In this document: positions 1-64,000 of the stretch, piece after piece
How positions within the stretch are numbered: the first letter of the stretch is position 1
Layout of the letters: each line of letters begins with the position of its first letter
DNA from: Candidatus Poribacteria bacterium
GTDB taxonomy: Bacteria > Abyssobacteria > SURF-5
Assembly: GCA_016215705.1 (NCBI GenBank)
Contig: JACRIR010000130.1
Location: 1 to 64,000 of the forward strand
Direction: 5' to 3'
Length of the DNA: 64,000 nucleotides
The notes under the pieces: generated by a model
What the model was told of the DNA's origin: nothing
The model's input: the letters and a program-made list of their open reading frames with translations, nothing else
Databases searched by the model: none
Position numbers and translations under genes: made by a program

Positions 1-209
1 ACAACCAGAAACTCGGAGCCAAAAGCGCTTTCTTGAGAGTGCAGCGAGAAGCCTACTATCTTCTTAGACCTCTTGCTTTCGCCAAAGGTAAAACCCATGT
101 GGAGTCCCGAGGACGCAACTGTGGGCATGAGGGATATTTGCAGTTCTGTTAGCAATCAATCCTATTCAGAGTCATGATATGGGAAAACTGAACGGAGGGG
201 ATGAATTCC
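1..209. other. gene-free left edge
   Basis: No reading frame with a ribosome binding site is visible and no RNA gene was recognised. The stretch ends in the leader of the VOC-family gene. Confidence 0.5.
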
Positions 210-572
210 ATGAGCGTGAAACGGCTGAACCATGTGGCGATTGTCGTGAACGATCTGCGGGAGACCCACGAGTTTTATGGCGGACTATTGGGGTTGAAGC
301 AAATCGAGAGGCCGCCGGAGGTGAAGGCGGGCGGGCCGGGCGCATGGTATGCAATCGGTGACCGCCAATTGCACGTCTTTGTCAGGCCGGGCGTGACTGA
401 GGCTTCGGACCGTCATGTGGCTCTCGAAATCGACGACATGGACGCACTAATCGAGCGGCTCAAGAAGGCCGGATTCACGGTCGAAGACTCATTCAGCTTC
501 GGCGAGTTCAAACGGCGCAAGTTCACACGCGACCCCTCGGGTCACCTGATAGAGTTGATGTCGAGGGAATAG
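210..572 (+). CDS. VOC-family (glyoxalase/dioxygenase-fold) protein
   Basis: About 120 residues, one VOC module made of paired beta-alpha-beta-beta-beta units. It opens with KRLNHVAIVVNDL and ends with the family-typical RDPSGHLIELM. The VOC fold usually binds a divalent metal and acts on small molecules (lactoylglutathione, aromatic diols, fosfomycin); nothing here fixes a substrate. I chose the ATG at 210 over the in-frame ATG at 201 because GGAGGGG at 194-200 touches the first ATG but sits 9 bases before the second. It stands alone, with repeat-bearing intergenic DNA behind it. A second, distinct VOC gene lies at the other end of the window. Confidence 0.85.
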   Translation: MSVKRLNHVAIVVNDLRETHEFYGGLLGLKQIERPPEVKAGGPGAWYAIGDRQLHVFVRPGVTEASDRHVALEIDDMDALIERLKKAGFTVEDSFSFGEFKRRKFTRDPSGHLIELMSRE

Positions 573-849
573 AGCTTCGTGGGGGCAAAGGGTGAAGTGG
601 GAAGTGTGATCGAGGAAGAAATGCGTTCGAGACGCAAAGAGCGCAATGAAGAGGAGATTGGCCACAGACGACAGGAATGAAGAATGGGCGTCCAATAACT
701 GATGAGATTCTTCGTTTCGCTCAGAATGACAGCAAGAGGATCAGAATGACATTCTTGAGTCTTTATTCGCCTTGCATTTCTTGCAGCGCTCTTTGCGTCT
801 TTGCGGCCAATTTATCTACTAGAATCAGTGGACTCCGCGGATGAGAAGA
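573..849. other. intergenic with two dispersed repeats
   Basis: Between convergent genes. It holds a copy of the GAGATTCTTCGNTTCGCTCAGAATGAC repeat (704-730) and a decayed copy of the CGCAAAGACGCAAAG repeat (787-806). No hairpin followed by a T-run was seen for either gene. Confidence 0.6.
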
Positions 850-1407
850 TCAGAATTCCATGATTTCTTTTTCTTTTGCTTTGAGCGCCTCGTCGATGCC
901 TTTGACGTATTCTTCGGTGACTTTTTGAACTTCATCCATGATGTGGTGGCTGTCGTCCTCGGATATGTCGCCGTTCTTTTCGTGTTTCTTGATCTGCTCG
1001 TTGGCCTCGCGCCGGATATTTCTGAGTGACACGCGCGAATCCTCCGCGAGCCGCCGGACGATCTTGACAAGGTTCTTGCGACGCTCTTCGGTGAGTTCAG
1101 GAATGGGGATTCGAATGACTTTCCCGTCGCTGTTGGGGGTGAGTCCGAGATCGGACTTGAGTATCGCTTTTTCGATGGCGGCAAGGCCGGTCTTGTCATA
1201 CGGAGTGATGAGCAACAGACGCGACTCGGGCGTGGAGATGTTCGCAATCTGGTTCAGCGGGACGGAGGAGCCGTAATACTCGACGTCTATGCCGTCCATC
1301 AGCGAGACCGACGCCCTGCCGGTCCTGATTGTGCTGAACTCGTGGCGGACGTGCTCGACCGTCTTGCCCATTCTTTCCTTGATAGCAGCGAGAATTTCCT
1401 TGCGCAT
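850..1407 (-). CDS. frr: ribosome recycling factor
   Basis: Splits post-termination ribosomes together with EF-G. The 185-residue product equals the usual Frr length. It carries the RTGRASVSLMDGIDVEYYGS block, the conserved core TPYDK, and the C-terminal helix with NIRREANEQIKK. The start at 1407 is preferred over the ATG at 1416, because a GAGGGGGA sequence ends 1-2 bases before the latter but about 9 before the former. It is the last gene of the minus-strand rpsB-tsf-pyrH-frr operon and starts 5 bases after the pyrH stop codon, so translational coupling is likely. Confidence 0.95.
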   Translation of the reverse strand: MRKEILAAIKERMGKTVEHVRHEFSTIRTGRASVSLMDGIDVEYYGSSVPLNQIANISTPESRLLLITPYDKTGLAAIEKAILKSDLGLTPNSDGKVIRIPIPELTEERRKNLVKIVRRLAEDSRVSLRNIRREANEQIKKHEKNGDISEDDSHHIMDEVQKVTEEYVKGIDEALKAKEKEIMEF

Positions 1408-1412
1408 ATCGC

Positions 1413-2147
1413 TCATTCCCCCTCTATTACGGTGCCCACGTGTTCTCCCGACAGAACGCGCCGAATGTTGCCGTACTTATTGAGATTAAAGACGATAATT
1501 GGAAGGTTGTTGTCCATGCACAGAGTGATGGCCGAATTGTCCATCACTCTCAAGCCGCGTTTCAATACGTCGAGGTAACCAAGCCGCGAGAACTTGCGCG
1601 CCTTTTTGTCTTTCTCCGGGTCGGCGTTGTAAACCCCGTCCACCTTTGTCCCCTTGAGGATGACCTCGGCGCCTATTTCGCTCGCTCGCAAAGCCGAAGC
1701 CGTATCGGTCGAAAAATACGGATTGCCGGTGCCGCCGGCAAAGATAACAATGCGCCCTTTTTCGAGATGGCGAATGGCCCTGCGGCGTATGTAAGGCTCG
1801 GCCAGTTCCTTCATCTCGATGGCCGACATTACACGCGTGACGACACCGGCCTTCTCGAGGCCGTCCTGAAGCGCGAGCGCATTCAGGATGGTGGCCAGCA
1901 TTCCCATATAGTCGGCCGTCGAGCGGTCCATTCCCTCGGCGGCAGCCTGGATTCCTCTGAAGATGTTTCCGCCGCCGATGACGATTGCGATTTCCGTCGG
2001 AATCTCGGCCAGGACGTCCTTTATCTGACCCGAAATGCTTGTGATGACTTTCGTGTCGATGCCGTACTGTTGCGAGCCCTGCATCGCTTCTCCACTCAGT
2101 TTGAGAAGCACTCGCCGGTAAACCGCTTTCCTCACGGGCTTTGTCAT
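1413..2147 (-). CDS. pyrH: uridylate (UMP) kinase
   Basis: Makes UDP from UMP and ATP; bacterial PyrH is a hexameric amino-acid-kinase-fold enzyme regulated by GTP and UTP. The frame shows LLKLSGEAM at the N terminus (phosphate-binding Lys), [10 protein letters not shown], the [12 protein letters not shown] helix and the [12 protein letters not shown] substrate loop. An in-frame upstream ATG exists at 2186 but would overlap the end of tsf; starting at 2147 gives 244 residues (the usual size), 7 bases after the tsf stop, with GAGAAG just upstream. Part of the rpsB-tsf-pyrH-frr cluster. Confidence 0.95.
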
Positions 2148-2154
2148 GTTCTTC

Positions 2155-2754
2155 TCAGAGTTCCTCCCCGAGTTGGAATCGGACAAACCGCCTCACCACG
2201 ACGTTTTCTCCGATTTTGGCTATCACGGAGGTTACGAAATCCTGAACGGTCATATTGCGGTCGCGGATGAATTCCTGCTCGAGCAGGCATGCGCGCGAGT
2301 AAAAAGTCTCGAGTTTGCCGGCGACTATCTTCTCGATTACTTTTTCCGGCTTGCCGGTCTGGCGGGCCTGTGTCTCGGCAATCTGCTTCTCCTTTTCGAG
2401 CAGGTCAGCGGGCACTTCCTCACGGCGCACGCAGATCGGATTTTCCGAGCAAACCTGCATCGCCAGGTTCTTCGCCAGGTCCCTGAATTCATCCGTGCGG
2501 GCCACGAAATCGGTTTCGCAGTTGACCTCGACGAGCACGCCTATCTTCGAGCCCGCGTGCACGTATGAGCCGATGATGCCTTCGCTTGCGACGCGGCCTG
2601 CCCGCTTCGAGGCGTCGGCAATTCCCTTCTCACGAAGGTACTGAACAGCGGCATCGAAGTCTCCACCTTTTTCGGTAAGGGCCTTCTTGCAGTCCATCAT
2701 TCCGGCGCCCGTCTTCTCCCGAAGCTCTTTTACCATCTGCGCAGTTATCGTCAT
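2155..2754 (-). CDS. tsf: elongation factor Ts, short form
   Basis: Nucleotide exchange factor for EF-Tu. The N-terminal UBA-like domain contains [19 protein letters not shown] with the EF-Tu-contacting region, followed by the core with [14 protein letters not shown]. At 199 residues it is the short form seen in Thermus-, cyanobacteria- and candidate-phylum-type EF-Ts, lacking the second core subdomain of the roughly 280-residue E. coli protein. The start at 2754 has GGAGAAGG 5 bases upstream; a longer frame to 2829 would run into a decayed dispersed palindrome at 2820-2849 and is rejected. Confidence 0.95.
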
Positions 2755-2922
2755 GAAGCCTTCTCCAATCTTTTTTGGGATGCGTCCTATGCAGAGAAGC
2801 GCACATATGAGCTTATTCAGAGACGCCATGCAGCATGGCGTCCCCGAACAAGCGCGGGTTTCTTACGAGAAACGTGTGTCTTCTTGGGGTTGCTCTACAA
2901 ACCGCGGGAAAGAGGCCGCGCC
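2755..2922. other. tsf-rpsB spacer with decayed palindrome
   Basis: 168-base gap within the ribosomal operon. It contains a decayed copy of the dispersed family-A palindrome (2820-2849). No independent promoter was picked out. Confidence 0.5.
2820..2849. repeat. family-A palindrome copy 1 (decayed)
   Basis: Core GACGCCATGCAGCATGGCGTC is still symmetric and is followed by CCCCGAA on the right. The left outer arm has lost the matching TTCGGGG. It lies between rpsB and tsf. Confidence 0.75.
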
Positions 2923-3735
2923 TCATTTGACGTCCGGGTCATTCTCTGGCTCTTCGGGAATTGCAGATGACGGACGGGTCGATGAAGCGACCGTTTCTTC
3001 CGCGCGTGTTTCCGCGCCCAGCTCGGTTCCCGGAACTTCGCGTCCCTCGAGGGCGCGCGCCTTTGCGTCGAGCACGGCGTCGGCAATGAAAGTAGTGAAC
3101 AGCTTTATGGAGCGAATAGCGTCGTCGTTACCGGGTATCGGGTAGGTAACGTCGTCGGGGTCACAGTTTGTGTCAACAACTCCCACAGCGGGGATTTCCA
3201 GTTTCTTCGCCTCAGCGACTCCGATTGTTTCCTTTTTCGTGTCGATGATGAAAATTGCGGAGGGTAGTTCCCCCATGTCCTTAATGCCAGACAGGTTTCT
3301 GTCCAGCTTGCTCTTTTCCTTCATGAGTTTGGCGATTTCCTTCTTCGTCATGTTGCCGAACTCGCCGTCCTGCTCCATCTTCTCGATCTTCTTGAGGCGG
3401 CGAATGCTCTTTTTGATGGTCTCAAAATTGGTCAATGTGCCGCCAAGCCAGCGGTTGGTCATGTAGAACATGCCGCAGCGCACGGCCTGCTCGCGCACCA
3501 CTTCCTGGGCCTGCCTCTTCGTGCCTACAAAGAGGACGGTTCCTCCGCCTTCGACGGTCTCGCGGATGAAATGATACACGGCATTCACCTGCTGAATAGT
3601 TTTCTGCAGGTCGATTATGTACACCCCATTGCGCTCGCCGAAAATGAACTTTTTCATTTTCGGGTTCCACCTGCGCGCCTGATGGCCGAAATGCACGCCG
3701 GCCTCAAGCAACTGTTTCATGGTCACTATCGCCAT
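2923..3735 (-). CDS. rpsB: 30S ribosomal protein S2
   Basis: S2 family, 270 residues: [20 protein letters not shown] at the N terminus, FVGTKRQAQ, the coiled-coil insertion around [11 protein letters not shown] and the [10 protein letters not shown] signature near the C terminus. It has an acidic low-complexity tail of about 35 residues. The start at 3735 follows GGGAGG at a 9-base distance; the frame continues upstream to 3819 without a better signal. First gene of the rpsB-tsf-pyrH-frr operon, driven by the promoter at 3868-3897. Confidence 0.97.
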
Positions 3736-3867
3736 TCGATGAACCTCCCTGATTTTGGTTTGTCCACGGCTGCTGCGCCCGCGGGCAATCACGCCAAGAG
3801 CGTGACACCAGCCCGACAAGTTGTCTCACACCCTGAGACCGCAGAGCCTGTGTTTTGGTTAACAAAT

Positions 3868-3897
3868 AATATAGCATATCGGGCTCCTTCATGGCAA
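3868..3897 (-). promoter_or_regulatory. sigma70-type promoter of the rpsB operon
   Basis: On the minus strand: TTGCCA (3892-3897), an 18-base spacer, then TATATT (3868-3873) with a TGN extension. It lies about 130 bases before the rpsB start, leaving a leader that could carry the usual ribosomal-protein autoregulation; no leader structure was resolved. Confidence 0.55.
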
Positions 3898-3980
3898 CTT
3901 CGGCCTTGACTTTGAAACTGTTCCCTTTGCTTTGTGCTTTTTGGTCGGCAAGTCAAACCACTGCGCGAGAAAAATCCGGC

Positions 3981-4009
3981 TTGAAATTCGGCCTGAAAAT
4001 TGCTATGAT
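3981..4009 (+). promoter_or_regulatory. promoter of the mvhD-metV-metF operon
   Basis: TTGAAA (3981-3986), 17-base spacer, TATGAT (4004-4009), with TG at 4001-4002 making an extended -10. It is divergent to the rpsB promoter, roughly 95 bases before mvhD. Confidence 0.6.
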
Positions 4010-4105
4010 AACAAATGATATTGTTAACCGTGGCTGGCACAACAATAATCAAGACAATCTGAAGGAAAGACCCCGCTTTATGTGTCTTAAGGGAAAAAGT
4101 CTGTC

Positions 4106-4573
4106 TTGGAACTATACATCTTCGCGTGTCAGCACCGTGTCCCCGATGAGTGGCGTCCCCCGTTCTCGCCAGAGGAAATCAGCGGTCACAGAGTACGCCT
4201 GATCCAACTTCCTTGTTCCGCGAAGCTTAGTACCGTCCAGTTGCTCCGACCGTTTGAAAAAGGGATTGGTGGCATCATTGTATTGGCCTGCAGTGAATCG
4301 GGCTGCCGGTCGCTCGAGGGCAGTCGTCGCGCCCGATTGCGTGTTCTCGAGGCCAACAATGTTCTCGACGAACTCGGCATGAGCGGCGCCCGCGTGCTCA
4401 TAAAACAGGCAGACGAGCGAGACAAAATGCCTATTATTGAGGCAGTGAACGAGCTTTCGGACCGGATAGAAAAGCTTGGGCCAAGCGAGGAAGTCCGAAG
4501 AGAGAAGGGTGAAGGCTCAGAGCAGATGGAAAAGCCGGGCTTGAACCCGGCAAAGGGAAGTATCAAGAAATGA
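4106..4573 (+). CDS. mvhD: MvhD-like iron-sulfur electron-transfer subunit
   Basis: 155 residues of the MvhD/FlpD family (hydrogenase/heterodisulfide reductase delta subunit), which passes electrons between flavin/iron-sulfur partners. Visible features: LYIFACQHR at the start, RLIQLPCSAKLSTVQLLRPF, then IVLACSESGCRSLEG and the helix RARLRVLEANNVLDELG. These match the family order of first Cys, PC(S/T)G-like turn and GC(H/x)xGxC-like turn. The start is a TTG with AAGGGA upstream. Its stop overlaps the metV start (ATGA), as in acetogen MetF/MetV loci where MvhD links the reductase to an electron donor. No HdrA or Mvh hydrogenase gene is present, so its partner is inferred. Confidence 0.75.
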   Translation: MELYIFACQHRVPDEWRPPFSPEEISGHRVRLIQLPCSAKLSTVQLLRPFEKGIGGIIVLACSESGCRSLEGSRRARLRVLEANNVLDELGMSGARVLIKQADERDKMPIIEAVNELSDRIEKLGPSEEVRREKGEGSEQMEKPGLNPAKGSIKK

Positions 4574-5250
4574 TTATTGCAGAACGTAAACCGTTGGAAG
4601 AGATATTGAGCATGATCGGCCAAGCTCGGTCGGTACTGATAGCCGGTTGCGCCACGTGTGTGGCCGATTGCATGGCCGGCGGTGAGCGAGAGGTCGGCAT
4701 CCTGGCGTCGGCCTTGCGCATAGCGCAGAGGCAGAGAAACGGGGATGTTGAGTTTGTCGAGGCGACCGTCGAGCGCCAGTGCGAACGTGAATTCATTGAC
4801 CGCATCCGCGAACTGGTTGAGAAAGCCGACATTGTGATCTCGACTGCGTGCGGAATCGGAGTGCAGGCAATGGCCGAGCGCTACGGCACAAAGCCCATCT
4901 ATCCGGGCGTCAACACCAGGTTTCTCGGGCTTCGCGAGGAGGAGGGTTTGTGGACCGAACGCTGCGGGGCGTGCGGCGATTGCACGCTCCATTTGACCGG
5001 CGGCGTCTGTCCCGTGGCACGTTGCTCGAAGAGCCTGCTCAATGGCCCGTGCGGCGGCTCGACAAAGGGCAAGTGCGAGGTCTCCGACGAGATTGATTGC
5101 GGCTGGCAACTGATTGTGGACCGTCTGAAGGCACTGGGCCAACTTGACCTGTTGGAAGTAAACATTCCGCCGAAGAACTGGGCCTCCGGTCGCCACGGTG
5201 GACCGCGGAAAGTAATAAAGAAAGAGCTGAGAGATGAAAAGCGGAAGTAA
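4570..5250 (+). CDS. metV: MetV, zinc/iron-sulfur subunit of methylene-THF reductase
   Basis: 226 residues, methylene-tetrahydrofolate reductase C-terminal (MetV) family. The N-terminal half resembles a flavodoxin-like AGCATCVADCMAGGE module; the C-terminal half has a Cys cluster (CGACGDC, CPVARCSKSLLNGPCGG, KCEV, DCGW). In acetogens MetV binds MetF and supplies the metal-bound electron path from non-NADH donors. It overlaps mvhD by 4 bases and metF by 17, so the three are almost certainly co-translated. The Cys content suggests iron-sulfur or zinc sites; which, cannot be told from sequence. Confidence 0.85.
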   Translation: MIIAERKPLEEILSMIGQARSVLIAGCATCVADCMAGGEREVGILASALRIAQRQRNGDVEFVEATVERQCEREFIDRIRELVEKADIVISTACGIGVQAMAERYGTKPIYPGVNTRFLGLREEEGLWTERCGACGDCTLHLTGGVCPVARCSKSLLNGPCGGSTKGKCEVSDEIDCGWQLIVDRLKALGQLDLLEVNIPPKNWASGRHGGPRKVIKKELRDEKRK

Positions 5251-6169
5251 CCTGGAGAAGGTGTTGCAGGCCGGCCACTTTGCGGTCACCGCCGAATTGG
5301 GGCCCCCGATGGGCTGCAACGCCGAAGTGGTTCAAAAGAAAATCCAACTGCTCGGGGGCGTTGCCGACGCTTATAACGTCACTGACTGCCAGACGGCGGT
5401 CGTTCGCATGAGCAGCATCGCGACGTCGATTTTTCTCGTTCAGTCGGGTTTGGAGCCTGTCATGCAGATGACGTGTCGCGATCGTAACCGGATCGCGATG
5501 CAGAGCGATATTCTCGGCGCGGCTGCGCACGGAATCAAGAATTGTCTTTGCATCGCAGGCGACCACCAGTCGTTCGGTGCAGCGGGCAAGCTCAAGGGGC
5601 ATCCGGGCGCGAAGAACGTCTACGATGTTGACTCGATCCAACTGGTAGGGATACTGAAAGGCCTCCGCGACGAAGCGCGGCAGCAGGGAGGCGACCCGCT
5701 CGACGGGCGCGCGCCGCTGTTTATCGGAGCGGCTTGGACTCCTCTCGGCGACCCGGTTGAAATCCGTACAATGCGACTGGCTAAGAAAGTCAACGCAGGC
5801 GCCGATTTCGTCCAGACCCAGGCGGTCTTCGATATTGAGCGCTTTTCGGAAGCGATGAAGAAAGCGCGCGACCGAGGATTGCACGAGCGCGTGGCTATTC
5901 TGGCCGGTATTATTGTGCCGAAGAGCGGGGGAATGCTTGCATATATGAACGAGTCGGTCCCCGGCGTGACTGTGCCGGAAGGGTTGATTCGCCGCATGAA
6001 AGGCGCGTCTGATCCGAAGGCCGAGGGCGTGGCCATCGCGATCGAGCTTGTGCAACAGATCAAGCAGATAGAAGGCGTCCGCGGCGTTCATATCCAGGCG
6101 ATTGAGTGGGAAGCCGCAGTGAGATCGGTCGTTGAAGGCGCAGGGCTTCTGCCCCGCCCAAAGCTGTAG
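5234..6169 (+). CDS. metF: methylenetetrahydrofolate reductase catalytic subunit
   Basis: 311 residues, MTHFR TIM-barrel: AELGPPMGC (the conserved Glu), MTCRDRNR for flavin/folate binding, LCIAGDHQS, and DFVQTQAVFD with the following Phe. It reduces methylene-THF to methyl-THF for methionine synthesis or Wood-Ljungdahl-type C1 flow. Pairing with MetV and MvhD rather than a bacterial single-gene MetF suggests a ferredoxin- or hydrogenase-coupled donor instead of NADH. No other Wood-Ljungdahl gene lies in the window, so the pathway direction is open. Confidence 0.92.
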   Translation: MKSGSNLEKVLQAGHFAVTAELGPPMGCNAEVVQKKIQLLGGVADAYNVTDCQTAVVRMSSIATSIFLVQSGLEPVMQMTCRDRNRIAMQSDILGAAAHGIKNCLCIAGDHQSFGAAGKLKGHPGAKNVYDVDSIQLVGILKGLRDEARQQGGDPLDGRAPLFIGAAWTPLGDPVEIRTMRLAKKVNAGADFVQTQAVFDIERFSEAMKKARDRGLHERVAILAGIIVPKSGGMLAYMNESVPGVTVPEGLIRRMKGASDPKAEGVAIAIELVQQIKQIEGVRGVHIQAIEWEAAVRSVVEGAGLLPRPKL

Positions 6170-6205
6170 GCGCCGATTTATTCGCACAGGGAAAAGAACA
6201 AGCAA

Positions 6206-7675
6206 ATGCCAAAGAAATATCATATAACCGCACAGGTGATGCCGCCCCGTTTTGCGCCTGTGCCCAAATACTCGATGATCGAGAAAGAGGGGTGTCTCGG
6301 GTGTCTCCAGTGCGCCAAGCGCGAATGCGTCTATGACGTCTATAAGAATCGGAAATTCGATCCCGAGCAGATGATCGATTCTATAGACTATCTCTGCAAG
6401 AATTGCCTGCGCTGTATCCAGGGCTGCAAGAACCAGATTATATCAAAGATGTGCAATCCTGATTACCAGGCGCTTGGCGACGAATACTGGAAGCCTGCCC
6501 TCATCTCGAGCCTGTGGGACCAGGCCACCAGCGGCAAGATTCCGGTCTCCGGCGCAGGATACCGCGGGCCGTTCTCGGGTCCGGGGTTTGACTCGATGTG
6601 GACCGATATGTCGGAGATTGTGCGGCCCACCCGCGACGGGATTCACGGCCGCGAATACATCAGCACGTCCGTCGATATTGGCCGCAAGCTTGCGCAACTC
6701 GATTTCGGTCCGCGCGGCGAATTGCTCTCCGTAGCCCCACCGCTTGTCGAGATTCCCGTTCCGTTCATATTTGACAAGCTCCCGTTCGGCGTCATGAACG
6801 AGAATGTGCGGACCGGTTTGGTGCGCGCCGCCGAGATAGTTGGAACGATGTTGGTCATTCCGCAAAGCGACATTGACTGGAAACTGATGGCGCACATTGA
6901 CAACATAATTCCGTTGATTACGGCTTTGACGCCTATCCGGGAACATGATGCGGCATCACGTCCCCAAACAGGCGAGAGTCTTTTGGGAGAAATCATCGCG
7001 CGAGCGAGAATGATCGAACTGGAGGATGGCCCGGACGTCGCGAAGCAGATGGCGGCGGTTAAGGGAATCAATCCGTCGGTGGTGACGTGCATTCGCATGC
7101 CTGCGAGCAAGACCGTGGCCGGTCGCGTCGAGGAACTCACCCGTTCGGGCGCGGAAGTCATTCATATTATTGCCGATTGGCAGGGCGAAGAAACATGCGA
7201 CCCTGCGGAGACAGGGCATGCTGCGCCCTCTCCCAGATTCATCAAAGAAGTGTTGCGCGAGGTTCATTTGAACCTGATAGACAAAGCGTTGCGTGATGAG
7301 GTCACTATCATAGCCGGCGGCGGCATCGCGATGGCCGAACACGTGGCCAAGGCGATCATATGCGGGGCCGATCTCGTTGGCGTAGACATGGCGCTCGAGG
7401 TTGCGCTGGAGTGCCGGATGTGCAAGCGATGTCTGCATGGGCTGAGCTGTCCCGTGACCATTGAGGCGGTTGACTCCGAGTGGGCTGCTCTGCGAATTCG
7501 CAACCTGATTTGTTCGTGGCATTCACAGTTGATAGAGGTGCTCGGCGCGATGGGAATCCGCGAAGTTCGACGGCTTCGAGGCGAAGTCGGCCGGGCGTTG
7601 TTCTTTGAAGATCTTGAAAAGGAGGCGTTCGGGGATGTCAGAATCGCCCCAGACACTTACTATTCAACAAGATAG
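6206..7675 (+). CDS. ferredoxin/FMN glutamate-synthase-like protein (paralogue 1)
   Basis: 489 residues. N-terminal dicluster ferredoxin with CxxCxxCxxxxC at residues 30-41 and CxxCxxCxxxC at 64-74. A GltS-type alpha/beta barrel follows, with IIAGGGIAMAEHVAKAI and the iron-sulfur loop CRMCKRCLHGLSC near residue 400. It resembles its neighbour at 7635 but keeps less of the canonical FMN/2-oxoglutarate site, so it may be an electron-transfer or structural partner. Its last 41 bases overlap the next gene. Residues about 244-256 are encoded by a family-A palindrome (6938-6974), and a second small palindrome (7214-7228) lies in another loop; both look like in-frame insertions. Confidence 0.75.
   Translation: MPKKYHITAQVMPPRFAPVPKYSMIEKEGCLGCLQCAKRECVYDVYKNRKFDPEQMIDSIDYLCKNCLRCIQGCKNQIISKMCNPDYQALGDEYWKPALISSLWDQATSGKIPVSGAGYRGPFSGPGFDSMWTDMSEIVRPTRDGIHGREYISTSVDIGRKLAQLDFGPRGELLSVAPPLVEIPVPFIFDKLPFGVMNENVRTGLVRAAEIVGTMLVIPQSDIDWKLMAHIDNIIPLITALTPIREHDAASRPQTGESLLGEIIARARMIELEDGPDVAKQMAAVKGINPSVVTCIRMPASKTVAGRVEELTRSGAEVIHIIADWQGEETCDPAETGHAAPSPRFIKEVLREVHLNLIDKALRDEVTIIAGGGIAMAEHVAKAIICGADLVGVDMALEVALECRMCKRCLHGLSCPVTIEAVDSEWAALRIRNLICSWHSQLIEVLGAMGIREVRRLRGEVGRALFFEDLEKEAFGDVRIAPDTYYSTR
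6938..6974. repeat. family-A palindrome copy 2, inside a CDS
   Basis: Reads GGGAACATGATGCGGCATCA then CGTCCCCAAACAGGCG, matching the family consensus GGGGACAC-ATGCGGCAT-GTGTCCCCGAATAAGCG with several changes. It is in frame within the FMN protein, encoding a loop around EHDAASRPQTGE. Confidence 0.7.
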
Positions 7676-9149
7676 TTACGCGCATCTGAGGGGACGCGAG
7701 GCTATGGACACGCCTTCGCGTTTCCGGAACCGCGTGTCCAAATATCGGGTGTTCCGCAGCAGCGCATGCACCGCGTGCAACAAATGCGCCGAGTTGTGCC
7801 CTTACGGAGTCCACGTCCGCAGCGGCGACCGGATGCTTCGGCCCCGGGAGGCGTTTTGTATCGGGCTTGCATGCCGAAGCAACGACTTCTATTGCATATC
7901 CCAATGCCCTGAGAAAGCCTTGTCGATGGCGCTCAATCCTCTGTTTGAAACAATGGGCGACGCACGCTGGTCGGCCGATATGATACTCGCGACGTGGGTG
8001 ATGGCCGAAACCGGGGACGTCCCTTCCGGCGGTCTTGAATATGAATTCGGCCGCTCAGGCGGGGGCTTCGACAAGCTGGCATTCGATTTTCCAAAAAAGC
8101 CGGCGATCAGTCTCGACGAGGAGGAGATAGACCTCAGTGTTGAGCTAAACCGCAGCGGCGACGAAGCCGAGCGGATAAGCATTGATATCCCGGTTTACGG
8201 CGGCGGCATGTCGTTCGGCTCGGTGAGCGAGCACACGATTCTTGGCCGCTGCATTGCCGCTCGCAACTGGAACACTTTCACGTGCACGGGAGAGGGCGGC
8301 TATATCGAGTCGATAGTCCCGTTTGCGAAACACGTGATCACGCAGGTGGCCACGGGCCTTTTCGGCGTGCGCGAAGAGACGATTCAGCGAGCGCGCATTA
8401 TTGAGTTTAAATACGCACAAGGGGCCAAACCCGGCCTGGGCGGCCATCTTCTCGGAGACAAAGTGACGCCGCAGGTGGCCCGAATGCGGGAAGCGGTCGC
8501 AGGCAGTTCGCTGTTCTCGCCGTTCCCGTTCCATTCAGTGTATTCGGTCGAAGACCATAAGAAACACGTCGACTGGATAAAAGCAATAACTCCGAGGTCG
8601 CTCATCTCGGTGAAAGTCTCGACGCCGACCGACGTGGACATGGTGGCCGTGGGCAGTTACTATGCAGGCGCACACATCGTGCACATAGACGGAAGCTATG
8701 GCGGCACGGGCGCGGCCCCCGACATCGCGAAGAAGAACATCGCGATGCCGATTGAATACGCGATCCCGAAGGTTCATAAATTCCTCCGAGAGGAGGGCGT
8801 CCGCGACCGAATCGTCCTGGTCGCGTCCGGCGGCCTGCGCAACCCGTGGGACATTGCGAAGGCGATAGCTTTGGGCGCCGACGCAGTAGTGATCGGAACG
8901 GCTGAAATGGTTGCGCTCGAATGCATCCGCTGCGCCAATTGCGAGAGCGGCAGGGGATGCGCGCGAGGTATCGCCACGACTGACCCCGAATTGACGGAAT
9001 TGATCCAGGTTGACTACGCTGCGCGGCGACTGAGCAATCTCTACCTGGCCTGGAGCAAAGAACTGAAACGCATACTAAAGCGGTTGGGAATGAGAAGCAT
9101 ACGCGAGTTGGTTGGCCGAACCGATTGTTTGATGCGTTTGAGGTCCTAA
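7635..9149 (+). CDS. ferredoxin-fused glutamate synthase FMN domain
   Basis: 504 residues. CxxCxxCxxxC at residues 45-55 (ACTACNKCAELC), a further Cys set, then the glutamate-synthase central FMN barrel: PVYGGGMSFGSVSE, GEGGY, GLGGHLLGDKV, HIDGSYGGTGAAP, ASGGLRNPWDIAKAIALGAD and the iron-sulfur loop CIRCANCESGRGC. This is the module that turns 2-oxoglutarate plus ammonia into glutamate using reduced ferredoxin. The ATG at 7635 has GGAGG 9 bases upstream and lies inside the end of the previous gene. The amidotransferase partner is the next gene. Confidence 0.88.
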   Translation: MSESPQTLTIQQDSYAHLRGREAMDTPSRFRNRVSKYRVFRSSACTACNKCAELCPYGVHVRSGDRMLRPREAFCIGLACRSNDFYCISQCPEKALSMALNPLFETMGDARWSADMILATWVMAETGDVPSGGLEYEFGRSGGGFDKLAFDFPKKPAISLDEEEIDLSVELNRSGDEAERISIDIPVYGGGMSFGSVSEHTILGRCIAARNWNTFTCTGEGGYIESIVPFAKHVITQVATGLFGVREETIQRARIIEFKYAQGAKPGLGGHLLGDKVTPQVARMREAVAGSSLFSPFPFHSVYSVEDHKKHVDWIKAITPRSLISVKVSTPTDVDMVAVGSYYAGAHIVHIDGSYGGTGAAPDIAKKNIAMPIEYAIPKVHKFLREEGVRDRIVLVASGGLRNPWDIAKAIALGADAVVIGTAEMVALECIRCANCESGRGCARGIATTDPELTELIQVDYAARRLSNLYLAWSKELKRILKRLGMRSIRELVGRTDCLMRLRS

Positions 9150-9197
9150 GAAAGGGGAAAGGAGCAAGGCGAAAGGGGAAGAGCCAAGAAACAGAAA

Positions 9198-9224
9198 GAT
9201 TGCTTCGCTCCGCTCGCAATGACC
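9198..9224. repeat. CATTGCGAGCGGAGCGAAGCAATCT-type repeat
   Basis: AGATTGCTTCGCTCCGCTCGCAATGAC, related to the GAGATTCTTCGCTTCGCTCAGAATGAC repeat class found at six other places in the window. Confidence 0.6.
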
Positions 9225-9314
9225 CGATGGGTATGCTGTTTCTCCAATGATTAATCCTGCTGCAGACGGGCTGGGCGCTTGAAATACCAGCGAAGGGCTC
9301 GGTTAGGAACAAGG

Positions 9315-11930
9315 ATGATGGACAAGAAGGCTGAAAAGATACTCAATTCGCGGGCAAGGCTGCTCGATGGTCTTTCCCGTACAGAATCCCGCAAAGACGC
9401 GGAGGAAGGCGGCTGCGGCGTTGTCGGGTTCGCCTGCAACATCCCCGTCCGTGGCAAACACATCTATGAGCCCTCCTGCCAGATGCACAACAGGGGAAAT
9501 GGAAAGGGAGGCGGGATTGCGGCGGTCGGCTTTGTGCCCGAGCAACTTGACGTGAGCCGCGAGGTTCTCGACTCGCACTATATGCTCCAGATCGGACTGC
9601 TCGATCCGACTGCCCGGACCGCTGTCGAAAAGGAATATGTTCTGCCTCATTTCGCCATAGCGAGCGCCGGCATGGTTCCGACGGTTGGCGACTATCGCGA
9701 AGTCGAGGGACTCGACGTCAGACCTCCCGACGTGCTCCGCTACTTTGTCAGGGTCAAGCCGGACGCACTCGATCAATTCATCCGCGAAAACAAGCTTGAG
9801 GCGCTCGAGCGGGACGACGCCGAAGACGAGTTCGTTCATCAGAACAGCTTCAAGTTGAACCGCGCGTACTACGCCTCGCTGGGCGACAAAAAGGCGTTTG
9901 TGCTGTCGCACGGCAAGAACATGATGATTCTGAAAATCGTGGGCTTCGCCGAAAAAGTGGCCCAATACTATCTGCTCGATGAGTTCAAGGCGCACTGCTG
10001 GATAGCGCATCAACGCTATCCCACCAAGGGGCGCGTTTGGCATCCTGGCGGCGCGCATCCGTTCATCGGGATGAACGAAGCGCTCGTGCACAACGGCGAT
10101 TTCGCCAATTATCTTTCGGTCAGCGAATACCTCAAAATGCGCAACGTCTATCCGCTGTTTCTGACCGACACCGAGGTTTCCGTCCTGCTGTTCGACCTCT
10201 GGAAGCGCGTGTACGGATACCCGCTCGAGTACGTGATCGAGGCGATGGCGCCCACAACCGAGTTGGATTTCGACCGGCTGCCTCCGGAGAAGCAGCGCGT
10301 CTATCGGCACATTCAGTCATCTCATATACATGGGTCGCCCGACGGCCCGTGGTTCTTCATCATCGCGCGAAACAATACGACTCAGAAGCAGTTCCAGCTT
10401 ATCGGCATCACGGATACGGCGATGCTGCGGCCGCAGGTGTTTGCTCTCTCTAAAGGCGAAGTCGAGATCGGCCTGTGCTGTTCGGAGAAGCAGGCCATCG
10501 ACGCCACGCTTCACTCACTGGCGGAGGAAGACCCTCGTTTCCATCCGATAGCGGACAAATACTGGAACGCTCGCGGCGGGAGCCACACCGACGGCGGCGC
10601 CTTCATATTCACGCTTTCCGGCGACGGCGACGTGAAGAAGCTGACTTGCACCGACAAATTCGGTTTCGAGGTGACGCTGCCATCGAACAAGAAGCATCGG
10701 AATAGGGGAGTCGAGGTTGCGACGCCGCAGGGCTCACACGAGTTGGCCGCTGAGATCGACGAACTGGTCAAAGCGGGAGACGCCGACGCGCTTTTCGGTT
10801 GGTTGTCAGGAGGACTGCGCGTATGGCAGTATGACACGCTCGGATGCGCGCTGAATAAAACTGTGCGCGCAGCCGGCGCAAACGACGAAAAGCGCACCAC
10901 CGTTATCAAGGCGCTCACGCTTCTCAATGACCGCCGCTATCCCACGGGGGACAAGAAGCGGAGTTCGGTCCTCGAGCTTGTGAGGAGCGCGCTCAGGTCG
11001 GTCTTCGAGGGCTGTCTCCCTATCACAGCGGATGGGATATCGCGGTTCCGTTTCATCGATTGGCATACGCGCCATCAACTGCGGGCGCCGCGTGACGGCG
11101 AGCAGACTCTCGTGCTCAACGCGGCCGGATTCAGCGCCGAAGGACCTTTGTGTCATTCGCGCCTGTTCGTGGACGCATACCGCCTGGGCTGGAAGAGATT
11201 TATCGCGTACGGACTCAAGGGAGAGCGGTTTTCGGGCTGCGGTTTCGGGTCAGGGACGGAAGGCGTGGTCATTGACTTATATGACAGCGTCGGCGATTAC
11301 GTCGCCTCGGGAATCGACGGCATGGAGATTTACATCCACGGCAATGGCCAGGACCAACTGGCCCAGATAATCAAAGCCGGAAAGCTCGTTGTGTATGGGG
11401 ACGTGGGGCAGACGTTCATGTATGGCGCCAAGGGCGGCGCCGTCTACGTAATGGGTAACGCCGCCGGGCGTCCTCTCATAAACGCAGTCGGAAAGCCACG
11501 CGTGATCATCAACGGCACGTGCCTCGACTTCCTGGCCGAATCGTTCATGGCCGGCGACGCGCTCAACGGAGGCGGTTTCGTGGTTCTCAATGGAATGGAG
11601 ATTGACGACGACGGCAACGTTCATGAAATGCCCCTGCCTTATCCCGGCTCGAATTTGTTCTCTCTCGCATCAGGCGGCGCCATTTACGTGCGGGACCCGC
11701 GTCGTTGCGTGATCGACGAACAATTGAACGGCGGCGAGCTCGTTTCCATGACCGAGAAAGACTGGCGGCTGATCCTTCCCATGCTGGAGGAAAACGAGCG
11801 CCTCTTCGGCGTCTCGGTGAAAGAACACTTGCTCAAGGTCAACGGCCGGCCGATGCGCCCGGAAGACGTCTACCGCAAAGTTCGGCCTGTCAAGTTGGCG
11901 GTCCTGGCAAAGAAGGATGACACGGAATGA
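9315..11930 (+). CDS. glutamate synthase class-II amidotransferase + GXGXG protein
   Basis: About 871 residues. The Ntn-type glutaminase domain has GGCGVVGF with nucleophile candidate Cys34 (so a short propeptide must be removed), HQRYPTKG, PFIGMNEALVHNGDFANY and the usual FLTDTEVS. The C-terminal third is the right-handed beta-helix GXGXG domain (SGCGFGSGTEG, GNGQDQLAQ, GDVGQTFMYGAKGG, NGGGFVVLNG). Canonical GltB keeps glutaminase, FMN and GXGXG domains on one chain; here the FMN barrel is a separate ferredoxin-fused chain (7635-9149) and glutaminase is joined straight to GXGXG. The start is the ATG at 9315 or 9318; the longer frame begins with TTG. Confidence 0.85.
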   Translation: MMDKKAEKILNSRARLLDGLSRTESRKDAEEGGCGVVGFACNIPVRGKHIYEPSCQMHNRGNGKGGGIAAVGFVPEQLDVSREVLDSHYMLQIGLLDPTARTAVEKEYVLPHFAIASAGMVPTVGDYREVEGLDVRPPDVLRYFVRVKPDALDQFIRENKLEALERDDAEDEFVHQNSFKLNRAYYASLGDKKAFVLSHGKNMMILKIVGFAEKVAQYYLLDEFKAHCWIAHQRYPTKGRVWHPGGAHPFIGMNEALVHNGDFANYLSVSEYLKMRNVYPLFLTDTEVSVLLFDLWKRVYGYPLEYVIEAMAPTTELDFDRLPPEKQRVYRHIQSSHIHGSPDGPWFFIIARNNTTQKQFQLIGITDTAMLRPQVFALSKGEVEIGLCCSEKQAIDATLHSLAEEDPRFHPIADKYWNARGGSHTDGGAFIFTLSGDGDVKKLTCTDKFGFEVTLPSNKKHRNRGVEVATPQGSHELAAEIDELVKAGDADALFGWLSGGLRVWQYDTLGCALNKTVRAAGANDEKRTTVIKALTLLNDRRYPTGDKKRSSVLELVRSALRSVFEGCLPITADGISRFRFIDWHTRHQLRAPRDGEQTLVLNAAGFSAEGPLCHSRLFVDAYRLGWKRFIAYGLKGERFSGCGFGSGTEGVVIDLYDSVGDYVASGIDGMEIYIHGNGQDQLAQIIKAGKLVVYGDVGQTFMYGAKGGAVYVMGNAAGRPLINAVGKPRVIINGTCLDFLAESFMAGDALNGGGFVVLNGMEIDDDGNVHEMPLPYPGSNLFSLASGGAIYVRDPRRCVIDEQLNGGELVSMTEKDWRLILPMLEENERLFGVSVKEHLLKVNGRPMRPEDVYRKVRPVKLAVLAKKDDTE

Positions 11931-12243
11931 ATTAGGGGCAAACGGGGAAAAGGGAAGCAAACCCGTTTGTTGTTTCGTGTAGAATAGTTCCCGGGTTACG
12001 CCGCACTGTCATCGGGCGATATTCCGACAATAGCCGTCATTCTGCGCGAAACGAAGAAGCTACTGAAATGCAAAGGCTTCAAGACCGAAGACGAGATTCT
12101 TCGCTTCGCTCAGAATGACAATTTAATCTCCCTTTTTCGCTTTGTTCCTTTCGTTTTTCGTCTTCTTTTGCTTTTTCTCTTTTTGATCTTTCCTTCTCAT
12201 GAAGCTTGCATGATTTCTCTCCGCCCGTTAGAATATCGTGACA
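11931..12243. other. intergenic: purine/pyrimidine tracts, repeat, lipB promoter
   Basis: Contains a GGGGAAAAGGG-type purine tract (about 11934-11960), a GAGATTCTTCGCTTCGCTCAGAATGAC repeat (12093-12119), a C/T-rich low-complexity run (about 12127-12200) and the lipB promoter. No gene seen. Confidence 0.6.
12206..12234 (+). promoter_or_regulatory. lipB promoter, possibly leaderless transcript
   Basis: TTGCAT (12206-12211), 17-base spacer, TAGAAT (12229-12234). A start about 7 bases downstream of the -10 would fall at 12241-12242, only 2-3 bases before the lipB ATG, and no Shine-Dalgarno is present. Confidence 0.5.
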
Positions 12244-12900
12244 ATGAAGACGCGACTGTGCCGGATCATTGATTTGGGGCTCTGCTCCTTCGAGGAAGCG
12301 TACTCGCTTCAGAAGAAGGTCGTTCAGTCGAAAATCGGCGGATCGACTGAAGACACGCTCATACTTGTCGAGCATCTTCCTATTATCACCATGGGACGCC
12401 GGGGCCGCTTCGAACATGTCTGCGCACCACCTGAGAGGTTGAAGGCAGAAGGAATAGAGGTGCAAAGCACGGACAGGGGCGGGGATGTAACCTATCACGG
12501 TCCGGGCCAACTCGTCGGATATCCCATAATCGATCTGAGGGCTCACAAACAGGATGTCGACTGGATTCTCAGGCAGTTGGAGGCTGTCATCATCAGTTCG
12601 CTCAAACGCTTGAATATCGACGCCTGCGCGATACCCGGGCTGACGGGCGTGTGGGTGGGCGGCGCCAAGATAGCGGCTATTGGAATCGGTGTCAGCCATT
12701 GGATAACGTTTCACGGGTTCGCCCTCAACGTTGACCCTCGCATGAAACATTTCGATCTCATTATTCCTTGCGGACTCAAGAACAAGCCTGTCACGTGCTT
12801 GCGCGACGTGCTCCGTGATATGCCTTCGATGGGCGGTGTGAAGCAGATCATCATCGAGAGCTTTTGCGAAACCTTCGGTTTGGAGCGGATTTGCGCTTGA
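12244..12900 (+). CDS. lipB: octanoyltransferase
   Basis: 218 residues. Moves octanoyl from acyl-carrier protein to lipoyl domains, the first step of lipoate assembly. Signatures: DRGGDVTYHGPGQLVGYPI, the catalytic Lys in GGAKIAAIGIG (Lys142) and the catalytic Cys in IIPCGL (Cys176). The ATG at 12244 follows a GTG at 12238. No SD is evident, consistent with a leaderless mRNA. A client, the E2 subunit with lipoyl Lys43, lies at 31 kb; lipA is not in the window. Confidence 0.95.
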   Translation: MKTRLCRIIDLGLCSFEEAYSLQKKVVQSKIGGSTEDTLILVEHLPIITMGRRGRFEHVCAPPERLKAEGIEVQSTDRGGDVTYHGPGQLVGYPIIDLRAHKQDVDWILRQLEAVIISSLKRLNIDACAIPGLTGVWVGGAKIAAIGIGVSHWITFHGFALNVDPRMKHFDLIIPCGLKNKPVTCLRDVLRDMPSMGGVKQIIIESFCETFGLERICA

Positions 12901-12925
12901 TTTTCCCCACTTTTCACGTTATTAT
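12897..12925 (+). promoter_or_regulatory. promoter of the pilT pair
   Basis: TTGATT (12897-12902, overlapping the lipB stop), 17-base spacer, TATTAT (12920-12925), just upstream of the first PilT-like gene. Confidence 0.5.
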
Positions 12926-12941
12926 ATGAGTGAGTTTGCAT

Positions 12942-14060
12942 ATGAAAACTGAAAACGCGATGCTCCCTAAATTAGGCGATATTCTCGAGCAGATGGTACT
13001 GGTCCGGGCCTCCGACTGCTACCTGAAGGTGGGGGAAAAACCGTTCTTTCGCGTGAACGGCAGGATACAAAAGCACAAGTTCAGCACGGTTACAGACGAG
13101 GACATGGCGTCGTACATGCGAACAGTGATGACTGATTTCCAGAGTGAACGCTTCGCGAAGGACCCGGATCTCGACCTGGCTTACGACACGAAAGAGGGGC
13201 AGAGATTCAGAGTTAACGTGTTCAGGCAGCGCGGCCACATCGGCATGGTCATTCGACTCATTCCCTCCGAGAACCTCAGCTTCGATTTTCTCCTGCTGCC
13301 TTCCGTCGTGAGAGAATTTGCCGAATTGCCACGAGGGCTCATCATCGTTTCCGGCGCGACCGGCAGCGGGAAAACGACCACCCTGGCCGCCATGATCGAC
13401 CACATAAACAGCAACTTCCACAGGCACATTGTCACGATTGAGGACCCTATCGAGTTCATCCACTACAACAAGAAAAGCATCATAAATCAGCGAGAGGTGG
13501 GCTTCGACACGAATTCATTCGCCGATGCTCTGAAACACGTGGTCAGACAAAGCCCTGACGTTGTCCTTATAGGCGAAATGAGAGACCTGGAAACGATGCT
13601 CGTTGCGCTTTCCGCCGCGCAGACGGGTCACCTCGTCCTCACGACTCTCCATAACATCGACACCGCCCAGACACTCGACAGAATCATCAACTATTTCCCG
13701 GAATACATGAGACATCAGGTGAGACTCGAGTTGTCTCTGTGCCTCATGGGGGTTGTCTGCATGCGCCTTATTCCTCGCAAGGACGGCCGAGGCCGTGTCC
13801 CGGCAGTCGAAGTCATGCGCGCAACGCCGCTGATAAGAAAGCTGCTCCTCGAGGGCAACACCAAGGGGATACCGGACTACATAAAAGAGGGGCGCGAATT
13901 CGGAATGCAGACTTTCAACCAGGCGCTGCTCGATCTCTTCCAGAAGGGCCTGGTCAGTTATGAAGACGCCCTGCTTAACGCCTCAAATCCGGACGAGTTC
14001 AAACTCAACGCGCAAGGGATGTTCACGGGCACGGATTCCTTGAGGGCACGAGAGTTCTAA
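12942..14060 (+). CDS. pilT: PilT-like retraction ATPase 1
   Basis: 372 residues, secretion/pilus hexameric ATPase. Walker A is GATGSGKTTT, the Asp box is VTIEDPIEF, Walker B is VLIGEMRDLETM and the His box is TGHLVLTTLHNIDTAQ. PilT-type motors depolymerise type IV pili for twitching. The start is ATG 12942; a GTG at 12930 is also in frame. Followed after 18 bases by a second homologue, and the two probably form an operon. No pilin, PilB, PilC or secretin gene is nearby, so the pilus system must be elsewhere. Confidence 0.88.
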   Translation: MKTENAMLPKLGDILEQMVLVRASDCYLKVGEKPFFRVNGRIQKHKFSTVTDEDMASYMRTVMTDFQSERFAKDPDLDLAYDTKEGQRFRVNVFRQRGHIGMVIRLIPSENLSFDFLLLPSVVREFAELPRGLIIVSGATGSGKTTTLAAMIDHINSNFHRHIVTIEDPIEFIHYNKKSIINQREVGFDTNSFADALKHVVRQSPDVVLIGEMRDLETMLVALSAAQTGHLVLTTLHNIDTAQTLDRIINYFPEYMRHQVRLELSLCLMGVVCMRLIPRKDGRGRVPAVEVMRATPLIRKLLLEGNTKGIPDYIKEGREFGMQTFNQALLDLFQKGLVSYEDALLNASNPDEFKLNAQGMFTGTDSLRAREF

Positions 14061-14078
14061 CCGCACGAGGAGGGAAAT

Positions 14079-15182
14079 ATGGAAGTTCAGCATTCTGAGC
14101 CAATGATCCCGGAGACGTTGAAAACGGATGCCCGCGCCGACATGAAGAATCTTTTCGACCTGGTCATGGTCCGAAAGGCCTCCGATCTGCTGTTAACTGC
14201 GGGTGCGCCGCCATTGCTCAGAATCAACGGCGAACTCAAGGCGACCGAATATCCCGAGATGACACCCGACGAAAACAAGAGGCTCGTCTACAGCATTCTT
14301 ACCGACAAACAGAGGGAGAAATTCGAGGAAACACGCGAACTCGATATGTCCATCGGAGTCACCGGCGGACACCGTTTCAGGGTCAACGTCTACATGCAAA
14401 AGGGCTGCGTCACCGCAGCGCTCAGGGCGATCGCCGAGCAGATACCGACACTCGAAGAACTCGGCTTACCCAAGATAATCGCGAAGTTGGCGTTCAGGCC
14501 GCAAGGATTGATCCTGGTTACCGGACCCACCGGCCACGGGAAGACCACGACCCAGGCCGCGATGCTCGACCTCATTAACTCGCACAAACGCTGTCACATC
14601 ATCACCGTGGAAGACCCCATCGAGTACGTGCACCACCATAAGAAGTCGGTTATCGACCAGCGCGAGATCGGGAGCGACACGCTTTCCTTCCCGGCGGCTC
14701 TCAAGTATGTCCTGCGGCAGGACCCGGACGTAATACTCATCGGAGAAATGCGCGACCTCGAGACCATCTCCTCGGCGCTCACCGCCGCCGAGACCGGCCA
14801 CCTCGTCATAGCCACCCTTCATACTAACGACGCCATTCAGACGGTTGACCGCATCGTGGACGTCTTTCCCTCGAGCCAGCAGCAGCAAATCCGGATGCAG
14901 CTCGCCCTCAGTATGCTCGCCGTCGTTTCGCAACGCCTGCTTCCCCGCGCGAACGGGAAAGGCCGCGTGCTCGCCGCCGAAATACTCAGAAACAACTCGG
15001 CCGTCGGGAATCTTGTTCGTGAGGCCAAGACCCATCAGATTTACAGCATCATGGAGACCCACTCGAAAGACGGGATGATTACGCTCGATTCGTCCATCAA
15101 ACAGCTCTATCTCCGGGGCATCATTTCGTATGACGTCGCGGTCAATCACGTGCGCAATCCGCAAAGCATAGCAAACGCGTAA
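14079..15182 (+). CDS. pilT: PilT/PilU-like retraction ATPase 2
   Basis: 367 residues. Walker A GPTGHGKTTT, VEDPIEYVHHHKKSVIDQRE, Walker B VILIGEMRDLETI and TGHLVIATLHTNDAIQT, then the conserved DVFPSSQQQQIRMQLALSM. It keeps PilT landmarks more closely than the preceding gene, which has NIDTAQ where this has TNDAIQ, so this may be the main retraction motor and the other an accessory PilU-like ATPase; that split is inference. A strong GAGGAGGG lies 4-5 bases before the ATG. Confidence 0.9.
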   Translation: MEVQHSEPMIPETLKTDARADMKNLFDLVMVRKASDLLLTAGAPPLLRINGELKATEYPEMTPDENKRLVYSILTDKQREKFEETRELDMSIGVTGGHRFRVNVYMQKGCVTAALRAIAEQIPTLEELGLPKIIAKLAFRPQGLILVTGPTGHGKTTTQAAMLDLINSHKRCHIITVEDPIEYVHHHKKSVIDQREIGSDTLSFPAALKYVLRQDPDVILIGEMRDLETISSALTAAETGHLVIATLHTNDAIQTVDRIVDVFPSSQQQQIRMQLALSMLAVVSQRLLPRANGKGRVLAAEILRNNSAVGNLVREAKTHQIYSIMETHSKDGMITLDSSIKQLYLRGIISYDVAVNHVRNPQSIANA

Positions 15183-15206
15183 TCACAGGGAATCCAAAAT
15201 ACGCAC

Positions 15207-15235
15207 TTGACAGTCCCCTCTTTTTGTGGTATATG
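15207..15235 (+). promoter_or_regulatory. promoter of the ArsR/SmtB-type repressor
   Basis: TTGACA (15207-15212), 17-base spacer, TATATG (15230-15235). The operator-like palindrome starts 5 bases downstream, over the expected start of transcription. Confidence 0.7.
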
Positions 15236-15240
15236 TATAC

Positions 15241-15256
15241 TTGAGCATTTGTTCAA
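15241..15256. promoter_or_regulatory. metal-responsive operator O1
   Basis: TTGAGCATTTGTTCAA, an imperfect inverted repeat of TTGA(A/G)CA half-sites, typical in size and base content for ArsR/SmtB-family operators. It overlaps the transcription start of the repressor gene. Confidence 0.65.
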
Positions 15257-15272
15257 CTGAAGGAGCACGCGA

Positions 15273-15647
15273 ATGCCGCGCAGAACGACGGTCACCAGAG
15301 AAGACGATATCTGCGAAGTCGAGTTCGTGAACAAGGAATCCGTGAACGCCGTTCGCGGCCGCATGCCCGACGCCTCGACCATTGAGGACCTGGCGGAGAT
15401 TTTCAAGGTTCTCGGGGACCCCACCCGCCTTCGCATAGTCTCCGCGCTTGCCGTCAAGGAACTATGCGTGTGCGATGTTGCAAATCTTCTGGGAACGAGC
15501 ATATCCGCCGTTTCACATCAACTCAGGGTCCTCCGGAACCTGAAGCTTGTCAAGCACAGGAAAGACGGGAAGATGGTCTATTATTCCCTTGACGATGAAT
15601 GTGTTGAGACTTTGCTTAAAGAGGGGCTCAAGCACATAGAGGAGTGA
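15273..15647 (+). CDS. ArsR/SmtB-family metal-sensing repressor (CadC-like)
   Basis: 124 residues, winged-helix repressor released from DNA by soft metals. The alpha3 metal box reads ELCVCD (Cys65, Cys67) and an N-terminal Cys14 could complete a CadC-type Cd/Pb/Zn site. DNA-recognition helix SISAVSHQLRVLRNL. RBS AAGGAG 7 bases before the ATG. The same TTGAAC/GTTCAA palindrome occurs in its own promoter and before the downstream P-type ATPase, so it probably controls both. Confidence 0.9.
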   Translation: MPRRTTVTREDDICEVEFVNKESVNAVRGRMPDASTIEDLAEIFKVLGDPTRLRIVSALAVKELCVCDVANLLGTSISAVSHQLRVLRNLKLVKHRKDGKMVYYSLDDECVETLLKEGLKHIEE

Positions 15648-15667
15648 TTTTCTTTTTGCGCACAAGC

Positions 15668-15683
15668 TTGAACGATTGCTCAA
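15668..15683. promoter_or_regulatory. metal-responsive operator O2
   Basis: TTGAACGATTGCTCAA, near-identical half-sites to the operator before the repressor gene, placed 129-144 bases before the P-type ATPase start. Confidence 0.6.
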
Positions 15684-15693
15684 GTGTGGTCAT

Positions 15694-15730
15694 ATTTGGG
15701 GACACCATGTGGCATGGCGTCCCCGAATTA
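15694..15730. repeat. family-A palindrome copy 3
   Basis: ATTTGGGGACACCATGTGGC continuing ATGGCGTCCCCGAATTA. It lies between operator O2 and the P-type ATPase. Confidence 0.85.
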
Positions 15731-15811
15731 AGGGCGCCAGGCATTTTCTGGAATGAAGAGATTTGAACACAATTGAGTAAGAGGAAGGTGGGTTCGCAAG
15801 GGGGATACGCT

Positions 15812-18163
15812 ATGATCGATCACGCGGTGGCAGAAATAGAGATAAGAGTGAACGGGATGGACTGCCCGTCGTGCGCCGAAAAAATTGAGAAGGCAGTAGC
15901 GGGGATGGAAGGGGTGGAGGGAGCTGCCATAAACTTCGCAGGCGGCAAGCTGACTGTCAGGCTTGTGGAGGGGAAGGCAAGCGTGGCCAAGATTGAAGAG
16001 CAGATACAGAATCTCGGCTTCCAGGTAGGGAAGGCGGCGGGCGAAGTAACGGAGAAGTTTCACGTCGAGGGAATGGATTGTCCGGATGAATCCACGCTGA
16101 TCGAAAAAAAGCTTGCTGAACTTAAAGGAGTGACGAGCTTCAAGTTCAACTTGCTGTCGGCGGAAGTCATCGTTTCCTACGACAGTCGCACCGTCAGCCG
16201 CGACAAAATTATGGGCGCAATCGCGGAAACGGGCATGAAGGCGATGCTGGTGGGAGAGTCGGCCTCGGTCAGTGCGAAAGCCAGTCAGCGCAGCCACATG
16301 ATCGTCACCCTGGTGTCCGGCATACTCATCGCGACGGGTTTTGCTCTGTCCCGCTCCGGCTTGTCCGAGTGGTTCGCCACCGCTCTTTACTTTTTCGCAA
16401 TGATTGTCGGCGGATTTCACATTGCGAGGAAGGCCGTTTATTCCGTACGGAATCTTACGTTCGACATGAATTTTCTTATGGCGACGGCTGTGGTTGGGGC
16501 GGCTTCTATTGGCGAGTGGCTGGAAGGAGCTTCGGTCGTTTTCCTCTTCTCGTTGGCCCAGTATCTTGAAATGCACAGCATGGACAGAGCGCGCAACGCC
16601 ATACAGTCGCTGATGAAACTGGCTCCCGACAACGCGCTCGTCCGGCGCGGGGAGAAGGAAGTCGTCGTGCCGGTGAGCGAAGTCGAGTTGGGAGAAACGT
16701 TTGTCATTCGCCCCGGAGACAAGGTTCCGCTCGACGGGAAAGTTCTCAGCGGCCTGAGCGCCGTGAACCAGGCGCCCATCACGGGCGAATCCGCGCCGGC
16801 GGTAAAAAAGCGTGGCGACACTGTTTTTGCAGGCACCATCAATGGCGACGGTTCTCTTGTGGTGAAGGCCACGCATAGGGCGGACGATACGACTCTTGCC
16901 CGCATAATCCACATGGTTGAAGAAGCTCAGGCGCAAAGGGCGCCCATGCAGAACTTTGTCGATACTTTCGCAAAGTACTACACTCCGGCGGTGATAAGCC
17001 TTGCGGCCCTGGTTGTCATTCTGCCTCCGCTCGCATTAGGCCAACCATTTGCAACGTGGCTCTATCGGGGACTTGTTCTGCTTGTCATTTCGTGTCCCTG
17101 CGCGCTTGTCATCTCGACGCCGGTGTCCATTGTATCGGGTCTGGCGAGCGCAGCGCGGCATGGTGTGCTCATAAAGGGTGGCATCTATCTCGAGAAGGCG
17201 GGCTCCCTCAAGGCTATCGCCTTTGATAAGACCGGCACGCTCACCATCGGACATCCGTGCGTAAAGGAGATCATCTCACTCGACAGCCGCCCGGCGGAAG
17301 ACGTGCTCGGCATCGCCGCCGCCATCGAGGGGCACTCCGAGCATCACCTGGGTCGTTCGATCGTGGAGGAAGCATGTCGCCGAGGAATCCCAGCGCGCCG
17401 CATCGAGTCATTTCAGGCGATTCCCGGCAAAGGCGCCTGCGCCGCCATCGACGGCGAAACCTATTATGTGGGCAGCCATAGGCTGTTCGAGGAAATGCAA
17501 TTCTGCACACCCGAGCTCGATAAGCGGATGGAGAATCTCGAGAAGGAGACGCGCACGCTCGTGCTCGTGGGGAACAAGTCTGCGCCGCTCGGCGTCATCG
17601 TAATGATTGACGCGGTTCGCAAGAGTTCCAGGGACGCGCTCAGGCTGCTTCGTGAAACGGGCATACACAAAATGATAATGCTCACGGGCGACAACAAGGG
17701 CACTGCGGCCGCGATAGCGAAGGAATTGGATATCGAATATCGCGCAGAGCTTCTCCCGCAGGACAAGGTCACTACCATGCACGAGCTCGTGGAACGGCAC
17801 GGACACGTGGCGATGGTCGGTGACGGCGTCAATGACGCGCCCGCGATGGCCGCATCCACGATCGGCGTCGCCATGGGAACCGCCGGCACTGACACCGCGC
17901 TCGAGACTGCCGACATTGCGCTCATGGCCGACGACCTGCTCAAGCTGCCGTTTGCGATTTGTCTGAGCCGCAAGACCCTCTCGGTCATCCGGCAGAATAT
18001 CGCTCTCTCGATAGCCATAAAACTCGTATTCCTGGCCCTTGCGATCCCCGGCATGGCGACGCTTTGGATGGCCGTTTTCGCGGACATGGGCGCATCTCTC
18101 CTCGTCACCTTCAACGGTATGCGACTTTTCGCCGTCAAAGAGACCCTTCGCTGCACGGAGTAA
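15812..18163 (+). CDS. zntA: Zn/Cd/Pb-exporting P1B-type ATPase
   Basis: 783 residues. Two N-terminal HMA domains: the first has GMDCPSC, the second GMDCPDE, so its second Cys is lost. Then A-domain TGES, the CPC transmembrane motif in SCPCALVIS, phosphorylation DKTGT, ATP-binding GDGVNDAP, and in the last helices a Lys (IKLVFLAL) and Asp (ADMGASLLV) typical of P1B-2 zinc/cadmium/lead pumps. The ATG at 15812 with GGGGGA upstream is preferred to the TTG at 15773. Preceded by operator O2, so induced with the repressor gene. The symbol zntA/cadA is by family only. Confidence 0.92.
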   Translation: MIDHAVAEIEIRVNGMDCPSCAEKIEKAVAGMEGVEGAAINFAGGKLTVRLVEGKASVAKIEEQIQNLGFQVGKAAGEVTEKFHVEGMDCPDESTLIEKKLAELKGVTSFKFNLLSAEVIVSYDSRTVSRDKIMGAIAETGMKAMLVGESASVSAKASQRSHMIVTLVSGILIATGFALSRSGLSEWFATALYFFAMIVGGFHIARKAVYSVRNLTFDMNFLMATAVVGAASIGEWLEGASVVFLFSLAQYLEMHSMDRARNAIQSLMKLAPDNALVRRGEKEVVVPVSEVELGETFVIRPGDKVPLDGKVLSGLSAVNQAPITGESAPAVKKRGDTVFAGTINGDGSLVVKATHRADDTTLARIIHMVEEAQAQRAPMQNFVDTFAKYYTPAVISLAALVVILPPLALGQPFATWLYRGLVLLVISCPCALVISTPVSIVSGLASAARHGVLIKGGIYLEKAGSLKAIAFDKTGTLTIGHPCVKEIISLDSRPAEDVLGIAAAIEGHSEHHLGRSIVEEACRRGIPARRIESFQAIPGKGACAAIDGETYYVGSHRLFEEMQFCTPELDKRMENLEKETRTLVLVGNKSAPLGVIVMIDAVRKSSRDALRLLRETGIHKMIMLTGDNKGTAAAIAKELDIEYRAELLPQDKVTTMHELVERHGHVAMVGDGVNDAPAMAASTIGVAMGTAGTDTALETADIALMADDLLKLPFAICLSRKTLSVIRQNIALSIAIKLVFLALAIPGMATLWMAVFADMGASLLVTFNGMRLFAVKETLRCTE

Positions 18164-18406
18164 TCCTTGTGCTCCTTTCGGGTATTCTTCCCGGCGCCTT
18201 CCCGCGTCTCCCGCATTGAACGATTGGTTTCGGGTTTGCGGAAGATTGCAAAAGACCGGCCTGTTCAAATATAATTGTTCGACGTATTGGACGGATTCGC
18301 GGTACAAGTAGGCATGGTCGAACGAATTCGACACTGCGGGATGCCACAAGCGTATTGTGGGCGCGAATTCATCCGCACGGAATGCTCTTGAGGATGTAAG
18401 GACCAA
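18164..18406. other. intergenic before pyk
   Basis: 243 bases, somewhat AT-rich around 18250-18300. No terminator with a T-run and no clear promoter was picked out. Confidence 0.4.
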
Positions 18407-19864
18407 ATGCGTCGAACAAAAATAGTCGCCACAATCGGGCCGAGCTCGAACAAGGAAGAAACGCTGCGCCAGATGATCGAGGCCGGTATGGACGTTGCCA
18501 GGCTGAATTTCTCTCATGGAACGCATGCCGACCACGAGCGCAGTTTCCGGATGATTCGGAAGCTGAGCGAGAAGCTCGGGAAGCCCATCGGCATAATAGG
18601 CGATTTGCAGGGCCCAAAGATTCGAACCGGCGAACTGGCCGATGGGCCGCTGACTCTGCGCCGGGGCGGAGTCCTTATTATTACAACCCGCAAGATGAAC
18701 GGGGCGGGCGACACAATCTCAACTACGTATACGCGGCTTCCCCATGATGTCAGGCACGGCGACAGGATTCTCCTGGATGACGGCTCCATCGAGGTAAGAG
18801 TTCTCAGGGTCGAGAACCGTGACATTCACTGTCGCGTCGTCTACGGCGGCGCATTGAGCGCGCACAAGGGCATCAACCTTCCGGGAGTCAAGATATCCGC
18901 GCCGTCTCTCACGCCGAAAGACAAAGAAGACGTCCGGTTTGCGGTCAAACTCAGGATGGACTATCTCGCAATGAGCTTCATACGGCAGCCGGAGGACATC
19001 ATCCGGTTAAAAAAGCTTCTCAAAACGCTCGGGGCGGAGATTCCCATTATTGCGAAAGTCGAGAAACCCGATGCTCTCGCTAATATCGACGGCATAATCT
19101 CGGTGGCCGACGGAGTTATGATCGCGCGAGGCGATCTCGGGGTCGAAATGGCGCGCGAAAAGGTCCCGCAGATTCAAAAGGACCTGATAATGCGCTGCAT
19201 CGAGGCCGGCAAACCGGTGATTACGGCCACGCAGATGCTCGAATCCATGATTCGCCAGCCGACACCGACGCGCGCCGAGGCGTCCGACGTGGTCAACGCC
19301 ATATACGACGGCACAGGAGCGGTCATGCTGTCGGGCGAGACCGCCGTCGGAGACTATCCGGTGCATGCAGTCAGGATGATGGCGCGCATAGCCGAGGAAG
19401 CGGACACCCACGTGGTCGAAAGAGAGAAGAAGGTCTTCCGACACTCGGGCGTCATCGACAGTTTTGAGGATGCGATAGGACAGGCGACTGACACGACTGC
19501 GCGGCACCTGCGCACCCGCTACATCGTATGCTTCACTTCGTCCGGATTTACCGCGCAGCAGGTATCCAGCTACCGACCCGAGACGCCGATAATAGCCGCG
19601 ACGCAAAACGTTGAGATAGTGCCGCGAATGAGCTTATGCTGGGGGGTGCAACCAATCTGTGTTCGGAAAGCAGAAACGGTTGATTCGATGATTGCCAACA
19701 TCGAGGACGAGCTTCTCATGCGGAAGATGGTTCGGAGGGGCGACAGCATAATCATCACCTCAGGCTATCCCTTGGGCGTGCGCGGCACAACGAACATGAT
19801 GCAACTCGTCAAAGTGGGTGAACACAAGATGCATCCGACGCCGGCCGGCCGAAAGAGAGGCTAG
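18407..19864 (+). CDS. pyk: pyruvate kinase
   Basis: 485 residues; last ATP-yielding step of glycolysis. Visible: RTKIVATIGPSS, ARLNFSHG, GDLQGPKIR, the active-site stretch IIAKVEKPDAL and the family signature VMIARGDLGVEM, ATQMLESM, then TAVGDYP. The C-terminal allosteric domain is present and ends near GVRGTTNMMQL. RBS TAAGG is close to the ATG. The bshC start is 2 bases after the stop, so the pair is co-transcribed. Confidence 0.96.
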   Translation: MRRTKIVATIGPSSNKEETLRQMIEAGMDVARLNFSHGTHADHERSFRMIRKLSEKLGKPIGIIGDLQGPKIRTGELADGPLTLRRGGVLIITTRKMNGAGDTISTTYTRLPHDVRHGDRILLDDGSIEVRVLRVENRDIHCRVVYGGALSAHKGINLPGVKISAPSLTPKDKEDVRFAVKLRMDYLAMSFIRQPEDIIRLKKLLKTLGAEIPIIAKVEKPDALANIDGIISVADGVMIARGDLGVEMAREKVPQIQKDLIMRCIEAGKPVITATQMLESMIRQPTPTRAEASDVVNAIYDGTGAVMLSGETAVGDYPVHAVRMMARIAEEADTHVVEREKKVFRHSGVIDSFEDAIGQATDTTARHLRTRYIVCFTSSGFTAQQVSSYRPETPIIAATQNVEIVPRMSLCWGVQPICVRKAETVDSMIANIEDELLMRKMVRRGDSIIITSGYPLGVRGTTNMMQLVKVGEHKMHPTPAGRKRG

Positions 19865-19866
19865 CC

Positions 19867-21465
19867 GTGGCGCAGACGCGTGAACTGTTCGCCGACTATT
19901 GCAGCGGATTTGAAAGGCTGCGCCATTTTTTTCGTTATGATCCTCGTGATCTGTCCGGGGCTATGAGCGAACTCCGAGGAACGCAGCAGCGGCGTTTCAG
20001 CGAGAACCAGCTCAATGAAATCAGGCTCTACAACAAGAGAATGGATTGCAGCAATGAGACGCTCGCAAACATCGACAAGCTCGGTGTGGATGGAACGCTG
20101 GCCGTTGTCACCGGCCAGCAGCCGGGCATCTTCACAGGACCTCTCTATACAATCTACAAGACGCTCACCGCAATAAAACTCGCGAAACACATCACGGATC
20201 GCTTTGGCGTCGCTGCCGTGCCCGTGTTCTGGAATGCATCCGAGGATCACGACTTTCAGGAAGTGCGGCATGCGGAGATCATAAACCGCGACAGTCGCGT
20301 GATAAGCCTGCTCTATGAGCCGAAGACCGATATAGAAGGCAAATCCATATTCGACATTCCTCTCGAGCCTTCGATCAACTTCCTGATAGACCTTATGGCG
20401 GGAGACACAAACGAGAGCGAATTCAAGACGTATCTCGTCGATTTGCTTCGGAACTCTCTCGGGCGCTGTTATTCGCTCGCCGACTGGTTCTCGCACCTCA
20501 TGCAGGCGCTCTTCAATTCCTACGGGCTGATCATATTCGACGCCCACCTGCCGCCGTGCCGCGAGCTTGCGCGCCCGATCATAGGACGCGAGATAAAGAT
20601 ACCGGTGCGCTCATCGCGCCTGATCAACGAGGCAGGCGCACAGCTCAAGTCATTGGCCTATCACCAGCAAATAGCGCGGAACGCGGACGATGTGAATTTC
20701 TTCTTTTACGCGCAAGGAAGACGGAACAAGGTTCGGTTCAAAAAAAACAAATTCCTTGTGGATCGCGTCGGGCTGGAGTATGATCAGAATGAGATGCTCG
20801 ACATGCTGGCTGAAGAGCCACAGCGCTTCAGCCCCAGCGCGGTGTTGAGACCGCTCATACAGGACCATATTCTCCCGACGGTCGCTTACGTGGCCGGTCC
20901 GGGTGAGATAGCGTACTTCGCGCAGATGCGCAACACTTACGTGTTCTTTGAGCTCGTCATGCCCGTGATATATCCCCGGAGCCGGGCGGTGCTCATCGAA
21001 CCCAGGATCGCGAAGATTCTGCGGAGATACGGACTCCGCGTGGACGACGCATTCAAAAACAGAAGAGACCTGCTCAAAGCAATCGTGTCGCAGGGGGCGC
21101 CGTCTGCCGTTGTGCAATCATGCGACCGGAATCTCGAGGGCATACAGATCATTCTCGACGAGTTCAGGCGCGAAGTGAGCGAATTCGAGCCGACTCTTGT
21201 GGACCCCGTAGACAAGCTCAAGAGGAAGATCGGCTCCGAGATGGATAATCTGCGGGACAAACTGGCGCAAGCGGGAAAGCTCGACACCGAGGTAGTCGAG
21301 CAGCAAGTGGAAAAACTCAAGGCCCACCTCTTCCCCGAGGGAAAAGAGCAGGAGAGGGTATTCAATATCTTTCCTTACCTCTTTTCGAACGGGATTCAAT
21401 TCATATCGCGATTGGAAAAAACACTCGATATCGCGAACTTCGACAGGCAGGAGATATACGTGTGA
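19867..21465 (+). CDS. bshC: bacillithiol synthase (cysteine-adding enzyme)
   Basis: 532 residues, BshC family, which joins cysteine to glucosaminyl-malate in the last step of bacillithiol synthesis. Key blocks: VTGQQPGIFTGPLYTIYKTL, PVFWNASEDHDFQEV, and the C-terminal coiled-coil dimer helix. The start is a GTG 2 bases after pyk. bshA and bshB are not in the window. Terminated by the hairpin at 21578-21606. The enzyme implies bacillithiol, known from Firmicutes, Deinococcus, Bacteroidetes and some other lineages. Confidence 0.93.
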   Translation: MAQTRELFADYCSGFERLRHFFRYDPRDLSGAMSELRGTQQRRFSENQLNEIRLYNKRMDCSNETLANIDKLGVDGTLAVVTGQQPGIFTGPLYTIYKTLTAIKLAKHITDRFGVAAVPVFWNASEDHDFQEVRHAEIINRDSRVISLLYEPKTDIEGKSIFDIPLEPSINFLIDLMAGDTNESEFKTYLVDLLRNSLGRCYSLADWFSHLMQALFNSYGLIIFDAHLPPCRELARPIIGREIKIPVRSSRLINEAGAQLKSLAYHQQIARNADDVNFFFYAQGRRNKVRFKKNKFLVDRVGLEYDQNEMLDMLAEEPQRFSPSAVLRPLIQDHILPTVAYVAGPGEIAYFAQMRNTYVFFELVMPVIYPRSRAVLIEPRIAKILRRYGLRVDDAFKNRRDLLKAIVSQGAPSAVVQSCDRNLEGIQIILDEFRREVSEFEPTLVDPVDKLKRKIGSEMDNLRDKLAQAGKLDTEVVEQQVEKLKAHLFPEGKEQERVFNIFPYLFSNGIQFISRLEKTLDIANFDRQEIYV

Positions 21466-21577
21466 GAAAATAGGGAGAAAAGGTTAAAAGGGGAAAAGGG
21501 CAAAAGGGGTTTTTCCCGTTCAAGAATATAAGACTGATTTCTGCAACTGGGTGATAGACACGTTCTTTCCATAAGTG

Positions 21578-21606
21578 GCCCCGCTGTGAGCGGGGCTGGC
21601 TTTTTT
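21578..21606 (+). terminator. rho-independent terminator of pyk-bshC
   Basis: Perfect 8-bp stem GCCCCGCT/AGCGGGGC with GTG loop, then TGGC and six T (21601-21606). It ends 16 bases before the next gene. Confidence 0.8.
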
Positions 21607-21622
21607 GAGGGTCCTTAAATAC

Positions 21623-22783
21623 ATGAATCACCGCTTTGTTCATTACTCAATGGCTTTCTTGATGCAGTTGTTCATATCGGTCGGAGCGCTGGCGGCGCCG
21701 TTGCTCGCGACGAGACTGGGCGCCTCCAGTTTCGAGCTCGGAATGATGGGTGCGCTCGGAGCGGCCACGTACGCGTTCACCGTGATCTTCGCGGGTACGC
21801 TTTCCGACAAGTTCGGCCGCAAACAAGTGATCCTTGCAGGAACGCTCTTCACGGGATTCGCATTCGGAATCATGCCATTGAGCCGCATTCCACTTCATTT
21901 GATCATCCTTACCGGCTTGAGCGGCATTGCAATGGCCTTCTATTGGCCGGTGCTCGAGGCATGGATGTCCGAGGAAGGCGATCCGGAACACGTCCGGCAG
22001 GAGATGAGCGCATTTAATGTGAGTTGGAGCACCGGCGGCTTCATTGGTCCGCTCGTGGGAGGTTTTCTCTTCACGTTCAGCAGCACGCTCGCATTCCTGT
22101 TTGCGGCAGCGGGCGTCTTACCTGTCGCGTATTTGGCTTTGAGCCACACGAGACCGACCTCCTGTGTTTCCCCCTCGCCCGAAACAGCCGCCACAGCCGC
22201 TGAAAATGGCGCCGCGATTGTCAAACGCTCTTTTCTGTACGTCATATGGATAGCAAACTTTGCGAGTTGGTTCGCAATATCCGAAATCAGGGTTCTATTC
22301 CCCAAGCTCGGCCTGGCGGAATTAGGAATGCAGCCGTGGCTCATTGGAATCCTCATATTCATCCTCAGCCTGGCTCTGGCCGCCATGTTTTATGCGCTGA
22401 GCGTTTTGAAGCGTTGGCACAACACCGTTGCTCCATTGCTGTACTCGCAAATCGTCATCTTCGTCTTGCTGCTCGTCACCGCCGCCTCTGACTCGCCGGT
22501 TGTTTTAGGACTGGCGTTTGCCGGACTCGGCGCGGGCTTTGCAGTGCCTTATTCATACAGCCTCTATTTCAGCGTAGTGGGAAGCGCCAACAAAGGGGCT
22601 GCAAGCGGCAGGCATGAGATGGTGCTCGGAACCGGCGGGCTGCTCGGTCCTCTGCTTGGCGGAGTCGCCGCTGAAATTCTCCGAAACCAGCGTGCACCCT
22701 ATGTCCTGGGAGCGGCGTTTATCCTCATCTCTCTTATTGTCCAGGGTTTCGTGTTGTCATCGCGCCGCGGGTCTCAGGCGTAA
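21623..22783 (+). CDS. MFS transporter
   Basis: 386 residues, about 12 hydrophobic segments. The cytoplasmic loop motif between helices 2 and 3 is GTLSDKFGRKQV, the classic MFS signature, and PVLEAWMSEEGDPEH follows later. Likely a drug/metabolite proton antiporter of the DHA1 type; substrate unknown. The ATG at 21623 has GAGG upstream; the frame also opens at a TTG (21605) inside the terminator T-run, which is rejected. Confidence 0.85.
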   Translation: MNHRFVHYSMAFLMQLFISVGALAAPLLATRLGASSFELGMMGALGAATYAFTVIFAGTLSDKFGRKQVILAGTLFTGFAFGIMPLSRIPLHLIILTGLSGIAMAFYWPVLEAWMSEEGDPEHVRQEMSAFNVSWSTGGFIGPLVGGFLFTFSSTLAFLFAAAGVLPVAYLALSHTRPTSCVSPSPETAATAAENGAAIVKRSFLYVIWIANFASWFAISEIRVLFPKLGLAELGMQPWLIGILIFILSLALAAMFYALSVLKRWHNTVAPLLYSQIVIFVLLLVTAASDSPVVLGLAFAGLGAGFAVPYSYSLYFSVVGSANKGAASGRHEMVLGTGGLLGPLLGGVAAEILRNQRAPYVLGAAFILISLIVQGFVLSSRRGSQA

Positions 22784-23023
22784 TGGGGCACTCCCGGATT
22801 GTCAACCGCTGGAGTTTGTGAGGTTGACATTTCCCGCAACAACTGGTAGCATTGGCGAAGACGGATTCCCCCGAGATGGTAATGGAATACGCCGTTCTGA
22901 GCGAAGCGAAGGGTCTCCGAGTGGCGCCTTGCTGCAAAGACGGTGAGGGGAAATCGTGGCAGGAATTCAAGATATCGAACCTGAGTAGTACAGAACGACA
23001 CCGGAAACAGGGACTGCAAAGAA
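22784..23023. other. intergenic with bioB promoter and a repeat
   Basis: Holds a promoter candidate (22824-22852) and a copy of the TTCTGAGCGAAGCGAAG repeat (22893-22920). No BirA-type operator dyad was recognised. Confidence 0.5.
22824..22852 (+). promoter_or_regulatory. candidate promoter of the biotin genes
   Basis: TTGACA (22824-22829), 17-base spacer, TAGCAT (22847-22852), about 170 bases before bioB. Confidence 0.45.
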
Positions 23024-24031
23024 ATGAAACCACACAAGTTTTTTAATGAATACGCCGCCCGTGTGATTGACGGCGACAGACTCGGCCGCGATGAAGCCGC
23101 CAAAATGCTCGCCACTCCACACGAGGACGTGCTTCATTTGGTTGCTGCGGCGAACGACGTTCGCCTCCACTTTAAAAATGACCGCGTGGATTTCTGCGCC
23201 ATCGTCAACACGAAATCGGGGTCGTGCAGCGAAGACTGCGCCTTTTGCGCGCAGTCAGCGCATCACGAAACCGGCGCGTCCGTGTACCCTCTGATGGAGG
23301 AGCGAGAAATTCTCAGGCGGGCGAAGGAAGCCGAGGCGATGGGCGCCAACAAGCTCTGCTTTGTTACAAGTGGGAGGGGCATCGAAAGCGACGACGACCT
23401 TGACAAGGTCTGTTCGGCAATCAGATCCATCGCCCGCGAGACCGCGCTCGACAGGTGCGCGTCTCTCGGCGCTCTCGGGCGTCGCCAGCTCGACAGGCTC
23501 AAGGCGGCGGGGTTGCAGAGCTTGCACCACAATATCGAGACTGCCGAAAGTTTCTTTGGTGGAATCTGCACCACGCACACGTATGCCGACAGAATCGATA
23601 CAATCAACCTGGCGAAGGAACTGGGTTTTTATGTTTGCTGCGGCGGCATATTCGGGATGGGCGAATCGGAGGAGCAGCGAATCGAGATGGCTCTTGCCAT
23701 AAGAGAATTGGACATTGACTCGGTCCCGATGAATTTTCTGAATCCCATTCGCGGGACGCCGTTGGAACATGCCAGGCCTCTTCAACCACTCGATATATTG
23801 AAAACGATAGCAGTGTTCAGATTCCTGCTGCCCGACAAAGACATAAGGGTTTGCGGGGGGCGCGAGAAAAACCTGCGTTCATTGCAGCCTTTCATATATC
23901 TGGCCGGCGCAAATTGCGCTGTGCTCGGGAACTATCTGACGACTCAGGGACGTGACTACCGGGAAGACCTCGAGATGATAGCCGACCTTGGCCTGCGAGC
24001 GGCGCGCGGAGGAACCCTAGTGGGCGGTTGA
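23024..24031 (+). CDS. bioB: biotin synthase
   Basis: 335 residues, radical-SAM enzyme inserting sulfur into dethiobiotin. The SAM cluster motif is CSEDCAFCAQS (CxxxCxxC) in the block NTKSGSCSEDCAFC; LHHNIETAESFF, GGIFGMGES and RVCGGREKNLR are also conserved. It leads bioB-bioF-bioD-bioA, all on the plus strand with gaps of 70-210 bases that carry palindromic repeats. bioC and bioH, which make the pimeloyl chain, are not in the window. Confidence 0.96.
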   Translation: MKPHKFFNEYAARVIDGDRLGRDEAAKMLATPHEDVLHLVAAANDVRLHFKNDRVDFCAIVNTKSGSCSEDCAFCAQSAHHETGASVYPLMEEREILRRAKEAEAMGANKLCFVTSGRGIESDDDLDKVCSAIRSIARETALDRCASLGALGRRQLDRLKAAGLQSLHHNIETAESFFGGICTTHTYADRIDTINLAKELGFYVCCGGIFGMGESEEQRIEMALAIRELDIDSVPMNFLNPIRGTPLEHARPLQPLDILKTIAVFRFLLPDKDIRVCGGREKNLRSLQPFIYLAGANCAVLGNYLTTQGRDYREDLEMIADLGLRAARGGTLVGG

Positions 24032-24073
24032 GCGCGTTCGCATCGAATGGCTCTTGCGGAGAAACTTCCTCCA

Positions 24074-24092
24074 CCCCCTTTGCCAAAGGGGG
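24074..24092. repeat. CCCCCTTTG-CAAAGGGGG repeat
   Basis: CCCCCTTT-GCC-AAAGGGGG, perfect 8-bp arms. Same class as the elements at 25366-25412, 26244-26366 and 30225-30363. Confidence 0.6.
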
Positions 24093-24150
24093 GATTTCCC
24101 CAATGAACGACGCAATGCTGATTTGTCCAAATGAACACTAGAAGACAATT

Positions 24151-25353
24151 ATGACAATTCGACAACGAGATTCCACGTCGCAGGGACGATGCGCGTTCGA
24201 GGTTGAGCTCGCGGAGATCGAGGCCCAAGGGCTTCTCCGCAAGACAAAGCTCATCGACGGCGCCATCGGGCCGCGGGTTTCACTTGATGGCCGCGAGACC
24301 GTGCTGTTGTGCACGAACGACTACCTTGGACTTGCAAACCATCCATCCGTAAAACAAGCTGCCAGAGAAGCCCTTGAAAAATATGGGGCTGGGGCGGGCG
24401 CGTCACGGCTGGTGTCGGGCACTCTGCCACCGCATGCCAAACTCGAGGCCGCGCTCGCACGGTTCAAGGGAACAGAGGCCGCGCTCGTATTCGGCTCGGG
24501 TTATCTGGCTAATTTGGGGATCGTCTCCGCCCTGGAGACTCAAGGAGACGTTATCTACAGCGATGAACTCAATCATGCGAGCATCGTTGACGCCTGCCGG
24601 CTCAGCCGGGCGACGACTAAGGTTTTCCGGCATGCGGACACCGATGCGCTCGAGGCAATGCTTGCCAACGACCTCGCGTATGGCCGAAGGCTGATTGCGA
24701 CCGACGGGATATTCAGCATGGACGGGGACATTGCGCCACTCCCCAAGCTTGCGGCGCTTGCCGCCGAGTACGACTGCTGCTTGATGGTGGATGACGCGCA
24801 CGCCACCGGCGTCATCGGTCCGGGAGGAAAGGGAACCGCAGCCCATTTCGGACTCGGAGGCAGCATCGACATTCAGATGGGAACTCTCAGCAAGGCCCTT
24901 GGCAGTTACGGCGCTTTCGTTGCAGGCTCGCGCGACCTCGTGGATTTCCTGGTGAATCGCGCGCGCAGCTTCATCTTCACTACCGCGCTCCCCCCCGCCT
25001 CAGCGGCGGCCGCCTTCGAAGCGCTCAACATCATCGAGCGCGAACCGGAGAGAAGCGAGAGACTATGGCAAAACGCCTCTCTCCTCAAGGATGGGCTCGT
25101 ATCCGGTGGGTTCGATGCCGGCGCTTCCGAGACTTTCATTATTCCAGTGATAATCGGCGACGCGAGGCAATGCGTCCGAATGGCGGAAGCTCTCCTCGAA
25201 GAGGGCGTCTTCGCTCAGGCCATAAGACCGCCCTCAGTGCCGGAAGGAACTTCCAGGCTGAGAGTTGTTCCCACGTCGGAACATCTGCCGAGTGATATCG
25301 GATTTGCGATTGAAGCGTTCAAACGCGCAGGGAAACGATGCGGCATCGTCTAG
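24151..25353 (+). CDS. bioF: 8-amino-7-oxononanoate synthase
   Basis: 400 residues, PLP-dependent enzyme condensing pimeloyl thioester with alanine. Motifs: NDYLGLANHP, GAGASRLVSGT, FGSGYLANLG, SDELNHASIVD, VDDAHATGVIG, and the PLP Lys in TLSKALGSYGAF. SD is weak. The last codons (ACGATGCGGCATCGT at 25336-25350, then TAG) look like the core of a decayed family-A palindrome, so the native C terminus may have been altered by it. Confidence 0.94.
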   Translation: MTIRQRDSTSQGRCAFEVELAEIEAQGLLRKTKLIDGAIGPRVSLDGRETVLLCTNDYLGLANHPSVKQAAREALEKYGAGAGASRLVSGTLPPHAKLEAALARFKGTEAALVFGSGYLANLGIVSALETQGDVIYSDELNHASIVDACRLSRATTKVFRHADTDALEAMLANDLAYGRRLIATDGIFSMDGDIAPLPKLAALAAEYDCCLMVDDAHATGVIGPGGKGTAAHFGLGGSIDIQMGTLSKALGSYGAFVAGSRDLVDFLVNRARSFIFTTALPPASAAAAFEALNIIEREPERSERLWQNASLLKDGLVSGGFDAGASETFIIPVIIGDARQCVRMAEALLEEGVFAQAIRPPSVPEGTSRLRVVPTSEHLPSDIGFAIEAFKRAGKRCGIV

Positions 25354-25365
25354 ACGAAAACTAGA

Positions 25366-25412
25366 TCCCCACTTCCCCCCTTTTCAAGAAAAGAGGGGAG
25401 CAAGGGGGAATT
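25366..25412. repeat. CCCCCTTTTC/GAAAAGAGGGG repeat
   Basis: C-rich arm, AAG loop and G-rich arm between bioF and bioD. Same class as 24074-24092. Confidence 0.55.
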
Positions 25413-25417
25413 TGTAA

Positions 25418-26212
<795 letters not shown>

Positions 26213-26243
26213 GTTGAAATGGGAACAGAGAGTTTACAGGGCA

Positions 26244-26366
26244 AACCTCCCCCGCCCCCTTTGCGAAAAGAGGAGAAAACAACTTCGTTTTCGAGCAACT
26301 ATTCGCCCCTCTCTCATGAGGGGTATCCTGATGACCCCCCTCTTGCAAAGGGGGCAGGGGGGGATT
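26244..26366. repeat. inverted-repeat (MITE-like) element between bioD and bioA
   Basis: Left end ACCTCCCCCGCCCCCTTTGC faces right end GCAAAGGGGGCAGGGGGGGAT. Internal arms are GCCCCTCTC/ATGAGGGG. Reading into it would add 67 spurious residues to BioA. Confidence 0.6.
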
Positions 26367-26419
26367 CAGCAAAATCAGTATTGTGCCCCCGGAATCCTCC
26401 GCGATTCGAGGAGAATATC

Positions 26420-27829
26420 ATGCAAAGGAACAAGCGCGCGCGAAACGACGCCGACCAACTCGAGATAGACGACCGGAAGTTCATCTGGCACCCTTTCACA
26501 CAGATGCAGGATTATGTGGCGGAGACGCCACTGATCATTGAGCGCGCGAAGGGCTCTTATCTATACGACATTCGCGGCAGAAGATATCTCGACGGAGTAT
26601 CTTCGCTATGGGTTACGGTTCACGGCCACAGGAAGCGCGCGCTCGACTCCGCCGTCAGGAAGCAGATCAGCATGGTCGCCCATTCGACGTTGCTCGGGAT
26701 ATCGAATGTGCCGGCGGTCAAACTCGCGAAAATGCTTGCTGAGCGAGCGCCAAAGGGGCTCACAAAAGTTTTCTATTCCGACAACGGCTCGACCGCTGTC
26801 GAGGTCGGCCTCAAGATGGCCTTTCAGTATTGGCGACAACACAGGAGCGGTTCGCACAAGAAGCGGACGAAATTCATCTGCTTCGAGAATGCTTATCACG
26901 GCGACACTATCGGGAGTGTTGGCGTAGGCGGTATCGATCTTTTCCATGAAATGTACCGTCCGTTGCTTATGGAATCGATACGTGTGCCCGCGCCGTATTG
27001 TTATCGGTGTGAGAAAAACAGGAACAGACCCCATTCTTCTGAAGAGAAAAATGGAGTCTGTTCCTGTTTTTCGTGTATCCAGGCTGTCGAACAGGCGCTC
27101 AGGGAGCATGCCGGCGAGGTTGCCGCACTTGTGATCGAGCCGCTCGTGCACGCGGCGGGCGGAATAATTGTTCAGCCTCCGGGCTACCTCAAGCGGATTC
27201 GCGAGCTTTGCACGCGCTACGGAGTTCTCATGATCACGGACGAGGTCGCGGTCGGCATCGGGCGCACCGGAACGATGTTCGCATGCGAGCGCGAGGATAT
27301 CTCGCCTGACATTTTGGCGATTGCGAAGGGTTTGACCGGCGGATACTTGCCGGTCGCAGCCACGCTGACAACCGAGGAAATTTACTCCGGTTTCCTCGGC
27401 GCGTACGACGAGTTTCGGACACTTTTTCATGGCCACACATACACTGGCAACCCGCTGGGCTGCGCTGCCGCAATTGCAAACCTGGAGATTTTCGACCGGG
27501 AGCAGACCCTCAAGAAAGTGCGGAAGAAGGCGGAATTGCTTGAGAGATTATTGCGACCGCTCGCAGAGCTTCATCATGTCGGCGACATAAGGCAGTGCGG
27601 CCTCATGGTCGGTATCGAACTTGTCAAAGACAAGAATTCCCGCGAGCCTTATGACTACAGCGAGAAAATGGGCATAAGGGTCATCATGGAGGCCAGGCGC
27701 CGCGGCATGATAATTCGCCCGCTCGGCAACGTTATCGTACTGATGCCGCATCTCACATTCAGTCCCGCCCAACTGGAGCGCATGGTCGCTATCACACGCG
27801 TCTCAATTGAAACAGTAACACAAACGTAG
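26420..27829 (+). CDS. bioA: DAPA aminotransferase with palindrome-encoded insert
   Basis: 469 residues, class-III aminotransferase (SAM-dependent). WHPFTQMQDY, YLDGVSSLWVTVHGH, DNGSTAVEVGLKMAFQYW, ENAYHGDTIGSVGVGG, ITDEVAVGIGRTG and AKGLTGGYLP with the PLP Lys. Start 26420 follows GAGGAG at 6 bases; the upstream frame is repeat DNA. Immediately after PYCYRC, 20 codons (27013-27072) come from a perfect 17-base-arm palindrome; the reading resumes at CFSCIQAVEQ. The insert lies in a loop that varies in the family. Confidence 0.93.
   Translation: MQRNKRARNDADQLEIDDRKFIWHPFTQMQDYVAETPLIIERAKGSYLYDIRGRRYLDGVSSLWVTVHGHRKRALDSAVRKQISMVAHSTLLGISNVPAVKLAKMLAERAPKGLTKVFYSDNGSTAVEVGLKMAFQYWRQHRSGSHKKRTKFICFENAYHGDTIGSVGVGGIDLFHEMYRPLLMESIRVPAPYCYRCEKNRNRPHSSEEKNGVCSCFSCIQAVEQALREHAGEVAALVIEPLVHAAGGIIVQPPGYLKRIRELCTRYGVLMITDEVAVGIGRTGTMFACEREDISPDILAIAKGLTGGYLPVAATLTTEEIYSGFLGAYDEFRTLFHGHTYTGNPLGCAAAIANLEIFDREQTLKKVRKKAELLERLLRPLAELHHVGDIRQCGLMVGIELVKDKNSREPYDYSEKMGIRVIMEARRRGMIIRPLGNVIVLMPHLTFSPAQLERMVAITRVSIETVTQT
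27013..27072. repeat. palindromic element inside bioA
   Basis: Arms GAAAAACAGGAACAGAC and GTCTGTTCCTGTTTTTC are exact reverse complements 26 bases apart; total 60 bases, i.e. 20 codons. Translated in frame. Confidence 0.88.
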
Positions 27830-28161
27830 GCCTATCGTGGCGTCTCTTGAATAATCATCGCACGGCATTCCGACAATAGCCTCCAATTTGAGTCCTTCGG
27901 CTGCGCTCAGAATAAAGGCAAAGGGCCGGAAAGATCGCACGTCCGTGTTTGAAATCTGCCCCCTCTCTTCTTCAGCGTCACGCCTCGGCAACTCTGCGCT
28001 CCCGTTTGACAATGACTGCACCCTTTGTTATGTTTATGGGTAAAATGGACTTAACAACAATGAAGGGCAAACAGAGAAAAACCGGAAAAGGCGTTTTGTT
28101 TGTTTCTTCTTTTTTCCTATTTCCTATTTCCCCCGCTTTTGCACGAGAAGGAGGGTAAGTC
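27830..28161. other. intergenic before pdhA
   Basis: 332 bases. A repeat of the TTCGGCTGCGCTCAGAAT class at 27890-27916, and purine- or pyrimidine-rich stretches at 28070-28140 ending in the pdhA SD. The phrase ATTCCGACAATAGCC also occurs near 12012. No gene supported. Confidence 0.5.
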
Positions 28162-29124
28162 TTGGATTCTGATCTCCGGTTGGAACTGTATCGAAAGATG
28201 ATTTTGATTCGCCGGTTCGAAGAGAAAACAAACCAGATGTATCAAAAAGGCAAGATTACCGGCTTCTGCCACCTGTATATCGGCGAAGAAGCCGTTGGAG
28301 TAGGCGCAATCTCGGCCATCCGCGAAACCGACTACGTAGTCACCGGCTACCGCGACCACGGCCAGGCGATTGCGAAGGGCGTTGACCCGAAGCGAGTCAT
28401 GGCCGAACTGTTCGGAAAGGAAGCCGGCGTTTCCAAGGGCAAAGGCGGCTCGATGCATATGTTTGACAAGGAAAAACGCTTCATGGGCGGCGACGCCATC
28501 GTCGGAGGCGACCTCCCGCTGGCAGTCGGCATCGGCTTCGCCATAAAATATCAGAAGATCGACGACATCGTGCTCTGTTTTTTTGGCGACGGGGCGGCCA
28601 ATGAAGGCGCCTTCCACGAATCGTTCAACCTTGCCTCGTTGTGGAACTTGCCCGTTCTTTTTTTCTGTGAGAACAATAAATATGGTATGGGCACTTCCAT
28701 CGAACGAGCATCTTCCATCGAGGACCTCGCGAAACGAGCGGCTTGTTACAACATCGAGTGGCAGATAATCGACGGCATGGATGTCGTCGAAGTCTACGAG
28801 GCGACCCGGAAGACCGCCGGGCGCGTGCGCTCTCAGAAAAGACCGGAGATGATTGAGGCCAAGACGTATCGGTTCAAAGGCCATTCGGTCGCCGACCCCG
28901 AAGTGTACCGCACCAAAGAGGAGGTCGAACAGTGGAAGGTGCGCGACCCGATTGACAGGCTTCGCAACAAACTCAAGGGCGAAGGCATCCTTACCGACGA
29001 GAAAATCAAACAGATCGACGACGAGGTCGAAAGCGTCTGCGGCGAGGCAATCGAGTTCGCCGATAAGTCGCCATTTCCGCCGGCATCGGCGGTGTGCGAG
29101 CACGTGTACGCAGGGAAATTCTGA
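28162..29124 (+). CDS. pdhA: pyruvate dehydrogenase E1 alpha
   Basis: 320 residues, thiamine-diphosphate-dependent 2-oxoacid dehydrogenase E1 alpha. YRDHGQAIAKG, KGKGGSMHMF, GGDLPLAVGIGFA and the ThDP/Mg motif GDGAANEGAFHESFNLASLWNLP with NN. The start is TTG with GGAGGG 6 bases upstream; no ATG fits. Followed by E1 beta after a family-A palindrome. Closest by eye to acetoin/pyruvate-type E1; substrate preference is inferred. Confidence 0.9.
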   Translation: MDSDLRLELYRKMILIRRFEEKTNQMYQKGKITGFCHLYIGEEAVGVGAISAIRETDYVVTGYRDHGQAIAKGVDPKRVMAELFGKEAGVSKGKGGSMHMFDKEKRFMGGDAIVGGDLPLAVGIGFAIKYQKIDDIVLCFFGDGAANEGAFHESFNLASLWNLPVLFFCENNKYGMGTSIERASSIEDLAKRAACYNIEWQIIDGMDVVEVYEATRKTAGRVRSQKRPEMIEAKTYRFKGHSVADPEVYRTKEEVEQWKVRDPIDRLRNKLKGEGILTDEKIKQIDDEVESVCGEAIEFADKSPFPPASAVCEHVYAGKF

Positions 29125-29130
29125 TGACGC

Positions 29131-29177
29131 GCGCATATTCGAGAACACCATGCGGCATGGTGTCCCCGAATATGCGC
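29131..29177. repeat. family-A palindrome copy 4
   Basis: Extended arms GCGCATATTCG and CGAATATGCGC flank the core ACACCATGCGGCATGGTGT. It fills the pdhA-pdhB gap. Confidence 0.88.
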
Positions 29178-29219
29178 AAATTCCGGTAGTGACGACTATC
29201 AAAGGAGCAGCAGACTAAC

Positions 29220-30212
29220 ATGGCGCAAATGCGATACCGTGAGGCTCTGCGAGACGCTCATGCCGAGGAAATGCGGCGCGACAATCGGGTCTTTGTAATG
29301 GGCGAGGACATCGCGGTCTGGGGTGGTTCATTCAGAGTGACCGAGGGTCTGCTCGCAGAGTTCGGCGCGGAACGCGTCATCGATACTCCCATCTCGGAAG
29401 AAGTTATCGTTGGCGCCGGAATCGGAGCGGCTATGGCCGGTCTGAGGCCCATCGTCGAGCTCATGACTATCAACTTCTCGTTGCTCGCGATGGACCAAAT
29501 CATCAACCATGCCGCCAAGCTCTACTACATGTCGGGCGGGCAGTTGCCGATTCCAATGGTCATTCGTGCTCCCCAAGGAGCAGGCCAACAACTGGGGGCT
29601 CAGCACTCGCAGAATCTTGAAGCCCATTTTGTGCACACGCCCGGTCTGAAAGTCGTGATACCCTCGACCGCCGCCGACGCCAAGGGTCTCCTGAAAACAA
29701 GCGTCCGCGATGACGACCCAATTATCTTTATCGAGCACGAAATTCTCTACGGCATGAAGGGCGACGTGCCCGACGACAATGACTTTACAATTCCGCTCGG
29801 TGTCGCCGATGTCAAGCGCGAAGGCAGCGATGTAACAATCGTTGCCTACTCGCGAATGGTTCACACGGTCCTCGAGGCAGCTTCACAGTTAGAGAAAGAG
29901 GACGGCATTAGTGTCGAGCTGGTTGATCCGCGCACGCTTAAGCCGTTCGACATCGATACGGTCACGAAATCGGTTGAGAAAACCGGCCGTCTCGTTATCG
30001 TCGAGGAAGACTGCCGTACTTGCGGAGTCGGCGCCGAGATTGCCGCCTCGGTGGGCGAACGGGCGTTCTACAGCCTCGACGCTCCGATTCTGCGTGTCGC
30101 CGGCGCGGATGTCCCGATACCGTATTCAAGACATCTCGAGCAGAGCGCAATCCCTCAGACGCAGGACGTCGTTCACGCAGTCAAGAGAATCTTGGCGGGA
30201 AAGGCGCCCTGA
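29220..30212 (+). CDS. pdhB: pyruvate dehydrogenase E1 beta
   Basis: 330 residues, transketolase-like beta subunit: VFVMGEDIAVWGGSF, RVIDTPISEEVIVGAGIGAA, PIVELMTINF, RAPQGAGQQLGAQHSQNLEA and HEILYG; C-terminal VELVDPRTLKPFD and EEDCRTCGVGAEI. Together with pdhA it makes the alpha2beta2 E1. SD AAAGGAG is 13 bases before the ATG. Confidence 0.93.
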   Translation: MAQMRYREALRDAHAEEMRRDNRVFVMGEDIAVWGGSFRVTEGLLAEFGAERVIDTPISEEVIVGAGIGAAMAGLRPIVELMTINFSLLAMDQIINHAAKLYYMSGGQLPIPMVIRAPQGAGQQLGAQHSQNLEAHFVHTPGLKVVIPSTAADAKGLLKTSVRDDDPIIFIEHEILYGMKGDVPDDNDFTIPLGVADVKREGSDVTIVAYSRMVHTVLEAASQLEKEDGISVELVDPRTLKPFDIDTVTKSVEKTGRLVIVEEDCRTCGVGAEIAASVGERAFYSLDAPILRVAGADVPIPYSRHLEQSAIPQTQDVVHAVKRILAGKAP

Positions 30213-30224
30213 ATATGCCGGGAG

Positions 30225-30363
30225 AATCCCCCCTGCCCCCCTTTGCAAAGGGGGAGCAGCCGACTCCCTTTGGTAAAGAAGGGACAGGCGAGATTTGGCT
30301 CAATACCGCCTTTCGTAAAGGATCAACTAATCCCCCCTTTGCAAAGGGGGACAGGGGGGATTT
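30225..30363. repeat. inverted-repeat (MITE-like) element before the osmC gene
   Basis: 139 bases. Left end AATCCCCCCTGCCCCCCTTT then GCAAAGGGGG; right end CCCCCCTTTGCAAAGGGGGA then CAGGGGGGATTT. Outer ends are mutual inverted repeats and each end also contains its own palindrome. Same class as 26244-26366. Confidence 0.65.
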
Positions 30364-30378
30364 GAAAGGAAACCGTAC

Positions 30379-30810
30379 ATGTCCAATATAATCACCGTCC
30401 GCTACATCGAGAACCTCCAACACCAGGTAATCTCCTATCCTCACTCCTTTATCGTTGACGAACCGAGGGAAGAAGAAGGCGACGGCCTCGGGCCTAACCC
30501 CTACGATCTGCTGCTGAGCGCGCTCGGCGCATGTACCGCCATGACCATTATCATGTACGCCAACCGAAAGAAAATCCCTGTCGAAACCGTCAGCGTCGAG
30601 CTCGACCATCAGCGAATCTACCGCGAAGACTGCGCAGGCTGCACCGAAGAAGAAAAGCGCATGGAGAAGATCTCGCGCCGAATCACAATCAGAGGCAATA
30701 TCGGCGAGGAGCAAAAGAACAAGCTCTTGCAAATAGCGAAAAAGTGTCCGGTTCATAAAACAATCACATCAAAGCCAATGGTCGAGGATAGTATCGAGGT
30801 AATCACCTAA
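30379..30810 (+). CDS. OsmC-family thiol-peroxidase-fold protein
   Basis: 143 residues. OsmC/YhfA fold with the two reactive Cys in SALGACTAMT (Cys52) and KKCPVHKT. An extra CAGC motif in the middle is less usual. OsmC members reduce organic hydroperoxides or act on lipoyl-linked electrons; location within a pyruvate dehydrogenase gene group, between E1 beta and E2, fits use of dihydrolipoyl electrons, but that is inference. Confidence 0.85.
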   Translation: MSNIITVRYIENLQHQVISYPHSFIVDEPREEEGDGLGPNPYDLLLSALGACTAMTIIMYANRKKIPVETVSVELDHQRIYREDCAGCTEEEKRMEKISRRITIRGNIGEEQKNKLLQIAKKCPVHKTITSKPMVEDSIEVIT

Positions 30811-30843
30811 GTAGCCGGTTTCCCGAATCCTATGACGTATTTT

Positions 30844-30872
30844 GTAGGGGCGACCCGCCGGGTCGCCCTTAC
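30844..30872. repeat. GTAGGGGC-type palindrome
   Basis: GTAGGGGCGACCCGCCGGGT continuing CGCCCTTAC; family D, flanked at 30931-30952 and 30975-30994 by CGCAAAGGCGCAAAG-type repeats in opposing orientation. Confidence 0.7.
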
Positions 30873-31027
30873 GCAAGGTTACATGGATACGCTATCGTAT
30901 TTGTGAAGATGAGTGTTAAGGCTCCCTTTTACCGCAAAGGCGCAAAGGGCGCATGGGAAAACAATTGTGCTTGCTTTGCGAACTTTGCGTCTTTCCAGTG
31001 AGAATCTATCGTTAAAGGAGATTCGAC

Positions 31028-32605
31028 ATGGCTGCTGAAGTCGTCATGCCAAAACTTAGCGATACAATGGAAGAGGGTCGCATCATCAAATGGCTGAAAA
31101 AGGTGGGCGACTCCGTCAGGGAAGGCGAACCCTTGCTCGACGTCGAGACCGATAAGGCCGACATCGAGGTCGAGGCATTTGATACGGGTATCCTGCTCGA
31201 GATAACCGTCGAAGAGGGCGAAACAATAAAGGTCGGCGAGAAGATCGGACTGATAGGCGCTCCGGAAGAAGCGGAAAAAGTTGAGAAACCCGCAGCAGAA
31301 GAAAAGAAACTTGTAGGGGCGCGATTCATCGCGCCCGATTCGAAAGAAAGAATCGAGAAGCCCCCCTTGGAGGAAAAACGACCGGAAGCAACGGGGGAAC
31401 CTGAAAAGCGGGAGAAACTGGAGACTAAAGCAGAGCCGAGAGAAGAAAGAGGAGAAATAGGGAGAAAGCCGAAAGAAGTCGAAGAGGCAAGAAAGGCCGA
31501 CAGGGAAAAGGAAGCGCAGCCGCGCAGAGAGCCTGAAGTAAGCATCCACATGGAAAAACAGGAAGCCATCGAGAAGTTTGTTGCGCGCCGCTCCCCCGGC
31601 AAAGTGGCGGCCTCGCCACTCGCGAAGGAACTCGCGCAGGGACACGGAATCGACCTGACCGCCGTCACGGGCACCGGCCCTCACGGTGAGATTGTGCGGC
31701 GTGATGTCGAAAAGATCGTTTCGGAGAGAGAAGCCGCGAGAAAACCGGAGGCGAAAGCGGCAAGACCTGAAAGAACGCCTGAACTCAAGGCGACTCCGTT
31801 GGCAGTTGTTCTCGCTGAAAAAGAGGGCGTCGACCTCGACGAGATAAAAGGAACCGGGATCGGCGGCAGAATTCGCGAGATCGATGTGAAAGCATATGTC
31901 GCGCGACGCTGCGAACTAAGGGGAGAGGAGTTCCATGAGCTAAGCCTCATGCGAAAAACAATCGCGCGGCGCATGACCGAGAGCAAACAGAACATTCCGC
32001 ATTTCTATCTCGTGATGCCGATCTATATGGGCGCGGCGCTGCGATTCCGCAAGCAATTGAATGAGGGCAAAGATGAGAATCAAAAGATAAGCGTGAACGA
32101 CATAATCGTCAAAGCGGCCGCTATCGCTCTCGAACGGACTCCGGAGGTCAACTCGACGTTCAGCGATGACAAAATAAAGATCAACAAAAGCATCAACGTC
32201 GGCGTCGCGACTGCGACACCCGACGGGCTCGTCGTGCCGGTTATTCTCGACGCCAACAAGAAATCTGTCGGCGAAATCGCAATCGAGGCAAGGGACAAGA
32301 TCGAGCGCGCCAAGAAACGAAAGCTCAAGCCCGACGAATACTCGAACGCCACCTTCACCGTCTCCAACCTCGGCATGTTCGGCATCGAGCAGTTCTCCGC
32401 AATCATCGACCCGGGTCAGAGCGCGATTCTGGCTGTCGGCGCTGTTGCGAACGAGCCGGTCGTCTTGGATGGCAGAATCGAGACGAGGCAAATGATGCGC
32501 GTAACTCTCTCATGCGACCACCGCGCAATCGACGGCTACATCGGCGCTCAATATCTCGTCAAACTCAAATTGATCCTCGAAAAACCGGAGAGAATCATCC
32601 TGTGA
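31028..32605 (+). CDS. pdhC: dihydrolipoamide acetyltransferase (E2) with two E3-binding domains
   Basis: 525 residues. Lipoyl domain at 1-78 with Lys43 in ETDKAD; charged linker; peripheral subunit-binding domain 1 (about 195-231, SPLAKELAQGHGIDLTAVTG), short linker, domain 2 (about 255-293, TPLAVVLAEKEGVDLDEIKG); catalytic domain with DHRAIDG near 498. One E3/E1-binding domain is the rule, so two is unusual. Linker residues around 97-107 are encoded by a family-D palindrome (31313-31336). SD AAGGAG 8 bases before the ATG. No E3 (lpd) gene lies in the window. Confidence 0.92.
   Translation: MAAEVVMPKLSDTMEEGRIIKWLKKVGDSVREGEPLLDVETDKADIEVEAFDTGILLEITVEEGETIKVGEKIGLIGAPEEAEKVEKPAAEEKKLVGARFIAPDSKERIEKPPLEEKRPEATGEPEKREKLETKAEPREERGEIGRKPKEVEEARKADREKEAQPRREPEVSIHMEKQEAIEKFVARRSPGKVAASPLAKELAQGHGIDLTAVTGTGPHGEIVRRDVEKIVSEREAARKPEAKAARPERTPELKATPLAVVLAEKEGVDLDEIKGTGIGGRIREIDVKAYVARRCELRGEEFHELSLMRKTIARRMTESKQNIPHFYLVMPIYMGAALRFRKQLNEGKDENQKISVNDIIVKAAAIALERTPEVNSTFSDDKIKINKSINVGVATATPDGLVVPVILDANKKSVGEIAIEARDKIERAKKRKLKPDEYSNATFTVSNLGMFGIEQFSAIIDPGQSAILAVGAVANEPVVLDGRIETRQMMRVTLSCDHRAIDGYIGAQYLVKLKLILEKPERIIL
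31313..31336. repeat. family-D palindrome inside the E2 linker
   Basis: GTAGGGGC then GCGATTCATCGCGCCC; its 24 bases are the exact reverse complement of 63266-63289 in intergenic DNA. Read in frame as LVGARFIAP. Confidence 0.85.
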
Positions 32606-33015
32606 GGAAACTATACGCCGGCACATGTAAACCGCAAATGCGCAAAGTGCGCAAAGAGAAGGAGAAATTTTGGATCACAAATGGGGAGATGGAATCTCAC
32701 GAATGAGAAGGCGAAATCCAGAAAGTGGATGTCATTCTGAGCGAAGCGAAGAATCTCGATTTAGAGTCCATGGATTTCATTGCGCTGCATAGCCTCGACC
32801 AAAATCTCTTTGGAACACAAATGCCGCGAATCGCGCCTTTGCTAATCCGGCCTAAAGCCGTCAATAGCGCCGTCGAAGCTCCTCCGCCCGACACCGAGCC
32901 TTGCATGCTTCCACGGTTATGCGGCTTGATTTTTTCTGTTCAATGCAGTTAAATTATACGTAAATGTTCAGAAGCGTGAAGCTTTCTCTTTTGGACGGCA
33001 AAAGGACTTGACAAA
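32606..33015. other. gene-free stretch before the DGR locus
   Basis: Contains repeats at 32630-32658 (CGCAAATGCGCAAAG class) and 32731-32757 (GTCATTCTGAGCGAAGCGAAGAATCTC). A weak promoter candidate TTGATT (32926-32931), 17 bases, TTAAAT (32949-32954) lies about 60 bases before the target gene. Base composition turns AT-richer from here. Confidence 0.5.
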
Positions 33016-36000
33016 ATGAGCAAAATCACATGGCTGCATCTGTCTGATTTCCATTTCCGGACAGAAGTGAACCCCAACACAAGCAAGGTTGAGGATTTCA
33101 ACAGCGAAATTGTCCTTTCGAGTCTGCTTGATGACATCAAGACCTATCCAGCCGAGAATGGGTTCAAGATCGACTTCATAATTATCACGGGCGATATCGC
33201 TTTTTCCGGACAGCAACACGAATATCGCAAAGCAGAGGAATTTTTGGATGAACTGCTCGGTGCTCTCAAACTCGGAAAGGACCGTCTTTTTGTCGTGCCG
33301 GGCAATCATGATATCGATAGAAGCAAGATCAAGAATTTCCTGAAACCCACTTTGGACAGCGTTGATAATATCAACGGTTTCTTAATGGATAGTGAGGCGA
33401 AGGCCTTTGTATTTGGAAAGCTTCATTGCTACAAGGACTTTGTAAATAGATATTTAAAAAAGAACCTGAAATTTGACCATGAAAACAACTATTTCTGGAC
33501 GAAGATTCTATCGGTTCGGGGAACAAAGGTCGGGATACTTGGCTTGAACTCGGCATGGAATTCTTGTGGAGACAAAGACGAACGACAACTTCTGATTGGC
33601 GAAAAGCAAGTGGCCGATGCGCTGAAGCAGGCAGAAGACGCAGATTTGAGAATCGCGGCGTTTCATCATCCTTTTGATTGGCTGAGAACCGATGACAGGA
33701 AGGTGGTTAAGCGGGACCTGGCCGAGAAATGCCATTTTGTCTTGCACGGACACCTGCATGAACCCGACTATAGTCAGGAAATTATGGCGGATTCTCGTCT
33801 AGTGGTGACCATTCCCGCCGGCGCGTGCTATGACAAACGCCCGTATAGGAATTCATACAACTATGTGAACTTCGACACAGATGCAAGAAAGGGACAGCTT
33901 CGTCTGAGAGCTTATTGTGATAAGTTGAAAGGCTGGGTGGCAGACAACGAAGTATCGAAGAACGCCGAGGATGGTATATGCAACATTGACTTCAACATAC
34001 GGACAATCAAAGAGCGACATACGCCCCGAAAGCGAGGGAAGCTCGCCGTCTCCTTGGAAATCCCTACCCAATACAGAAACTGGGTCGACACTCAGTGCGA
34101 GATACTGGATATCAAGAAACTGGTGGAAAGCAGAGACACGAAGTTAATCAACCTGGAACTTCCGCAGATATTCATACCGCTTTACACAAGCTCCCCTATT
34201 GGCAAAAGAAGGGGTAGAAGGCCTCGCCTTGACACCGACGAACAACGAGAACCAGTCGATATTGAGAAACTGGTGACTTCAAGTGATTACCTGATCATAA
34301 GGGGCCAGGCGGGTTCGGGCAAAACGACACTTATGAAGCATATGGCTTACTCCATTATTCACGGGGGCGGCAAGTATGGACTCACCGGCTATTTGCCGAT
34401 TCTGATATTCTTGAGAGACCTGCCCAAATCCGTTACGCAGAACACAGGATCGGTTCCGGGTATGGACGCAGCGGAGAAGATTCTGACTGAGTACTTTCGA
34501 AGTAAGTGTAAGTGCGAAGCACTGAGCATCGAGTTGATCGAGGCGTTTTGTCGCGAAGGCAAAGCCATATTCCTTGTTGACGGTCTCGATGAAGTCCAGC
34601 CGAAGCTTCGGGAATTCATCACTGATTCTCTGGCGGATTTCCGAAGCCCATTCAACGCCACAACGAGTAAGATGGTCTTCTCAGGCAGACCGCACGGTAT
34701 TGATGAGGCGGTTAACAGCAAGTTCCCAGGCAAGTGTGTGGATATTAACTCGCTGAATGCGGAGCAGGTGAGAGATTTCATCGAAAAATGGCTCAGGTGG
34801 GACAAGGAGTTGAAAGACAGGGCAAAGACTCCGGAAGACATGTTCGGCGAAATATACGGCCATCAAAGCGCTGAAGAGTTGATAAGCACGCCCCTTATGT
34901 TGACTGCCGCCTGTATTCTCTACCATTACGATAGGAAGCTGCCGGAACAGAGGGCCGAATTGTACGAGAGAATTATCAACAACCTGATATACAAGCGTTT
35001 TGAAAATCCCGTTGAAGCGCTGGACCTGTTGATGAACATAGCCTATAGGACTCATAGCGATAAGAAAAAAGGGTTCAGCAGGAGATTTGCGCTCGACCTC
35101 ATGACGCCCGAACGTCAGAAGAGAAACGACGAAACTGAACGGCAATATGATATAAGAGTAGGTGCGGAGTTTGCTCACATTGAGCAAGACTGCGGATTGC
35201 TCAGGCTCGATAAGGGAGAATACAGCTTCTGGCACTTGAGCTTTCAAGAGTTCCTGGCCGCGAGAGAGATAGCCACCCACAAGCGGGACTTCACAGGGGC
35301 CATTCAAGAATACTGGGACGATGATTGGTTCAACGAAACGCTTCGTTTGTTTATCGGTCATTTGAGCAACACGCATCCGGCCGAGGCCAACGGCATAGTG
35401 GAAGACCAACTGAGAAAAGAAGATCGATCACCTTTCAGGCATTGGCGGCAGGCGGCCAAATCGTTGCTCGATATCTACCCCGCCATGAGATACAAGCAAG
35501 TCGTCGCTAAGGCCCAAGAGTGCTTGTCGAACATAATCAAGAAAGCAGAAGACCCGAAGGTCCTGGCCGACGCCGGTGAAACGCTCGGCTGGCTGGGAGA
35601 TACACGGAATCTGAAGGAGTTTGTGGAAATTCAAGGGGGCCAATACGAGTTGGAGGGACTAGGTAAAACAACTATTAAACCGTTTGAGATGGCCAAATAT
35701 CCAGTAACCAATCAGTGGTATGAAGAGTTTATCAAGGCAAATGGATATAAGGAAAAGGAGTTCTGGACACCGAAAGGATGGGAATGGCTGAACGAGGGGG
35801 AATGCCAGGAGCCTTTCTACTGGCATGATCGAGCCTGGAAATGCCCGAACTCGCCGGTTGTCGGTGTCAGTTGGTATGAAGCGGAAGCTTTCTGTCGCTG
35901 GCTCACTGCAAGAAAGGATGGTTGCTCATACAGGCTGCCGACGGAACAGGAATGGCAGGCGGCCGCAGCCGGTAAAGAAGGGCGGGAGTATCCGTGGAAG

Positions 36001-36285
36001 GGCCGTTGGCGTAAGAATTGCTGCAATACAGATGAGTCCGGTATCGGCAAGACGTCAGCGGTCGGGATTTTTGCCAAAGGCACAACGCCGGAAGGTGTGG
36101 CCGATTTAGCCGGAAATGTTTGGGAGTGGACCGATAGTTGGTATGATAAGGACAAGGACGCAAAGGTGCTGCGGGGCGGCTCGTGGGGCGACGGCCGTAT
36201 CTTTGCCCGGTGTGCGTTCCGTAACTGGTTCAACAGGGCCAACCGGAACTACGTCGTGGGTTTCCGCTGTGCTAGGATCAAATAA
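33016..36285 (+). CDS. DGR target: metallophosphoesterase-NACHT-FGE/C-type-lectin protein
   Basis: 1089 residues. (1) 1-300: calcineurin-like phosphoesterase with DxH (11-13), GD (59-60), GNHD (96-99), HHPFDW (about 217) and GHLH (245-248); all metal ligands look present. (2) about 420-870: NACHT STAND NTPase, Walker A GQAGSGKTT (430-438), Walker B IFLVDGLDEVQ (about 517), then a helical region with WHLSFQEFLAA. (3) about 875-1089: FGE-sulfatase domain (YPVTNQWYEEF, RLPTEQEWQ, GVADLAGNVWEW, VLRGGSW). Residues 1051-1087 are the variable repeat. No signal peptide. STAND proteins use a C-terminal sensor to trigger an N-terminal effector; here the sensor tip is diversified. SD AAGGA upstream. An intracellular conflict role is inferred. 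Confidence 0.92.
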   Translation: MSKITWLHLSDFHFRTEVNPNTSKVEDFNSEIVLSSLLDDIKTYPAENGFKIDFIIITGDIAFSGQQHEYRKAEEFLDELLGALKLGKDRLFVVPGNHDIDRSKIKNFLKPTLDSVDNINGFLMDSEAKAFVFGKLHCYKDFVNRYLKKNLKFDHENNYFWTKILSVRGTKVGILGLNSAWNSCGDKDERQLLIGEKQVADALKQAEDADLRIAAFHHPFDWLRTDDRKVVKRDLAEKCHFVLHGHLHEPDYSQEIMADSRLVVTIPAGACYDKRPYRNSYNYVNFDTDARKGQLRLRAYCDKLKGWVADNEVSKNAEDGICNIDFNIRTIKERHTPRKRGKLAVSLEIPTQYRNWVDTQCEILDIKKLVESRDTKLINLELPQIFIPLYTSSPIGKRRGRRPRLDTDEQREPVDIEKLVTSSDYLIIRGQAGSGKTTLMKHMAYSIIHGGGKYGLTGYLPILIFLRDLPKSVTQNTGSVPGMDAAEKILTEYFRSKCKCEALSIELIEAFCREGKAIFLVDGLDEVQPKLREFITDSLADFRSPFNATTSKMVFSGRPHGIDEAVNSKFPGKCVDINSLNAEQVRDFIEKWLRWDKELKDRAKTPEDMFGEIYGHQSAEELISTPLMLTAACILYHYDRKLPEQRAELYERIINNLIYKRFENPVEALDLLMNIAYRTHSDKKKGFSRRFALDLMTPERQKRNDETERQYDIRVGAEFAHIEQDCGLLRLDKGEYSFWHLSFQEFLAAREIATHKRDFTGAIQEYWDDDWFNETLRLFIGHLSNTHPAEANGIVEDQLRKEDRSPFRHWRQAAKSLLDIYPAMRYKQVVAKAQECLSNIIKKAEDPKVLADAGETLGWLGDTRNLKEFVEIQGGQYELEGLGKTTIKPFEMAKYPVTNQWYEEFIKANGYKEKEFWTPKGWEWLNEGECQEPFYWHDRAWKCPNSPVVGVSWYEAEAFCRWLTARKDGCSYRLPTEQEWQAAAAGKEGREYPWKGRWRKNCCNTDESGIGKTSAVGIFAKGTTPEGVADLAGNVWEWTDSWYDKDKDAKVLRGGSWGDGRIFARCAFRNWFNRANRNYVVGFRCARIK
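36164..36277 (+). repeat. DGR variable repeat (VR)
   Basis: 114 bases at the end of the target gene, aligned without gaps to 37742-37855. Identical over the first 23 and the last 23 bases; 18 mismatches between, all opposite template adenines. It encodes residues 1051-1087, the ligand-binding edge of the FGE/CLec fold. Confidence 0.97.
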
Positions 36286-36318
36286 TTACGCTTTGCCCTT
36301 TTACGCTTTTACCCTTTG

Positions 36319-36335
36319 GGCCGCCGAAGGCGGCC
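36319..36335. other. hairpin downstream of VR
   Basis: GGCCGCC-GAA-GGCGGCC, perfect 7-bp stem 41 bases past the VR. DGR target sites often carry a short GC hairpin or cruciform after the VR that aids retrohoming; it could also just shape the avd leader. Confidence 0.45.
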
Positions 36336-36348
36336 GAATTCTCAGAAT

Positions 36349-36687
36349 ATGCCACAAGAAGTAGACGCCATCACCAGGTTGTATGATTATGTGCTCTGGC
36401 TTATACCCAAGCTCGAGAAGTTTCCTCGGAGCCAGAAGTTCTTGCTGGCCGACCGAATGGAGAATCTGCTGCTGGATATTCTTGATCTCCTGATTGAAGC
36501 TGCCTATTCCCGCGAGAAATCGGCTTCTTTGAAGGCGGCGAATTTGAAGCTGGAGCAAATGCGATACCTGATAAGGCTTTCGAAGGACTTGAAGCTAATC
36601 GACCTGAAGAGTTATGAATTCTCTGCTCGCGCCATTAATGCCGTCGGGGTTTCCATCGGTGGCTGGCTCAAATACAGCGAACAGTGA
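36349..36687 (+). CDS. avd: Avd-like accessory variability protein
   Basis: 112 residues, four-helix-bundle protein of the Avd / 23S-rRNA-intervening-sequence family. Helical, Lys/Arg-rich, with LYDYVLWLIPKLEKFPRSQKF, LLLDILDLLIEAAY and RYLIRLSKDLKLI. Avd forms a pentameric barrel that binds the reverse transcriptase and template RNA and is essential for mutagenic cDNA synthesis. The ATG at 36349 gives the family-typical MPQEV start; SD is poor. Its stop overlaps the RT start (GTGA). Confidence 0.88.
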   Translation: MPQEVDAITRLYDYVLWLIPKLEKFPRSQKFLLADRMENLLLDILDLLIEAAYSREKSASLKAANLKLEQMRYLIRLSKDLKLIDLKSYEFSARAINAVGVSIGGWLKYSEQ

Positions 36688-37778
36688 AAACGCACAAAAA
36701 TCTATACAGCGGAATCACCTCCTTTGATAACCTGCTTTTGGCGGCAAGGAAAGCGCAAAGGGGCAAGAGATTCAAAGAGTCTACTGCGGTTTTCAATCTG
36801 AATCTCGAAAGAGAGCTTTTGTGTATCCAGAAGGAACTGCAGGAGATGACCTACCGGCATGGCGGGTATCAAGATTTCTACGTCTACGATCCGAAACGGA
36901 GGCTGATCAGCGCGGCTCCATACCGGGATCGGATTGTGCATCATGCCCTTTGCAACGTCATAGAACCGATATTTGATCGCATCTTTATTTACGACACTTA
37001 CGCCTGTCGAAAACGAAAAGGTGTCCATGCAGCCGTCGATAGATATAACGAATATGCCCGCAAGTACACATATGTGCTGAAATGCGATATTCGGAAATAT
37101 TTTCAGAGTGTTGATCACGAGATACTTCTGGAAATGATCTCCCGAAAGATTGCATGCCCACAAACAATGTGGTTGATCACGAAAATCATCGCTTCCCGGG
37201 ACGATAAGAGCCATGTCTCATACTTCGAGAATGATACCCTTTTCACTCCATTCGAGCGGAAAAGAGGAATCCCGATCGGGAATCTCACCAGCCAATTTTT
37301 TGCCAACGTGTATTTGAATGGTTTTGATCATTTCGTAAAGGAGATTCTTGGACAGCCGTACATTCGCTATGTTGACGATTTCGTTGTGTTCGGGAATTCA
37401 AAAGGACGACTGCATGAAGTCAACGAAAAAATACAGGCTTATCTTTCCTCGTTGCGCTTGAACATCCACGAGCGAAAATGCCGGATATACAGAGTAAAGG
37501 ACGGTATTACGTTTCTCGGCTATCGTATTTTCCCAACCCATCGGTTACTCAAGAAAGACAACGTGCTGAGGATGCGGCGAAGGTTGAAGAAACTCAGCCG
37601 TAAATACAGCTCGGGCATGGTTTCGCTTCCGGCAATCAAGCTGAGGATACAAAGTTGGATTGGCCATGCCGGTCATGCCGACACATTTCGGTTGAGAGCA
37701 AGAATGCTTGCGGATGCAGTCTTTCAAAGGGGTGAGACCAGAGGTGCTGCGGGGCGGCTCGTGGAACAACAACCGTAA
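36684..37778 (+). CDS. DGR-type reverse transcriptase
   Basis: 364 residues. RT motifs in order: [32 protein letters not shown] (catalytic Asp), the DGR hallmark IGNLTSQ (198-204), YVDD (229-232, metal-binding Asp pair) and FLGYRIF. The IGxxxSQ form and the lack of thumb maturase or integrase domains separate it from group II intron RTs. GTG start overlapping avd. The last 12 codons and the TAA stop (37742-37778) are template-repeat sequence, so RT and template overlap. Confidence 0.96.
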
Positions 37779-37855
37779 CAATGCCCGGTGTGCGAACCGT
37801 AACAGGAACAACAGGAACAACCGGAACAACAACGTGGGTTTCCGCTGTGCTAGGA
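37742..37855 (+). repeat. DGR template repeat (TR)
   Basis: 114 bases with 14 AAC/AAT codons in the VR frame and 30 adenines in the variable zone, 18 of which differ in the VR (to G, T or C). It starts inside the RT gene and ends one base before a hairpin. It is non-coding in function but also encodes the RT C terminus. Confidence 0.97.
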
Positions 37856-38016
37856 CTTGGATTCCTTGGTTGGCGCCGGAGCCTTGTCTTTCACGGAAGA
37901 CAAGGGTGTGCGCCATCCAAGTCCAGGTCTCGCTCCTGTGTTGGCTCTCTCGAGCCAACCGAAACAAAAAGCTCCCTGCTCGGGCTGGTAGCGTATGTGC
38001 GAACGCTCGGGCAGGG
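37856..38016 (+). ncRNA. structured 3' region of the DGR template RNA
   Basis: Hairpin 1 abuts the TR: CTTGGA/TCCAAG (37856-37861/37916-37921), TGGCGC/GCGCCA (37871-37876/37910-37915), CCTTGTCTT/AAGACAAGG (37882-37890/37897-37905). Hairpin 2: GTTGGCTC-TCTC-GAGCCAAC (37940-37959). Hairpin 3: CCCTGC/GCAGGG (37974-37979/38011-38016) with AGCGT/ACGCT inside. In the Bordetella phage DGR the RNA just 3' of TR is needed for cDNA priming; this is the likely equivalent. Confidence 0.65.
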
Positions 38017-38287
38017 AAATATTTCATTGATTTATTCGGGTAACATGCCGTTGAGATGCAGCTCGCAATAAGGATCTATCGATGCATTCGGCTGAGATTC
38101 GTACTATCCAACTAATATGACGGGCAGTCAGAGGACCCGTGTGGTTCTCTGACACCCGGCCTGCCGCTGCGTTCCCCCCTTAAGACCGGAAGCCTTCTTC
38201 GAGGCCCGGCTTATTCGGGGACACCATGCGGCATGGCGTCCCCGAATAAGCGGGCCGTTTCGCAGTAGAAGCGGAAGGAGGCTTTCC
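38017..38287. other. structured spacer before the yedF-like gene
   Basis: Hairpin GTCAGAG/CTCTGAC (38127-38133/38147-38153) flanked by GGCA (38123-38126) and TGCC (38162-38165), then CCGG-GCCT/AGGC-CCGG (about 38187-38208), then a family-A palindrome. It may be a leader or the end of the DGR transcript; no known RNA family was recognised. Confidence 0.4.
38209..38251. repeat. family-A palindrome copy 5
   Basis: GCTTATTCGGGGACACCATG to CCCCGAATAAGC, with further GGCCC/GGGCC outside. Confidence 0.9.
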
Positions 38288-38650
38288 ATGCCACAAGACT
38301 ATCAAACGAATTCAGAGGCAGCCGTAATTTTTATTCGCGCAGAGACTATCGGGCGCGGCGATGACGAGATGGGTCTGAACTTGATGATGAATTTCATCCA
38401 CCACCTGAGCAAGGCCGAACCCGGGCCGGGCGCACTCATCGTAATGAACGCGGGCGTCAAACTCGTCATCGAAGGCTCTGAGGTACTGGATGATTTGCGC
38501 GAACTCGAAAGCAAGGGAACTCGAATTCTCGCCTGCGGGACTTGCCTGAATTTCTATGACGTCAAAGAAAAGCAAAAAGTGGGAATCGCATCCAACATGG
38601 TTGAAATAACGAAGACACTGCTGGAAGCCAGGAAGGTTGTCACCATCTGA
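38288..38650 (+). CDS. DsrE/YedF-like sulfurtransferase-fold protein
   Basis: 120 residues. Matches the C-terminal domain of YedF (selenium-metabolism sulfurtransferase-like): GLNLMMNFIHHLSK, LIVMNAGVKL, GTRILACGTCLNFYDVKEK with Cys83 and Cys86, and GIASNMVEI. The N-terminal TusA/SirA domain of full YedF is missing, so this is a DsrE-only form. Strong SD AAGGAGG 7 bases before the ATG. Structured DNA upstream might regulate it. A selenium role is inferred from family only; no selD/selA in view. Confidence 0.85.
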   Translation: MPQDYQTNSEAAVIFIRAETIGRGDDEMGLNLMMNFIHHLSKAEPGPGALIVMNAGVKLVIEGSEVLDDLRELESKGTRILACGTCLNFYDVKEKQKVGIASNMVEITKTLLEARKVVTI

Positions 38651-38779
38651 ATAGGCGAAAACGTTCCCTGTTCTTGGAATATGACAGCCGATGCTGTATA
38701 CTTCGGGGACGGCGGCGGCCCAAAGGTGCGGCTAAGAAACCTGTGCGGTCTCATGCACGGAAGAAACAGAAGAAATATT

Positions 38780-40024
38780 ATGAACGACCAATACAAAATG
38801 CCTGAAAACTGGGGTTATCTGAGCCAGATCAGTCTTAATTATCTCGGCTGGTTCTTTTGCTGGACTGTCGCCACGTCATACATGATGCCCAACGCGCTGT
38901 TGAGGATGGTTGATGATTCCATTAAGAACACCCGCCTCGGGCTGATGGCCGGCGCCGCAAACGTGTTGTTGCTCATTTTGCTCCCGCTCGTCGGAACTTT
39001 GAGTGATAGATCGCGATGGCGAATCGGACGTCGCCGTCCGTTTTATCTGCTGGCCGCCCTGAGTATGGTATTGCTTGCCTCGCTGGTTGTCCGATGTCGA
39101 TATTATCCGATGCTGCTCACGCTGTTAGTCGCGATGCACGCGGCGGAAGCCTGCTGGTTCACCAATTATGCTTTGCTGAGGGATGTTGTCCCCCTAAGTC
39201 GCCGCGGGCGCATATCCGGATTGACCAATGTCACGGGCACGCTCGGCGTGATGTTCGGCCATATTCTGTCGCCGTGGTTCATCGGTAACGGACGAATGCT
39301 GGCTCTGGCGCTCATTGCCGGCGGCGCCAATCTCCTCTCGAATCTTTGGGTTGCAGTGAAAATCCGGGAGAAACCGCCGGTCGCCGCGCCGGTTCAGGCG
39401 ATCAAGTCATGGAGAGAAATATATTTTCCGACACTCCGGAACTCGCGCAGTCTCATTTGGCTGGCGGCGTCCAATCTCCTGACTCAGATGGGGGCGGTCG
39501 CAATGTTGTGTTTCCTCATGTATTTCATAAAAGACCAGATCGACTCCGCCCATTTCAATGAGACCTATCGCAATACCAACCTGCTCGGCACAGGCGCCGG
39601 CGTCTTCTCCGCGCTTACAGCGGGTTGGATCGCCGACCGCTTCGGCCGCAAACGAGTATTGGTCGTGGCCTGCCTTCTCCAGATTTGGTGCATGGCCAAC
39701 TTTGTGCTCCTGCCGTGGGTTCATTCGACGCTTTACCTGAGCGGCTTCCTTTTCGGACTTGGCAATGCGGCATACTGGAGCATTTACTGGACGCTTCTTT
39801 CGGACCTGGTTCCTGAGGGGGAAACGAGCAAGTACATCGGATTGATTCAATACACAAGTATGCTTCCGTGGGCCGTCGTGCCTGCCACACTCGGACCGAT
39901 CGTAGACAACTTCGGGGCCGCTTCAGGACGCGGATACAGCATTCTGTTTTCCATTATTATTGTTATATTGATCGGCGGGATGATTCTTGTTCGCGGGATT
40001 CCGGAAACACTGAAAAAAGCATAG
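38780..40024 (+). CDS. MFS transporter, SLC45/sugar-type
   Basis: About 414 residues, 12 helices. The loop DRSRWRIGRRRP after helix 2 and ADRFGRKRVLVV after helix 8 resemble sucrose/SLC45-type and related glycoside MFS transporters. ATG 38780 is chosen; two upstream in-frame starts give a non-hydrophobic tail. The 3' end overlaps the convergent GNAT gene by 62 bases. Confidence 0.8.
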   Translation: MNDQYKMPENWGYLSQISLNYLGWFFCWTVATSYMMPNALLRMVDDSIKNTRLGLMAGAANVLLLILLPLVGTLSDRSRWRIGRRRPFYLLAALSMVLLASLVVRCRYYPMLLTLLVAMHAAEACWFTNYALLRDVVPLSRRGRISGLTNVTGTLGVMFGHILSPWFIGNGRMLALALIAGGANLLSNLWVAVKIREKPPVAAPVQAIKSWREIYFPTLRNSRSLIWLAASNLLTQMGAVAMLCFLMYFIKDQIDSAHFNETYRNTNLLGTGAGVFSALTAGWIADRFGRKRVLVVACLLQIWCMANFVLLPWVHSTLYLSGFLFGLGNAAYWSIYWTLLSDLVPEGETSKYIGLIQYTSMLPWAVVPATLGPIVDNFGAASGRGYSILFSIIIVILIGGMILVRGIPETLKKA

Positions 40025-40457
40025 TCAGATCGGTCTGGAGCGGCACGTCCCTATAGTAAATGATTTCCCTTCTGGGTTGGGGTAAATTGTCGATATAGCC
40101 GCTTCTTCTGAATCCGAGCGCCTCGTGCATCTTTATTGAAATCTCGTTATCTTCCTCGGTCGAGCTGAACAGTTTCCCGTTCTTTGAATGAGCGGCCACT
40201 TTCTCGATCATCCTTCGAGCGATTCCTTTGCGCCTCAATTCCGCATGCACGGAGAGAAGAGATATGAACAAACATCCGATGAAATTAGTCTCGAAGGCTA
40301 TGAATCCCACGACCCGGCCCTCATGCTCGGTTACATACATCCTCGTGTCTTCGATTCTTTGTCGCAGAAATTCCGGCCACTTGCCCTTTCCGTAAAGAGC
40401 CTTGTTCAGGTTTATGCAAGGCTCCAAATCATTTGGTCTGGCGATTCTTATTTCCAT
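39963..40457 (-). CDS. GNAT N-acetyltransferase
   Basis: 164 residues. GNAT fold: MEIRIARPNDLEPC, GFIAFETN, the acetyl-CoA loop LSVHAELRRKGIARRMIE (Q/RxxGxG/A form), then MHEALGFRRSGYI. Resembles RimI-type acetyltransferases; substrate unknown. ATG 40457 is preferred to a TTG at 40469. It overlaps the end of the MFS gene tail to tail. Confidence 0.82.
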   Translation of the reverse strand: MEIRIARPNDLEPCINLNKALYGKGKWPEFLRQRIEDTRMYVTEHEGRVVGFIAFETNFIGCLFISLLSVHAELRRKGIARRMIEKVAAHSKNGKLFSSTEEDNEISIKMHEALGFRRSGYIDNLPQPRREIIYYRDVPLQTDLTMLFSVFPESREQESSRRSI

Positions 40458-40592
40458 GACACGTATCAATCAGGATCCAAGAGGCTGTTCCCTGGTTTTG
40501 GTTCGCACATTACAGGACGTCTCTCTAATTCCAAATAAGGTCGTCTTGCCAATCAACGAGAGACAGCGGATTCTGCGGACAAAAAAATTCGT

Positions 40593-41984
40593 TCAGAATT
40601 TCTTGAACCTCTTCGGAATGATGCGTTGGGCCGCGTGAAGCATCTCGTCGCTCGAAATCTCGGCGGTGCGTCCGTTCTCGTATTGCTCCATGACCCACTT
40701 GTATAGCTGTTTCACACCCTCATCCCGTTTGTCGAGTCGCTTGTCACCTCTCAGATCCAGCATCGAGTTGACCCAGAACGCAATGCCTGCGAGGCCGCTC
40801 TTGTCATTGATGGCGACGACCAGCGGTCTGTGCAGAAACTTCTCCGTGTTGAAGATGTTATAGATTTCCTCGTTCTTGAGCACGCCGTCGGCATGTATGC
40901 CCGCCTTTGTGGTATTAAACTCCGAGCCGATGAACGGAAAGTTCGGCGGAATATGGTGGCCGATCTCCGAGCGGAAATAGTGCGCTATTTCGGTTATGAC
41001 GGGCGTGTGCATCCCGTCGAGCGTTCCCCTCAATCCCGCATATTCCAGCGCCAGTGCCTCGATCGGCGGGTTACCTGTGCGCTCACCGAGCCCGAGCAAT
41101 GTGCCATTGGCAGCCGCGCAGCCATAGAGCCACGCAGTCGAAGCGTTAATGAGCACCTTGTGGAAATCGTTGTGCCCGTGCCACTCGAGCCATTCGCTCG
41201 GCACGCCGCTGTAGTAAAGCATATTGTACATGATCTGCTGGATGCCGCGCGGAGTGGACGCGCCATCGTAGGGCACTCCGTATCCCATCGTGTCGCATAT
41301 GCGGATTTTCACGGGCATGCCATACTGTTTGGAAAGTTTCATCAGTTCCTGCGCGAACGGTATGACGAAACCGAAGAAATCCGCCCGCGTCGCATCCTCG
41401 AAATGGCACCGGGGGATTATTCCCATATCGAGTGCCGCCTTTACGACGTCGAGATACTCCTGCAACGCCTGCTTTCGCGTTTTTTTCAGTTTCAGGAATA
41501 TGTGATAGTCCGAGCATGAAGTGAGCATGCCGGTCTCTTTCAGCTCCATCTCCTTGACGAGTTCGAGGTCTTTGCGGTTGGCGCGAATCCAGCCCGTTAT
41601 CTCCGGAAACTTGTACTCGAGTTCCTGACACGCCCTGACGGCTTCGCGATCCTTTTCCGAGTACAGGAAGAACTCTGTCTGCCGGATTTTTCCTTTAGGT
41701 CCGCCCAGGCGATGCAAGAACTTGTATAAATGCACTATCTGGTCCACCGTGTAAGGCGGGCGAGCCTGTTGGCCGTCGCGAAATGTCGTGTCCGTTATCC
41801 AGATTTCCTTGGGCATAGCGATGGGCACATGCCGGTGATTGAAAGGTATTTTCGGAATCTCTTCATAAGAGAATATTGTCCTGTGGAGATTCGGGGCGTC
41901 TACGTCCCTCAATTCGTACCGGTAATAGTCCTGTTCGAGTACGTAAGTTCTTTTCCCAAGTTTTAGTTTTCGTTTCTTCGGCAT
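40593..41984 (-). CDS. Re-citrate synthase-like (DRE-TIM metallolyase)
   Basis: 463 residues. HMGL/isopropylmalate synthase barrel: TDTTFRDGQQARPPYT, CHFEDATRADFFGF, ICDTMGYGVPYDGAS, WHGHNDFHKVLINA and GLGERTGNPPIEAL with metal His. The N-terminal 60-residue extension and the FRDGQQARPPYTVDQIV block are like the anaerobe Re-citrate synthase of Clostridium kluyveri type rather than LeuA or homocitrate synthase. Condenses acetyl-CoA with oxaloacetate. SD AAGGAG 9 bases before the ATG. Assignment is by eye; LeuA/homocitrate-like function remains possible. Confidence 0.72.
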   Translation of the reverse strand: MPKKRKLKLGKRTYVLEQDYYRYELRDVDAPNLHRTIFSYEEIPKIPFNHRHVPIAMPKEIWITDTTFRDGQQARPPYTVDQIVHLYKFLHRLGGPKGKIRQTEFFLYSEKDREAVRACQELEYKFPEITGWIRANRKDLELVKEMELKETGMLTSCSDYHIFLKLKKTRKQALQEYLDVVKAALDMGIIPRCHFEDATRADFFGFVIPFAQELMKLSKQYGMPVKIRICDTMGYGVPYDGASTPRGIQQIMYNMLYYSGVPSEWLEWHGHNDFHKVLINASTAWLYGCAAANGTLLGLGERTGNPPIEALALEYAGLRGTLDGMHTPVITEIAHYFRSEIGHHIPPNFPFIGSEFNTTKAGIHADGVLKNEEIYNIFNTEKFLHRPLVVAINDKSGLAGIAFWVNSMLDLRGDKRLDKRDEGVKQLYKWVMEQYENGRTAEISSDEMLHAAQRIIPKRFKKF

Positions 41985-42144
41985 CAGAGTTTCTCCTTAA
42001 CACTTCCCCCCCATGCGGGAGTGGAATACTCCATCTAGAGGCCCTCCCATGATTGGGCCTCGTCGAATAAACTCAAACCCTCCGGAGAATCGGCGCCAAA
42101 GACGGTACGTTCCATCCATCCGAACTTTGGATACGCCTAAACAC

Positions 42145-42166
42145 TCTATTTAAGGGAGTAAATAGA
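42145..42166. promoter_or_regulatory. palindromic operator candidate
   Basis: TCTATTTA-AGGGAG-TAAATAGA, perfect 8-bp arms with a 6-base centre, about 160 bases upstream of the citrate synthase start. Confidence 0.4.
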
Positions 42167-42381
42167 CCCTATTGCGCTCCAACTATAACACATTTTCTGG
42201 AAACATTCAAAAGGGACGAGGGAAAAGCTTAGAGCTAAGTTGTAGAAGCATGCTAATGAATTCGCATGCTTTCGAGGCCGCCTCGGAAATGGGAATATGG
42301 AAGCTCAACACAAGATTTAGAATAATCCATCTTTTTGTCGAGAAAACCCACAATATTTTGTGTTGTCGTACTCAGGATTCC

Positions 42382-42411
42382 TTGACAAGCTCTCAAACCG
42401 GATGGTATACT
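42382..42411 (+). promoter_or_regulatory. flagellar operon promoter
   Basis: TTGACA (42382-42387), 18-base spacer, TATACT (42406-42411), about 125 bases before fliQ. Near-consensus sigma70 form. Confidence 0.65.
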
Positions 42412-42536
42412 TTAACAACAATTGCGATAATGGGTTTTGTGTCTCTTGAGGTCAGGGTGACATTGCAAAACGGATTCTCGCGCTCTCACACGAATGACAG
42501 GCAAACACAACACGTGAAAATGGCGGTGATTGAGGT

Positions 42537-42806
42537 ATGACTCCACAAGATGTAGTAGACATGGGACGTGACGCACTATTGATGACATTGCTGATTTCCG
42601 CGCCGCCACTCCTTGCAGGTCTTGCCGTCGGTTTAATCATTAGCATATTTCAGGCAGTTACCCAGATACAGGAGTTCACGCTCACATTTATCCCGAAAAT
42701 TCTGGCTGTTTTCGTGGCAACTATGATATTCCTCCCGTGGATGCTACAGGTTTTTCTTGGATATACGACGAACCTTTTCTTACAGATACCGATGCTGGCG
42801 AAATGA
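42537..42806 (+). CDS. fliQ: flagellar export protein FliQ
   Basis: 89 residues, two transmembrane helices: LLMTLLISAPPLLAGLAVGL and the second around LAVFVATMIFLPWML, with IFQAVTQIQEFTL between. Part of the FliPQR export gate. fliP is not upstream as usual; the operon starts here. Confidence 0.93.
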   Translation: MTPQDVVDMGRDALLMTLLISAPPLLAGLAVGLIISIFQAVTQIQEFTLTFIPKILAVFVATMIFLPWMLQVFLGYTTNLFLQIPMLAK

Positions 42807-42849
42807 ACAAGTTTTTCGGGATGAGGTGGCGGATCGCCGAGGGCATTGC

Positions 42850-43629
42850 GTGGAAAACCCGCTCTTATTCACCGCGCTGAAGTTTCAGGCGTTTCTTCTT
42901 ATCTTTATGCGCGTGGGCGCGATGTTGTTTGTTGCGCCGGTGTTTGGCGGCGCGACGGTTCCGACGCAGACGAGGATTCTTTTCTCGATGATTATTTCTC
43001 TGGTCTTGCTGCCGATAGTGAGATTCGAGAACGCGACATTGCCTCTCGACGTGCTGCCACTGGCTTTTCTGGCCATCAACGAATTGCTGGTGGGGCTGAT
43101 ACTTGGAGCATCGCTCGTTTTCGCGTTTGCCGCTATCCAGTATGCGGGTCAGATCGTTGATTTCCAGATGGGATTCAGCATCGTGAACCTGATAGACCCA
43201 ACACAGGACGTGCAGATTCCGATCATGGGATTCTTCCACTTTCTCGTCGCGGTCCTGATCTTCCTGGCGATGGACGCGCATCACTGGATAATCCGCGCCC
43301 TCGTGGACAGTTTTGAAATCGTACCGCTCATGCAAGCGGGTTTCTCGGGACTGGTCGTAAAGGAGATTGCCAGAGGTTTCGGCGACTTGTTCGTGGTTGC
43401 CATGAGGATTGCGGCGCCCGCCATCGCAGTGCTGATGCTGTACAACGCTGCGCTCGGAATCATTGCCAAAACGGTGCCGCAGATTAACCTGCTGATTGTC
43501 GGCTTCCCGGCCCGTATAGCTCTTGGCATGATTGTGGTGGGTCTCTCGATGACATTCTTTTATCCGTATCTGACACATGTCTTCGACATGATGATCGCGA
43601 ATGCGTATTCGATAATGAAGCGGTTTTGA
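42850..43629 (+). CDS. fliR: flagellar export protein FliR
   Basis: 259 residues, six hydrophobic helices; ALKFQAFLLIFMRVGAMLF, PTQTRILFSMIISLVLLP, VDFQMGFSIVNLIDPTQDVQ, PAIAVLMLYNAALGIIAK. The GTG at 42850 with GAGGG upstream gives the usual size; the frame begins 31 codons earlier without a membrane pattern. Completes the FliPQR gate with FliQ. Confidence 0.9.
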   Translation: MENPLLFTALKFQAFLLIFMRVGAMLFVAPVFGGATVPTQTRILFSMIISLVLLPIVRFENATLPLDVLPLAFLAINELLVGLILGASLVFAFAAIQYAGQIVDFQMGFSIVNLIDPTQDVQIPIMGFFHFLVAVLIFLAMDAHHWIIRALVDSFEIVPLMQAGFSGLVVKEIARGFGDLFVVAMRIAAPAIAVLMLYNAALGIIAKTVPQINLLIVGFPARIALGMIVVGLSMTFFYPYLTHVFDMMIANAYSIMKRF

Positions 43630-43654
43630 GTGACCGACCCCGCCGCGCGGGGTC

Positions 43655-43697
43655 GCTTATTCGGGGACACGATGCCGCATCGTGTCCCCGAATAAGC
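43655..43697. repeat. family-A palindrome copy 6
   Basis: Core GACACGATGCCGCATCGTGTC: inner arm C to G and G to C are paired, preserving symmetry. Adjacent GACCCC/GGGGTC hairpin at 43636-43654. Confidence 0.9.
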
Positions 43698-43735
43698 GCG
43701 TCTTTGTCAAGCGCGCTTTTGTCAGGAGGTGATCG

Positions 43736-44851
43736 ATGCCCGAACCATACGGTGGCGAGAAGACGGAGCCTGCAACCCCGCGCCGGCGCGAGGAAGTGCG
43801 GAAGAAGGGACAAGTTGCGCGGAGCGTCGACCTGACTTCCTCCATCATGCTTCTGGCGTCGATGCTTGCGCTCTACTTTCTCACGCCCACCTTGATGCGC
43901 GAACTGATGGATGTGACTCGCTCATACCTGGCAAATGCCGCCACTACACGGGTCGACGTCGATTCCGCGCCCGTACTCCTGATAGGAATGGCGCTGCAGG
44001 TGAGCGGTTTTTTCGTTCCCTTCATGCTCATAATTCTTTCCGCCGCTCTAGTGGCAAACATGGCGCAAGTCGGTTTCAGTCTTAGCGGTTATCCTCTGGT
44101 TCCCCGCATCGAGAAGATCAGTCCGGGCGCCGGCTTCAGGCGACTCTTTTCGGCCCGTTCGTTCGCCGAGCTCGTGAAGTCGATTTTCAAGATTGCCATA
44201 GTCGGCCTGATAGCATATTTCACTATCCGGCGCGAGTTCGACCGGCTGATGGGATTGATGAACGTGGACGTGTGGGGCGCATGGGTCTTTTTCGGCAGGT
44301 TGTCTTTTACGCTCGGTATGAGGGTCGCGATCGCGTTTCTCGTGCTCGGGCTTGCCGATTACGGATTCCAGCGCTATCAGTTCGAGCAAGACATAAGGAT
44401 GACGAAAGAGGAAGTTCGTCAAGAGATAAAGGACTTCGAGGGCGACCCGCAAATCCGTGCGCGCATCCGGCGCGTGCGCAGGCAGATGGCGATAAGCCGC
44501 ATGATGGCGGAAGTGCCGCGTGCGCACGTCGTGGTGACCAACCCGACATCTCTCGCGGTTGCTCTTAAGTATGAGATGCGCGAAATGCCGGCGCCTGTGG
44601 TTGTTGCAAAAGGGGCGCGTTTGATGGCGGAACGCATTCGGGAGGTGGCAGCCTCCAATGGCGTGCCCATTGTCGAGAACGTGCCGCTTGCACAAATGCT
44701 TTTCAAATCGGTCGAGATAGGGTCGCCGATTCCGGAAAGACTCTACCGCGCGGTCGCAGAGGTGCTCGCATACGTTTATCAGATTGACACGCGGAGCCGA
44801 CAACGGTGGGTGTCGCTCGGAGCATCGGCCGCGAGTGGCGCAGCAAAATGA
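43736..44851 (+). CDS. flhB: flagellar export switch protein FlhB (NPTS variant)
   Basis: 371 residues. KTEPATPRRREEVRKKGQVARS, four transmembrane helices, and the cytoplasmic autocleavage domain. The cleavage motif, normally NPTH, is NPTS (Asn269-Pro-Thr-Ser272), then LAVALKYE. The His normally helps Asn-Pro cleavage and the switch to filament export. Very strong SD AGGAGGTGATC 2 bases before the ATG. A second, FlhB-C-only gene (fhlB) sits at the operon end. Confidence 0.94.
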   Translation: MPEPYGGEKTEPATPRRREEVRKKGQVARSVDLTSSIMLLASMLALYFLTPTLMRELMDVTRSYLANAATTRVDVDSAPVLLIGMALQVSGFFVPFMLIILSAALVANMAQVGFSLSGYPLVPRIEKISPGAGFRRLFSARSFAELVKSIFKIAIVGLIAYFTIRREFDRLMGLMNVDVWGAWVFFGRLSFTLGMRVAIAFLVLGLADYGFQRYQFEQDIRMTKEEVRQEIKDFEGDPQIRARIRRVRRQMAISRMMAEVPRAHVVVTNPTSLAVALKYEMREMPAPVVVAKGARLMAERIREVAASNGVPIVENVPLAQMLFKSVEIGSPIPERLYRAVAEVLAYVYQIDTRSRQRWVSLGASAASGAAK

Positions 44852-44895
44852 CGAGAGCAAGGGGCGAGAGCCCGTGTCACAGTGCGCAAATGGGA

Positions 44896-44938
44896 GCTTA
44901 TTCGGGGACACCATGCGGCATGGTGTCCCCGAATAAGC
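44896..44938. repeat. family-A palindrome copy 7
   Basis: GCTTATTCGGGGACACCATG ... CCCCGAATAAGC, perfect arms, in the flhB-flhA gap. Confidence 0.92.
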
Positions 44939-45031
44939 GTGGCTTTCTTAGGCGCGGGACGCGTTCTCTGAAGGGTTGAATTCATTCGATCACGTTGAAT
45001 TGCCGGACGGATTCGTTGAGGGTATTCTTAG

Positions 45032-47131
45032 ATGGCTCAAGCAACGGTAACGCCGAGATTACAGCGGATGGCTCGCAATCAGGACCTGATTGTCGCGGTC
45101 ATCATCATCGGCATACTGTTCGTGATGCTCGTGCGAGTGCCTCCATGGATGCTCGACTTGCTGCTCACCTTGAACATCTCCATCTCAGTTCTGATTATTC
45201 TCGTGACCATGTACGTTCGTGAGCCGCTCCAGTTCTCCGTCTTCCCATCCCTTCTGCTCATAACCACGCTGTTCCGCCTGTCGCTCAATGTTGCCTCGAC
45301 AAGGCTTATCCTTCTTGAGGCGTACGCGGGCCAGGTCATACAGGCGTTTGGCACATTCGTAGTGGGCGGCAATTACGTCGTCGGAATGATCATCTTCCTC
45401 ATACTGGTCGTCATCCAATTCGTCGTAATAACGCGCGGCGCCGGCCGCATCTCGGAGGTCGCGGCCAGGTTCACGCTTGACGCAATGCCCGGCAAGCAGA
45501 TGAGCATCGACGCGGACTTGAACGCCGGACTGGTTACCGAAGATCAGGCGCGTGCGCGCCGCCGCGGCATCGAAGACGAAGCCGATTTCTACGGCGCCAT
45601 GGACGGCGCCACCAAGTTTATACGAGGTGACGCGATAGCCGGCTTAATCATCACGGTCATCAACATAGTCGGCGGCCTGATAATAGGCGTGCTCCAGCAG
45701 GGTTTCTCGCTGACTGAAGCGGCGCAAAGATACACCATCCTGACCGTTGGCGATGGTCTCGTTGCGCAAGTTCCCGCGCTTTTCATCTCGACTGCAGCCG
45801 GTATAATAATCACGCGTACGGTGTCGGAAACTAATCTCGGCGCCGACGTGACGCGGCAGATGCTCAGTTTCCCGAGGGCCGTCGCGATCTCGGCGCTGCT
45901 CCTCGTAGTGTTCGCGCTCGTTCCCGGGCTTCCGACGATTCCGTTCTTGATGATAGCCGCGGGCGCTGGTTTCGTGTGGTTTCAACTGAACCGGTCGCAG
46001 GCGCAAGCGAAAGTCACGGAGGAGCGCGAGCGGAAAACGCGAGAGGCCGCAACGCCGAAAGCGCCGGAAAGCGTCGAGGGCCTTCTCAAGATTGACGCGA
46101 TGGAAATTGAGATAGGTTACGGGCTTATTCCGCTGGCCGACCCGAAGCAGGGCGGCGACCTGCTAAACAGAATTTCAGACATCCGTCGTCGCATGGCGCT
46201 CAAGATGGGCATCGTCGTTCCTCCGATACGCATTCGGGACAACATGGCGCTCAAGCCCAATGAGTACACCATCCGGATCAGGGGAAACGAGGTTGCGCGC
46301 GGCGAGCTTTTGACCGACCACCTGCTCATCATGAACCCCGGGAAGGTGATGGAGAAGATTCCGGGAATCGAAACGAGGGAGCCGACGTTCGGGCTCGAGG
46401 CCACGTGGATAACCGAGTCCCAGCGCGCGCGGGCTGAACAACTGGGCTACACCATTGTTGATCCGCCGTCAGTGCTTGCCACGCATCTGACCGAGATAAT
46501 CCAGGCGCGAGCGCATGAGCTTCTGGGGCGGCAAGAAGTGAACAATCTCATAGAAAACGTCAAGAAGACTGCTCCCGTGGTCGTGGAAGAATTGATACCC
46601 AACCTGATCACGATGGGCGATATTCAAAAGGTGTTGCGCAATCTTCTGAAGGAGAGGATTCCTGTTCGAAACCTCGAAGTGATACTGGAAACACTTGCCG
46701 ACTACGCGCGCCGCACAAAGGACACAGCCGTTCTGACGGAATACGTCAGACAGGCGCTCGGGCGCACCATCTGCCAGGAGCACATGGACGAGAAGGGCCA
46801 GATATTTGCCGCCACTCTCGACCCGAGGCTCGAGCAGAAAATCACGGAGTCGCTGAGAGAATCGGACGCCGGCACGTATGTTGCCCTTGATCCGGTGACG
46901 GTTCAGAAAATAATAGCCGCCGCAACGGCGGAATCCAAACGCATGGTGAGCGAAGGTCGTCAGCCCATTGTTGTTTGTTCTCCCAGGGTGCGGCCCTATT
47001 TCAAACAGTTGGTGCAGGGCTCTCTTCCCGGGCTCGTTGTGCTGAGTTTTGCCGAGGTTGTGCAGGAGGCTAGGCTCCATGCCGAAAGGATGGTGAGCAT
47101 CGAAAGTGGAACTGAAACGGTTTCGCGCTAA
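45032..47131 (+). CDS. flhA: flagellar export protein FlhA
   Basis: 699 residues. N-terminal eight-helix membrane part with VVITRGAGRISEVAARFTLDAMPGKQM and the DADLNAGLVTEDQAR FHIPEP-type loop; the cytoplasmic ring domain starts near residue 330. GAGGG 8 bases before ATG. flhF begins inside its last 26 bases. Confidence 0.96.
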   Translation: MAQATVTPRLQRMARNQDLIVAVIIIGILFVMLVRVPPWMLDLLLTLNISISVLIILVTMYVREPLQFSVFPSLLLITTLFRLSLNVASTRLILLEAYAGQVIQAFGTFVVGGNYVVGMIIFLILVVIQFVVITRGAGRISEVAARFTLDAMPGKQMSIDADLNAGLVTEDQARARRRGIEDEADFYGAMDGATKFIRGDAIAGLIITVINIVGGLIIGVLQQGFSLTEAAQRYTILTVGDGLVAQVPALFISTAAGIIITRTVSETNLGADVTRQMLSFPRAVAISALLLVVFALVPGLPTIPFLMIAAGAGFVWFQLNRSQAQAKVTEERERKTREAATPKAPESVEGLLKIDAMEIEIGYGLIPLADPKQGGDLLNRISDIRRRMALKMGIVVPPIRIRDNMALKPNEYTIRIRGNEVARGELLTDHLLIMNPGKVMEKIPGIETREPTFGLEATWITESQRARAEQLGYTIVDPPSVLATHLTEIIQARAHELLGRQEVNNLIENVKKTAPVVVEELIPNLITMGDIQKVLRNLLKERIPVRNLEVILETLADYARRTKDTAVLTEYVRQALGRTICQEHMDEKGQIFAATLDPRLEQKITESLRESDAGTYVALDPVTVQKIIAAATAESKRMVSEGRQPIVVCSPRVRPYFKQLVQGSLPGLVVLSFAEVVQEARLHAERMVSIESGTETVSR

Positions 47132-48326
47132 CTCGATGCAAGCGGCTCTGGCTCAGGTGAAGCAGGAACTTGGCGCCGAGGCCGTCATTCTGAACACAAA
47201 GACTTTCTACCAGGGCGGCTTCTTCGGAATCGGGAAACGGGAAGTGGTGGAAATCCTGGCCTCGAAGGACGTCAATATCTGCGATAGCGCTCCCCTGTTA
47301 GCGCGACGCGAGGAAGCGTATGCGCGCCAGCAGCCGTCGAGAAGGAGCCGGAACTCGGCTCAGCCCAAGCAGGGTTCTGTCGGCGCGGATGCCGACAAAG
47401 CACGCGGCGCCGAAGCTCATCCCGGCGCTGCGAGGACTGACTCCGCGCGTCCCGAGGAGATTCTGCGAGAGCTTGCCTCCTTAAAGTCGCAGGTGGAGTT
47501 GCTCACACGAGAATACGTGCAGGACCCGAGTTGTCCGCAGGTGCTTGAGAAGTACTACCGGAACTTGTTGAAGGCCGGGGTCTCGAAGCTCCTTGCAAAA
47601 ACAATTGCAGGCAGCGTGCACACCGAGTTGAGCAAGGCCGACCTTGAAAATGATCAGGTTGTGCAGAAAAAGATAGGCGAAGAGCTCGGCAGGTTGATAA
47701 AACTCAGAGGACCCATTATGTGCGACGGCCGGAAAGCCCGTAAGATAGTCATGACCGGCCCGACCGGCGTGGGCAAGACGACGACTATCGCCAAACTGGC
47801 GGCGCAGTATTCCATCAAAGAGAGACGCAAAGTCGGCCTTATTACAGCCGACACGTATCGCATCGCCGCCGTCGAGCAACTGAAGGTGTACGCGGACATC
47901 ATCGGTGTCACTCTCGACGTTGTCCTGACGCCGAAGGAACTTCGTGAGGCCATCAAACGGCGCAGTGACAAGGAGATTGTTTTCATAGACACCGCCGGCC
48001 GGAGCCAACAGAACCAGACGAGAATTGCGGAGTTGAAGAGCTTTGTCGAGGCCGCCGAGCCGGACGAGAATCATCTGCTGATAAGCGCTACCACGGACGC
48101 GGACGAAGTGTTCAATATAATAGATAAATTCAGCGCAGCCGAGGTCACGAGCTTCATTTTCTCGAAGGTGGACGAGTGTGTGAAGCCGGGGATGCTCTTC
48201 AACGTGCTTTCGAGCTGCGGGAAACCCGTTTCTTACGTTACAACAGGTCAGGATGTCCCTGACGACATCGAGGTTGCCACCGAATCCGGACTTCTTGCTC
48301 TTTTGTTCGGGAACGGCGAAAAATGA
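47106..48326 (+). CDS. flhF: flagellar GTPase FlhF
   Basis: 406 residues, SRP-type GTPase that places the flagellum. B domain (variable, charged), then G1 GPTGVGKTTT, DTYRIAAVEQL, DTAGRSQQNQ, TKxD-equivalent FSKVDE. GTG start inside flhA. Followed by flhG with an ATGA overlap. Typical of polar-flagellated bacteria. Confidence 0.95.
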   Translation: MELKRFRANSMQAALAQVKQELGAEAVILNTKTFYQGGFFGIGKREVVEILASKDVNICDSAPLLARREEAYARQQPSRRSRNSAQPKQGSVGADADKARGAEAHPGAARTDSARPEEILRELASLKSQVELLTREYVQDPSCPQVLEKYYRNLLKAGVSKLLAKTIAGSVHTELSKADLENDQVVQKKIGEELGRLIKLRGPIMCDGRKARKIVMTGPTGVGKTTTIAKLAAQYSIKERRKVGLITADTYRIAAVEQLKVYADIIGVTLDVVLTPKELREAIKRRSDKEIVFIDTAGRSQQNQTRIAELKSFVEAAEPDENHLLISATTDADEVFNIIDKFSAAEVTSFIFSKVDECVKPGMLFNVLSSCGKPVSYVTTGQDVPDDIEVATESGLLALLFGNGEK

Positions 48327-49186
48327 CTGACCAGGCACAGAAACTGCGCGAACTGGCCGCGGCATTCAAGGCGCAGCCCCGCATCATAACCGTCACGAGC
48401 GGAAAAGGCGGCGTCGGCAAGTCGAATCTCGTCATTAACCTCGCCATCACCATTTCCCAGATGGGCAAGCGAGCGCTCGTGATCGACGCCGACCTCGGGC
48501 TCGCGAACGTGGACATTCTGCTGGGCTTGAGAAACAAGTTCAATCTTCAGCACGTCATTGAAGGCCAAATGAAGCTGAAGGACATCGTGGTGTATGGGCC
48601 GGCGGGGATAAAGGTAATCCCGGGAAGCTCAGGCATTCCCCGGATTGCAAACATGAGCAGCCGCAAACGGCAGGAATTCATAGCTTCGTTCAAGGAACTG
48701 GAGGGCGAGGCCGACATCATCCTCATCGACACTTCGGCCGGCATGACGAAGAATGTTGTGACGTTCGCACTGCTTGCCGACGAAATAATACTTATCACAA
48801 CTCCCGAGCCCTCCGCCATCACCGACGCTTATGCAATGGTAAAGGTGATCCATACAGAAAAACCCGATGCCAAGGTCGGCCTTGTTGTGAACATGGCGCG
48901 AACGGATGCGCAGGCCCTGGATGTTGCCAACAAGATATCGCAGGTCGCCCGCCAGTTTCTTAATTTCCATATTCTTGTGCTTGGCACACTGCCTGTCGAC
49001 CCGCACGTGCCAAGAGCGGTGATGCAGCGTCGTCCGTGGGCCGAGCTTTACCCCCGCTCACCAGCCACGCGCGCGGTCAAGGAGATAACCGCCCGAATAC
49101 TCAACGGTGAGGCTCGGGCCCCCGTCCACGGAAACGGCTTCATACAGAGGATATCAGCCTACTTCAAGTCAGGCGGGGAAGAATAG
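48323..49186 (+). CDS. flhG: flagellar number regulator FlhG (MinD-like ATPase)
   Basis: 287 residues. Deviant Walker A SGKGGVGKSN, IDADLGLANVDILLG, DTSAGMTKNV and TPEPSAITDAYAMVK. FlhG antagonises FlhF to limit flagellar number. It overlaps flhF by 4 bases. Confidence 0.94.
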   Translation: MTDQAQKLRELAAAFKAQPRIITVTSGKGGVGKSNLVINLAITISQMGKRALVIDADLGLANVDILLGLRNKFNLQHVIEGQMKLKDIVVYGPAGIKVIPGSSGIPRIANMSSRKRQEFIASFKELEGEADIILIDTSAGMTKNVVTFALLADEIILITTPEPSAITDAYAMVKVIHTEKPDAKVGLVVNMARTDAQALDVANKISQVARQFLNFHILVLGTLPVDPHVPRAVMQRRPWAELYPRSPATRAVKEITARILNGEARAPVHGNGFIQRISAYFKSGGEE

Positions 49187-49192
49187 AAAGGC

Positions 49193-49239
49193 GCGCTTAT
49201 TCGTGGACACCATGCGGCATGGTGTCCACGAATAAGCGC
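49193..49239. repeat. family-A palindrome copy 8 with compensated arms
   Basis: 47 bases: GCGCTTATTCGTGGACACCA and its complement. The GGGG/CCCC of the other copies is GTGG/CCAC here, so both arms changed together. Confidence 0.93.
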
Positions 49240-49263
49240 CGTGTCAATATCAGCGCCGTGTGG

Positions 49264-49269
49264 TATAAT
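49264..49269 (+). promoter_or_regulatory. extended -10 before fliM
   Basis: TATAAT with TGG just upstream (TGGTATAAT), weak -35 TGTCAA at 49242-49247 (16-base spacer). Could give fliM-fliK its own promoter. Confidence 0.45.
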
Positions 49270-49341
49270 TATGTGTCTATACTTGCAACTTCAAGCGTGA
49301 GGGGAAACTGGCGCTCGTTTCCTTATGGGAAGACAAAGTAA

Positions 49342-50325
49342 ATGGCCGACATTCTAAGTCAGGAAGAAGTCGACGCCCTTCTTGCCGCTGTTTCTGAAGG
49401 CGAGGTCCAGGTTGAGAAGCCTGAAGCGCCCACGAAGCGGGCGCACGTCGCCAAATATGACTTCAAGAGGCCGGAGCGGGTGTCCAAGGAACAGTTTCGC
49501 GGATTCCAAACGCTTTCGGAAGTTTTCGCGCGCGACTTGAGCACCGCGCTCGGCGGCTCGTTGAGGGCGGTAGCGCGCGTTTCCGTCGTCTCGGTCGACC
49601 AGATCACATACGACGAATACGTCCTTTCGATATCGAATCCGACCTCGTACAATGTGATCCAGCTTCCTCCGATCGAGGGCAACCTGATACTAGAGTTCAA
49701 TCCCGCGCTCATTTTTCCGATAATAGACCGCCTGCTCGGAGGCCGGGGCGTAGCTATCGCAAAGCCGAGAGAGCTTACCGAGATCGAGCAGAAGCTCGTG
49801 GCGAAAATCGTAGAGCTTGTGCTGACCACTCTAGTCAGGGCATGGCGGCATCTCGCCGAGTTCGCGTGGAAGCTTGTTGCCCAGGAGAACGATCCGCAGA
49901 TCGTACAAATTGTCACGGGAAGCGAGATCGTTCTTGCGCTGAAGTTCGAGCTCACGGTCGGTGATATTTCCGGCAGCATGAGCCTGTGTCTGCCCGTTGT
50001 CGCGATCGAACCGATGCTCGACAAGATCGGCGCCGAATACACGTTTTACGGCGCTCGGCCGCAGCATCGAGGCCCGCAGACGGCAAGGATGCTCGAGGAA
50101 ATCGTAATGCGCACAAGAACACAGGTCGAGGCGTATATGGCCGGGTCGGTCATAGCCGTAAGTGACCTCCTGAAGCTGCAAGTGGGCGACATAGTCAGGC
50201 TCGACAACAATGTCATCGACGAGAGCTGCATCACGCTTGCCATTAACGGGATGCCGAAATTCAGCGCGAAACAGGGGCGCGTCGGAAACAGGCAAGCGAT
50301 TCAAGTGGTGAACCGACTCGAGTGA
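49342..50325 (+). CDS. fliM: flagellar motor switch protein FliM
   Basis: 327 residues. N-terminal CheY-P-binding motif-like LSQEEVDALLAA, then KYDFKRPERVSKEQFR, FDRLLGG-like IIDRLLGGRG, and C-terminal SpoA domain. Binds CheY-P and sets rotation. fliN follows after 28 bases. Its position after flhG is unusual. Confidence 0.95.
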   Translation: MADILSQEEVDALLAAVSEGEVQVEKPEAPTKRAHVAKYDFKRPERVSKEQFRGFQTLSEVFARDLSTALGGSLRAVARVSVVSVDQITYDEYVLSISNPTSYNVIQLPPIEGNLILEFNPALIFPIIDRLLGGRGVAIAKPRELTEIEQKLVAKIVELVLTTLVRAWRHLAEFAWKLVAQENDPQIVQIVTGSEIVLALKFELTVGDISGSMSLCLPVVAIEPMLDKIGAEYTFYGARPQHRGPQTARMLEEIVMRTRTQVEAYMAGSVIAVSDLLKLQVGDIVRLDNNVIDESCITLAINGMPKFSAKQGRVGNRQAIQVVNRLE

Positions 50326-50353
50326 GGCCGGCAGGTTCGAGAGGTAATTTGTA

Positions 50354-51322
50354 ATGGATGCGAGCAATCATGGGCAGGAAACGCCCGAGAACGCAAATGC
50401 GATGTCGAGCCTTAACAGCGCGTTCGCCGGGGCCCTGGCGGCCATTCTTGAGTCTGCCGCAGCGGCGTTTCCGATTACTGAGGAGTCCGACATACGGTTT
50501 TCAGTCGCGCTTGTCGGCGAGATGGGGAAAGAAGAGTTCTTCAATCTGGCCCGCGAATTGCCTGTCGTTGCCGAAATCGCCCTTGACAAGGATATCGGCG
50601 ATAGGGCCGCCATGTTGACGGATATTCCCACCGCCGCGGCGCTTGCAGGTTTTGTCTCGGGGGGAGAACCGACAGGGAAAGACAGACTGAGCGACGCCGA
50701 TATCATCTCGCTCCACGAGGCATTGAATCCGATCCTCGATGCGCTTTCATCCGCGTGCGAGGAAGCGACGGGAAGGCCGTTCGGTTCGATAGAGAGCGTC
50801 GAGGTTCCGGATGCCGCCGCCCTCCGGCGCAAAATCGAGGAGTTGCCCGATTCGCTCTATCGTGCGACTGCATCGGTCAGTGTCGGCAGCGTTGCAAATG
50901 GGCGGATCGCCATCATTCTGCCTCTCAACTTGGCGGATGCCTTGGCCGAGGCGGCCTCGAGGAGCCGGAAGCCGGAAGAGCATCCATACGAACATATCGA
51001 ACCCAAGGGAAAAGAAGATGTGAGCGTCCGCGCTCAAGGTCAGGCGACAAGGGAGCCCTCAATGGAGAACATCGATCTCATCCTGGACATTCAGCTTAGA
51101 CTTTCCGCCCGGTTAGGACAAGTGGAAATGCCCATCGCCGAGATTCTCGACCTTGCTCCCGGCTCGGTCATCGATATCGACCGGTTTGTGGATGAGCCTG
51201 TCGAGCTGGTTGTGAACGATCACCTTATAGCGAGGGGCGAAATAGTCGTCGTCCAGGAGAACTTCGGCGTCAAGATAACTGAAATAGTCAGCCCGAAGGA
51301 ACGAATTAAGAGTCTGAGATAG
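50354..51322 (+). CDS. fliN: flagellar motor switch protein FliN/FliY-like
   Basis: 322 residues, much longer than the 130-residue classical FliN. The C-terminal 80 residues are the SpoA domain (LSARLGQVEMPIAEILDLAPGSVI then VNDHLIARGEIVVV). The N-terminal 230 residues resemble CheC/FliY (ADIISLHEALNPILDALSSA) but keep only an ExxN trace of the phosphatase signature, so activity is doubtful. Pairs with FliM in the C-ring. Confidence 0.85.
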   Translation: MDASNHGQETPENANAMSSLNSAFAGALAAILESAAAAFPITEESDIRFSVALVGEMGKEEFFNLARELPVVAEIALDKDIGDRAAMLTDIPTAAALAGFVSGGEPTGKDRLSDADIISLHEALNPILDALSSACEEATGRPFGSIESVEVPDAAALRRKIEELPDSLYRATASVSVGSVANGRIAIILPLNLADALAEAASRSRKPEEHPYEHIEPKGKEDVSVRAQGQATREPSMENIDLILDIQLRLSARLGQVEMPIAEILDLAPGSVIDIDRFVDEPVELVVNDHLIARGEIVVVQENFGVKITEIVSPKERIKSLR

Positions 51323-51407
51323 TCAAGAAGCGGGAAAGTATGCCGTTGACCTCCGCGCCTGCCGGATTTGGTTCCGCACGCATTGCCCTTATCCCCCGGA
51401 TTTCCCT

Positions 51408-51441
51408 TTTTGGGGACACTATGAGACATAGTGTCACCAAT
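51408..51441. repeat. family-A palindrome copy 9 (decayed)
   Basis: GGGGACACTATGAGACATAGTGTCACC; core ACACTATGA-GACATAGTGT shows paired C-to-T/G-to-A changes, outer right arm decayed. Confidence 0.75.
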
Positions 51442-51524
51442 GAAGGAATCCTGAATGCCTGGCGTTTCAGAAGCAGAGCGAAGCAATCGTGGGAATACGG
51501 GCGATACTTCGGGTGTGACCTGGC

Positions 51525-52313
51525 ATGAAACAAGACGCTGCAACGGCAAAAGACCTCGCCGGACTTTGGAGAGATTATAAGCGAAACGGCAGCGCCCAGG
51601 CCAAAGACGCAATCATTGTCCAGTACCTTGGCCTGGTCAAGTTTATCGCCGGCAGAGTGGCGATGAATTCACCTCCTCATGTGGAGGAAGACGATCTCAT
51701 CGGCTGGGGCGTTCTGGGATTGCTGGACGCCGTCGAAAAGTTCGACCTCGAGCAGAATGTAAGTTTCGAGACATATGCGTCCGTGAGGATTCGCGGCGCT
51801 ATCATCGATCAGATACGTTCTCTTGATTGGGCTCCTCGCTCGCTCAGGCAGAAGGCGCGTCACATGGAACAGGCTACGGCAAAACTGAGGGAAAGCCTGG
51901 GGCGTGAGCCGACCGGAGGAGAGTTGGCTTCCGAAATGACAATTACTGAGGACGAGCTGTTTGGCCTCATAACAGAGATTCATGGCGCTTATGTGCTCTC
52001 ACTCGACAGCGTCGTTTCCGGTGAGAGCGACGACGAGGTGACCCTCGAGGAGGTTACAAGCGACTTGAAGAGCCCTTCTCCGGAAAGCTCGGCCCGCCGG
52101 AAAGAAGCGGAACAATGTCTCGCAACTGCAATAGCAAGACTGCCTGAGAACGAGCGCTATGTCATAACGCTTTATTACTACGACGAACTCACGCTCAAAG
52201 AGATCGGGAAAGTCATGGGATTGACGGAATCGCGCATTTGCCAGATTCATCGTGAAGTCATACGAAAACTGAAACAGACCCTGAAAGCGAGCTCCCATGA
52301 TGCAATCTATTGA
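51525..52313 (+). CDS. fliA: flagellar sigma factor FliA (sigma 28)
   Basis: 262 residues. Region 2 with FIAGRVAMNSPPHVEEDDLIGWGVLGLLDAVEKFD, SFETYASVRIRGAIIDQIR, LRQKARHMEQA; region 4 with LTLKEIGKVMGLTESRICQIHREV. Transcribes late flagellar genes. SD is weak. 3' end overlaps the next gene by 17 bases. Confidence 0.95.
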   Translation: MKQDAATAKDLAGLWRDYKRNGSAQAKDAIIVQYLGLVKFIAGRVAMNSPPHVEEDDLIGWGVLGLLDAVEKFDLEQNVSFETYASVRIRGAIIDQIRSLDWAPRSLRQKARHMEQATAKLRESLGREPTGGELASEMTITEDELFGLITEIHGAYVLSLDSVVSGESDDEVTLEEVTSDLKSPSPESSARRKEAEQCLATAIARLPENERYVITLYYYDELTLKEIGKVMGLTESRICQIHREVIRKLKQTLKASSHDAIY

Positions 52314-52833
52314 AATCCTTCTGATACTCGCAGGCGCTCTCTTGCTCGTTCTATCAGTTTATCTGGAAAGAAAACATCGAGCTGAGACGACGCCCCCGCC
52401 GCCAAAACAGGCGGCCTTCGGCCTAACTGCCGATAACGCGCTCAAACTCCAGGCGTCGTTGACCGAGTTGCTTCGTGAACTCCAGACGTTGGGACAGGAT
52501 GTTGCGGTAGACCTGGAAGGGAAGCTGGGCGAACTAAAGGAATTGCTCCATCTCGCCGATAAGAAATTGGAGGAGTTGTCGGAGGCTGAGGATAAATGCG
52601 CGCCGCGGCAGTCCGAACAACCGCAAAAGGACAAACAGACTCCTCTGGCGATGAAGCCCGGCCCGGAACTGCAGATCACTGTGGAGGATGACTACCCTCC
52701 TCAGCCCACGAACCGCTACCGGGAGATATATCGAATGGCGGATGAGGGACTCTCCATAGACGAAATCGCTCGACGCGCGCAATTGGGCAAGGGCGAAATC
52801 CAGCTCATTCTAAGCCTCCGCAAGAAAGACTGA
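52297..52833 (+). CDS. membrane-anchored coiled-coil protein with C-terminal HTH, flagellar locus
   Basis: 178 residues. One N-terminal helix (IEILLILAGALLLVLSVYL), Pro-rich linker, coiled coil (about 50-100), then a short helix-turn-helix-like end RMADEGLSIDEIARRAQLGKG. Similar small proteins (DUF6115-type) sit in flagellar operons; function unknown. Overlaps fliA. Confidence 0.7.
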   Translation: MMQSIEILLILAGALLLVLSVYLERKHRAETTPPPPKQAAFGLTADNALKLQASLTELLRELQTLGQDVAVDLEGKLGELKELLHLADKKLEELSEAEDKCAPRQSEQPQKDKQTPLAMKPGPELQITVEDDYPPQPTNRYREIYRMADEGLSIDEIARRAQLGKGEIQLILSLRKKD

Positions 52834-52838
52834 GCAGT

Positions 52839-54395
52839 ATGTCTGTCCGCTTCACATCCTCGCTTCCGCTTCACACCACCGAAATGTCCGCCTCTAAGGG
52901 TCTCGCTCAACTCTCACACGGCGAGCTGGCGCTCGGAAAAGTCTCGAGCGTGTCACCCGACGGCGTCGCAGTCATCAGCTTCCCTGAGTTTGAGGCACAG
53001 ACCCAAACTGACTCCTCTCTGAAGCCGGGAGAACAGGTCTTCGCCGCTGTGCAAAAGACTCGTGACCAGACGCTCTTGAACCTGTTGCCCAATATCGAGG
53101 AGGGCGAGATTCTAAACGGCGCCGCCGGTGCGGCGCATCGAGAGTCGCTTTTTCGGTTCGGTGAGCGCGAATTCAAGATGCGTCTCCCCGCCGGTGAGGC
53201 CGCCATGCCGGCGGCAGGCGCACCCATTCGAGCACAGCTTCAGGTGATTGCAGGCAAGCCGTATCTGCAAATGCTCCCGGAGAGTTTGTCGGGGGATGTC
53301 ATCGAAGGAATTGTCGCAACGGTGAAAAACGACGGCAGCGCGCTGCTGGACGTGGGCGGCACACCTGTTCTGGCAAAGGCGGCGGGAATCCTCAAAGCGG
53401 GAGAGATTATCGGCGTAACGTTGCGGCAGATTGGTGACAAGTTGACCCTGGAAATCCTCCCCGGTTTCTCGGCGCCTTCATCGGTAGTCGGTACGGAAGC
53501 CTTGTCTGACGCCGGCGGAAGCGATCCCCTTTTGAAACTGTTGGCAGCGCCTCAGTATACGCGACTACTCCAGGCGCTTGCTTCAGGCGAGCTCAAGATC
53601 GGCGACACCGGCCGGGAACTCGCATTCCTTCTGCAACAAGCGCTCAACTCATCCATGATCGACAGGGCCGGATGGTTACCCACGCTCGCGCGAGTTCTCG
53701 ATGTGATTCTCCTTAGTCCGATGCACGACGGCTTCATCGAGCAGCTTAGCGCTGCGCTCAGAGACTCGGGCATTTTCTTCGAGTCTCGCGCACTTCAAGC
53801 GGCTGCGACGCAGAACATCGACCCGACTCTCTCCGGAGACCTGAAACCGGCTCTTCTCCTCGCGAATCAGAAGCTTTCCGAGATGATTCACGCCGCGCCG
53901 GGAGGAGCAGCGGAACCGCCTCCTCTCCTGGACGAGATCGCCGCGAGAGTCGGCCGGCTCCTTGACCTCGTCACGGCGGAGCAATTCCAGAATGTAAGGC
54001 TTTCGCCGACTGGCCAAATATACGTTCAACTTCCGTTTGCCGAGGGGGCCGACCTCGACCGCGTCGAAATTCGTATCTCGCCCCACGGGAAAAAAGAACA
54101 GAAAATCGATCCAAGGAATGTGTCTATCACGCTTGCGATAACGACATCAAGGCTGGGTCGCATAAAAGTTTCGGTTTCGATAGTGGAGGGGCAAGTAAGT
54201 TGCCAGTTCAGGGCGAGCCGAAAATCAGTGGCCGAACTGTTGGAAACCCACGCCGACATGCTCCGACTGGGCCTCGAGAAACTGGACTATCGTGTCGCTC
54301 ATATCGGCTGCCTTATAAGCAATAACGAAAAGGATTTCACGGTTTTCGATAACTCCGCAACGATTCCACACAGCGGACTCGATGTGCGCATATGA
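52839..54395 (+). CDS. fliK: flagellar hook-length control protein FliK-like
   Basis: 518 residues. Low-identity Ala/Leu-rich middle and a C-terminal Flg_hook domain with SRLGRIKVSVSIVEGQVSCQ, RKSVAELLETHADMLRLGLE, LDYRVAHIGCLI. It measures hook length and triggers FlhB switching. Ends overlapping fhlB (ATGA). Confidence 0.82.
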   Translation: MSVRFTSSLPLHTTEMSASKGLAQLSHGELALGKVSSVSPDGVAVISFPEFEAQTQTDSSLKPGEQVFAAVQKTRDQTLLNLLPNIEEGEILNGAAGAAHRESLFRFGEREFKMRLPAGEAAMPAAGAPIRAQLQVIAGKPYLQMLPESLSGDVIEGIVATVKNDGSALLDVGGTPVLAKAAGILKAGEIIGVTLRQIGDKLTLEILPGFSAPSSVVGTEALSDAGGSDPLLKLLAAPQYTRLLQALASGELKIGDTGRELAFLLQQALNSSMIDRAGWLPTLARVLDVILLSPMHDGFIEQLSAALRDSGIFFESRALQAAATQNIDPTLSGDLKPALLLANQKLSEMIHAAPGGAAEPPPLLDEIAARVGRLLDLVTAEQFQNVRLSPTGQIYVQLPFAEGADLDRVEIRISPHGKKEQKIDPRNVSITLAITTSRLGRIKVSVSIVEGQVSCQFRASRKSVAELLETHADMLRLGLEKLDYRVAHIGCLISNNEKDFTVFDNSATIPHSGLDVRI

Positions 54396-54706
54396 ATGAC
54401 GAAGAAAAAGATACCCGCACTCCGTCCCACGGTGGCGGGGATTTCCGTCAGCGAGCGGTTGCCTTGCGTTACAACCGGGATAAAGAGCATGCTCCGCGAA
54501 TTGTCGCGAAGGGGAGCGGCCAAATTGCCGAACGCATAATCGAAGTCGCACGCGCGCATGGTATTACGATTTATGAAGACAAGGATTTGATCGAACTCCT
54601 CTCAAAACTGGAATTGTACGAAGTGATACCCCCTCAGTTGTATCAGGTTATCGCAGAAATACTTGCCTTCGTTTACCGCCTGAACAAGAAAGCCTTCGAG
54701 GTCTAG
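54392..54706 (+). CDS. fhlB: stand-alone FlhB C-terminal-domain protein
   Basis: 104 residues. FlhB-C part after the cleavage site: AVALRYNRDKEHAPRIVAKG, AERIIEVARAHGITIYEDKDLIELLSKLELYEVIPPQLYQVIAEILAFVYRL; no NPTH. Such orphan FlhB-C proteins (YlqH type) can replace cleaved FlhB. Its presence beside a non-NPTH FlhB is suggestive. Confidence 0.88.
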   Translation: MNDEEKDTRTPSHGGGDFRQRAVALRYNRDKEHAPRIVAKGSGQIAERIIEVARAHGITIYEDKDLIELLSKLELYEVIPPQLYQVIAEILAFVYRLNKKAFEV

Positions 54707-54713
54707 TGTCATG

Positions 54714-54737
54714 TCACACTTGAGCCTGCAAGTGTGA
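54714..54737 (+). terminator. hairpin at the end of the flagellar operon
   Basis: Perfect 9-bp stem 8 bases after the fhlB stop; only TTTT about 8 bases later, so a weak or rho-assisted terminator. Confidence 0.4.
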
Positions 54738-54749
54738 GCGTATGGTTTT

Positions 54750-54777
54750 GTAGGGGCACGGCGCGCCGTGCCCCTAC
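54750..54777. repeat. GTAGGGGC palindrome (family D)
   Basis: GTAGGGGCACGGCG and CGCCGTGCCCCTAC; perfect 14-base arms. Confidence 0.85.
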
Positions 54778-55162
54778 GGGAACCGACAAAACAGAGTTGA
54801 CAGAACACTAGCCTCTCATCGCTTTGCCACGTATTAGTCACTGCCTGAAATACCTCAAAAAGGGTGTCTCATAGTCTGTTTTGCGCCTCAAATTGTTATT
54901 CGATTGCAGGCATATCCTAATCCTGTCCACCACAAGATTTGCAAGTCTATTCGAGACAATATGTTATAGCTTGAGCAAGGAGAATATCTGACTCTGGCAG
55001 ATTTCTTGCATATATATTTCTCGTTCTTATCAGAACATAAGCTTGGCGATAAGAAGCGCCGAATCCTAAGCTGGATAAAGACACGCGTGGCTCTTAGAGA
55101 CTCGTTCTAGCGAACGGCACTGTGTTCATAAGATTCGTTAAGTGAGCTTGGAGGACGAGGCT

Positions 55163-55453
55163 ATGCGAGCCATGACATGGTTGGTAATTGGTCTGTGTGT
55201 GGCGGTGGGCACATACATGTACGTAATGACACTCTGTTACCTCTGCGATGTGCATGAGGAAAAGAAACGGGCGAAGCAAGACGCAGAGGACAAGAGGCGA
55301 AAGCAGGAATTGCATCGTGCTCTGGAACAGGTGGAAATGCAGCGCAAGCAAGAAGTTGAGCAGCGGAGACGCGCTGCCCAAGAGCAGAGACTGCGCATGC
55401 CTGGCGGTTCGGCTTTCAAGCGTTCGGCAACGACAAGCGCCGTCCCTTCCTGA
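55163..55453 (+). CDS. small membrane protein with coiled coil, unknown
   Basis: 96 residues from ATG 55163 with GGAGG 8 bases upstream. One transmembrane helix (TWLVIGLCVAVGTYMYVM), then Cys-x2-Cys-like LCYLCDV, then a long Lys/Glu/Arg/Gln helix (coiled coil), and a short basic tail. I do not recognise it. Confidence 0.55.
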   Translation: MRAMTWLVIGLCVAVGTYMYVMTLCYLCDVHEEKKRAKQDAEDKRRKQELHRALEQVEMQRKQEVEQRRRAAQEQRLRMPGGSAFKRSATTSAVPS

Positions 55454-55479
55454 GGCCGGGTGGATTCGCGGACGCTTTA

Positions 55480-55508
55480 TTGCGTCCGACAGCGATAGAT
55501 GATAAAAT
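55480..55508 (+). promoter_or_regulatory. promoter of the candidate structured RNA
   Basis: TTGCGT (55480-55485), 17 bases, TAAAAT (55503-55508). Confidence 0.45.
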
Positions 55509-55514
55509 TAAAAG

Positions 55515-55748
55515 GGATTGGAGAGATCAGGGAAAAAAAGAGGAGAGGCAAATCCCCAGATACTAACAACTCACAAATAGTTTGCGGGCAACCTTAATAG
55601 GTGTGGGTGGACGGTGGGCGTCGGTTAACGGGGACGACCGACGCCTATGCCCGCAAAATAAATAGATTTCGGGAAAGATATTCCGCACCTCCTAAAATAA
55701 AAAACGGGAGTCCCGCGTGCCAGTCGGAATACTTTCCCGAATTTTTTT
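55515..55748 (+). ncRNA. candidate structured non-coding RNA
   Basis: About 234 bases with no supported reading frame. Stem TTTGCGGGCA/TGCCCGCAAA (55581-55590/55648-55657) encloses GGCGTCGGT/ACCGACGCC (55617-55625/55637-55645). Next hairpin TTCGGGAAAG/CTTTCCCGAA (55668-55677/55732-55741) with ATTCCG/CGGAAT inside, and seven T at 55742-55748. Promoter plus terminator on the same strand. No riboswitch family recognised. Confidence 0.55.
55668..55748 (+). terminator. terminator hairpin of the candidate RNA
   Basis: 10-bp plus 6-bp stem followed directly by T7. The apical loop is long (about 40 bases). Confidence 0.6.
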
Positions 55749-55798
55749 GTCTCGGGAGCACCGAAAGACGAACGGGCGAGAATCCCGCGCACACGGGC

Positions 55799-55841
55799 GC
55801 TAATTTGGGGACACCATGCGGCATGGTGTCCCCAAATTAGC
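55799..55841. repeat. family-A palindrome copy 10
   Basis: GCTAATTTGGGGACACCATG ... CCCCAAATTAGC; outer C-G pair of other copies is T-A here on both arms. Confidence 0.9.
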
Positions 55842-55871
55842 TTGTCTTTACGCTAAGTATTCTTGCGCGGA

Positions 55872-56393
55872 TTATGTCAGGCGGGCTGTTTCGGAATAGC
55901 GTTTCGGCAGCGTCTGGTAGAGTTCGGTGGCGAATCTCCACAACTGCTCCTGCTCGGGGGTGACGTCGCCAACGATCTTACCCGGCACACCCATCAGAAT
56001 CTTCATCGGTGGAACCTGCATCCGGACAGGAACCACGCAGCCGCTGCCGATGATGCAGTTATCGCCGATGTCGGCAAAGTCTTGAACGACTGCATTCATG
56101 CCTACGAGCACGTGCTCGTGGAGTATCACGCCATGCAGGATTGAACCGTGGCCGACATGACTGTTCGGGCCGAGCACGACGGTGAAGTCGGGCCGCGCGT
56201 GGATGATGCAATTATCCTGCACATTCGAGCCGTCGCCGATCTCGATGGCGCACCAATCTCCCCGAAGGCGCGCGCCCGGTCCGATAAAGCAATTCTTTCC
56301 GATCTTTACGCCTCCGATAACCGTCGCATCAGGATGAACGTACGAGCCCTCGCCTATCTCAGGCGTTTTTCCCTCGAATTCGTAAATCGGCAT
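55872..56393 (-). CDS. gamma-carbonic anhydrase-fold protein
   Basis: 173 residues of left-handed beta-helix hexapeptides: GARLRGDWCAIEIGDGSNVQDNCIIHARPD, then HVGHGSILHGVILHEHVLVGMNA. His at HARPD, HVGH, and H in LHG match the zinc ligands of the gamma-CA/PaaY group. May hydrate CO2 or be an acetyltransferase-fold relative. SD AAAGGAG 7 bases before ATG. Confidence 0.85.
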   Translation of the reverse strand: MPIYEFEGKTPEIGEGSYVHPDATVIGGVKIGKNCFIGPGARLRGDWCAIEIGDGSNVQDNCIIHARPDFTVVLGPNSHVGHGSILHGVILHEHVLVGMNAVVQDFADIGDNCIIGSGCVVPVRMQVPPMKILMGVPGKIVGDVTPEQEQLWRFATELYQTLPKRYSETARLT

Positions 56394-56416
56394 AAGCCTT
56401 CTCCTTTAGACCTCAT

Positions 56417-56548
56417 AATCAAACCGCAAAGGCGCAAAGTTCGCAAAGGGTAAGAAAGTCTAGACTGCGAATAACATCGAATCAAATGAAGGTTGTTTTC
56501 ATTCTCACTTGTTCTTCTTTGCGAACTTTGCGCCTTTGCGGTTTGATT
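56417..56548. repeat. 132-base element with 32-base perfect inverted repeats
   Basis: Left arm (56417-56448) AATCAAACCGCAAAGGCGCA then AAGTTCGCAAAG; right arm (56517-56548) is its exact reverse complement. A 68-base centre. The CGCAAAGGCGCAAAG core occurs singly at five other sites. Confidence 0.85.
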
Positions 56549-56568
56549 TGCTCCTTTTCGCGTGTCGC

Positions 56569-57276
56569 CTACTTAAGGATGTATTCCTCACCCGGATTCA
56601 ACGCCACGACTTTCACGCCTGGCGCTTTTTCCTTCGCGAGCTTCAAGAATTCGGATGCGTCCGGCTCGAGGATGGGGAACGTCTGATAGTGCATGGGGAT
56701 CACGGCTTTCGGTTTCAGCAACGTCAGCGCATGCGCCGCCTGGAATGGGTCCATGGTGAAAACGCTGCCGATGGGCAATAGCGCGAGGTCGAGCTTGTAC
56801 ATGTCGCCGAGTGTGGCCATTGTGGCAAATATGCCGGTGTCGCCTGAGTGATAAATGGTCTTGCCGTTCTCAAGTTTGACAATGAAGCCGCATGGGCTGC
56901 CGCTCGCGGAGGAATGGAACGCCTGTGTCAGCGTAAACTTAATTCCGTCGAGATTCGCCGTGCCACCGATGTTCATCCCGTAGCCGCCGTTGACAACCTG
57001 CTCTTGAGGCACGCCGAAATCGCTCTGCAGTTTGGCGGCTGTTTCGACGAGCCCTATGATCATCGCCTTGGTGGTCAATGCGATATCGACAGCGTTCCCC
57101 ATGTGATCGAAATGGTCATGTGTGACGAGGATATAGTCGATGTTCTTCAGGTCCGCAAGCTGTGTGCTGCATGATGGATTGCCCTCGAACCAGGGGTCGA
57201 TGAGAATGTTCTTGCCGTTTGCGCTCGTTATTTGAAAATTTGCGTGTCCGTGCCACTTGACAATTACATCACCCAT
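56569..57276 (-). CDS. UPF0173 metal-dependent hydrolase (MBL fold)
   Basis: 235 residues. KWHGHANFQI, ILIDPWFEGNP, THDHFDHMGNAV (the HxHxDH metal site), YHSGDTGIF and PMHYQTFP. UPF0173 enzymes are MBL hydrolases of unknown substrate. Strong SD GGAGGTGAGTT 2-9 bases before ATG. Confidence 0.92.
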   Translation of the reverse strand: MGDVIVKWHGHANFQITSANGKNILIDPWFEGNPSCSTQLADLKNIDYILVTHDHFDHMGNAVDIALTTKAMIIGLVETAAKLQSDFGVPQEQVVNGGYGMNIGGTANLDGIKFTLTQAFHSSASGSPCGFIVKLENGKTIYHSGDTGIFATMATLGDMYKLDLALLPIGSVFTMDPFQAAHALTLLKPKAVIPMHYQTFPILEPDASEFLKLAKEKAPGVKVVALNPGEEYILK

Positions 57277-57473
57277 AACTCACCTCCGTGTTTTCAAGCC
57301 GACAGCTATCCGTGGGACTTTGTGGGGAGACAACCAAGCGTCGGGCGGAATTATATCAGAGGGCGGAGACTATTTCAAAGGCGAGATTTGGTGTCTGCAG
57401 ATTGCGCAGATTCGCACAGCGCGGCATGGCCGCAGCCAAACAGAGAGTCTCGGGCACGATGAATCGCCCCTCA

Positions 57474-57514
57474 GAAAATCGGGGACACGATGCGACATCG
57501 TGTCCCCGATTTTC
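57474..57514. repeat. family-A palindrome copy 11
   Basis: GAAAATCGGGGACACGATGC ... GACATCGTGTCCCCGATTTTC; inner arm pair changed together. Confidence 0.9.
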
Positions 57515-57531
57515 TTCATTCTTGCCTGCAA

Positions 57532-57551
57532 GGGCGCAATTCATTGCGCCC
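57532..57551. repeat. family-D core palindrome
   Basis: GGGCGCAATTCATTGCGCCC, identical to the 63315-63334 core. Confidence 0.75.
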
Positions 57552-57560
57552 TGCGCCTTC

Positions 57561-58823
57561 TCACCTGAAAAACACAAACGTAATAACGACAAAGATCGGA
57601 ATGAGGATACCGCCGGACCAGAGCATGTAGCCGAAGAAAGAAGGGACTTTCACTTTCTGGTGTTCGCAGATGACTTTGACCATGAAGTTCGGGCCGTTGC
57701 CGATATAAGTGTTGGCGCCCATGAAGACGGCGCCGACGGAAATGGCCTCGAGATATCGCGCGGGCATCCCAACAATCTCCGCTGGCAAGCCGACGTCCAC
57801 AGTTAGCCCCTTTGCCAGGCTGAAAAACGTGAGGTACGTCGGAGTATTGTCGAGGAATGAGGAAAGACCGCCCGTTACCCAAAAGAAGTGCCACGGCTTG
57901 GTTATCCCGAACTCCGCGCCCCTGGCCTCTAGGATAAGCAGGACGGGCACCATGGTTATAAAAATGCCGGCGAACAGGACCGCCACTTCGATGATCGGAG
58001 CATAATTGAATTCATTGTCCTCACGGATGCCTTTTGGAGTGAACACGAGGGAAAGGATCGACATTGCGATCATCGTGCCTTCTCTCATCGGGGTCCGGAG
58101 CAGAATGACGCTTAACATTATTCCTATAATAAAAACGACGTTTATCTTTCCGCGCATGCCTATGGGCGTGACCATCGTGACGTCCCACGTCTTCACTTCT
58201 TCGGATTCCTTGTTCCAAAAGTGGCGGTCCGTAAGATAGAAGACAAGCAACACAATTCCTGTTCCGATCAACCATTGCGGAATGAGCCGCAAAGTCCAAA
58301 AAAACGGGACCCCTCTCAGGTAGCCCATGAACAGAGGCGGATCCCCGATTGGTGTAAGAAGTCCGCCGATATTGCACACGATAAAGATAAAGAAAATCGG
58401 GATATGATATACATAGTTCCTTTCACTATTTGTGCGCAGAACGGGCCTGATAAGAAGCATCGCAGCGCCGGTCGTGCCGAACAGATTTGCGATGACGGCC
58501 CCGATGGCGAGAAAAATCGTGTTATTCCTCGGCGTCGCCTGAATGTCGCCACTCAGGAATATCCCGCCAGAAATCACAAAGAGCGAGCCAAGCAGCACAA
58601 TAAACGAGATGAACTCTTCGAGCGAATGAATAATGGGATGGAAATCGTTGTGATAGCCAAACAGAATAAGCACGGGTACTGACAAGATTCCCGCAATGAT
58701 AGCCTTATTGCGATTGCTTTCCCAGAAATGCTCCAAAGCCAATGGGAACACCGCGATGGCAAGCAACAAAGCAACGAAAAAACCCATCGACCAGAATGGC
58801 AGAGTCTTTCCTAATTCTTCCAT
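57561..58823 (-). CDS. nhaD: NhaD-like Na+/H+ antiporter (ion-transporter superfamily)
   Basis: 420 residues, 11-12 helices: AIGAVIANLFGTTGAAMLLI, CNIGGLLTPIGDPPLFMGYL, GLSSFLDNTPTYLTFFSLAKG and MGANTYIGNGPNFMVKVI, the conserved NhaD-type loops. Exchanges sodium (or lithium) for protons. The symbol is by family. Promoter at 58927-58956. Confidence 0.85.
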   Translation of the reverse strand: MEELGKTLPFWSMGFFVALLLAIAVFPLALEHFWESNRNKAIIAGILSVPVLILFGYHNDFHPIIHSLEEFISFIVLLGSLFVISGGIFLSGDIQATPRNNTIFLAIGAVIANLFGTTGAAMLLIRPVLRTNSERNYVYHIPIFFIFIVCNIGGLLTPIGDPPLFMGYLRGVPFFWTLRLIPQWLIGTGIVLLVFYLTDRHFWNKESEEVKTWDVTMVTPIGMRGKINVVFIIGIMLSVILLRTPMREGTMIAMSILSLVFTPKGIREDNEFNYAPIIEVAVLFAGIFITMVPVLLILEARGAEFGITKPWHFFWVTGGLSSFLDNTPTYLTFFSLAKGLTVDVGLPAEIVGMPARYLEAISVGAVFMGANTYIGNGPNFMVKVICEHQKVKVPSFFGYMLWSGGILIPIFVVITFVFFR

Positions 58824-58926
58824 GATTTTTCTCTTTCCAATCTTGTTTTACTTTGTCGGGTGCGCGTACCATTTGTTCGACAACAGAGGCATGAAATGCG
58901 AGGGCATGGGGTGACTCATAGCCCAC

Positions 58927-58956
58927 ATTCTAACAGAGGCCCCAAGCGAATGTCAA
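58927..58956 (-). promoter_or_regulatory. promoter of the antiporter gene
   Basis: Minus strand TTGACA (58951-58956), 18-base spacer, TAGAAT (58927-58932), about 105 bases before the start. The -10 context CTGTTAGAAT is shared with the VOC promoter at 63925. Confidence 0.65.
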
Positions 58957-59090
58957 ACACAACATATTGGGGTTAATAATAATTTCGCCCCTTTATGTTG
59001 GTGTGACAGGGCATCGGGCATTTCTATGAGATTGTCTTACGGAAGGGTAAATGCAGGCGGGTCAATAAGAAGATTGTGGAAGCTTTGCGC

Positions 59091-59255
59091 TCATGCGTTG
59101 TCCTTCTTCCATTTCTCTATGAATAGGCGAGCCTCGGAATAACAGGAGGGGCAATAAGTGTGCGTGACTTGTTTGGTTATCAGTTCAGCCTTGATCGGCT
59201 TTCTCCAGCCCTGCGGGCTCCGCACTTTCTGGCAGCTACAACATTGCACTGTCAT
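59091..59255 (-). CDS. 54-residue zinc-binding small protein
   Basis: Too short for most gene finders. ATG at 59255, SD AAAGGAG 9 bases before it. Contains MTVQCCSCQKVRSPQGWRKP, then VTHTYCPSC and an EARLFIEKW helix: a CxxC...CPxC pair with a central W, the pattern of small PAS-associated/zinc-ribbon proteins in delta-type bacteria. It sits between antiporter and adenosine deaminase genes. Confidence 0.75.
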   Translation of the reverse strand: MTVQCCSCQKVRSPQGWRKPIKAELITKQVTHTYCPSCYSEARLFIEKWKKDNA

Positions 59256-59395
59256 TTCTCTCAACTCCTTTGCGCGAACTCGATCCGACGTTGCTTCGGT
59301 GTCAGTGTTCCCGGATGCGCTTCATTCCGGGTTGCGTGTGGTCTTTCTGGAGGAATTATCGGCAGGCTGGGTACGGAACTTTAGCCAGCGCGCAG

Positions 59396-60457
59396 TCAGG
59401 AGTTTAGGGCAGGAGGCGTCTCGGACTCAATTCGCGCGAACGCTTCGCTGAACTCATCAAACAGATTCTTCTTGTACAGATCGGGAAGAAAACCGGCTCT
59501 GACACCATTGAGGCACAGAGTCTTGATTTCCTGCCAGTCGAGGCCGAGCATCTCACTGGAGACTTTGTATTCATCGGTCAATGAAGAGCCGAACATGTCG
59601 GGGTCATCGCTGTTCAGGGTGATCAGCAATCCGCGGCGCAGATAATCGGGAAGCGGGTGGTCCGCGTATGAGCGCGTCGCGCCCGTCGCCACATTGCTGG
59701 TCGGACACATGTCGACCGCGATGTTGTGGATGCGCATATATTCGAGCAGTTGCTCATCCGCGCGCGCGCCGAGGCCATGTCCTATGCGCTCGGCCCCGAG
59801 GGACGTGACTGCGCCCCACACGCTCGCCGATCCGACAACCTCACCCGCATGCGCGACGACGTGCAAACCCTCCTTGCGCGCAAACTCGAATTGTTTAACG
59901 AATATCTCCGGCGAATAGTGCAGTTCGTCGCCTCCCAGCCCCACGGCGATAACCCCGCGCGCCTGATTCTCGAGCGCCTCGCGCACCGTCTGCCAGGCGT
60001 GTTCATGGCCAAACTGTCGCCCCACGTCGAATATGAAGCGAGCTTCTATTCCTTTCTCGCGGGCTACTCTTGTCGCGCCGGCATCGATCCCGCGCATCAC
60101 CGTCTCCATGGAAATCCCGTATAGTCTGGACATCGTCGGAGCTATCGTTATTTCCGCGTACCGCACGTTTTGGGAGTGCAGATTCTCGAGCACGTCAACA
60201 CAAGCTTCCTCGAAGTCCTCGACCTCTCGCAGACATTTGCATCGCAGCCGATATGAATCGAGGAAGTTGATGAGATGTCCGAAACGGTGGCGCCCTGTTT
60301 CCGGGTTGATCACCAGCCCGGCGACATCGATCGAGTTTCTTTGAGCGAGTCGCTCGATCGTCCGCGAAGGGATCGATCCCTCAAGATGCACGTGGAGCTC
60401 GACTTTCGGCATTTGCTCTATGGCGCGAAAAAGGTTGTCTTGCCGGCCTGCTTCCAT
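59396..60457 (-). CDS. add: adenosine deaminase
   Basis: 353 residues, metal-dependent amidohydrolase: ELHVHLEGSIPS (His metal ligands), GGDELHYSP, HAGEVVGSASVW, GHGLGARAD, CPTSN and LNSDDPDMF. Converts adenosine to inosine; a related deaminase (aminofutalosine) cannot be excluded. ATG 60457 with AGGAGG 7 bases upstream; the frame upstream is family-A repeat. Confidence 0.9.
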   Translation of the reverse strand: MEAGRQDNLFRAIEQMPKVELHVHLEGSIPSRTIERLAQRNSIDVAGLVINPETGRHRFGHLINFLDSYRLRCKCLREVEDFEEACVDVLENLHSQNVRYAEITIAPTMSRLYGISMETVMRGIDAGATRVAREKGIEARFIFDVGRQFGHEHAWQTVREALENQARGVIAVGLGGDELHYSPEIFVKQFEFARKEGLHVVAHAGEVVGSASVWGAVTSLGAERIGHGLGARADEQLLEYMRIHNIAVDMCPTSNVATGATRSYADHPLPDYLRRGLLITLNSDDPDMFGSSLTDEYKVSSEMLGLDWQEIKTLCLNGVRAGFLPDLYKKNLFDEFSEAFARIESETPPALNS

Positions 60458-60489
60458 TTGTCTTCCTCCTGAGAAACTGGCGACTGTCG

Positions 60490-60536
60490 CCCCTAATTCG
60501 GGGACACGATGCGGCATCGTGTCCCCGAATTAGGGG
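60490..60536. repeat. family-A palindrome copy 12
   Basis: CCCCTAATTCGGGGACACGA ... CCCCGAATTAGGGG, perfect over 47 bases, followed by a partial copy (60537-60560). Confidence 0.92.
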
Positions 60537-60608
60537 GGCATCGTTTCCCTGAATAAGTGTCCATCCGCCGTTGCGTAATTCATGCCAAACATGCAGAACA
60601 CAGATTCA

Positions 60609-60638
60609 TTGCAATCACAATCCTGATAATAATATAAT
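60609..60638 (+). promoter_or_regulatory. wecB promoter
   Basis: TTGCAA (60609-60614), 18 bases, TATAAT (60633-60638). Confidence 0.6.
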
Positions 60639-60677
60639 GAATCAACTCTTGTGAATGCAACATGGAAGGAGATGAGG

Positions 60678-61823
60678 ATGCCACAGGTCGACAAGAAACT
60701 CAGAATGCTCATCGTCTTCGGAACCAGGCCGGAAGCCATAAAACTGGCCCCTGTTGTTCGCGAGGCCGCGAAAAGACAGTGGGCGCAGCCCATTGTTTGT
60801 GTCACAGCTCAGCACAGGGAGATGCTTGACCAGATGCTCGCGGTCTTCGGCATCCGGCCGGATGTCGACCTTGGCATCATGACTCACAAACAGAGCCTGC
60901 ACGCGATAACCGCCAAGATATTGACGGGCCTGCACAAGGTTATTGAGCAAACGCGCCCGCATCTTATTATTGCCCAGGGCGACACCACCACGACATTTGC
61001 CGCGAGCCTCGCAGCGTTCTATGCGAGGGTCCCGGTTGCCCACGTTGAAGCCGGTTTGAGAACGTATAGGAAGGATGAACCGTTTCCGGAAGAAGTAAAC
61101 CGCAAACTCGCCGATGCGCTTGCCGACTTTTACTTTGCCGCCACCGAGGGGAATCGCAAGAATCTTCTGAGCGAAGGAACTGATCCCGGCCGAATATTCG
61201 TGGTCGGAAACACTGTTGTCGATGCCCTCCGGCGCATCTTGAGGGCCAATCGGGAAAAGAGCTCGTTTGACGATCTGCCTGTTTTCGAGCGACACAGAAA
61301 AATTGTTGTCGTTACCGCCCACAGGAGAGAGAGTTTCGGCGAACCGCTCATAAACATCTGTCAGGCGATAAGAAAAATCGCGGAGTCGAACGACGACGTG
61401 GAGGTCGTGTATCCGGTCCACCTGAATCCGAACGTGCTCATTCCCGTCCGCAGAATGCTCGGAGGAAACAAGAGAATTCATTTGCTTCCGCCGCTCGACT
61501 ACTTTTCATTTGTCGAACTGCTCCGGCGCTCTTCACTGATACTCACGGACTCGGGCGGCGTCCAGGAGGAAGCGCCCACGCTCGGGAAACCGGTCATCGT
61601 AATGCGTGAAGTCACCGAAAGACCCGAGGGCGTGGACGCCGGATTCGTGAGGATAGTCGGGACCGGTGGCAGCCCAATCGTGAAAGCCGCGCAAGAGCTT
61701 CTGGAAGACTCGTCCGCTCGTTCACGCCTGAAGAAGATTCCGAATCCATACGGCGACGGACGCGCCGCACACAGGATTCTGAACGTAATCGGTAGGTATC
61801 GCGCATCGCTGCTCTCTGAATAA
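60678..61823 (+). CDS. wecB: UDP-N-acetylglucosamine 2-epimerase
   Basis: 381 residues. FGTRPEAIKLAPVV, TAQHREMLDQML, HVEAGLRTYRKDEPFPEE and TDSGGVQEEAPTLGKPVIVMRE, all conserved. Makes UDP-ManNAc for surface polymers. ATG 60678 has GGAAGGAG 6 bases upstream. Confidence 0.95.
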   Translation: MPQVDKKLRMLIVFGTRPEAIKLAPVVREAAKRQWAQPIVCVTAQHREMLDQMLAVFGIRPDVDLGIMTHKQSLHAITAKILTGLHKVIEQTRPHLIIAQGDTTTTFAASLAAFYARVPVAHVEAGLRTYRKDEPFPEEVNRKLADALADFYFAATEGNRKNLLSEGTDPGRIFVVGNTVVDALRRILRANREKSSFDDLPVFERHRKIVVVTAHRRESFGEPLINICQAIRKIAESNDDVEVVYPVHLNPNVLIPVRRMLGGNKRIHLLPPLDYFSFVELLRRSSLILTDSGGVQEEAPTLGKPVIVMREVTERPEGVDAGFVRIVGTGGSPIVKAAQELLEDSSARSRLKKIPNPYGDGRAAHRILNVIGRYRASLLSE

Positions 61824-62151
61824 TAGGCACAGAGCCGATGCGCGGGTCCGTCCGTGACTCGCGCTGCAACACCCCGTAGGCGCACGCGAGGCGCTCCTGT
61901 CAGAATTCCTGCCGGCATGTAAGAAAATGATACATTCTGCGCATTCTTTGTGCATCAAAATGGAAGAATCCCTGTGAGGCCGAAGAATGAGCGATGGCCA
62001 TATCAGCTTGATGCAGTTGGTGTTATGAACTTATTGCAGTTGATGGCACAGAAAGTGCTTGCCAAAGCAACCGTATAGGTGTTTTTATTTATTACTATCA
62101 TCATTATCATTCATTCAATGACTGTCTGAGACAGCGGAAAGGGGTATCGTA
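61824..62151. other. intergenic before the response regulator
   Basis: Contains a sigma54-like site (62044-62059), an AT-rich run, and CTGTCT-G-AGACAG just before the SD. No gene. Confidence 0.5.
62044..62059 (+). promoter_or_regulatory. possible sigma54 (-24/-12) promoter
   Basis: TGGCACAGAAAGTGCT: GG at 62045-62046 and GC at 62057-62058 with the required 10-base gap; -12 box is GTGCT rather than TTGCA. Confidence 0.35.
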
Positions 62152-63090
62152 ATGAGCAAAATCATCGCAATCGTGGAAGATGACCGCGACCTCGGCGAGA
62201 TAATACGCACTCGCCTGCAGGGCGCCGGTTATCAATGCTTCCTCATCCCGGACAGCGAGAAGGCTTTCCCCATCCTCAAGAATAAGAAACCCGATCTCGC
62301 GATACTCGACGTCATGATGCCGAAGGTGAGCGGATACGAGTTGTGCCGTCATATCAGGCGCGACCCTTTGATCTTCATGATTCCCGTACTCATGTTATCG
62401 GCGCTCGGCGGGGAACCGGAGATTTCGCACGCTTTGGAGCAGGGGGCCGACGACTATCTTGTGAAGCCTTTCGACCTCGGGGTCCTCTTCGCAAAGGTCA
62501 AGGCGCTCCTCGAAAAACAGGCGCGCACTTTGCAGAAAAATCCGCTCACTGATCTCTACGGAGGAGAATACCTCAAGAGATTGATCACGAACAAACTCTT
62601 TCGCGATGAACTCATAGCCGCGTGCTACTTCACGCTCACGCACTTCGGTCCTTATGTCAAACTCTATGGCAGCCAGAAACGCGACGAAGCAGTGAAAGCC
62701 TTGTCCGACGCGCTGAAAGAAGTCACCCGCGATTCGGGCGTGTATGAATGCGCGATCACGCATCTGGGTGGACCCGACTTCATAGTACTACTTTCCGTCA
62801 AGGATTTCGAGAGGTACTGCAAGGAAGTCATCTCGCGGTTTCAGCATCGGAGGAATGCGCTGTACAATGCCGTGGACCTGAACCGGGGATCAATAGAGGT
62901 GGAGGCAAACGGCGGAACAAGGACCGATTATCCGATCATGTCGGTCTCAGTGGGAGTCGTCACGAACGAGCGCATCAAATTCCGCGAGAGCGCGCAGATG
63001 GTAAAGGTCGCGGGCGAAGTCAATAAGCGCGCACAGCAACAGCAGAACAATGGACACCTCGAGATATTGAGGGAAGCAATACTGCTGTAG
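62152..63090 (+). CDS. response regulator with degenerate GGDEF output
   Basis: 312 residues. Receiver domain: acidic Asp10/11, phospho-site Asp53 (LAILDVMMP), Ser83, Lys105. C-terminal 190 residues have the GGDEF fold, but the active loop is GGPDF and other catalytic residues are missing, so it should not make c-di-GMP; it may bind nucleotide or act as an adaptor, as PopA-like proteins do. Orphan; no histidine kinase nearby. Confidence 0.85.
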   Translation: MSKIIAIVEDDRDLGEIIRTRLQGAGYQCFLIPDSEKAFPILKNKKPDLAILDVMMPKVSGYELCRHIRRDPLIFMIPVLMLSALGGEPEISHALEQGADDYLVKPFDLGVLFAKVKALLEKQARTLQKNPLTDLYGGEYLKRLITNKLFRDELIAACYFTLTHFGPYVKLYGSQKRDEAVKALSDALKEVTRDSGVYECAITHLGGPDFIVLLSVKDFERYCKEVISRFQHRRNALYNAVDLNRGSIEVEANGGTRTDYPIMSVSVGVVTNERIKFRESAQMVKVAGEVNKRAQQQQNNGHLEILREAILL

Positions 63091-63487
63091 CCCGAGGATG
63101 CTTTCACCGCAAAGGCGCAAAGAGCGCGAAGGAACCAACAAAAATTATTCAAGAGACCAAGACACCGACGAGTATTTGAGATAGGGGCGGTTCGTGAACC
63201 GCCCCTACAACGAGTAAGGCGATTCACATCGCGGCATAGCCGCAACCAGCCAAAGAACGCGCATCGGGCGCGATGAATCGCGCCCCTACAGGGTTTCTCG
63301 ATTCGTGCGTGTAGGGGCGCAATTCATTGCGCCCATGTGATTATACAGAACGTCACAAAAGATCGCGCATGTTCCGCGCTGCAATTCTTACGGATTCCCG
63401 TTTTTGCGGGAATGACGGGTGGTGATGTTCTTCGGCGCGCGCAAAGTACTTATGACACGATGTATAATATGCGTGCCACGGCTCGCT
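63091..63487. other. repeat-rich intergenic
   Basis: Holds CGCAAAGGCGCAAAG-type (63106-63132) and four family-D units (63181-63208, 63266-63289, 63311-63334 and partial). No gene. Confidence 0.65.
63266..63289. repeat. family-D palindrome matching the E2 linker insert
   Basis: GGGCGCGATGAATCGCGCCC then CTAC, the exact reverse complement of 31313-31336. Confidence 0.85.
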
Positions 63488-63862
63488 TCAGACTCTGCCG
63501 CCTTCTTGCGAAAGCTCGATCATCACGCCGTCCGGGCCCGCGACAAATGCGATCTTGATGCCCTCTCCCAGGCTCATTGGCTCCAGCAGGAAATCCGCCC
63601 CTTTCTTCTTCAGCTCTTCGGCGGCAGCGTCTACGTCCGCAACCCTGAAACCGATGTGGTCAATCGATGATCCGGCGGGCACGCTGCTTGGCGCTTTGTC
63701 ATTTATAAGAACCCGGGTTCCCCCGAAGTCCACGATTACTATGTTCGTTCCCGCCACCTCGAATTCGCCGGATTTCTTTCCCCCGAATTTCTCGACATAG
63801 AATCTCGCCGCAGCGTTAACATCCGCTGAACTAAGATGTACGTGATCAAACTCGAATCTCAT
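63488..63862 (-). CDS. VOC-family protein 2
   Basis: 124 residues. FEFDHVHLSSADVNAAARFY, IDHIGFRVADVDAAAEELKK, GPDGVMIELSQ. One VOC domain, similar to glyoxalase/methylmalonyl epimerase-like members; substrate unknown. ATG 63862 with AGGAGG 7 bases upstream; the frame continues upstream without support. Confidence 0.87.
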   Translation of the reverse strand: MRFEFDHVHLSSADVNAAARFYVEKFGGKKSGEFEVAGTNIVIVDFGGTRVLINDKAPSSVPAGSSIDHIGFRVADVDAAAEELKKKGADFLLEPMSLGEGIKIAFVAGPDGVMIELSQEGGRV

Positions 63863-64000
63863 ATGTGCTCCTCCTTGTGCCTCTCCCCCACTCGTAGTTA
63901 TCCGGAAACAATCCGGCGACGCGAATTCTAACAGAAGGACGGAGACCAAGTCAATTCTGAGCAAGACGAAGAATCTCTGCACCACTCACGTTCGAAATCT
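63863..64000. other. right edge with promoter and repeat
   Basis: Minus-strand promoter TTGACT (63949-63954), 18 bases, TAGAAT (63925-63930) for the VOC gene. The -35 overlaps a TCAATTCTGAGCAAGACGAAGAATCTC repeat (63951-63977). Confidence 0.5.

Follow-up and report, generated by a model that had tools for sequence, protein, structure and literature searches.

A 60-bp palindrome lies within bioA, where it stays in frame and occupies a loop of the encoded enzyme whose counterparts in relatives are free of it. This unit is probably a miniature element of the REP/TIR-dimer type, moved by a RAYT transposase, translated as part of the loop and kept as near-neutral. It was found in a 64,000-nucleotide stretch of DNA, hereafter the window, which contains the following features.

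26420..27829, plus strand: bioA (adenosylmethionine--8-amino-7-oxononanoate transaminase), 469 aa, TIGR00508 match
27013..27072, plus strand: 60-bp palindromic element, REP/TIR-dimer type, translated as EKNRNRPHSSEEKNGVCSCF
27013..27040, plus strand: left arm of the bioA element, with GGAACAGACCCC core
27045..27072, plus strand: right arm of the bioA element, with GGAGTCTGTTCC core

Structure of the palindrome within bioA

The initial annotation had described a 60-base palindrome with exact 17-base arms directly after PYCYRC, with neither frameshift nor stop. Both statements hold: the outer 17 bp pair exactly, the full arms extend to 28 nt (93% complementary, 4-nt loop), the element begins directly after PYCYRC, and the bioA frame, scoring 532.9 bits against TIGR00508 (cut-off 405), is open throughout. 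The start of bioA is most likely ATG 26420, judging by alignment with BioA of two members of the same family, G001 and G002. The RNA strand of the element has a folding energy of -40.1 kcal/mol (z = -9.0). The palindrome is not a product of chance, since exact arms of at least 12 nt with a loop of at most 30 nt were observed 12 times in the 64 kb against 0.15 expected in Markov-shuffled sequence; it is one of eight sites in the window with exact arms of at least 17 nt. Five of the six frames of the element are stop-free.

The loop of BioA in its native and element-coded states

The comparison was based on 83 aligned BioA sequences, 80 from the named genome collection and three of the same family. 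The cysteine motif of the loop is carried by 77 of the 83, and in 73 of these it reads exactly C-x8-C-x3-C; BioA of G001 reads CYRC-PLELDKSTCDMA-C and has the loop without the element. The second and last cysteines are separated by 21 residues in the window BioA versus 12 in the native loop. This net gain of nine residues means that native loop codons have given way to the element, so that the earlier wording, by which it "adds 20 codons", has to be corrected to a replacement. A simple insertion is insufficient for this outcome, and the loss of native loop codons calls for either a further deletion or an event of template switching. The 20 element-coded residues, whose presence in BioA of distant bacteria had been named as evidence against an insertion, are absent from every other BioA examined.

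The remainder of the enzyme is conserved. The catalytic motifs YHGDT, DEVA, AKG and RPLG are intact, in agreement with the first description, and occupy invariant or nearly invariant columns of the alignment, in which the nearest named BioAs are those of Nitrospirae and Deltaproteobacteria. The AlphaFold model of the window BioA has the BioA fold (pTM 0.87; Z 49.2 to B. subtilis BioA, 3du4), and insert residues 204-213 have pLDDT below 50. The model is consistent with an insert that fits a flexible loop, although the low values may also reflect a shallow alignment at this place.

Palindromes in bioD and in a TMEM260-like gene

The adjacent gene of the same pathway, bioD, and the spacer between the two genes hold further repeats.

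25424..26212, plus strand: bioD (dethiobiotin synthase), 262 aa, TIGR00347
25583..25636, plus strand: bioD insertion of 54 bp, or 18 codons, placed by tblastn alignment and DNA comparison, ends uncertain by a few bases
25589..25638, plus strand: palindromic core of the bioD insertion, 21-nt arms 95% complementary, 8-nt loop, core GGGACAG / CTGTCCC
26243..26366, strand not assigned: bioD-bioA spacer, imperfect inverted repeat, type CCCCCTTTGC/GCAAAGGGGG

The 18 residues are gapped in BioD of both G001 and G002 (tblastn), and by this comparison the bioD insertion is a clean in-frame gain of 54 bp. Its core is of the same kind as that of the bioA element, but the two are read in different frames (GLS in bioD, GVC in bioA), and therefore no particular peptide is favoured. 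The GTAG tetranucleotide is absent from both strands of the bioA and bioD elements, the CGTC tag from either strand of the bioA element, and GGGGWSAS matches the bioA and bioD cores of this genome only with mismatches. As to the spacer, an upstream in-frame ATG at 26219 precedes the 26243-26366 repeat, which is untranslated if bioA starts at 26420; starting from ATG 26219, automatic annotation may make bioA 67 residues too long.

The palindrome scan covered about 0.96 Mb of this genome, and the count of translated palindromes rests on that sample. A third in-frame palindrome was found in a TMEM260-like gene (PF11028, 126 bits).

L056 2004-2096 (G000 contig C14): palindrome of the TMEM260-like gene, 93 bp, in frame

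It is of the GGGGTCAG type and begins AGGGGTCAGGTCT; TMEM260-like proteins of relatives are 20 residues shorter at its site. It has one open frame per strand, and the open one is used. GGGGWSAS occurs in it exactly, and at its ends it is similar to the GGGGTCAGGTCTTGAAATT / AATTCAAGACCTGACCCC-type inverted repeats that surround the RAYT gene of contig C225. An exact copy of the bioA element is found nowhere else in this genome, so the unit is single-copy in this form, and its repeat class is of low copy number, with members in bioA, bioD and contig C265. The related dimer at C265:27641 has no long protein frame across it. Taken together, related palindromes elsewhere and element-free loops in relatives support, at the level of sequence, the general idea put forward initially, that a mobile palindrome is translated in frame as part of a functioning enzyme.

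Near-perfect palindromes of another type, GCTTATTCGGGGACACCATGC / GCATGGTGTCCCCGAATAAGC, are mostly intergenic in the window.

2811, 29131, 38206, 43654, 44896, 49193, 55799, 57473 and 60490: GCTTATTCGGGGACACCATGC / GCATGGTGTCCCCGAATAAGC palindromes, about 45 bp each

With 63 GTGTCCCC-type matches in the 0.96 Mb sampled, they probably constitute a high-copy RAYT/TIR-dimer family. The abundant GCTTATTCGGGGACACCATGC class was considered as a source of translated inserts and rejected; its copies are intergenic, near gene starts or in ORFs, and those of the ORFs that were tested had no Pfam support. A similar palindrome lies in a 361-codon ORF on C150 that matches nothing in Pfam and did not enter the count, and the arm-core matches at C5 and C81 are partnerless single arms in long ORFs, probably due to chance. 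Another repeat class is present at window positions 56417-56548, with perfect 32-nt arms and a 68-nt spacer (AATCAAACCGCAAAGGCGCAAAGTTCGCAAAG).

RAYT-like genes and the proposed course of insertion

The likely source of the element is indicated by the sister genus G001, which has a RAYT-like gene with Y1_Tnp over its cut-off. Against NF047646 the gene scores 66 bits, below the 80-bit cut-off, and REP-associated tyrosine transposases are closest to it. It is flanked by exact 27-bp inverted repeats AAAAATATGGGGACAGAGACCATATTT, further copies of which are dispersed in G001; the right arm of the bioA element of G002 is 91% identical to G001 repeat copies over 23 nt. GGGGWSAS is exact in the G002 bioA element, at the ends of the G001 RAYT and at the end of the C225 RAYT. 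In this genome no RAYT was found with the GGRACAG class at its borders, whereas a related repeat bounds the RAYT-like gene in G001. Because the exact element is single-copy here, its mobility in this genome is deduced from the relatives. Contig C28 of this genome bears two RAYT paralogues, and the one that was checked has an exact 26-bp terminal inverted repeat, TTATTCCGGGGACATAATACCTATTT, reminiscent of the abundant GCTTATTCGGGGACACCATGC palindromes. The C-terminal region of the RAYT of contig C225 (L035 47-1027) is DnaA-like, at 44.7 bits with the DnaA model, and a like gene is present in G002 (L039).

It is proposed that the bioA unit consists of a short GGRACAG/CTGTYCC repeat present twice in inverted orientation, a type of repeat that bounds RAYT/TIRYT genes, and that it was probably mobilised by a RAYT-type HUH transposase in the form of a single-stranded DNA hairpin. 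The unit would have landed in the BioA loop codons, with most of the native 12-residue loop lost and the frame left open. Ribosomes would then translate the element, and the enzyme, presumably made and active, would carry a flexible element-coded loop. The insertion may have been kept because so many of the element's frames are free of stops and because the loop tolerates a change in length. The same type of event would have taken place in bioD, and one involving another element class in the TMEM260-like gene. The bioA and bioD inserts are most likely tolerated by-products of transposition in loops.

Loop insertions in other BioAs and alternative explanations

In the BioA of G002 the corresponding loop contains GTGGGGACAGACCCC...GGGGTCTGTCCCCAC, read in the same frame as in the window BioA and encoded by a different variant of the element with a 39-nt spacer between the arms. 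About four paired positions distinguish the arms of the two elements, yet every pair is complementary; on the sequences compared, this speaks either for insertions that took place separately or for one arm having been corrected from the other. It is conceivable, and falls not far short of an even chance, that there was one ancestral insertion in the common ancestor with G002 and that the arms were rewritten in parallel, e.g., by quasipalindrome correction. The two elements share the loop and the frame (..RP...GVC-x4-C), both replace the native loop, and G002 is a closer relative than G001 by BioD (64% vs. 52%). However, the arms have stayed complementary despite their differences, though the proteins have diverged to 64-78% identity, and unselected palindromes should have decayed over the divergence time of the window genome and G002. 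The breakpoints and spacer lengths differ as well, and a tree with two family relatives is compatible with one insertion and with two.

The next question concerns the peptide itself. Four spaced cysteines are present both in the window BioA (C-x2-C-x16-C-x4-C) and in that of G002 (C-x2-C-x29-C-x4-C), and in both the third one (GVC) is encoded by GTCTGT of the repeat. The element-coded segment might accordingly have been domesticated, with GVC supplying the third cysteine of a C-x2-C...C-x3/4-C cluster, as the retention of the four cysteines and the near-invariance of the native motif in the BioA set would suggest. This is doubtful, since SR replaces the CYRC cysteines in the BioA of B. subtilis, so that BioA in general can function without the cluster, and the model gives the element-coded segment low confidence.

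Repeats have also entered BioA in other genomes.

L180 3565-3695: repeat insert in a Brocadiaceae BioA
L179 3301-3369: translated CCCCCCTTT/AAAAGGGGGG repeat in a Nitrospirae BioA

In the same loop, the Brocadiaceae protein is longer by 31 residues, and part of the insert is a dispersed palindromic repeat of an unrelated class with several copies in that genome. The 23 extra residues of the Nitrospirae protein lie at another place, not in the CYRC loop, and are partly encoded by a repeat that matches dozens of places in that genome. All BioA insertions of at least 13 residues among the 83 proteins involve dispersed repeats, and annotators should read them in this sample as such and not as domains. 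Three of the four repeat inserts are in one loop, but two of these inserts may be one event, so that an insertion hotspot at the CYRC loop is no more than suggestive, and a test of it by numbers too weak. A broader proposal appears rather unlikely: that palindromic repeats of unrelated kinds have repeatedly landed in this loop in separate phyla and been kept there because it can accommodate residues coded by the elements and in part put them to use, one cysteine of the four-cysteine motif among them.

The explanations that dispense with a translated mobile element fare worse. The hairpin RNA of bioA is very stable and has a short T run at its end, as would a terminator or regulatory hairpin merely located in the gene; this is most improbable, considering that the hairpin lies mid-gene, that the half of BioA downstream of it, catalytic motifs included, is conserved and open, and that like elements occur at unrelated positions. 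Hairpin-rich inserts are bypassed in a few known systems, but that the inserted RNA is removed or skipped here (as an intron or by translational bypassing), giving a protein without the residues, is hardly credible, given that the three different inserts of this genome all keep the frame, contain no stop and need no removal, and that the TMEM260-like gene uses the sole open frame per strand of its element. An assembly artefact, which a draft of 270 contigs could contain, is scarcely to be entertained in view of the like element at the same place in the independent genome G002 and the open frames in bioA, bioD and the TMEM260-like gene.

Significance

With the unit taken as a RAYT-moved element, this 5.5-Mb genome of a little-known lineage offers translated palindromes beyond Rickettsia, together with a likely transposase source and matched sites free of inserts. 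Two adjacent genes of one pathway, bioD and bioA, were hit, and the BioA loop was hit by different repeats in different lineages. Both enzymes are easily assayed by complementation, and hence it is directly testable whether the inserts are neutral, harmful or reused. The most interesting point is whether the element-coded GVC cysteine might stand in for the third cysteine of the native loop.

Comparison with known systems

Translated mobile palindromes became known through Rickettsia, and the initial annotation had placed the bioA element beside them. The analogy holds for the way of working: in both cases a palindrome absent from relatives lies in frame in a housekeeping enzyme. It does not extend to membership. 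The Rickettsia elements are 105-146 bp long (PMC2229807) and some of their families are CGTC-tagged (RPE-4, RPE-6; PMC3733652), whereas the bioA element measures 60 bp, has no CGTC and resembles RAYT inverted repeats; the two are set apart by description, and a RAYT-type origin is likelier here than a Rickettsia-type one. ERIC/IRU and Correia/NEMIS, too, are palindromic elements of small size, able to form in-frame fusions with genes (PMC2229807), but at about 100-200 bp and with target duplication they also differ by description from the 60-bp unit. REPINs share with it the arrangement of two inverted REP units and a spacer and are thought to be mobilised in trans by RAYT; in contrast to them, the bioA element is without GTAG and its class without a high-copy population in this genome.

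The closest known kind is the TIR repeats of transposase genes together with intragenic REPs, and translated REPs have already been published. TIR families bound RAYT-like/TIRYT genes, and only some of them share the GGGGWSAS motif (PMC3733652); the bioA element is alike in being a short palindrome and an inverted dimer, and its class in being dispersed (in bioA, bioD and C265, with copies in G001). REPs were reported within ORFs, where more than half of the inserts are dimers or grouped repeats coding for 20-30 residues, and, in a case similar to that of the BioA loop, recB of two Xanthomonas species was reported to have different REPs at about one site (PMC3733652). What differs from these intragenic REPs is the lack of a GTAG/CGTC tag, the low copy number, the hosts (bioA, bioD and the TMEM260-like gene) and the replacement of native codons in BioA. 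In the present set one BioA loop was hit in several lineages, two of the cases possibly being one event.

Follow-up and report, generated by a model that had tools for sequence, protein, structure and literature searches.

Diversity-generating retroelements (DGRs) as such are common. In the DGR of Bordetella phage BPP-1, a hairpin after the variable repeat (VR) is required for efficient retrohoming, and the hairpins of phage DGRs carry a GRNA loop and lie 4-34 bp from the VR (Guo et al., 2011, PMC3240598). The RNA that follows the template repeat (TR) of BPP-1 interacts with the reverse transcriptase (RT) and with Avd, as cited in PMC8867640. In cells, DGR-diversified STAND/NACHT-CLec proteins have been put forward as putative antigen sensors, a proposal that its authors describe as made without an experimental test (Doré et al., 2024, PMC10907252). 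For DS-8, phage protection is reported and requires residues of both the metallophosphatase and the NACHT domain; the main text of the DefensePredictor study that reports this makes no mention of DGRs (PMC13092281). Here, we describe a cellular DGR from a 64,000-nt stretch of a Candidatus Poribacteria genome (the window; contig JACRIR010000130.1, positions 1 to 64,000), from a bacterium of a rare phylum; the target of this DGR is related to DS-8. The locus is arranged in the order target gene, hairpin, avd, RT, TR (overlapping RT) and structured RNA.

Repeats, Avd and reverse transcriptase

Direct alignment of the VR (36164-36277, + strand) with the TR (37742-37855, + strand) was gapless over 114 bp. 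The two repeats differ at 18 positions, and 18/18 of these are adenines in the TR (A>T 10, A>G 7 and A>C 1); the TR has 33 adenines in total, 30 of which are in the variable zone. Within this zone, 18/30 adenines were changed compared with 0/38 of the other bases (p = 7e-9). The 23-bp flanks at both ends are identical, and homology stops abruptly beyond them. When the TR is read in the target frame, it contains 14 AAC/AAT codons, each of which can give rise to 15 possible residues and to no stop; AGG codons are also read in this frame. Counted over the codons, the FGE/C-type-lectin domain of the target could exist in about 8e17 protein variants.

The accessory variability determinant gene avd (36349-36687, + strand) lies between VR and TR, and its product was matched by the model NF033474 with 106.2 bits against a cutoff of 80, and also by bAvd. 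The listed open reading frame starts at 36316; the ATG conserved in L024 (introduced below) gives a protein of 112 aa. The RT gene (36684-37778, + strand; 364 aa), also located between the repeats, encodes the IGNLTSQ and YVDD motifs and scored 424 bits against the PHROG reverse transcriptase family (2e-126). Both reading frames are intact. The TR begins before the RT gene ends, such that its first 37 bp (37742-37778) are common to both. The closest RT in public genomes (66% identity) belongs to a DGR of bacterium Dive96_bin10.193 (JAJRUP010000119.1, here L024), which has the same TR/RT overlap, RNA and hairpin as the window. A tree of 36 DGR RTs paired these two at 100/96 and placed them within a 95/91 group that also holds planctomycete, cyanobacterial, Methylococcaceae and Chromatiaceae DGRs.

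These directly established parts and the adenine bias make it as good as certain that the locus is a genuine, complete cellular DGR. The sequence-only reading had already proposed DGR identity, adenine-specific mutagenesis, a stop-free AAY codon design and at least one rewriting of the VR; all four are borne out by the analysis. It had also placed the complete DGR at 36164-37855. The completeness stands, but that span omits the greater part of the target gene as well as the RNA that follows the TR. A search for a second DGR in the genome, using RT searches and the RNA model described below, found none. Another RT gene (contig C221; L001, 310-1665, - strand), considered as a candidate second DGR, was rejected, since its sequence looks like that of a group II intron RT.

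Hairpin and structured RNA

A 17-nt hairpin, GGCCGCC-GAA-GGCGGCC, is located at 36319-36335 (+ strand), 41 bp after the VR, and is common to relatives. The stretch from VR to hairpin is similar in a paralogue on contig C219 (see below) and in both L024 targets, and a hairpin of this kind is also present at another DGR locus (L025); the loops across these relatives are GAA, GCA or GTAA. Loop and distance to the VR differ slightly from those of phage DGR hairpins. By analogy with BPP-1, the hairpin is likely a homing signal.

We also found a conserved structured RNA at 37857-38035 (+ strand), which is indicated by its folding z-score, by covariation and by model matches. The 195 nt 3' of the TR fold with a z-score of -5.66 relative to shuffles. 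In an alignment with nine other DGRs, all of which have the template downstream of the RT as well, compensatory changes were observed in 27/30 predicted pairs; the covariation score was 0.761, compared with 0.318 (sd 0.032) for shuffles, and sliding the partners gave no more than 0.346. A covariance model built from this alignment (R1) found copies outside its training set, in an Acaryochloris plasmid (L038, 91.9 bits) and in L026 (29.7 bits), as well as partial copies in phage-type DGRs. A second-round model (R2) was run on 75 other DGR loci (479 kb), and 27/27 matches (E up to 1) were on the RT strand, upstream of the RT and at most 220 nt from it; at loci with an identified TR, the match follows that repeat. 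Such placement would have a chance of about 1e-48 if matches fell at random in independent loci, and the true chance is less extreme because several of the loci are near copies. The signal persists in the combined alignment, which was fitted to the model (covariation score 0.639 versus 0.214). The common core consists of a long stem and an inner GUAG...CGAA(C) loop and stem.

In the host genome, the RNA model matches once, and no Rfam family corresponds to this RNA. Neither R1 nor R2 matched BPP-1; thus, the likeness to the BPP-1 RNA is one of position and role only. The RNA is probably an Sp-like RNA for RT-Avd binding and priming. In the Acaryochloris plasmid, the DGR RNA (L038, 2472-2638, - strand) is opposite to the RT strand, beyond an IS element and adjoining an FGE gene, as if its template had been displaced. 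With the covariance model, DGR templates can be sought independently of VR/TR comparison.

Target protein, its relatives and surroundings

The target gene (33016-36285, + strand) encodes a protein of 1089 aa, in which Pfam and DS-8 model matches directly establish a metallophosphatase-NACHT (STAND)-FGE/C-type-lectin architecture. The metallophosphatase domain (aa 7-250, 33034-33765, + strand; Pfam Metallophos 2e-9) has intact SDFH, GDI, GNHD, FHH and GHLH motifs, and the NACHT NTPase domain (aa 425-594, 34288-34797, + strand; Pfam 2.3e-10) has intact Walker A (GQAGSGKT) and Walker B (LVDGLDE) motifs. The FGE-type C-lectin domain (aa 873-1087, 35632-36276, + strand; Pfam FGE-sulfatase 2.7e-47) carries the VR at its C-terminus. 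A structure model of this domain, of moderate quality overall (pTM 0.65) but poor in the VR region, matched FGE-fold structures in Foldseek; a single-sequence model of the whole target was uninformative (pLDDT 34). The protein follows the STAND/NACHT receptor plan of effector, NTPase and sensor, and we propose the FGE-type C-lectin domain as the sensor.

The NCBIfam model of DS-8 (NF053861) matched the target with E = 5.7e-53 and 179.9 bits. The homology is collinear: positions 1-275 and 353-528 of the model align with the metallophosphatase and the NACHT domain in the same order. Since this score is far below the equivalog cutoff of 790, the target is a relative of DS-8 and not DS-8 itself; by the same rule, 180 bits do not allow the function of DS-8 to be transferred.

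A genome-wide search for further VR copies, which the sequence-only reading had proposed, found one more place, a diverged former VR on contig C219. The gene there (L014, 13883-17617), the second of this kind in the genome, has an AAA-ATPase/TrmB-like N-terminus, and its NACHT-FGE body is the same as that of the target (65% identity over residues 328-1089). Compared with the TR, its VR-like end differs at 20/33 adenines and at 13/81 other positions (p = 6e-6), and five of these 13 non-adenine differences are in the last 23 bases. From this pattern, the gene looks like a former DGR target that has since drifted. No second active VR was found in the genome, and this is its only other TR-like place. 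The template of the former target is missing from the assembly, and the gene adjoins another AAA-ATPase gene (region L014, 13883-18871).

L024 has, like the window, a metallophosphatase-NACHT-FGE target, and unlike the window it also has an intact methyltransferase-NACHT-FGE target, so that the same NACHT-FGE body occurs on other N-termini both in the host genome and in L024. In the metallophosphatase target of L024 (5100-8604), a stop codon interrupts the phosphatase domain and the reading frame shifts within the VR, which makes it a pseudogene. Even so, adenine changes are present in this VR. Targets of sister DGRs have NACHT-HEAT-FGE (L028) and caspase-FGE (L030) architectures. Furthermore, plasmid pTs485 of Candidatus Thiodictyon syntrophicum encodes two metallophosphatase-NACHT-FGE proteins that are 27-28% identical to the target. 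These proteins (L035, 8001-11600 and 16120-19396) have VR-like C-termini. No close DGR RT was found on pTs485, only a distant one (28% identity; L144, 389064-389663, in a 1112-aa open frame), and the template for these targets is possibly elsewhere in the Thiodictyon genome.

In the two other genomes of the phylum that were compared (three in all), we found neither a DGR RT of the window kind nor a metallophosphatase-NACHT-FGE homologue; in one of these two, the gene after the E2 homologue, judged from its open reading frame, reads as a HAD-like hydrolase. The G+C content of the cassette is 0.47-0.49, compared with 0.54-0.55 in its neighbours, and the cassette is likely, but not proven, to have been gained horizontally. 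A palindromic REP-like element with two 24-nt arms (CTTATTCGGGGACACCATGC/GCATGGCGTCCCCGAATAAG) is located at 38206-38254, near 29148, 44901, 49200 and 55804, and genome-wide; its 23-nt half-site pattern has 133 matches per strand in the genome and none in the two relatives. Reading the flanks by eye, we recognised no further defence genes adjoining the DGR. Downstream of it (42537-47131), open reading frames resemble by eye the flagellar export genes fliQ, fliR, flhB and flhA, which suggests a motile host.

Proposed immune role and comparison with known systems

We propose that the target is a DS-8-like anti-phage STAND receptor and that the DGR varies its C-terminal sensor, a reading to which we assign a probability of roughly 0.7; the immune role draws on homology and on the published STAND-CLec proposal (Doré et al., 2024). 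The ligand, the effector substrate and the anti-phage role of the target, as well as present-day activity of the DGR, are what we infer. TR and downstream RNA would be transcribed, and the structured RNA would bind the RT-Avd complex and set up cDNA priming. The RT would then misincorporate opposite template adenines, and the mutated cDNA would replace the VR through retrohoming, for which the identical 3' flank and the hairpin beyond it would serve as guides. Ligand binding would cause NACHT oligomerisation and activation of the N-terminal metallophosphatase, whose substrate is probably a nucleotide or nucleic acid, and the result would be defence or abortive infection.

FGE domains are common, and six places in the genome match, the TR itself among them; TR and VR could in principle be mere repeat copies of an FGE segment, set apart by ordinary mutation. 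However, the probability that 18/18 mismatches fall on the 33 TR adenines by chance is 2.6e-12, 164/166 differences across eleven VR/TR pairs of related DGRs are at adenines, and the locus has Avd and RT as well as the structured RNA and the hairpin, which makes this origin vanishingly improbable; the adenine-only substitution pattern likewise rules out chance or simple duplication. That the VR was rewritten once and the DGR has since fallen silent is improbable as well, although a single VR allele was sampled and both the C219 copy and the second L024 target are examples of target decay. The open reading frames are all open, the catalytic motifs are intact, and RNA and hairpin are conserved. 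In addition, the VR has 0/81 non-adenine differences from the TR, compared with 13 in the drifted C219 copy, which argues for a recent rewriting of the VR.

A more serious alternative, which we consider unlikely yet clearly ahead of these two, is a genuine DGR whose target serves non-phage recognition or signalling (kin recognition, or surface or metabolite sensing), with the metallophosphatase tuning a cyclic nucleotide. The nearest solved metallophosphatases are cyclic-nucleotide phosphodiesterase-like, e.g. Rv0805, most cellular DGR targets are described as membrane-anchored binding proteins (PMC8144416), and the function of STAND-CLec targets is without experimental test (PMC10907252). On the other hand, the metallophosphatase-NACHT pair is collinear with a validated anti-phage protein, and the caspase or NACHT domains of the sister targets, being typical of conflict systems, support a role of that kind. 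The anti-phage receptor remains the preferred reading. In its widest form, for which we see about even odds, the locus is a mutable innate-immune receptor with a DS-8-type effector and switch, in which a phage-sensing domain is rewritten by the retroelement, the switch-sensor body is shuffled onto other effectors, and the template RNA belongs to a structured family of cellular and phage DGRs. If true, this would be self-diversifying anti-phage immunity distinct from CRISPR, and the cassette may let the cell keep making new virus sensors. A phage assay and inactivating mutants already exist for DS-8, and so the idea of a hypermutated immune sensor is directly testable.

As in DS-8, an N-terminal metallophosphatase is followed by NACHT; unlike in DS-8, the C-terminal sensor of the target is an FGE/CLec domain bearing a DGR variable region. 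The BPP-1 DGR also has Avd, RT, TR, VR, a hairpin after the VR and an RNA after the TR, but its order is VR-avd-TR-RT, whereas it is VR-avd-RT-TR here, and its target is the phage tail. DGRs 3, 6 and 7 of Thiohalocapsa PB-PSB1 share with the window an NACHT-type NTPase target with a VR-bearing FGE/CLec end, and DGR 7 also combines phosphodiesterase and NACHT (PMC10907252); an NACHT-CLec DGR target is therefore an already known kind. In contrast to Thiohalocapsa, the window has a single metallophosphatase-NACHT-FGE target that is collinear with DS-8 and without vWA, MoxR/VMAP partners were not recognised, and the genome holds one DGR plus a decayed target with a different N-terminus. Three points are new here: the target is tied to DS-8, a decayed paralogue carries a different N-terminus, and the DGR RNA now has a covariance model.
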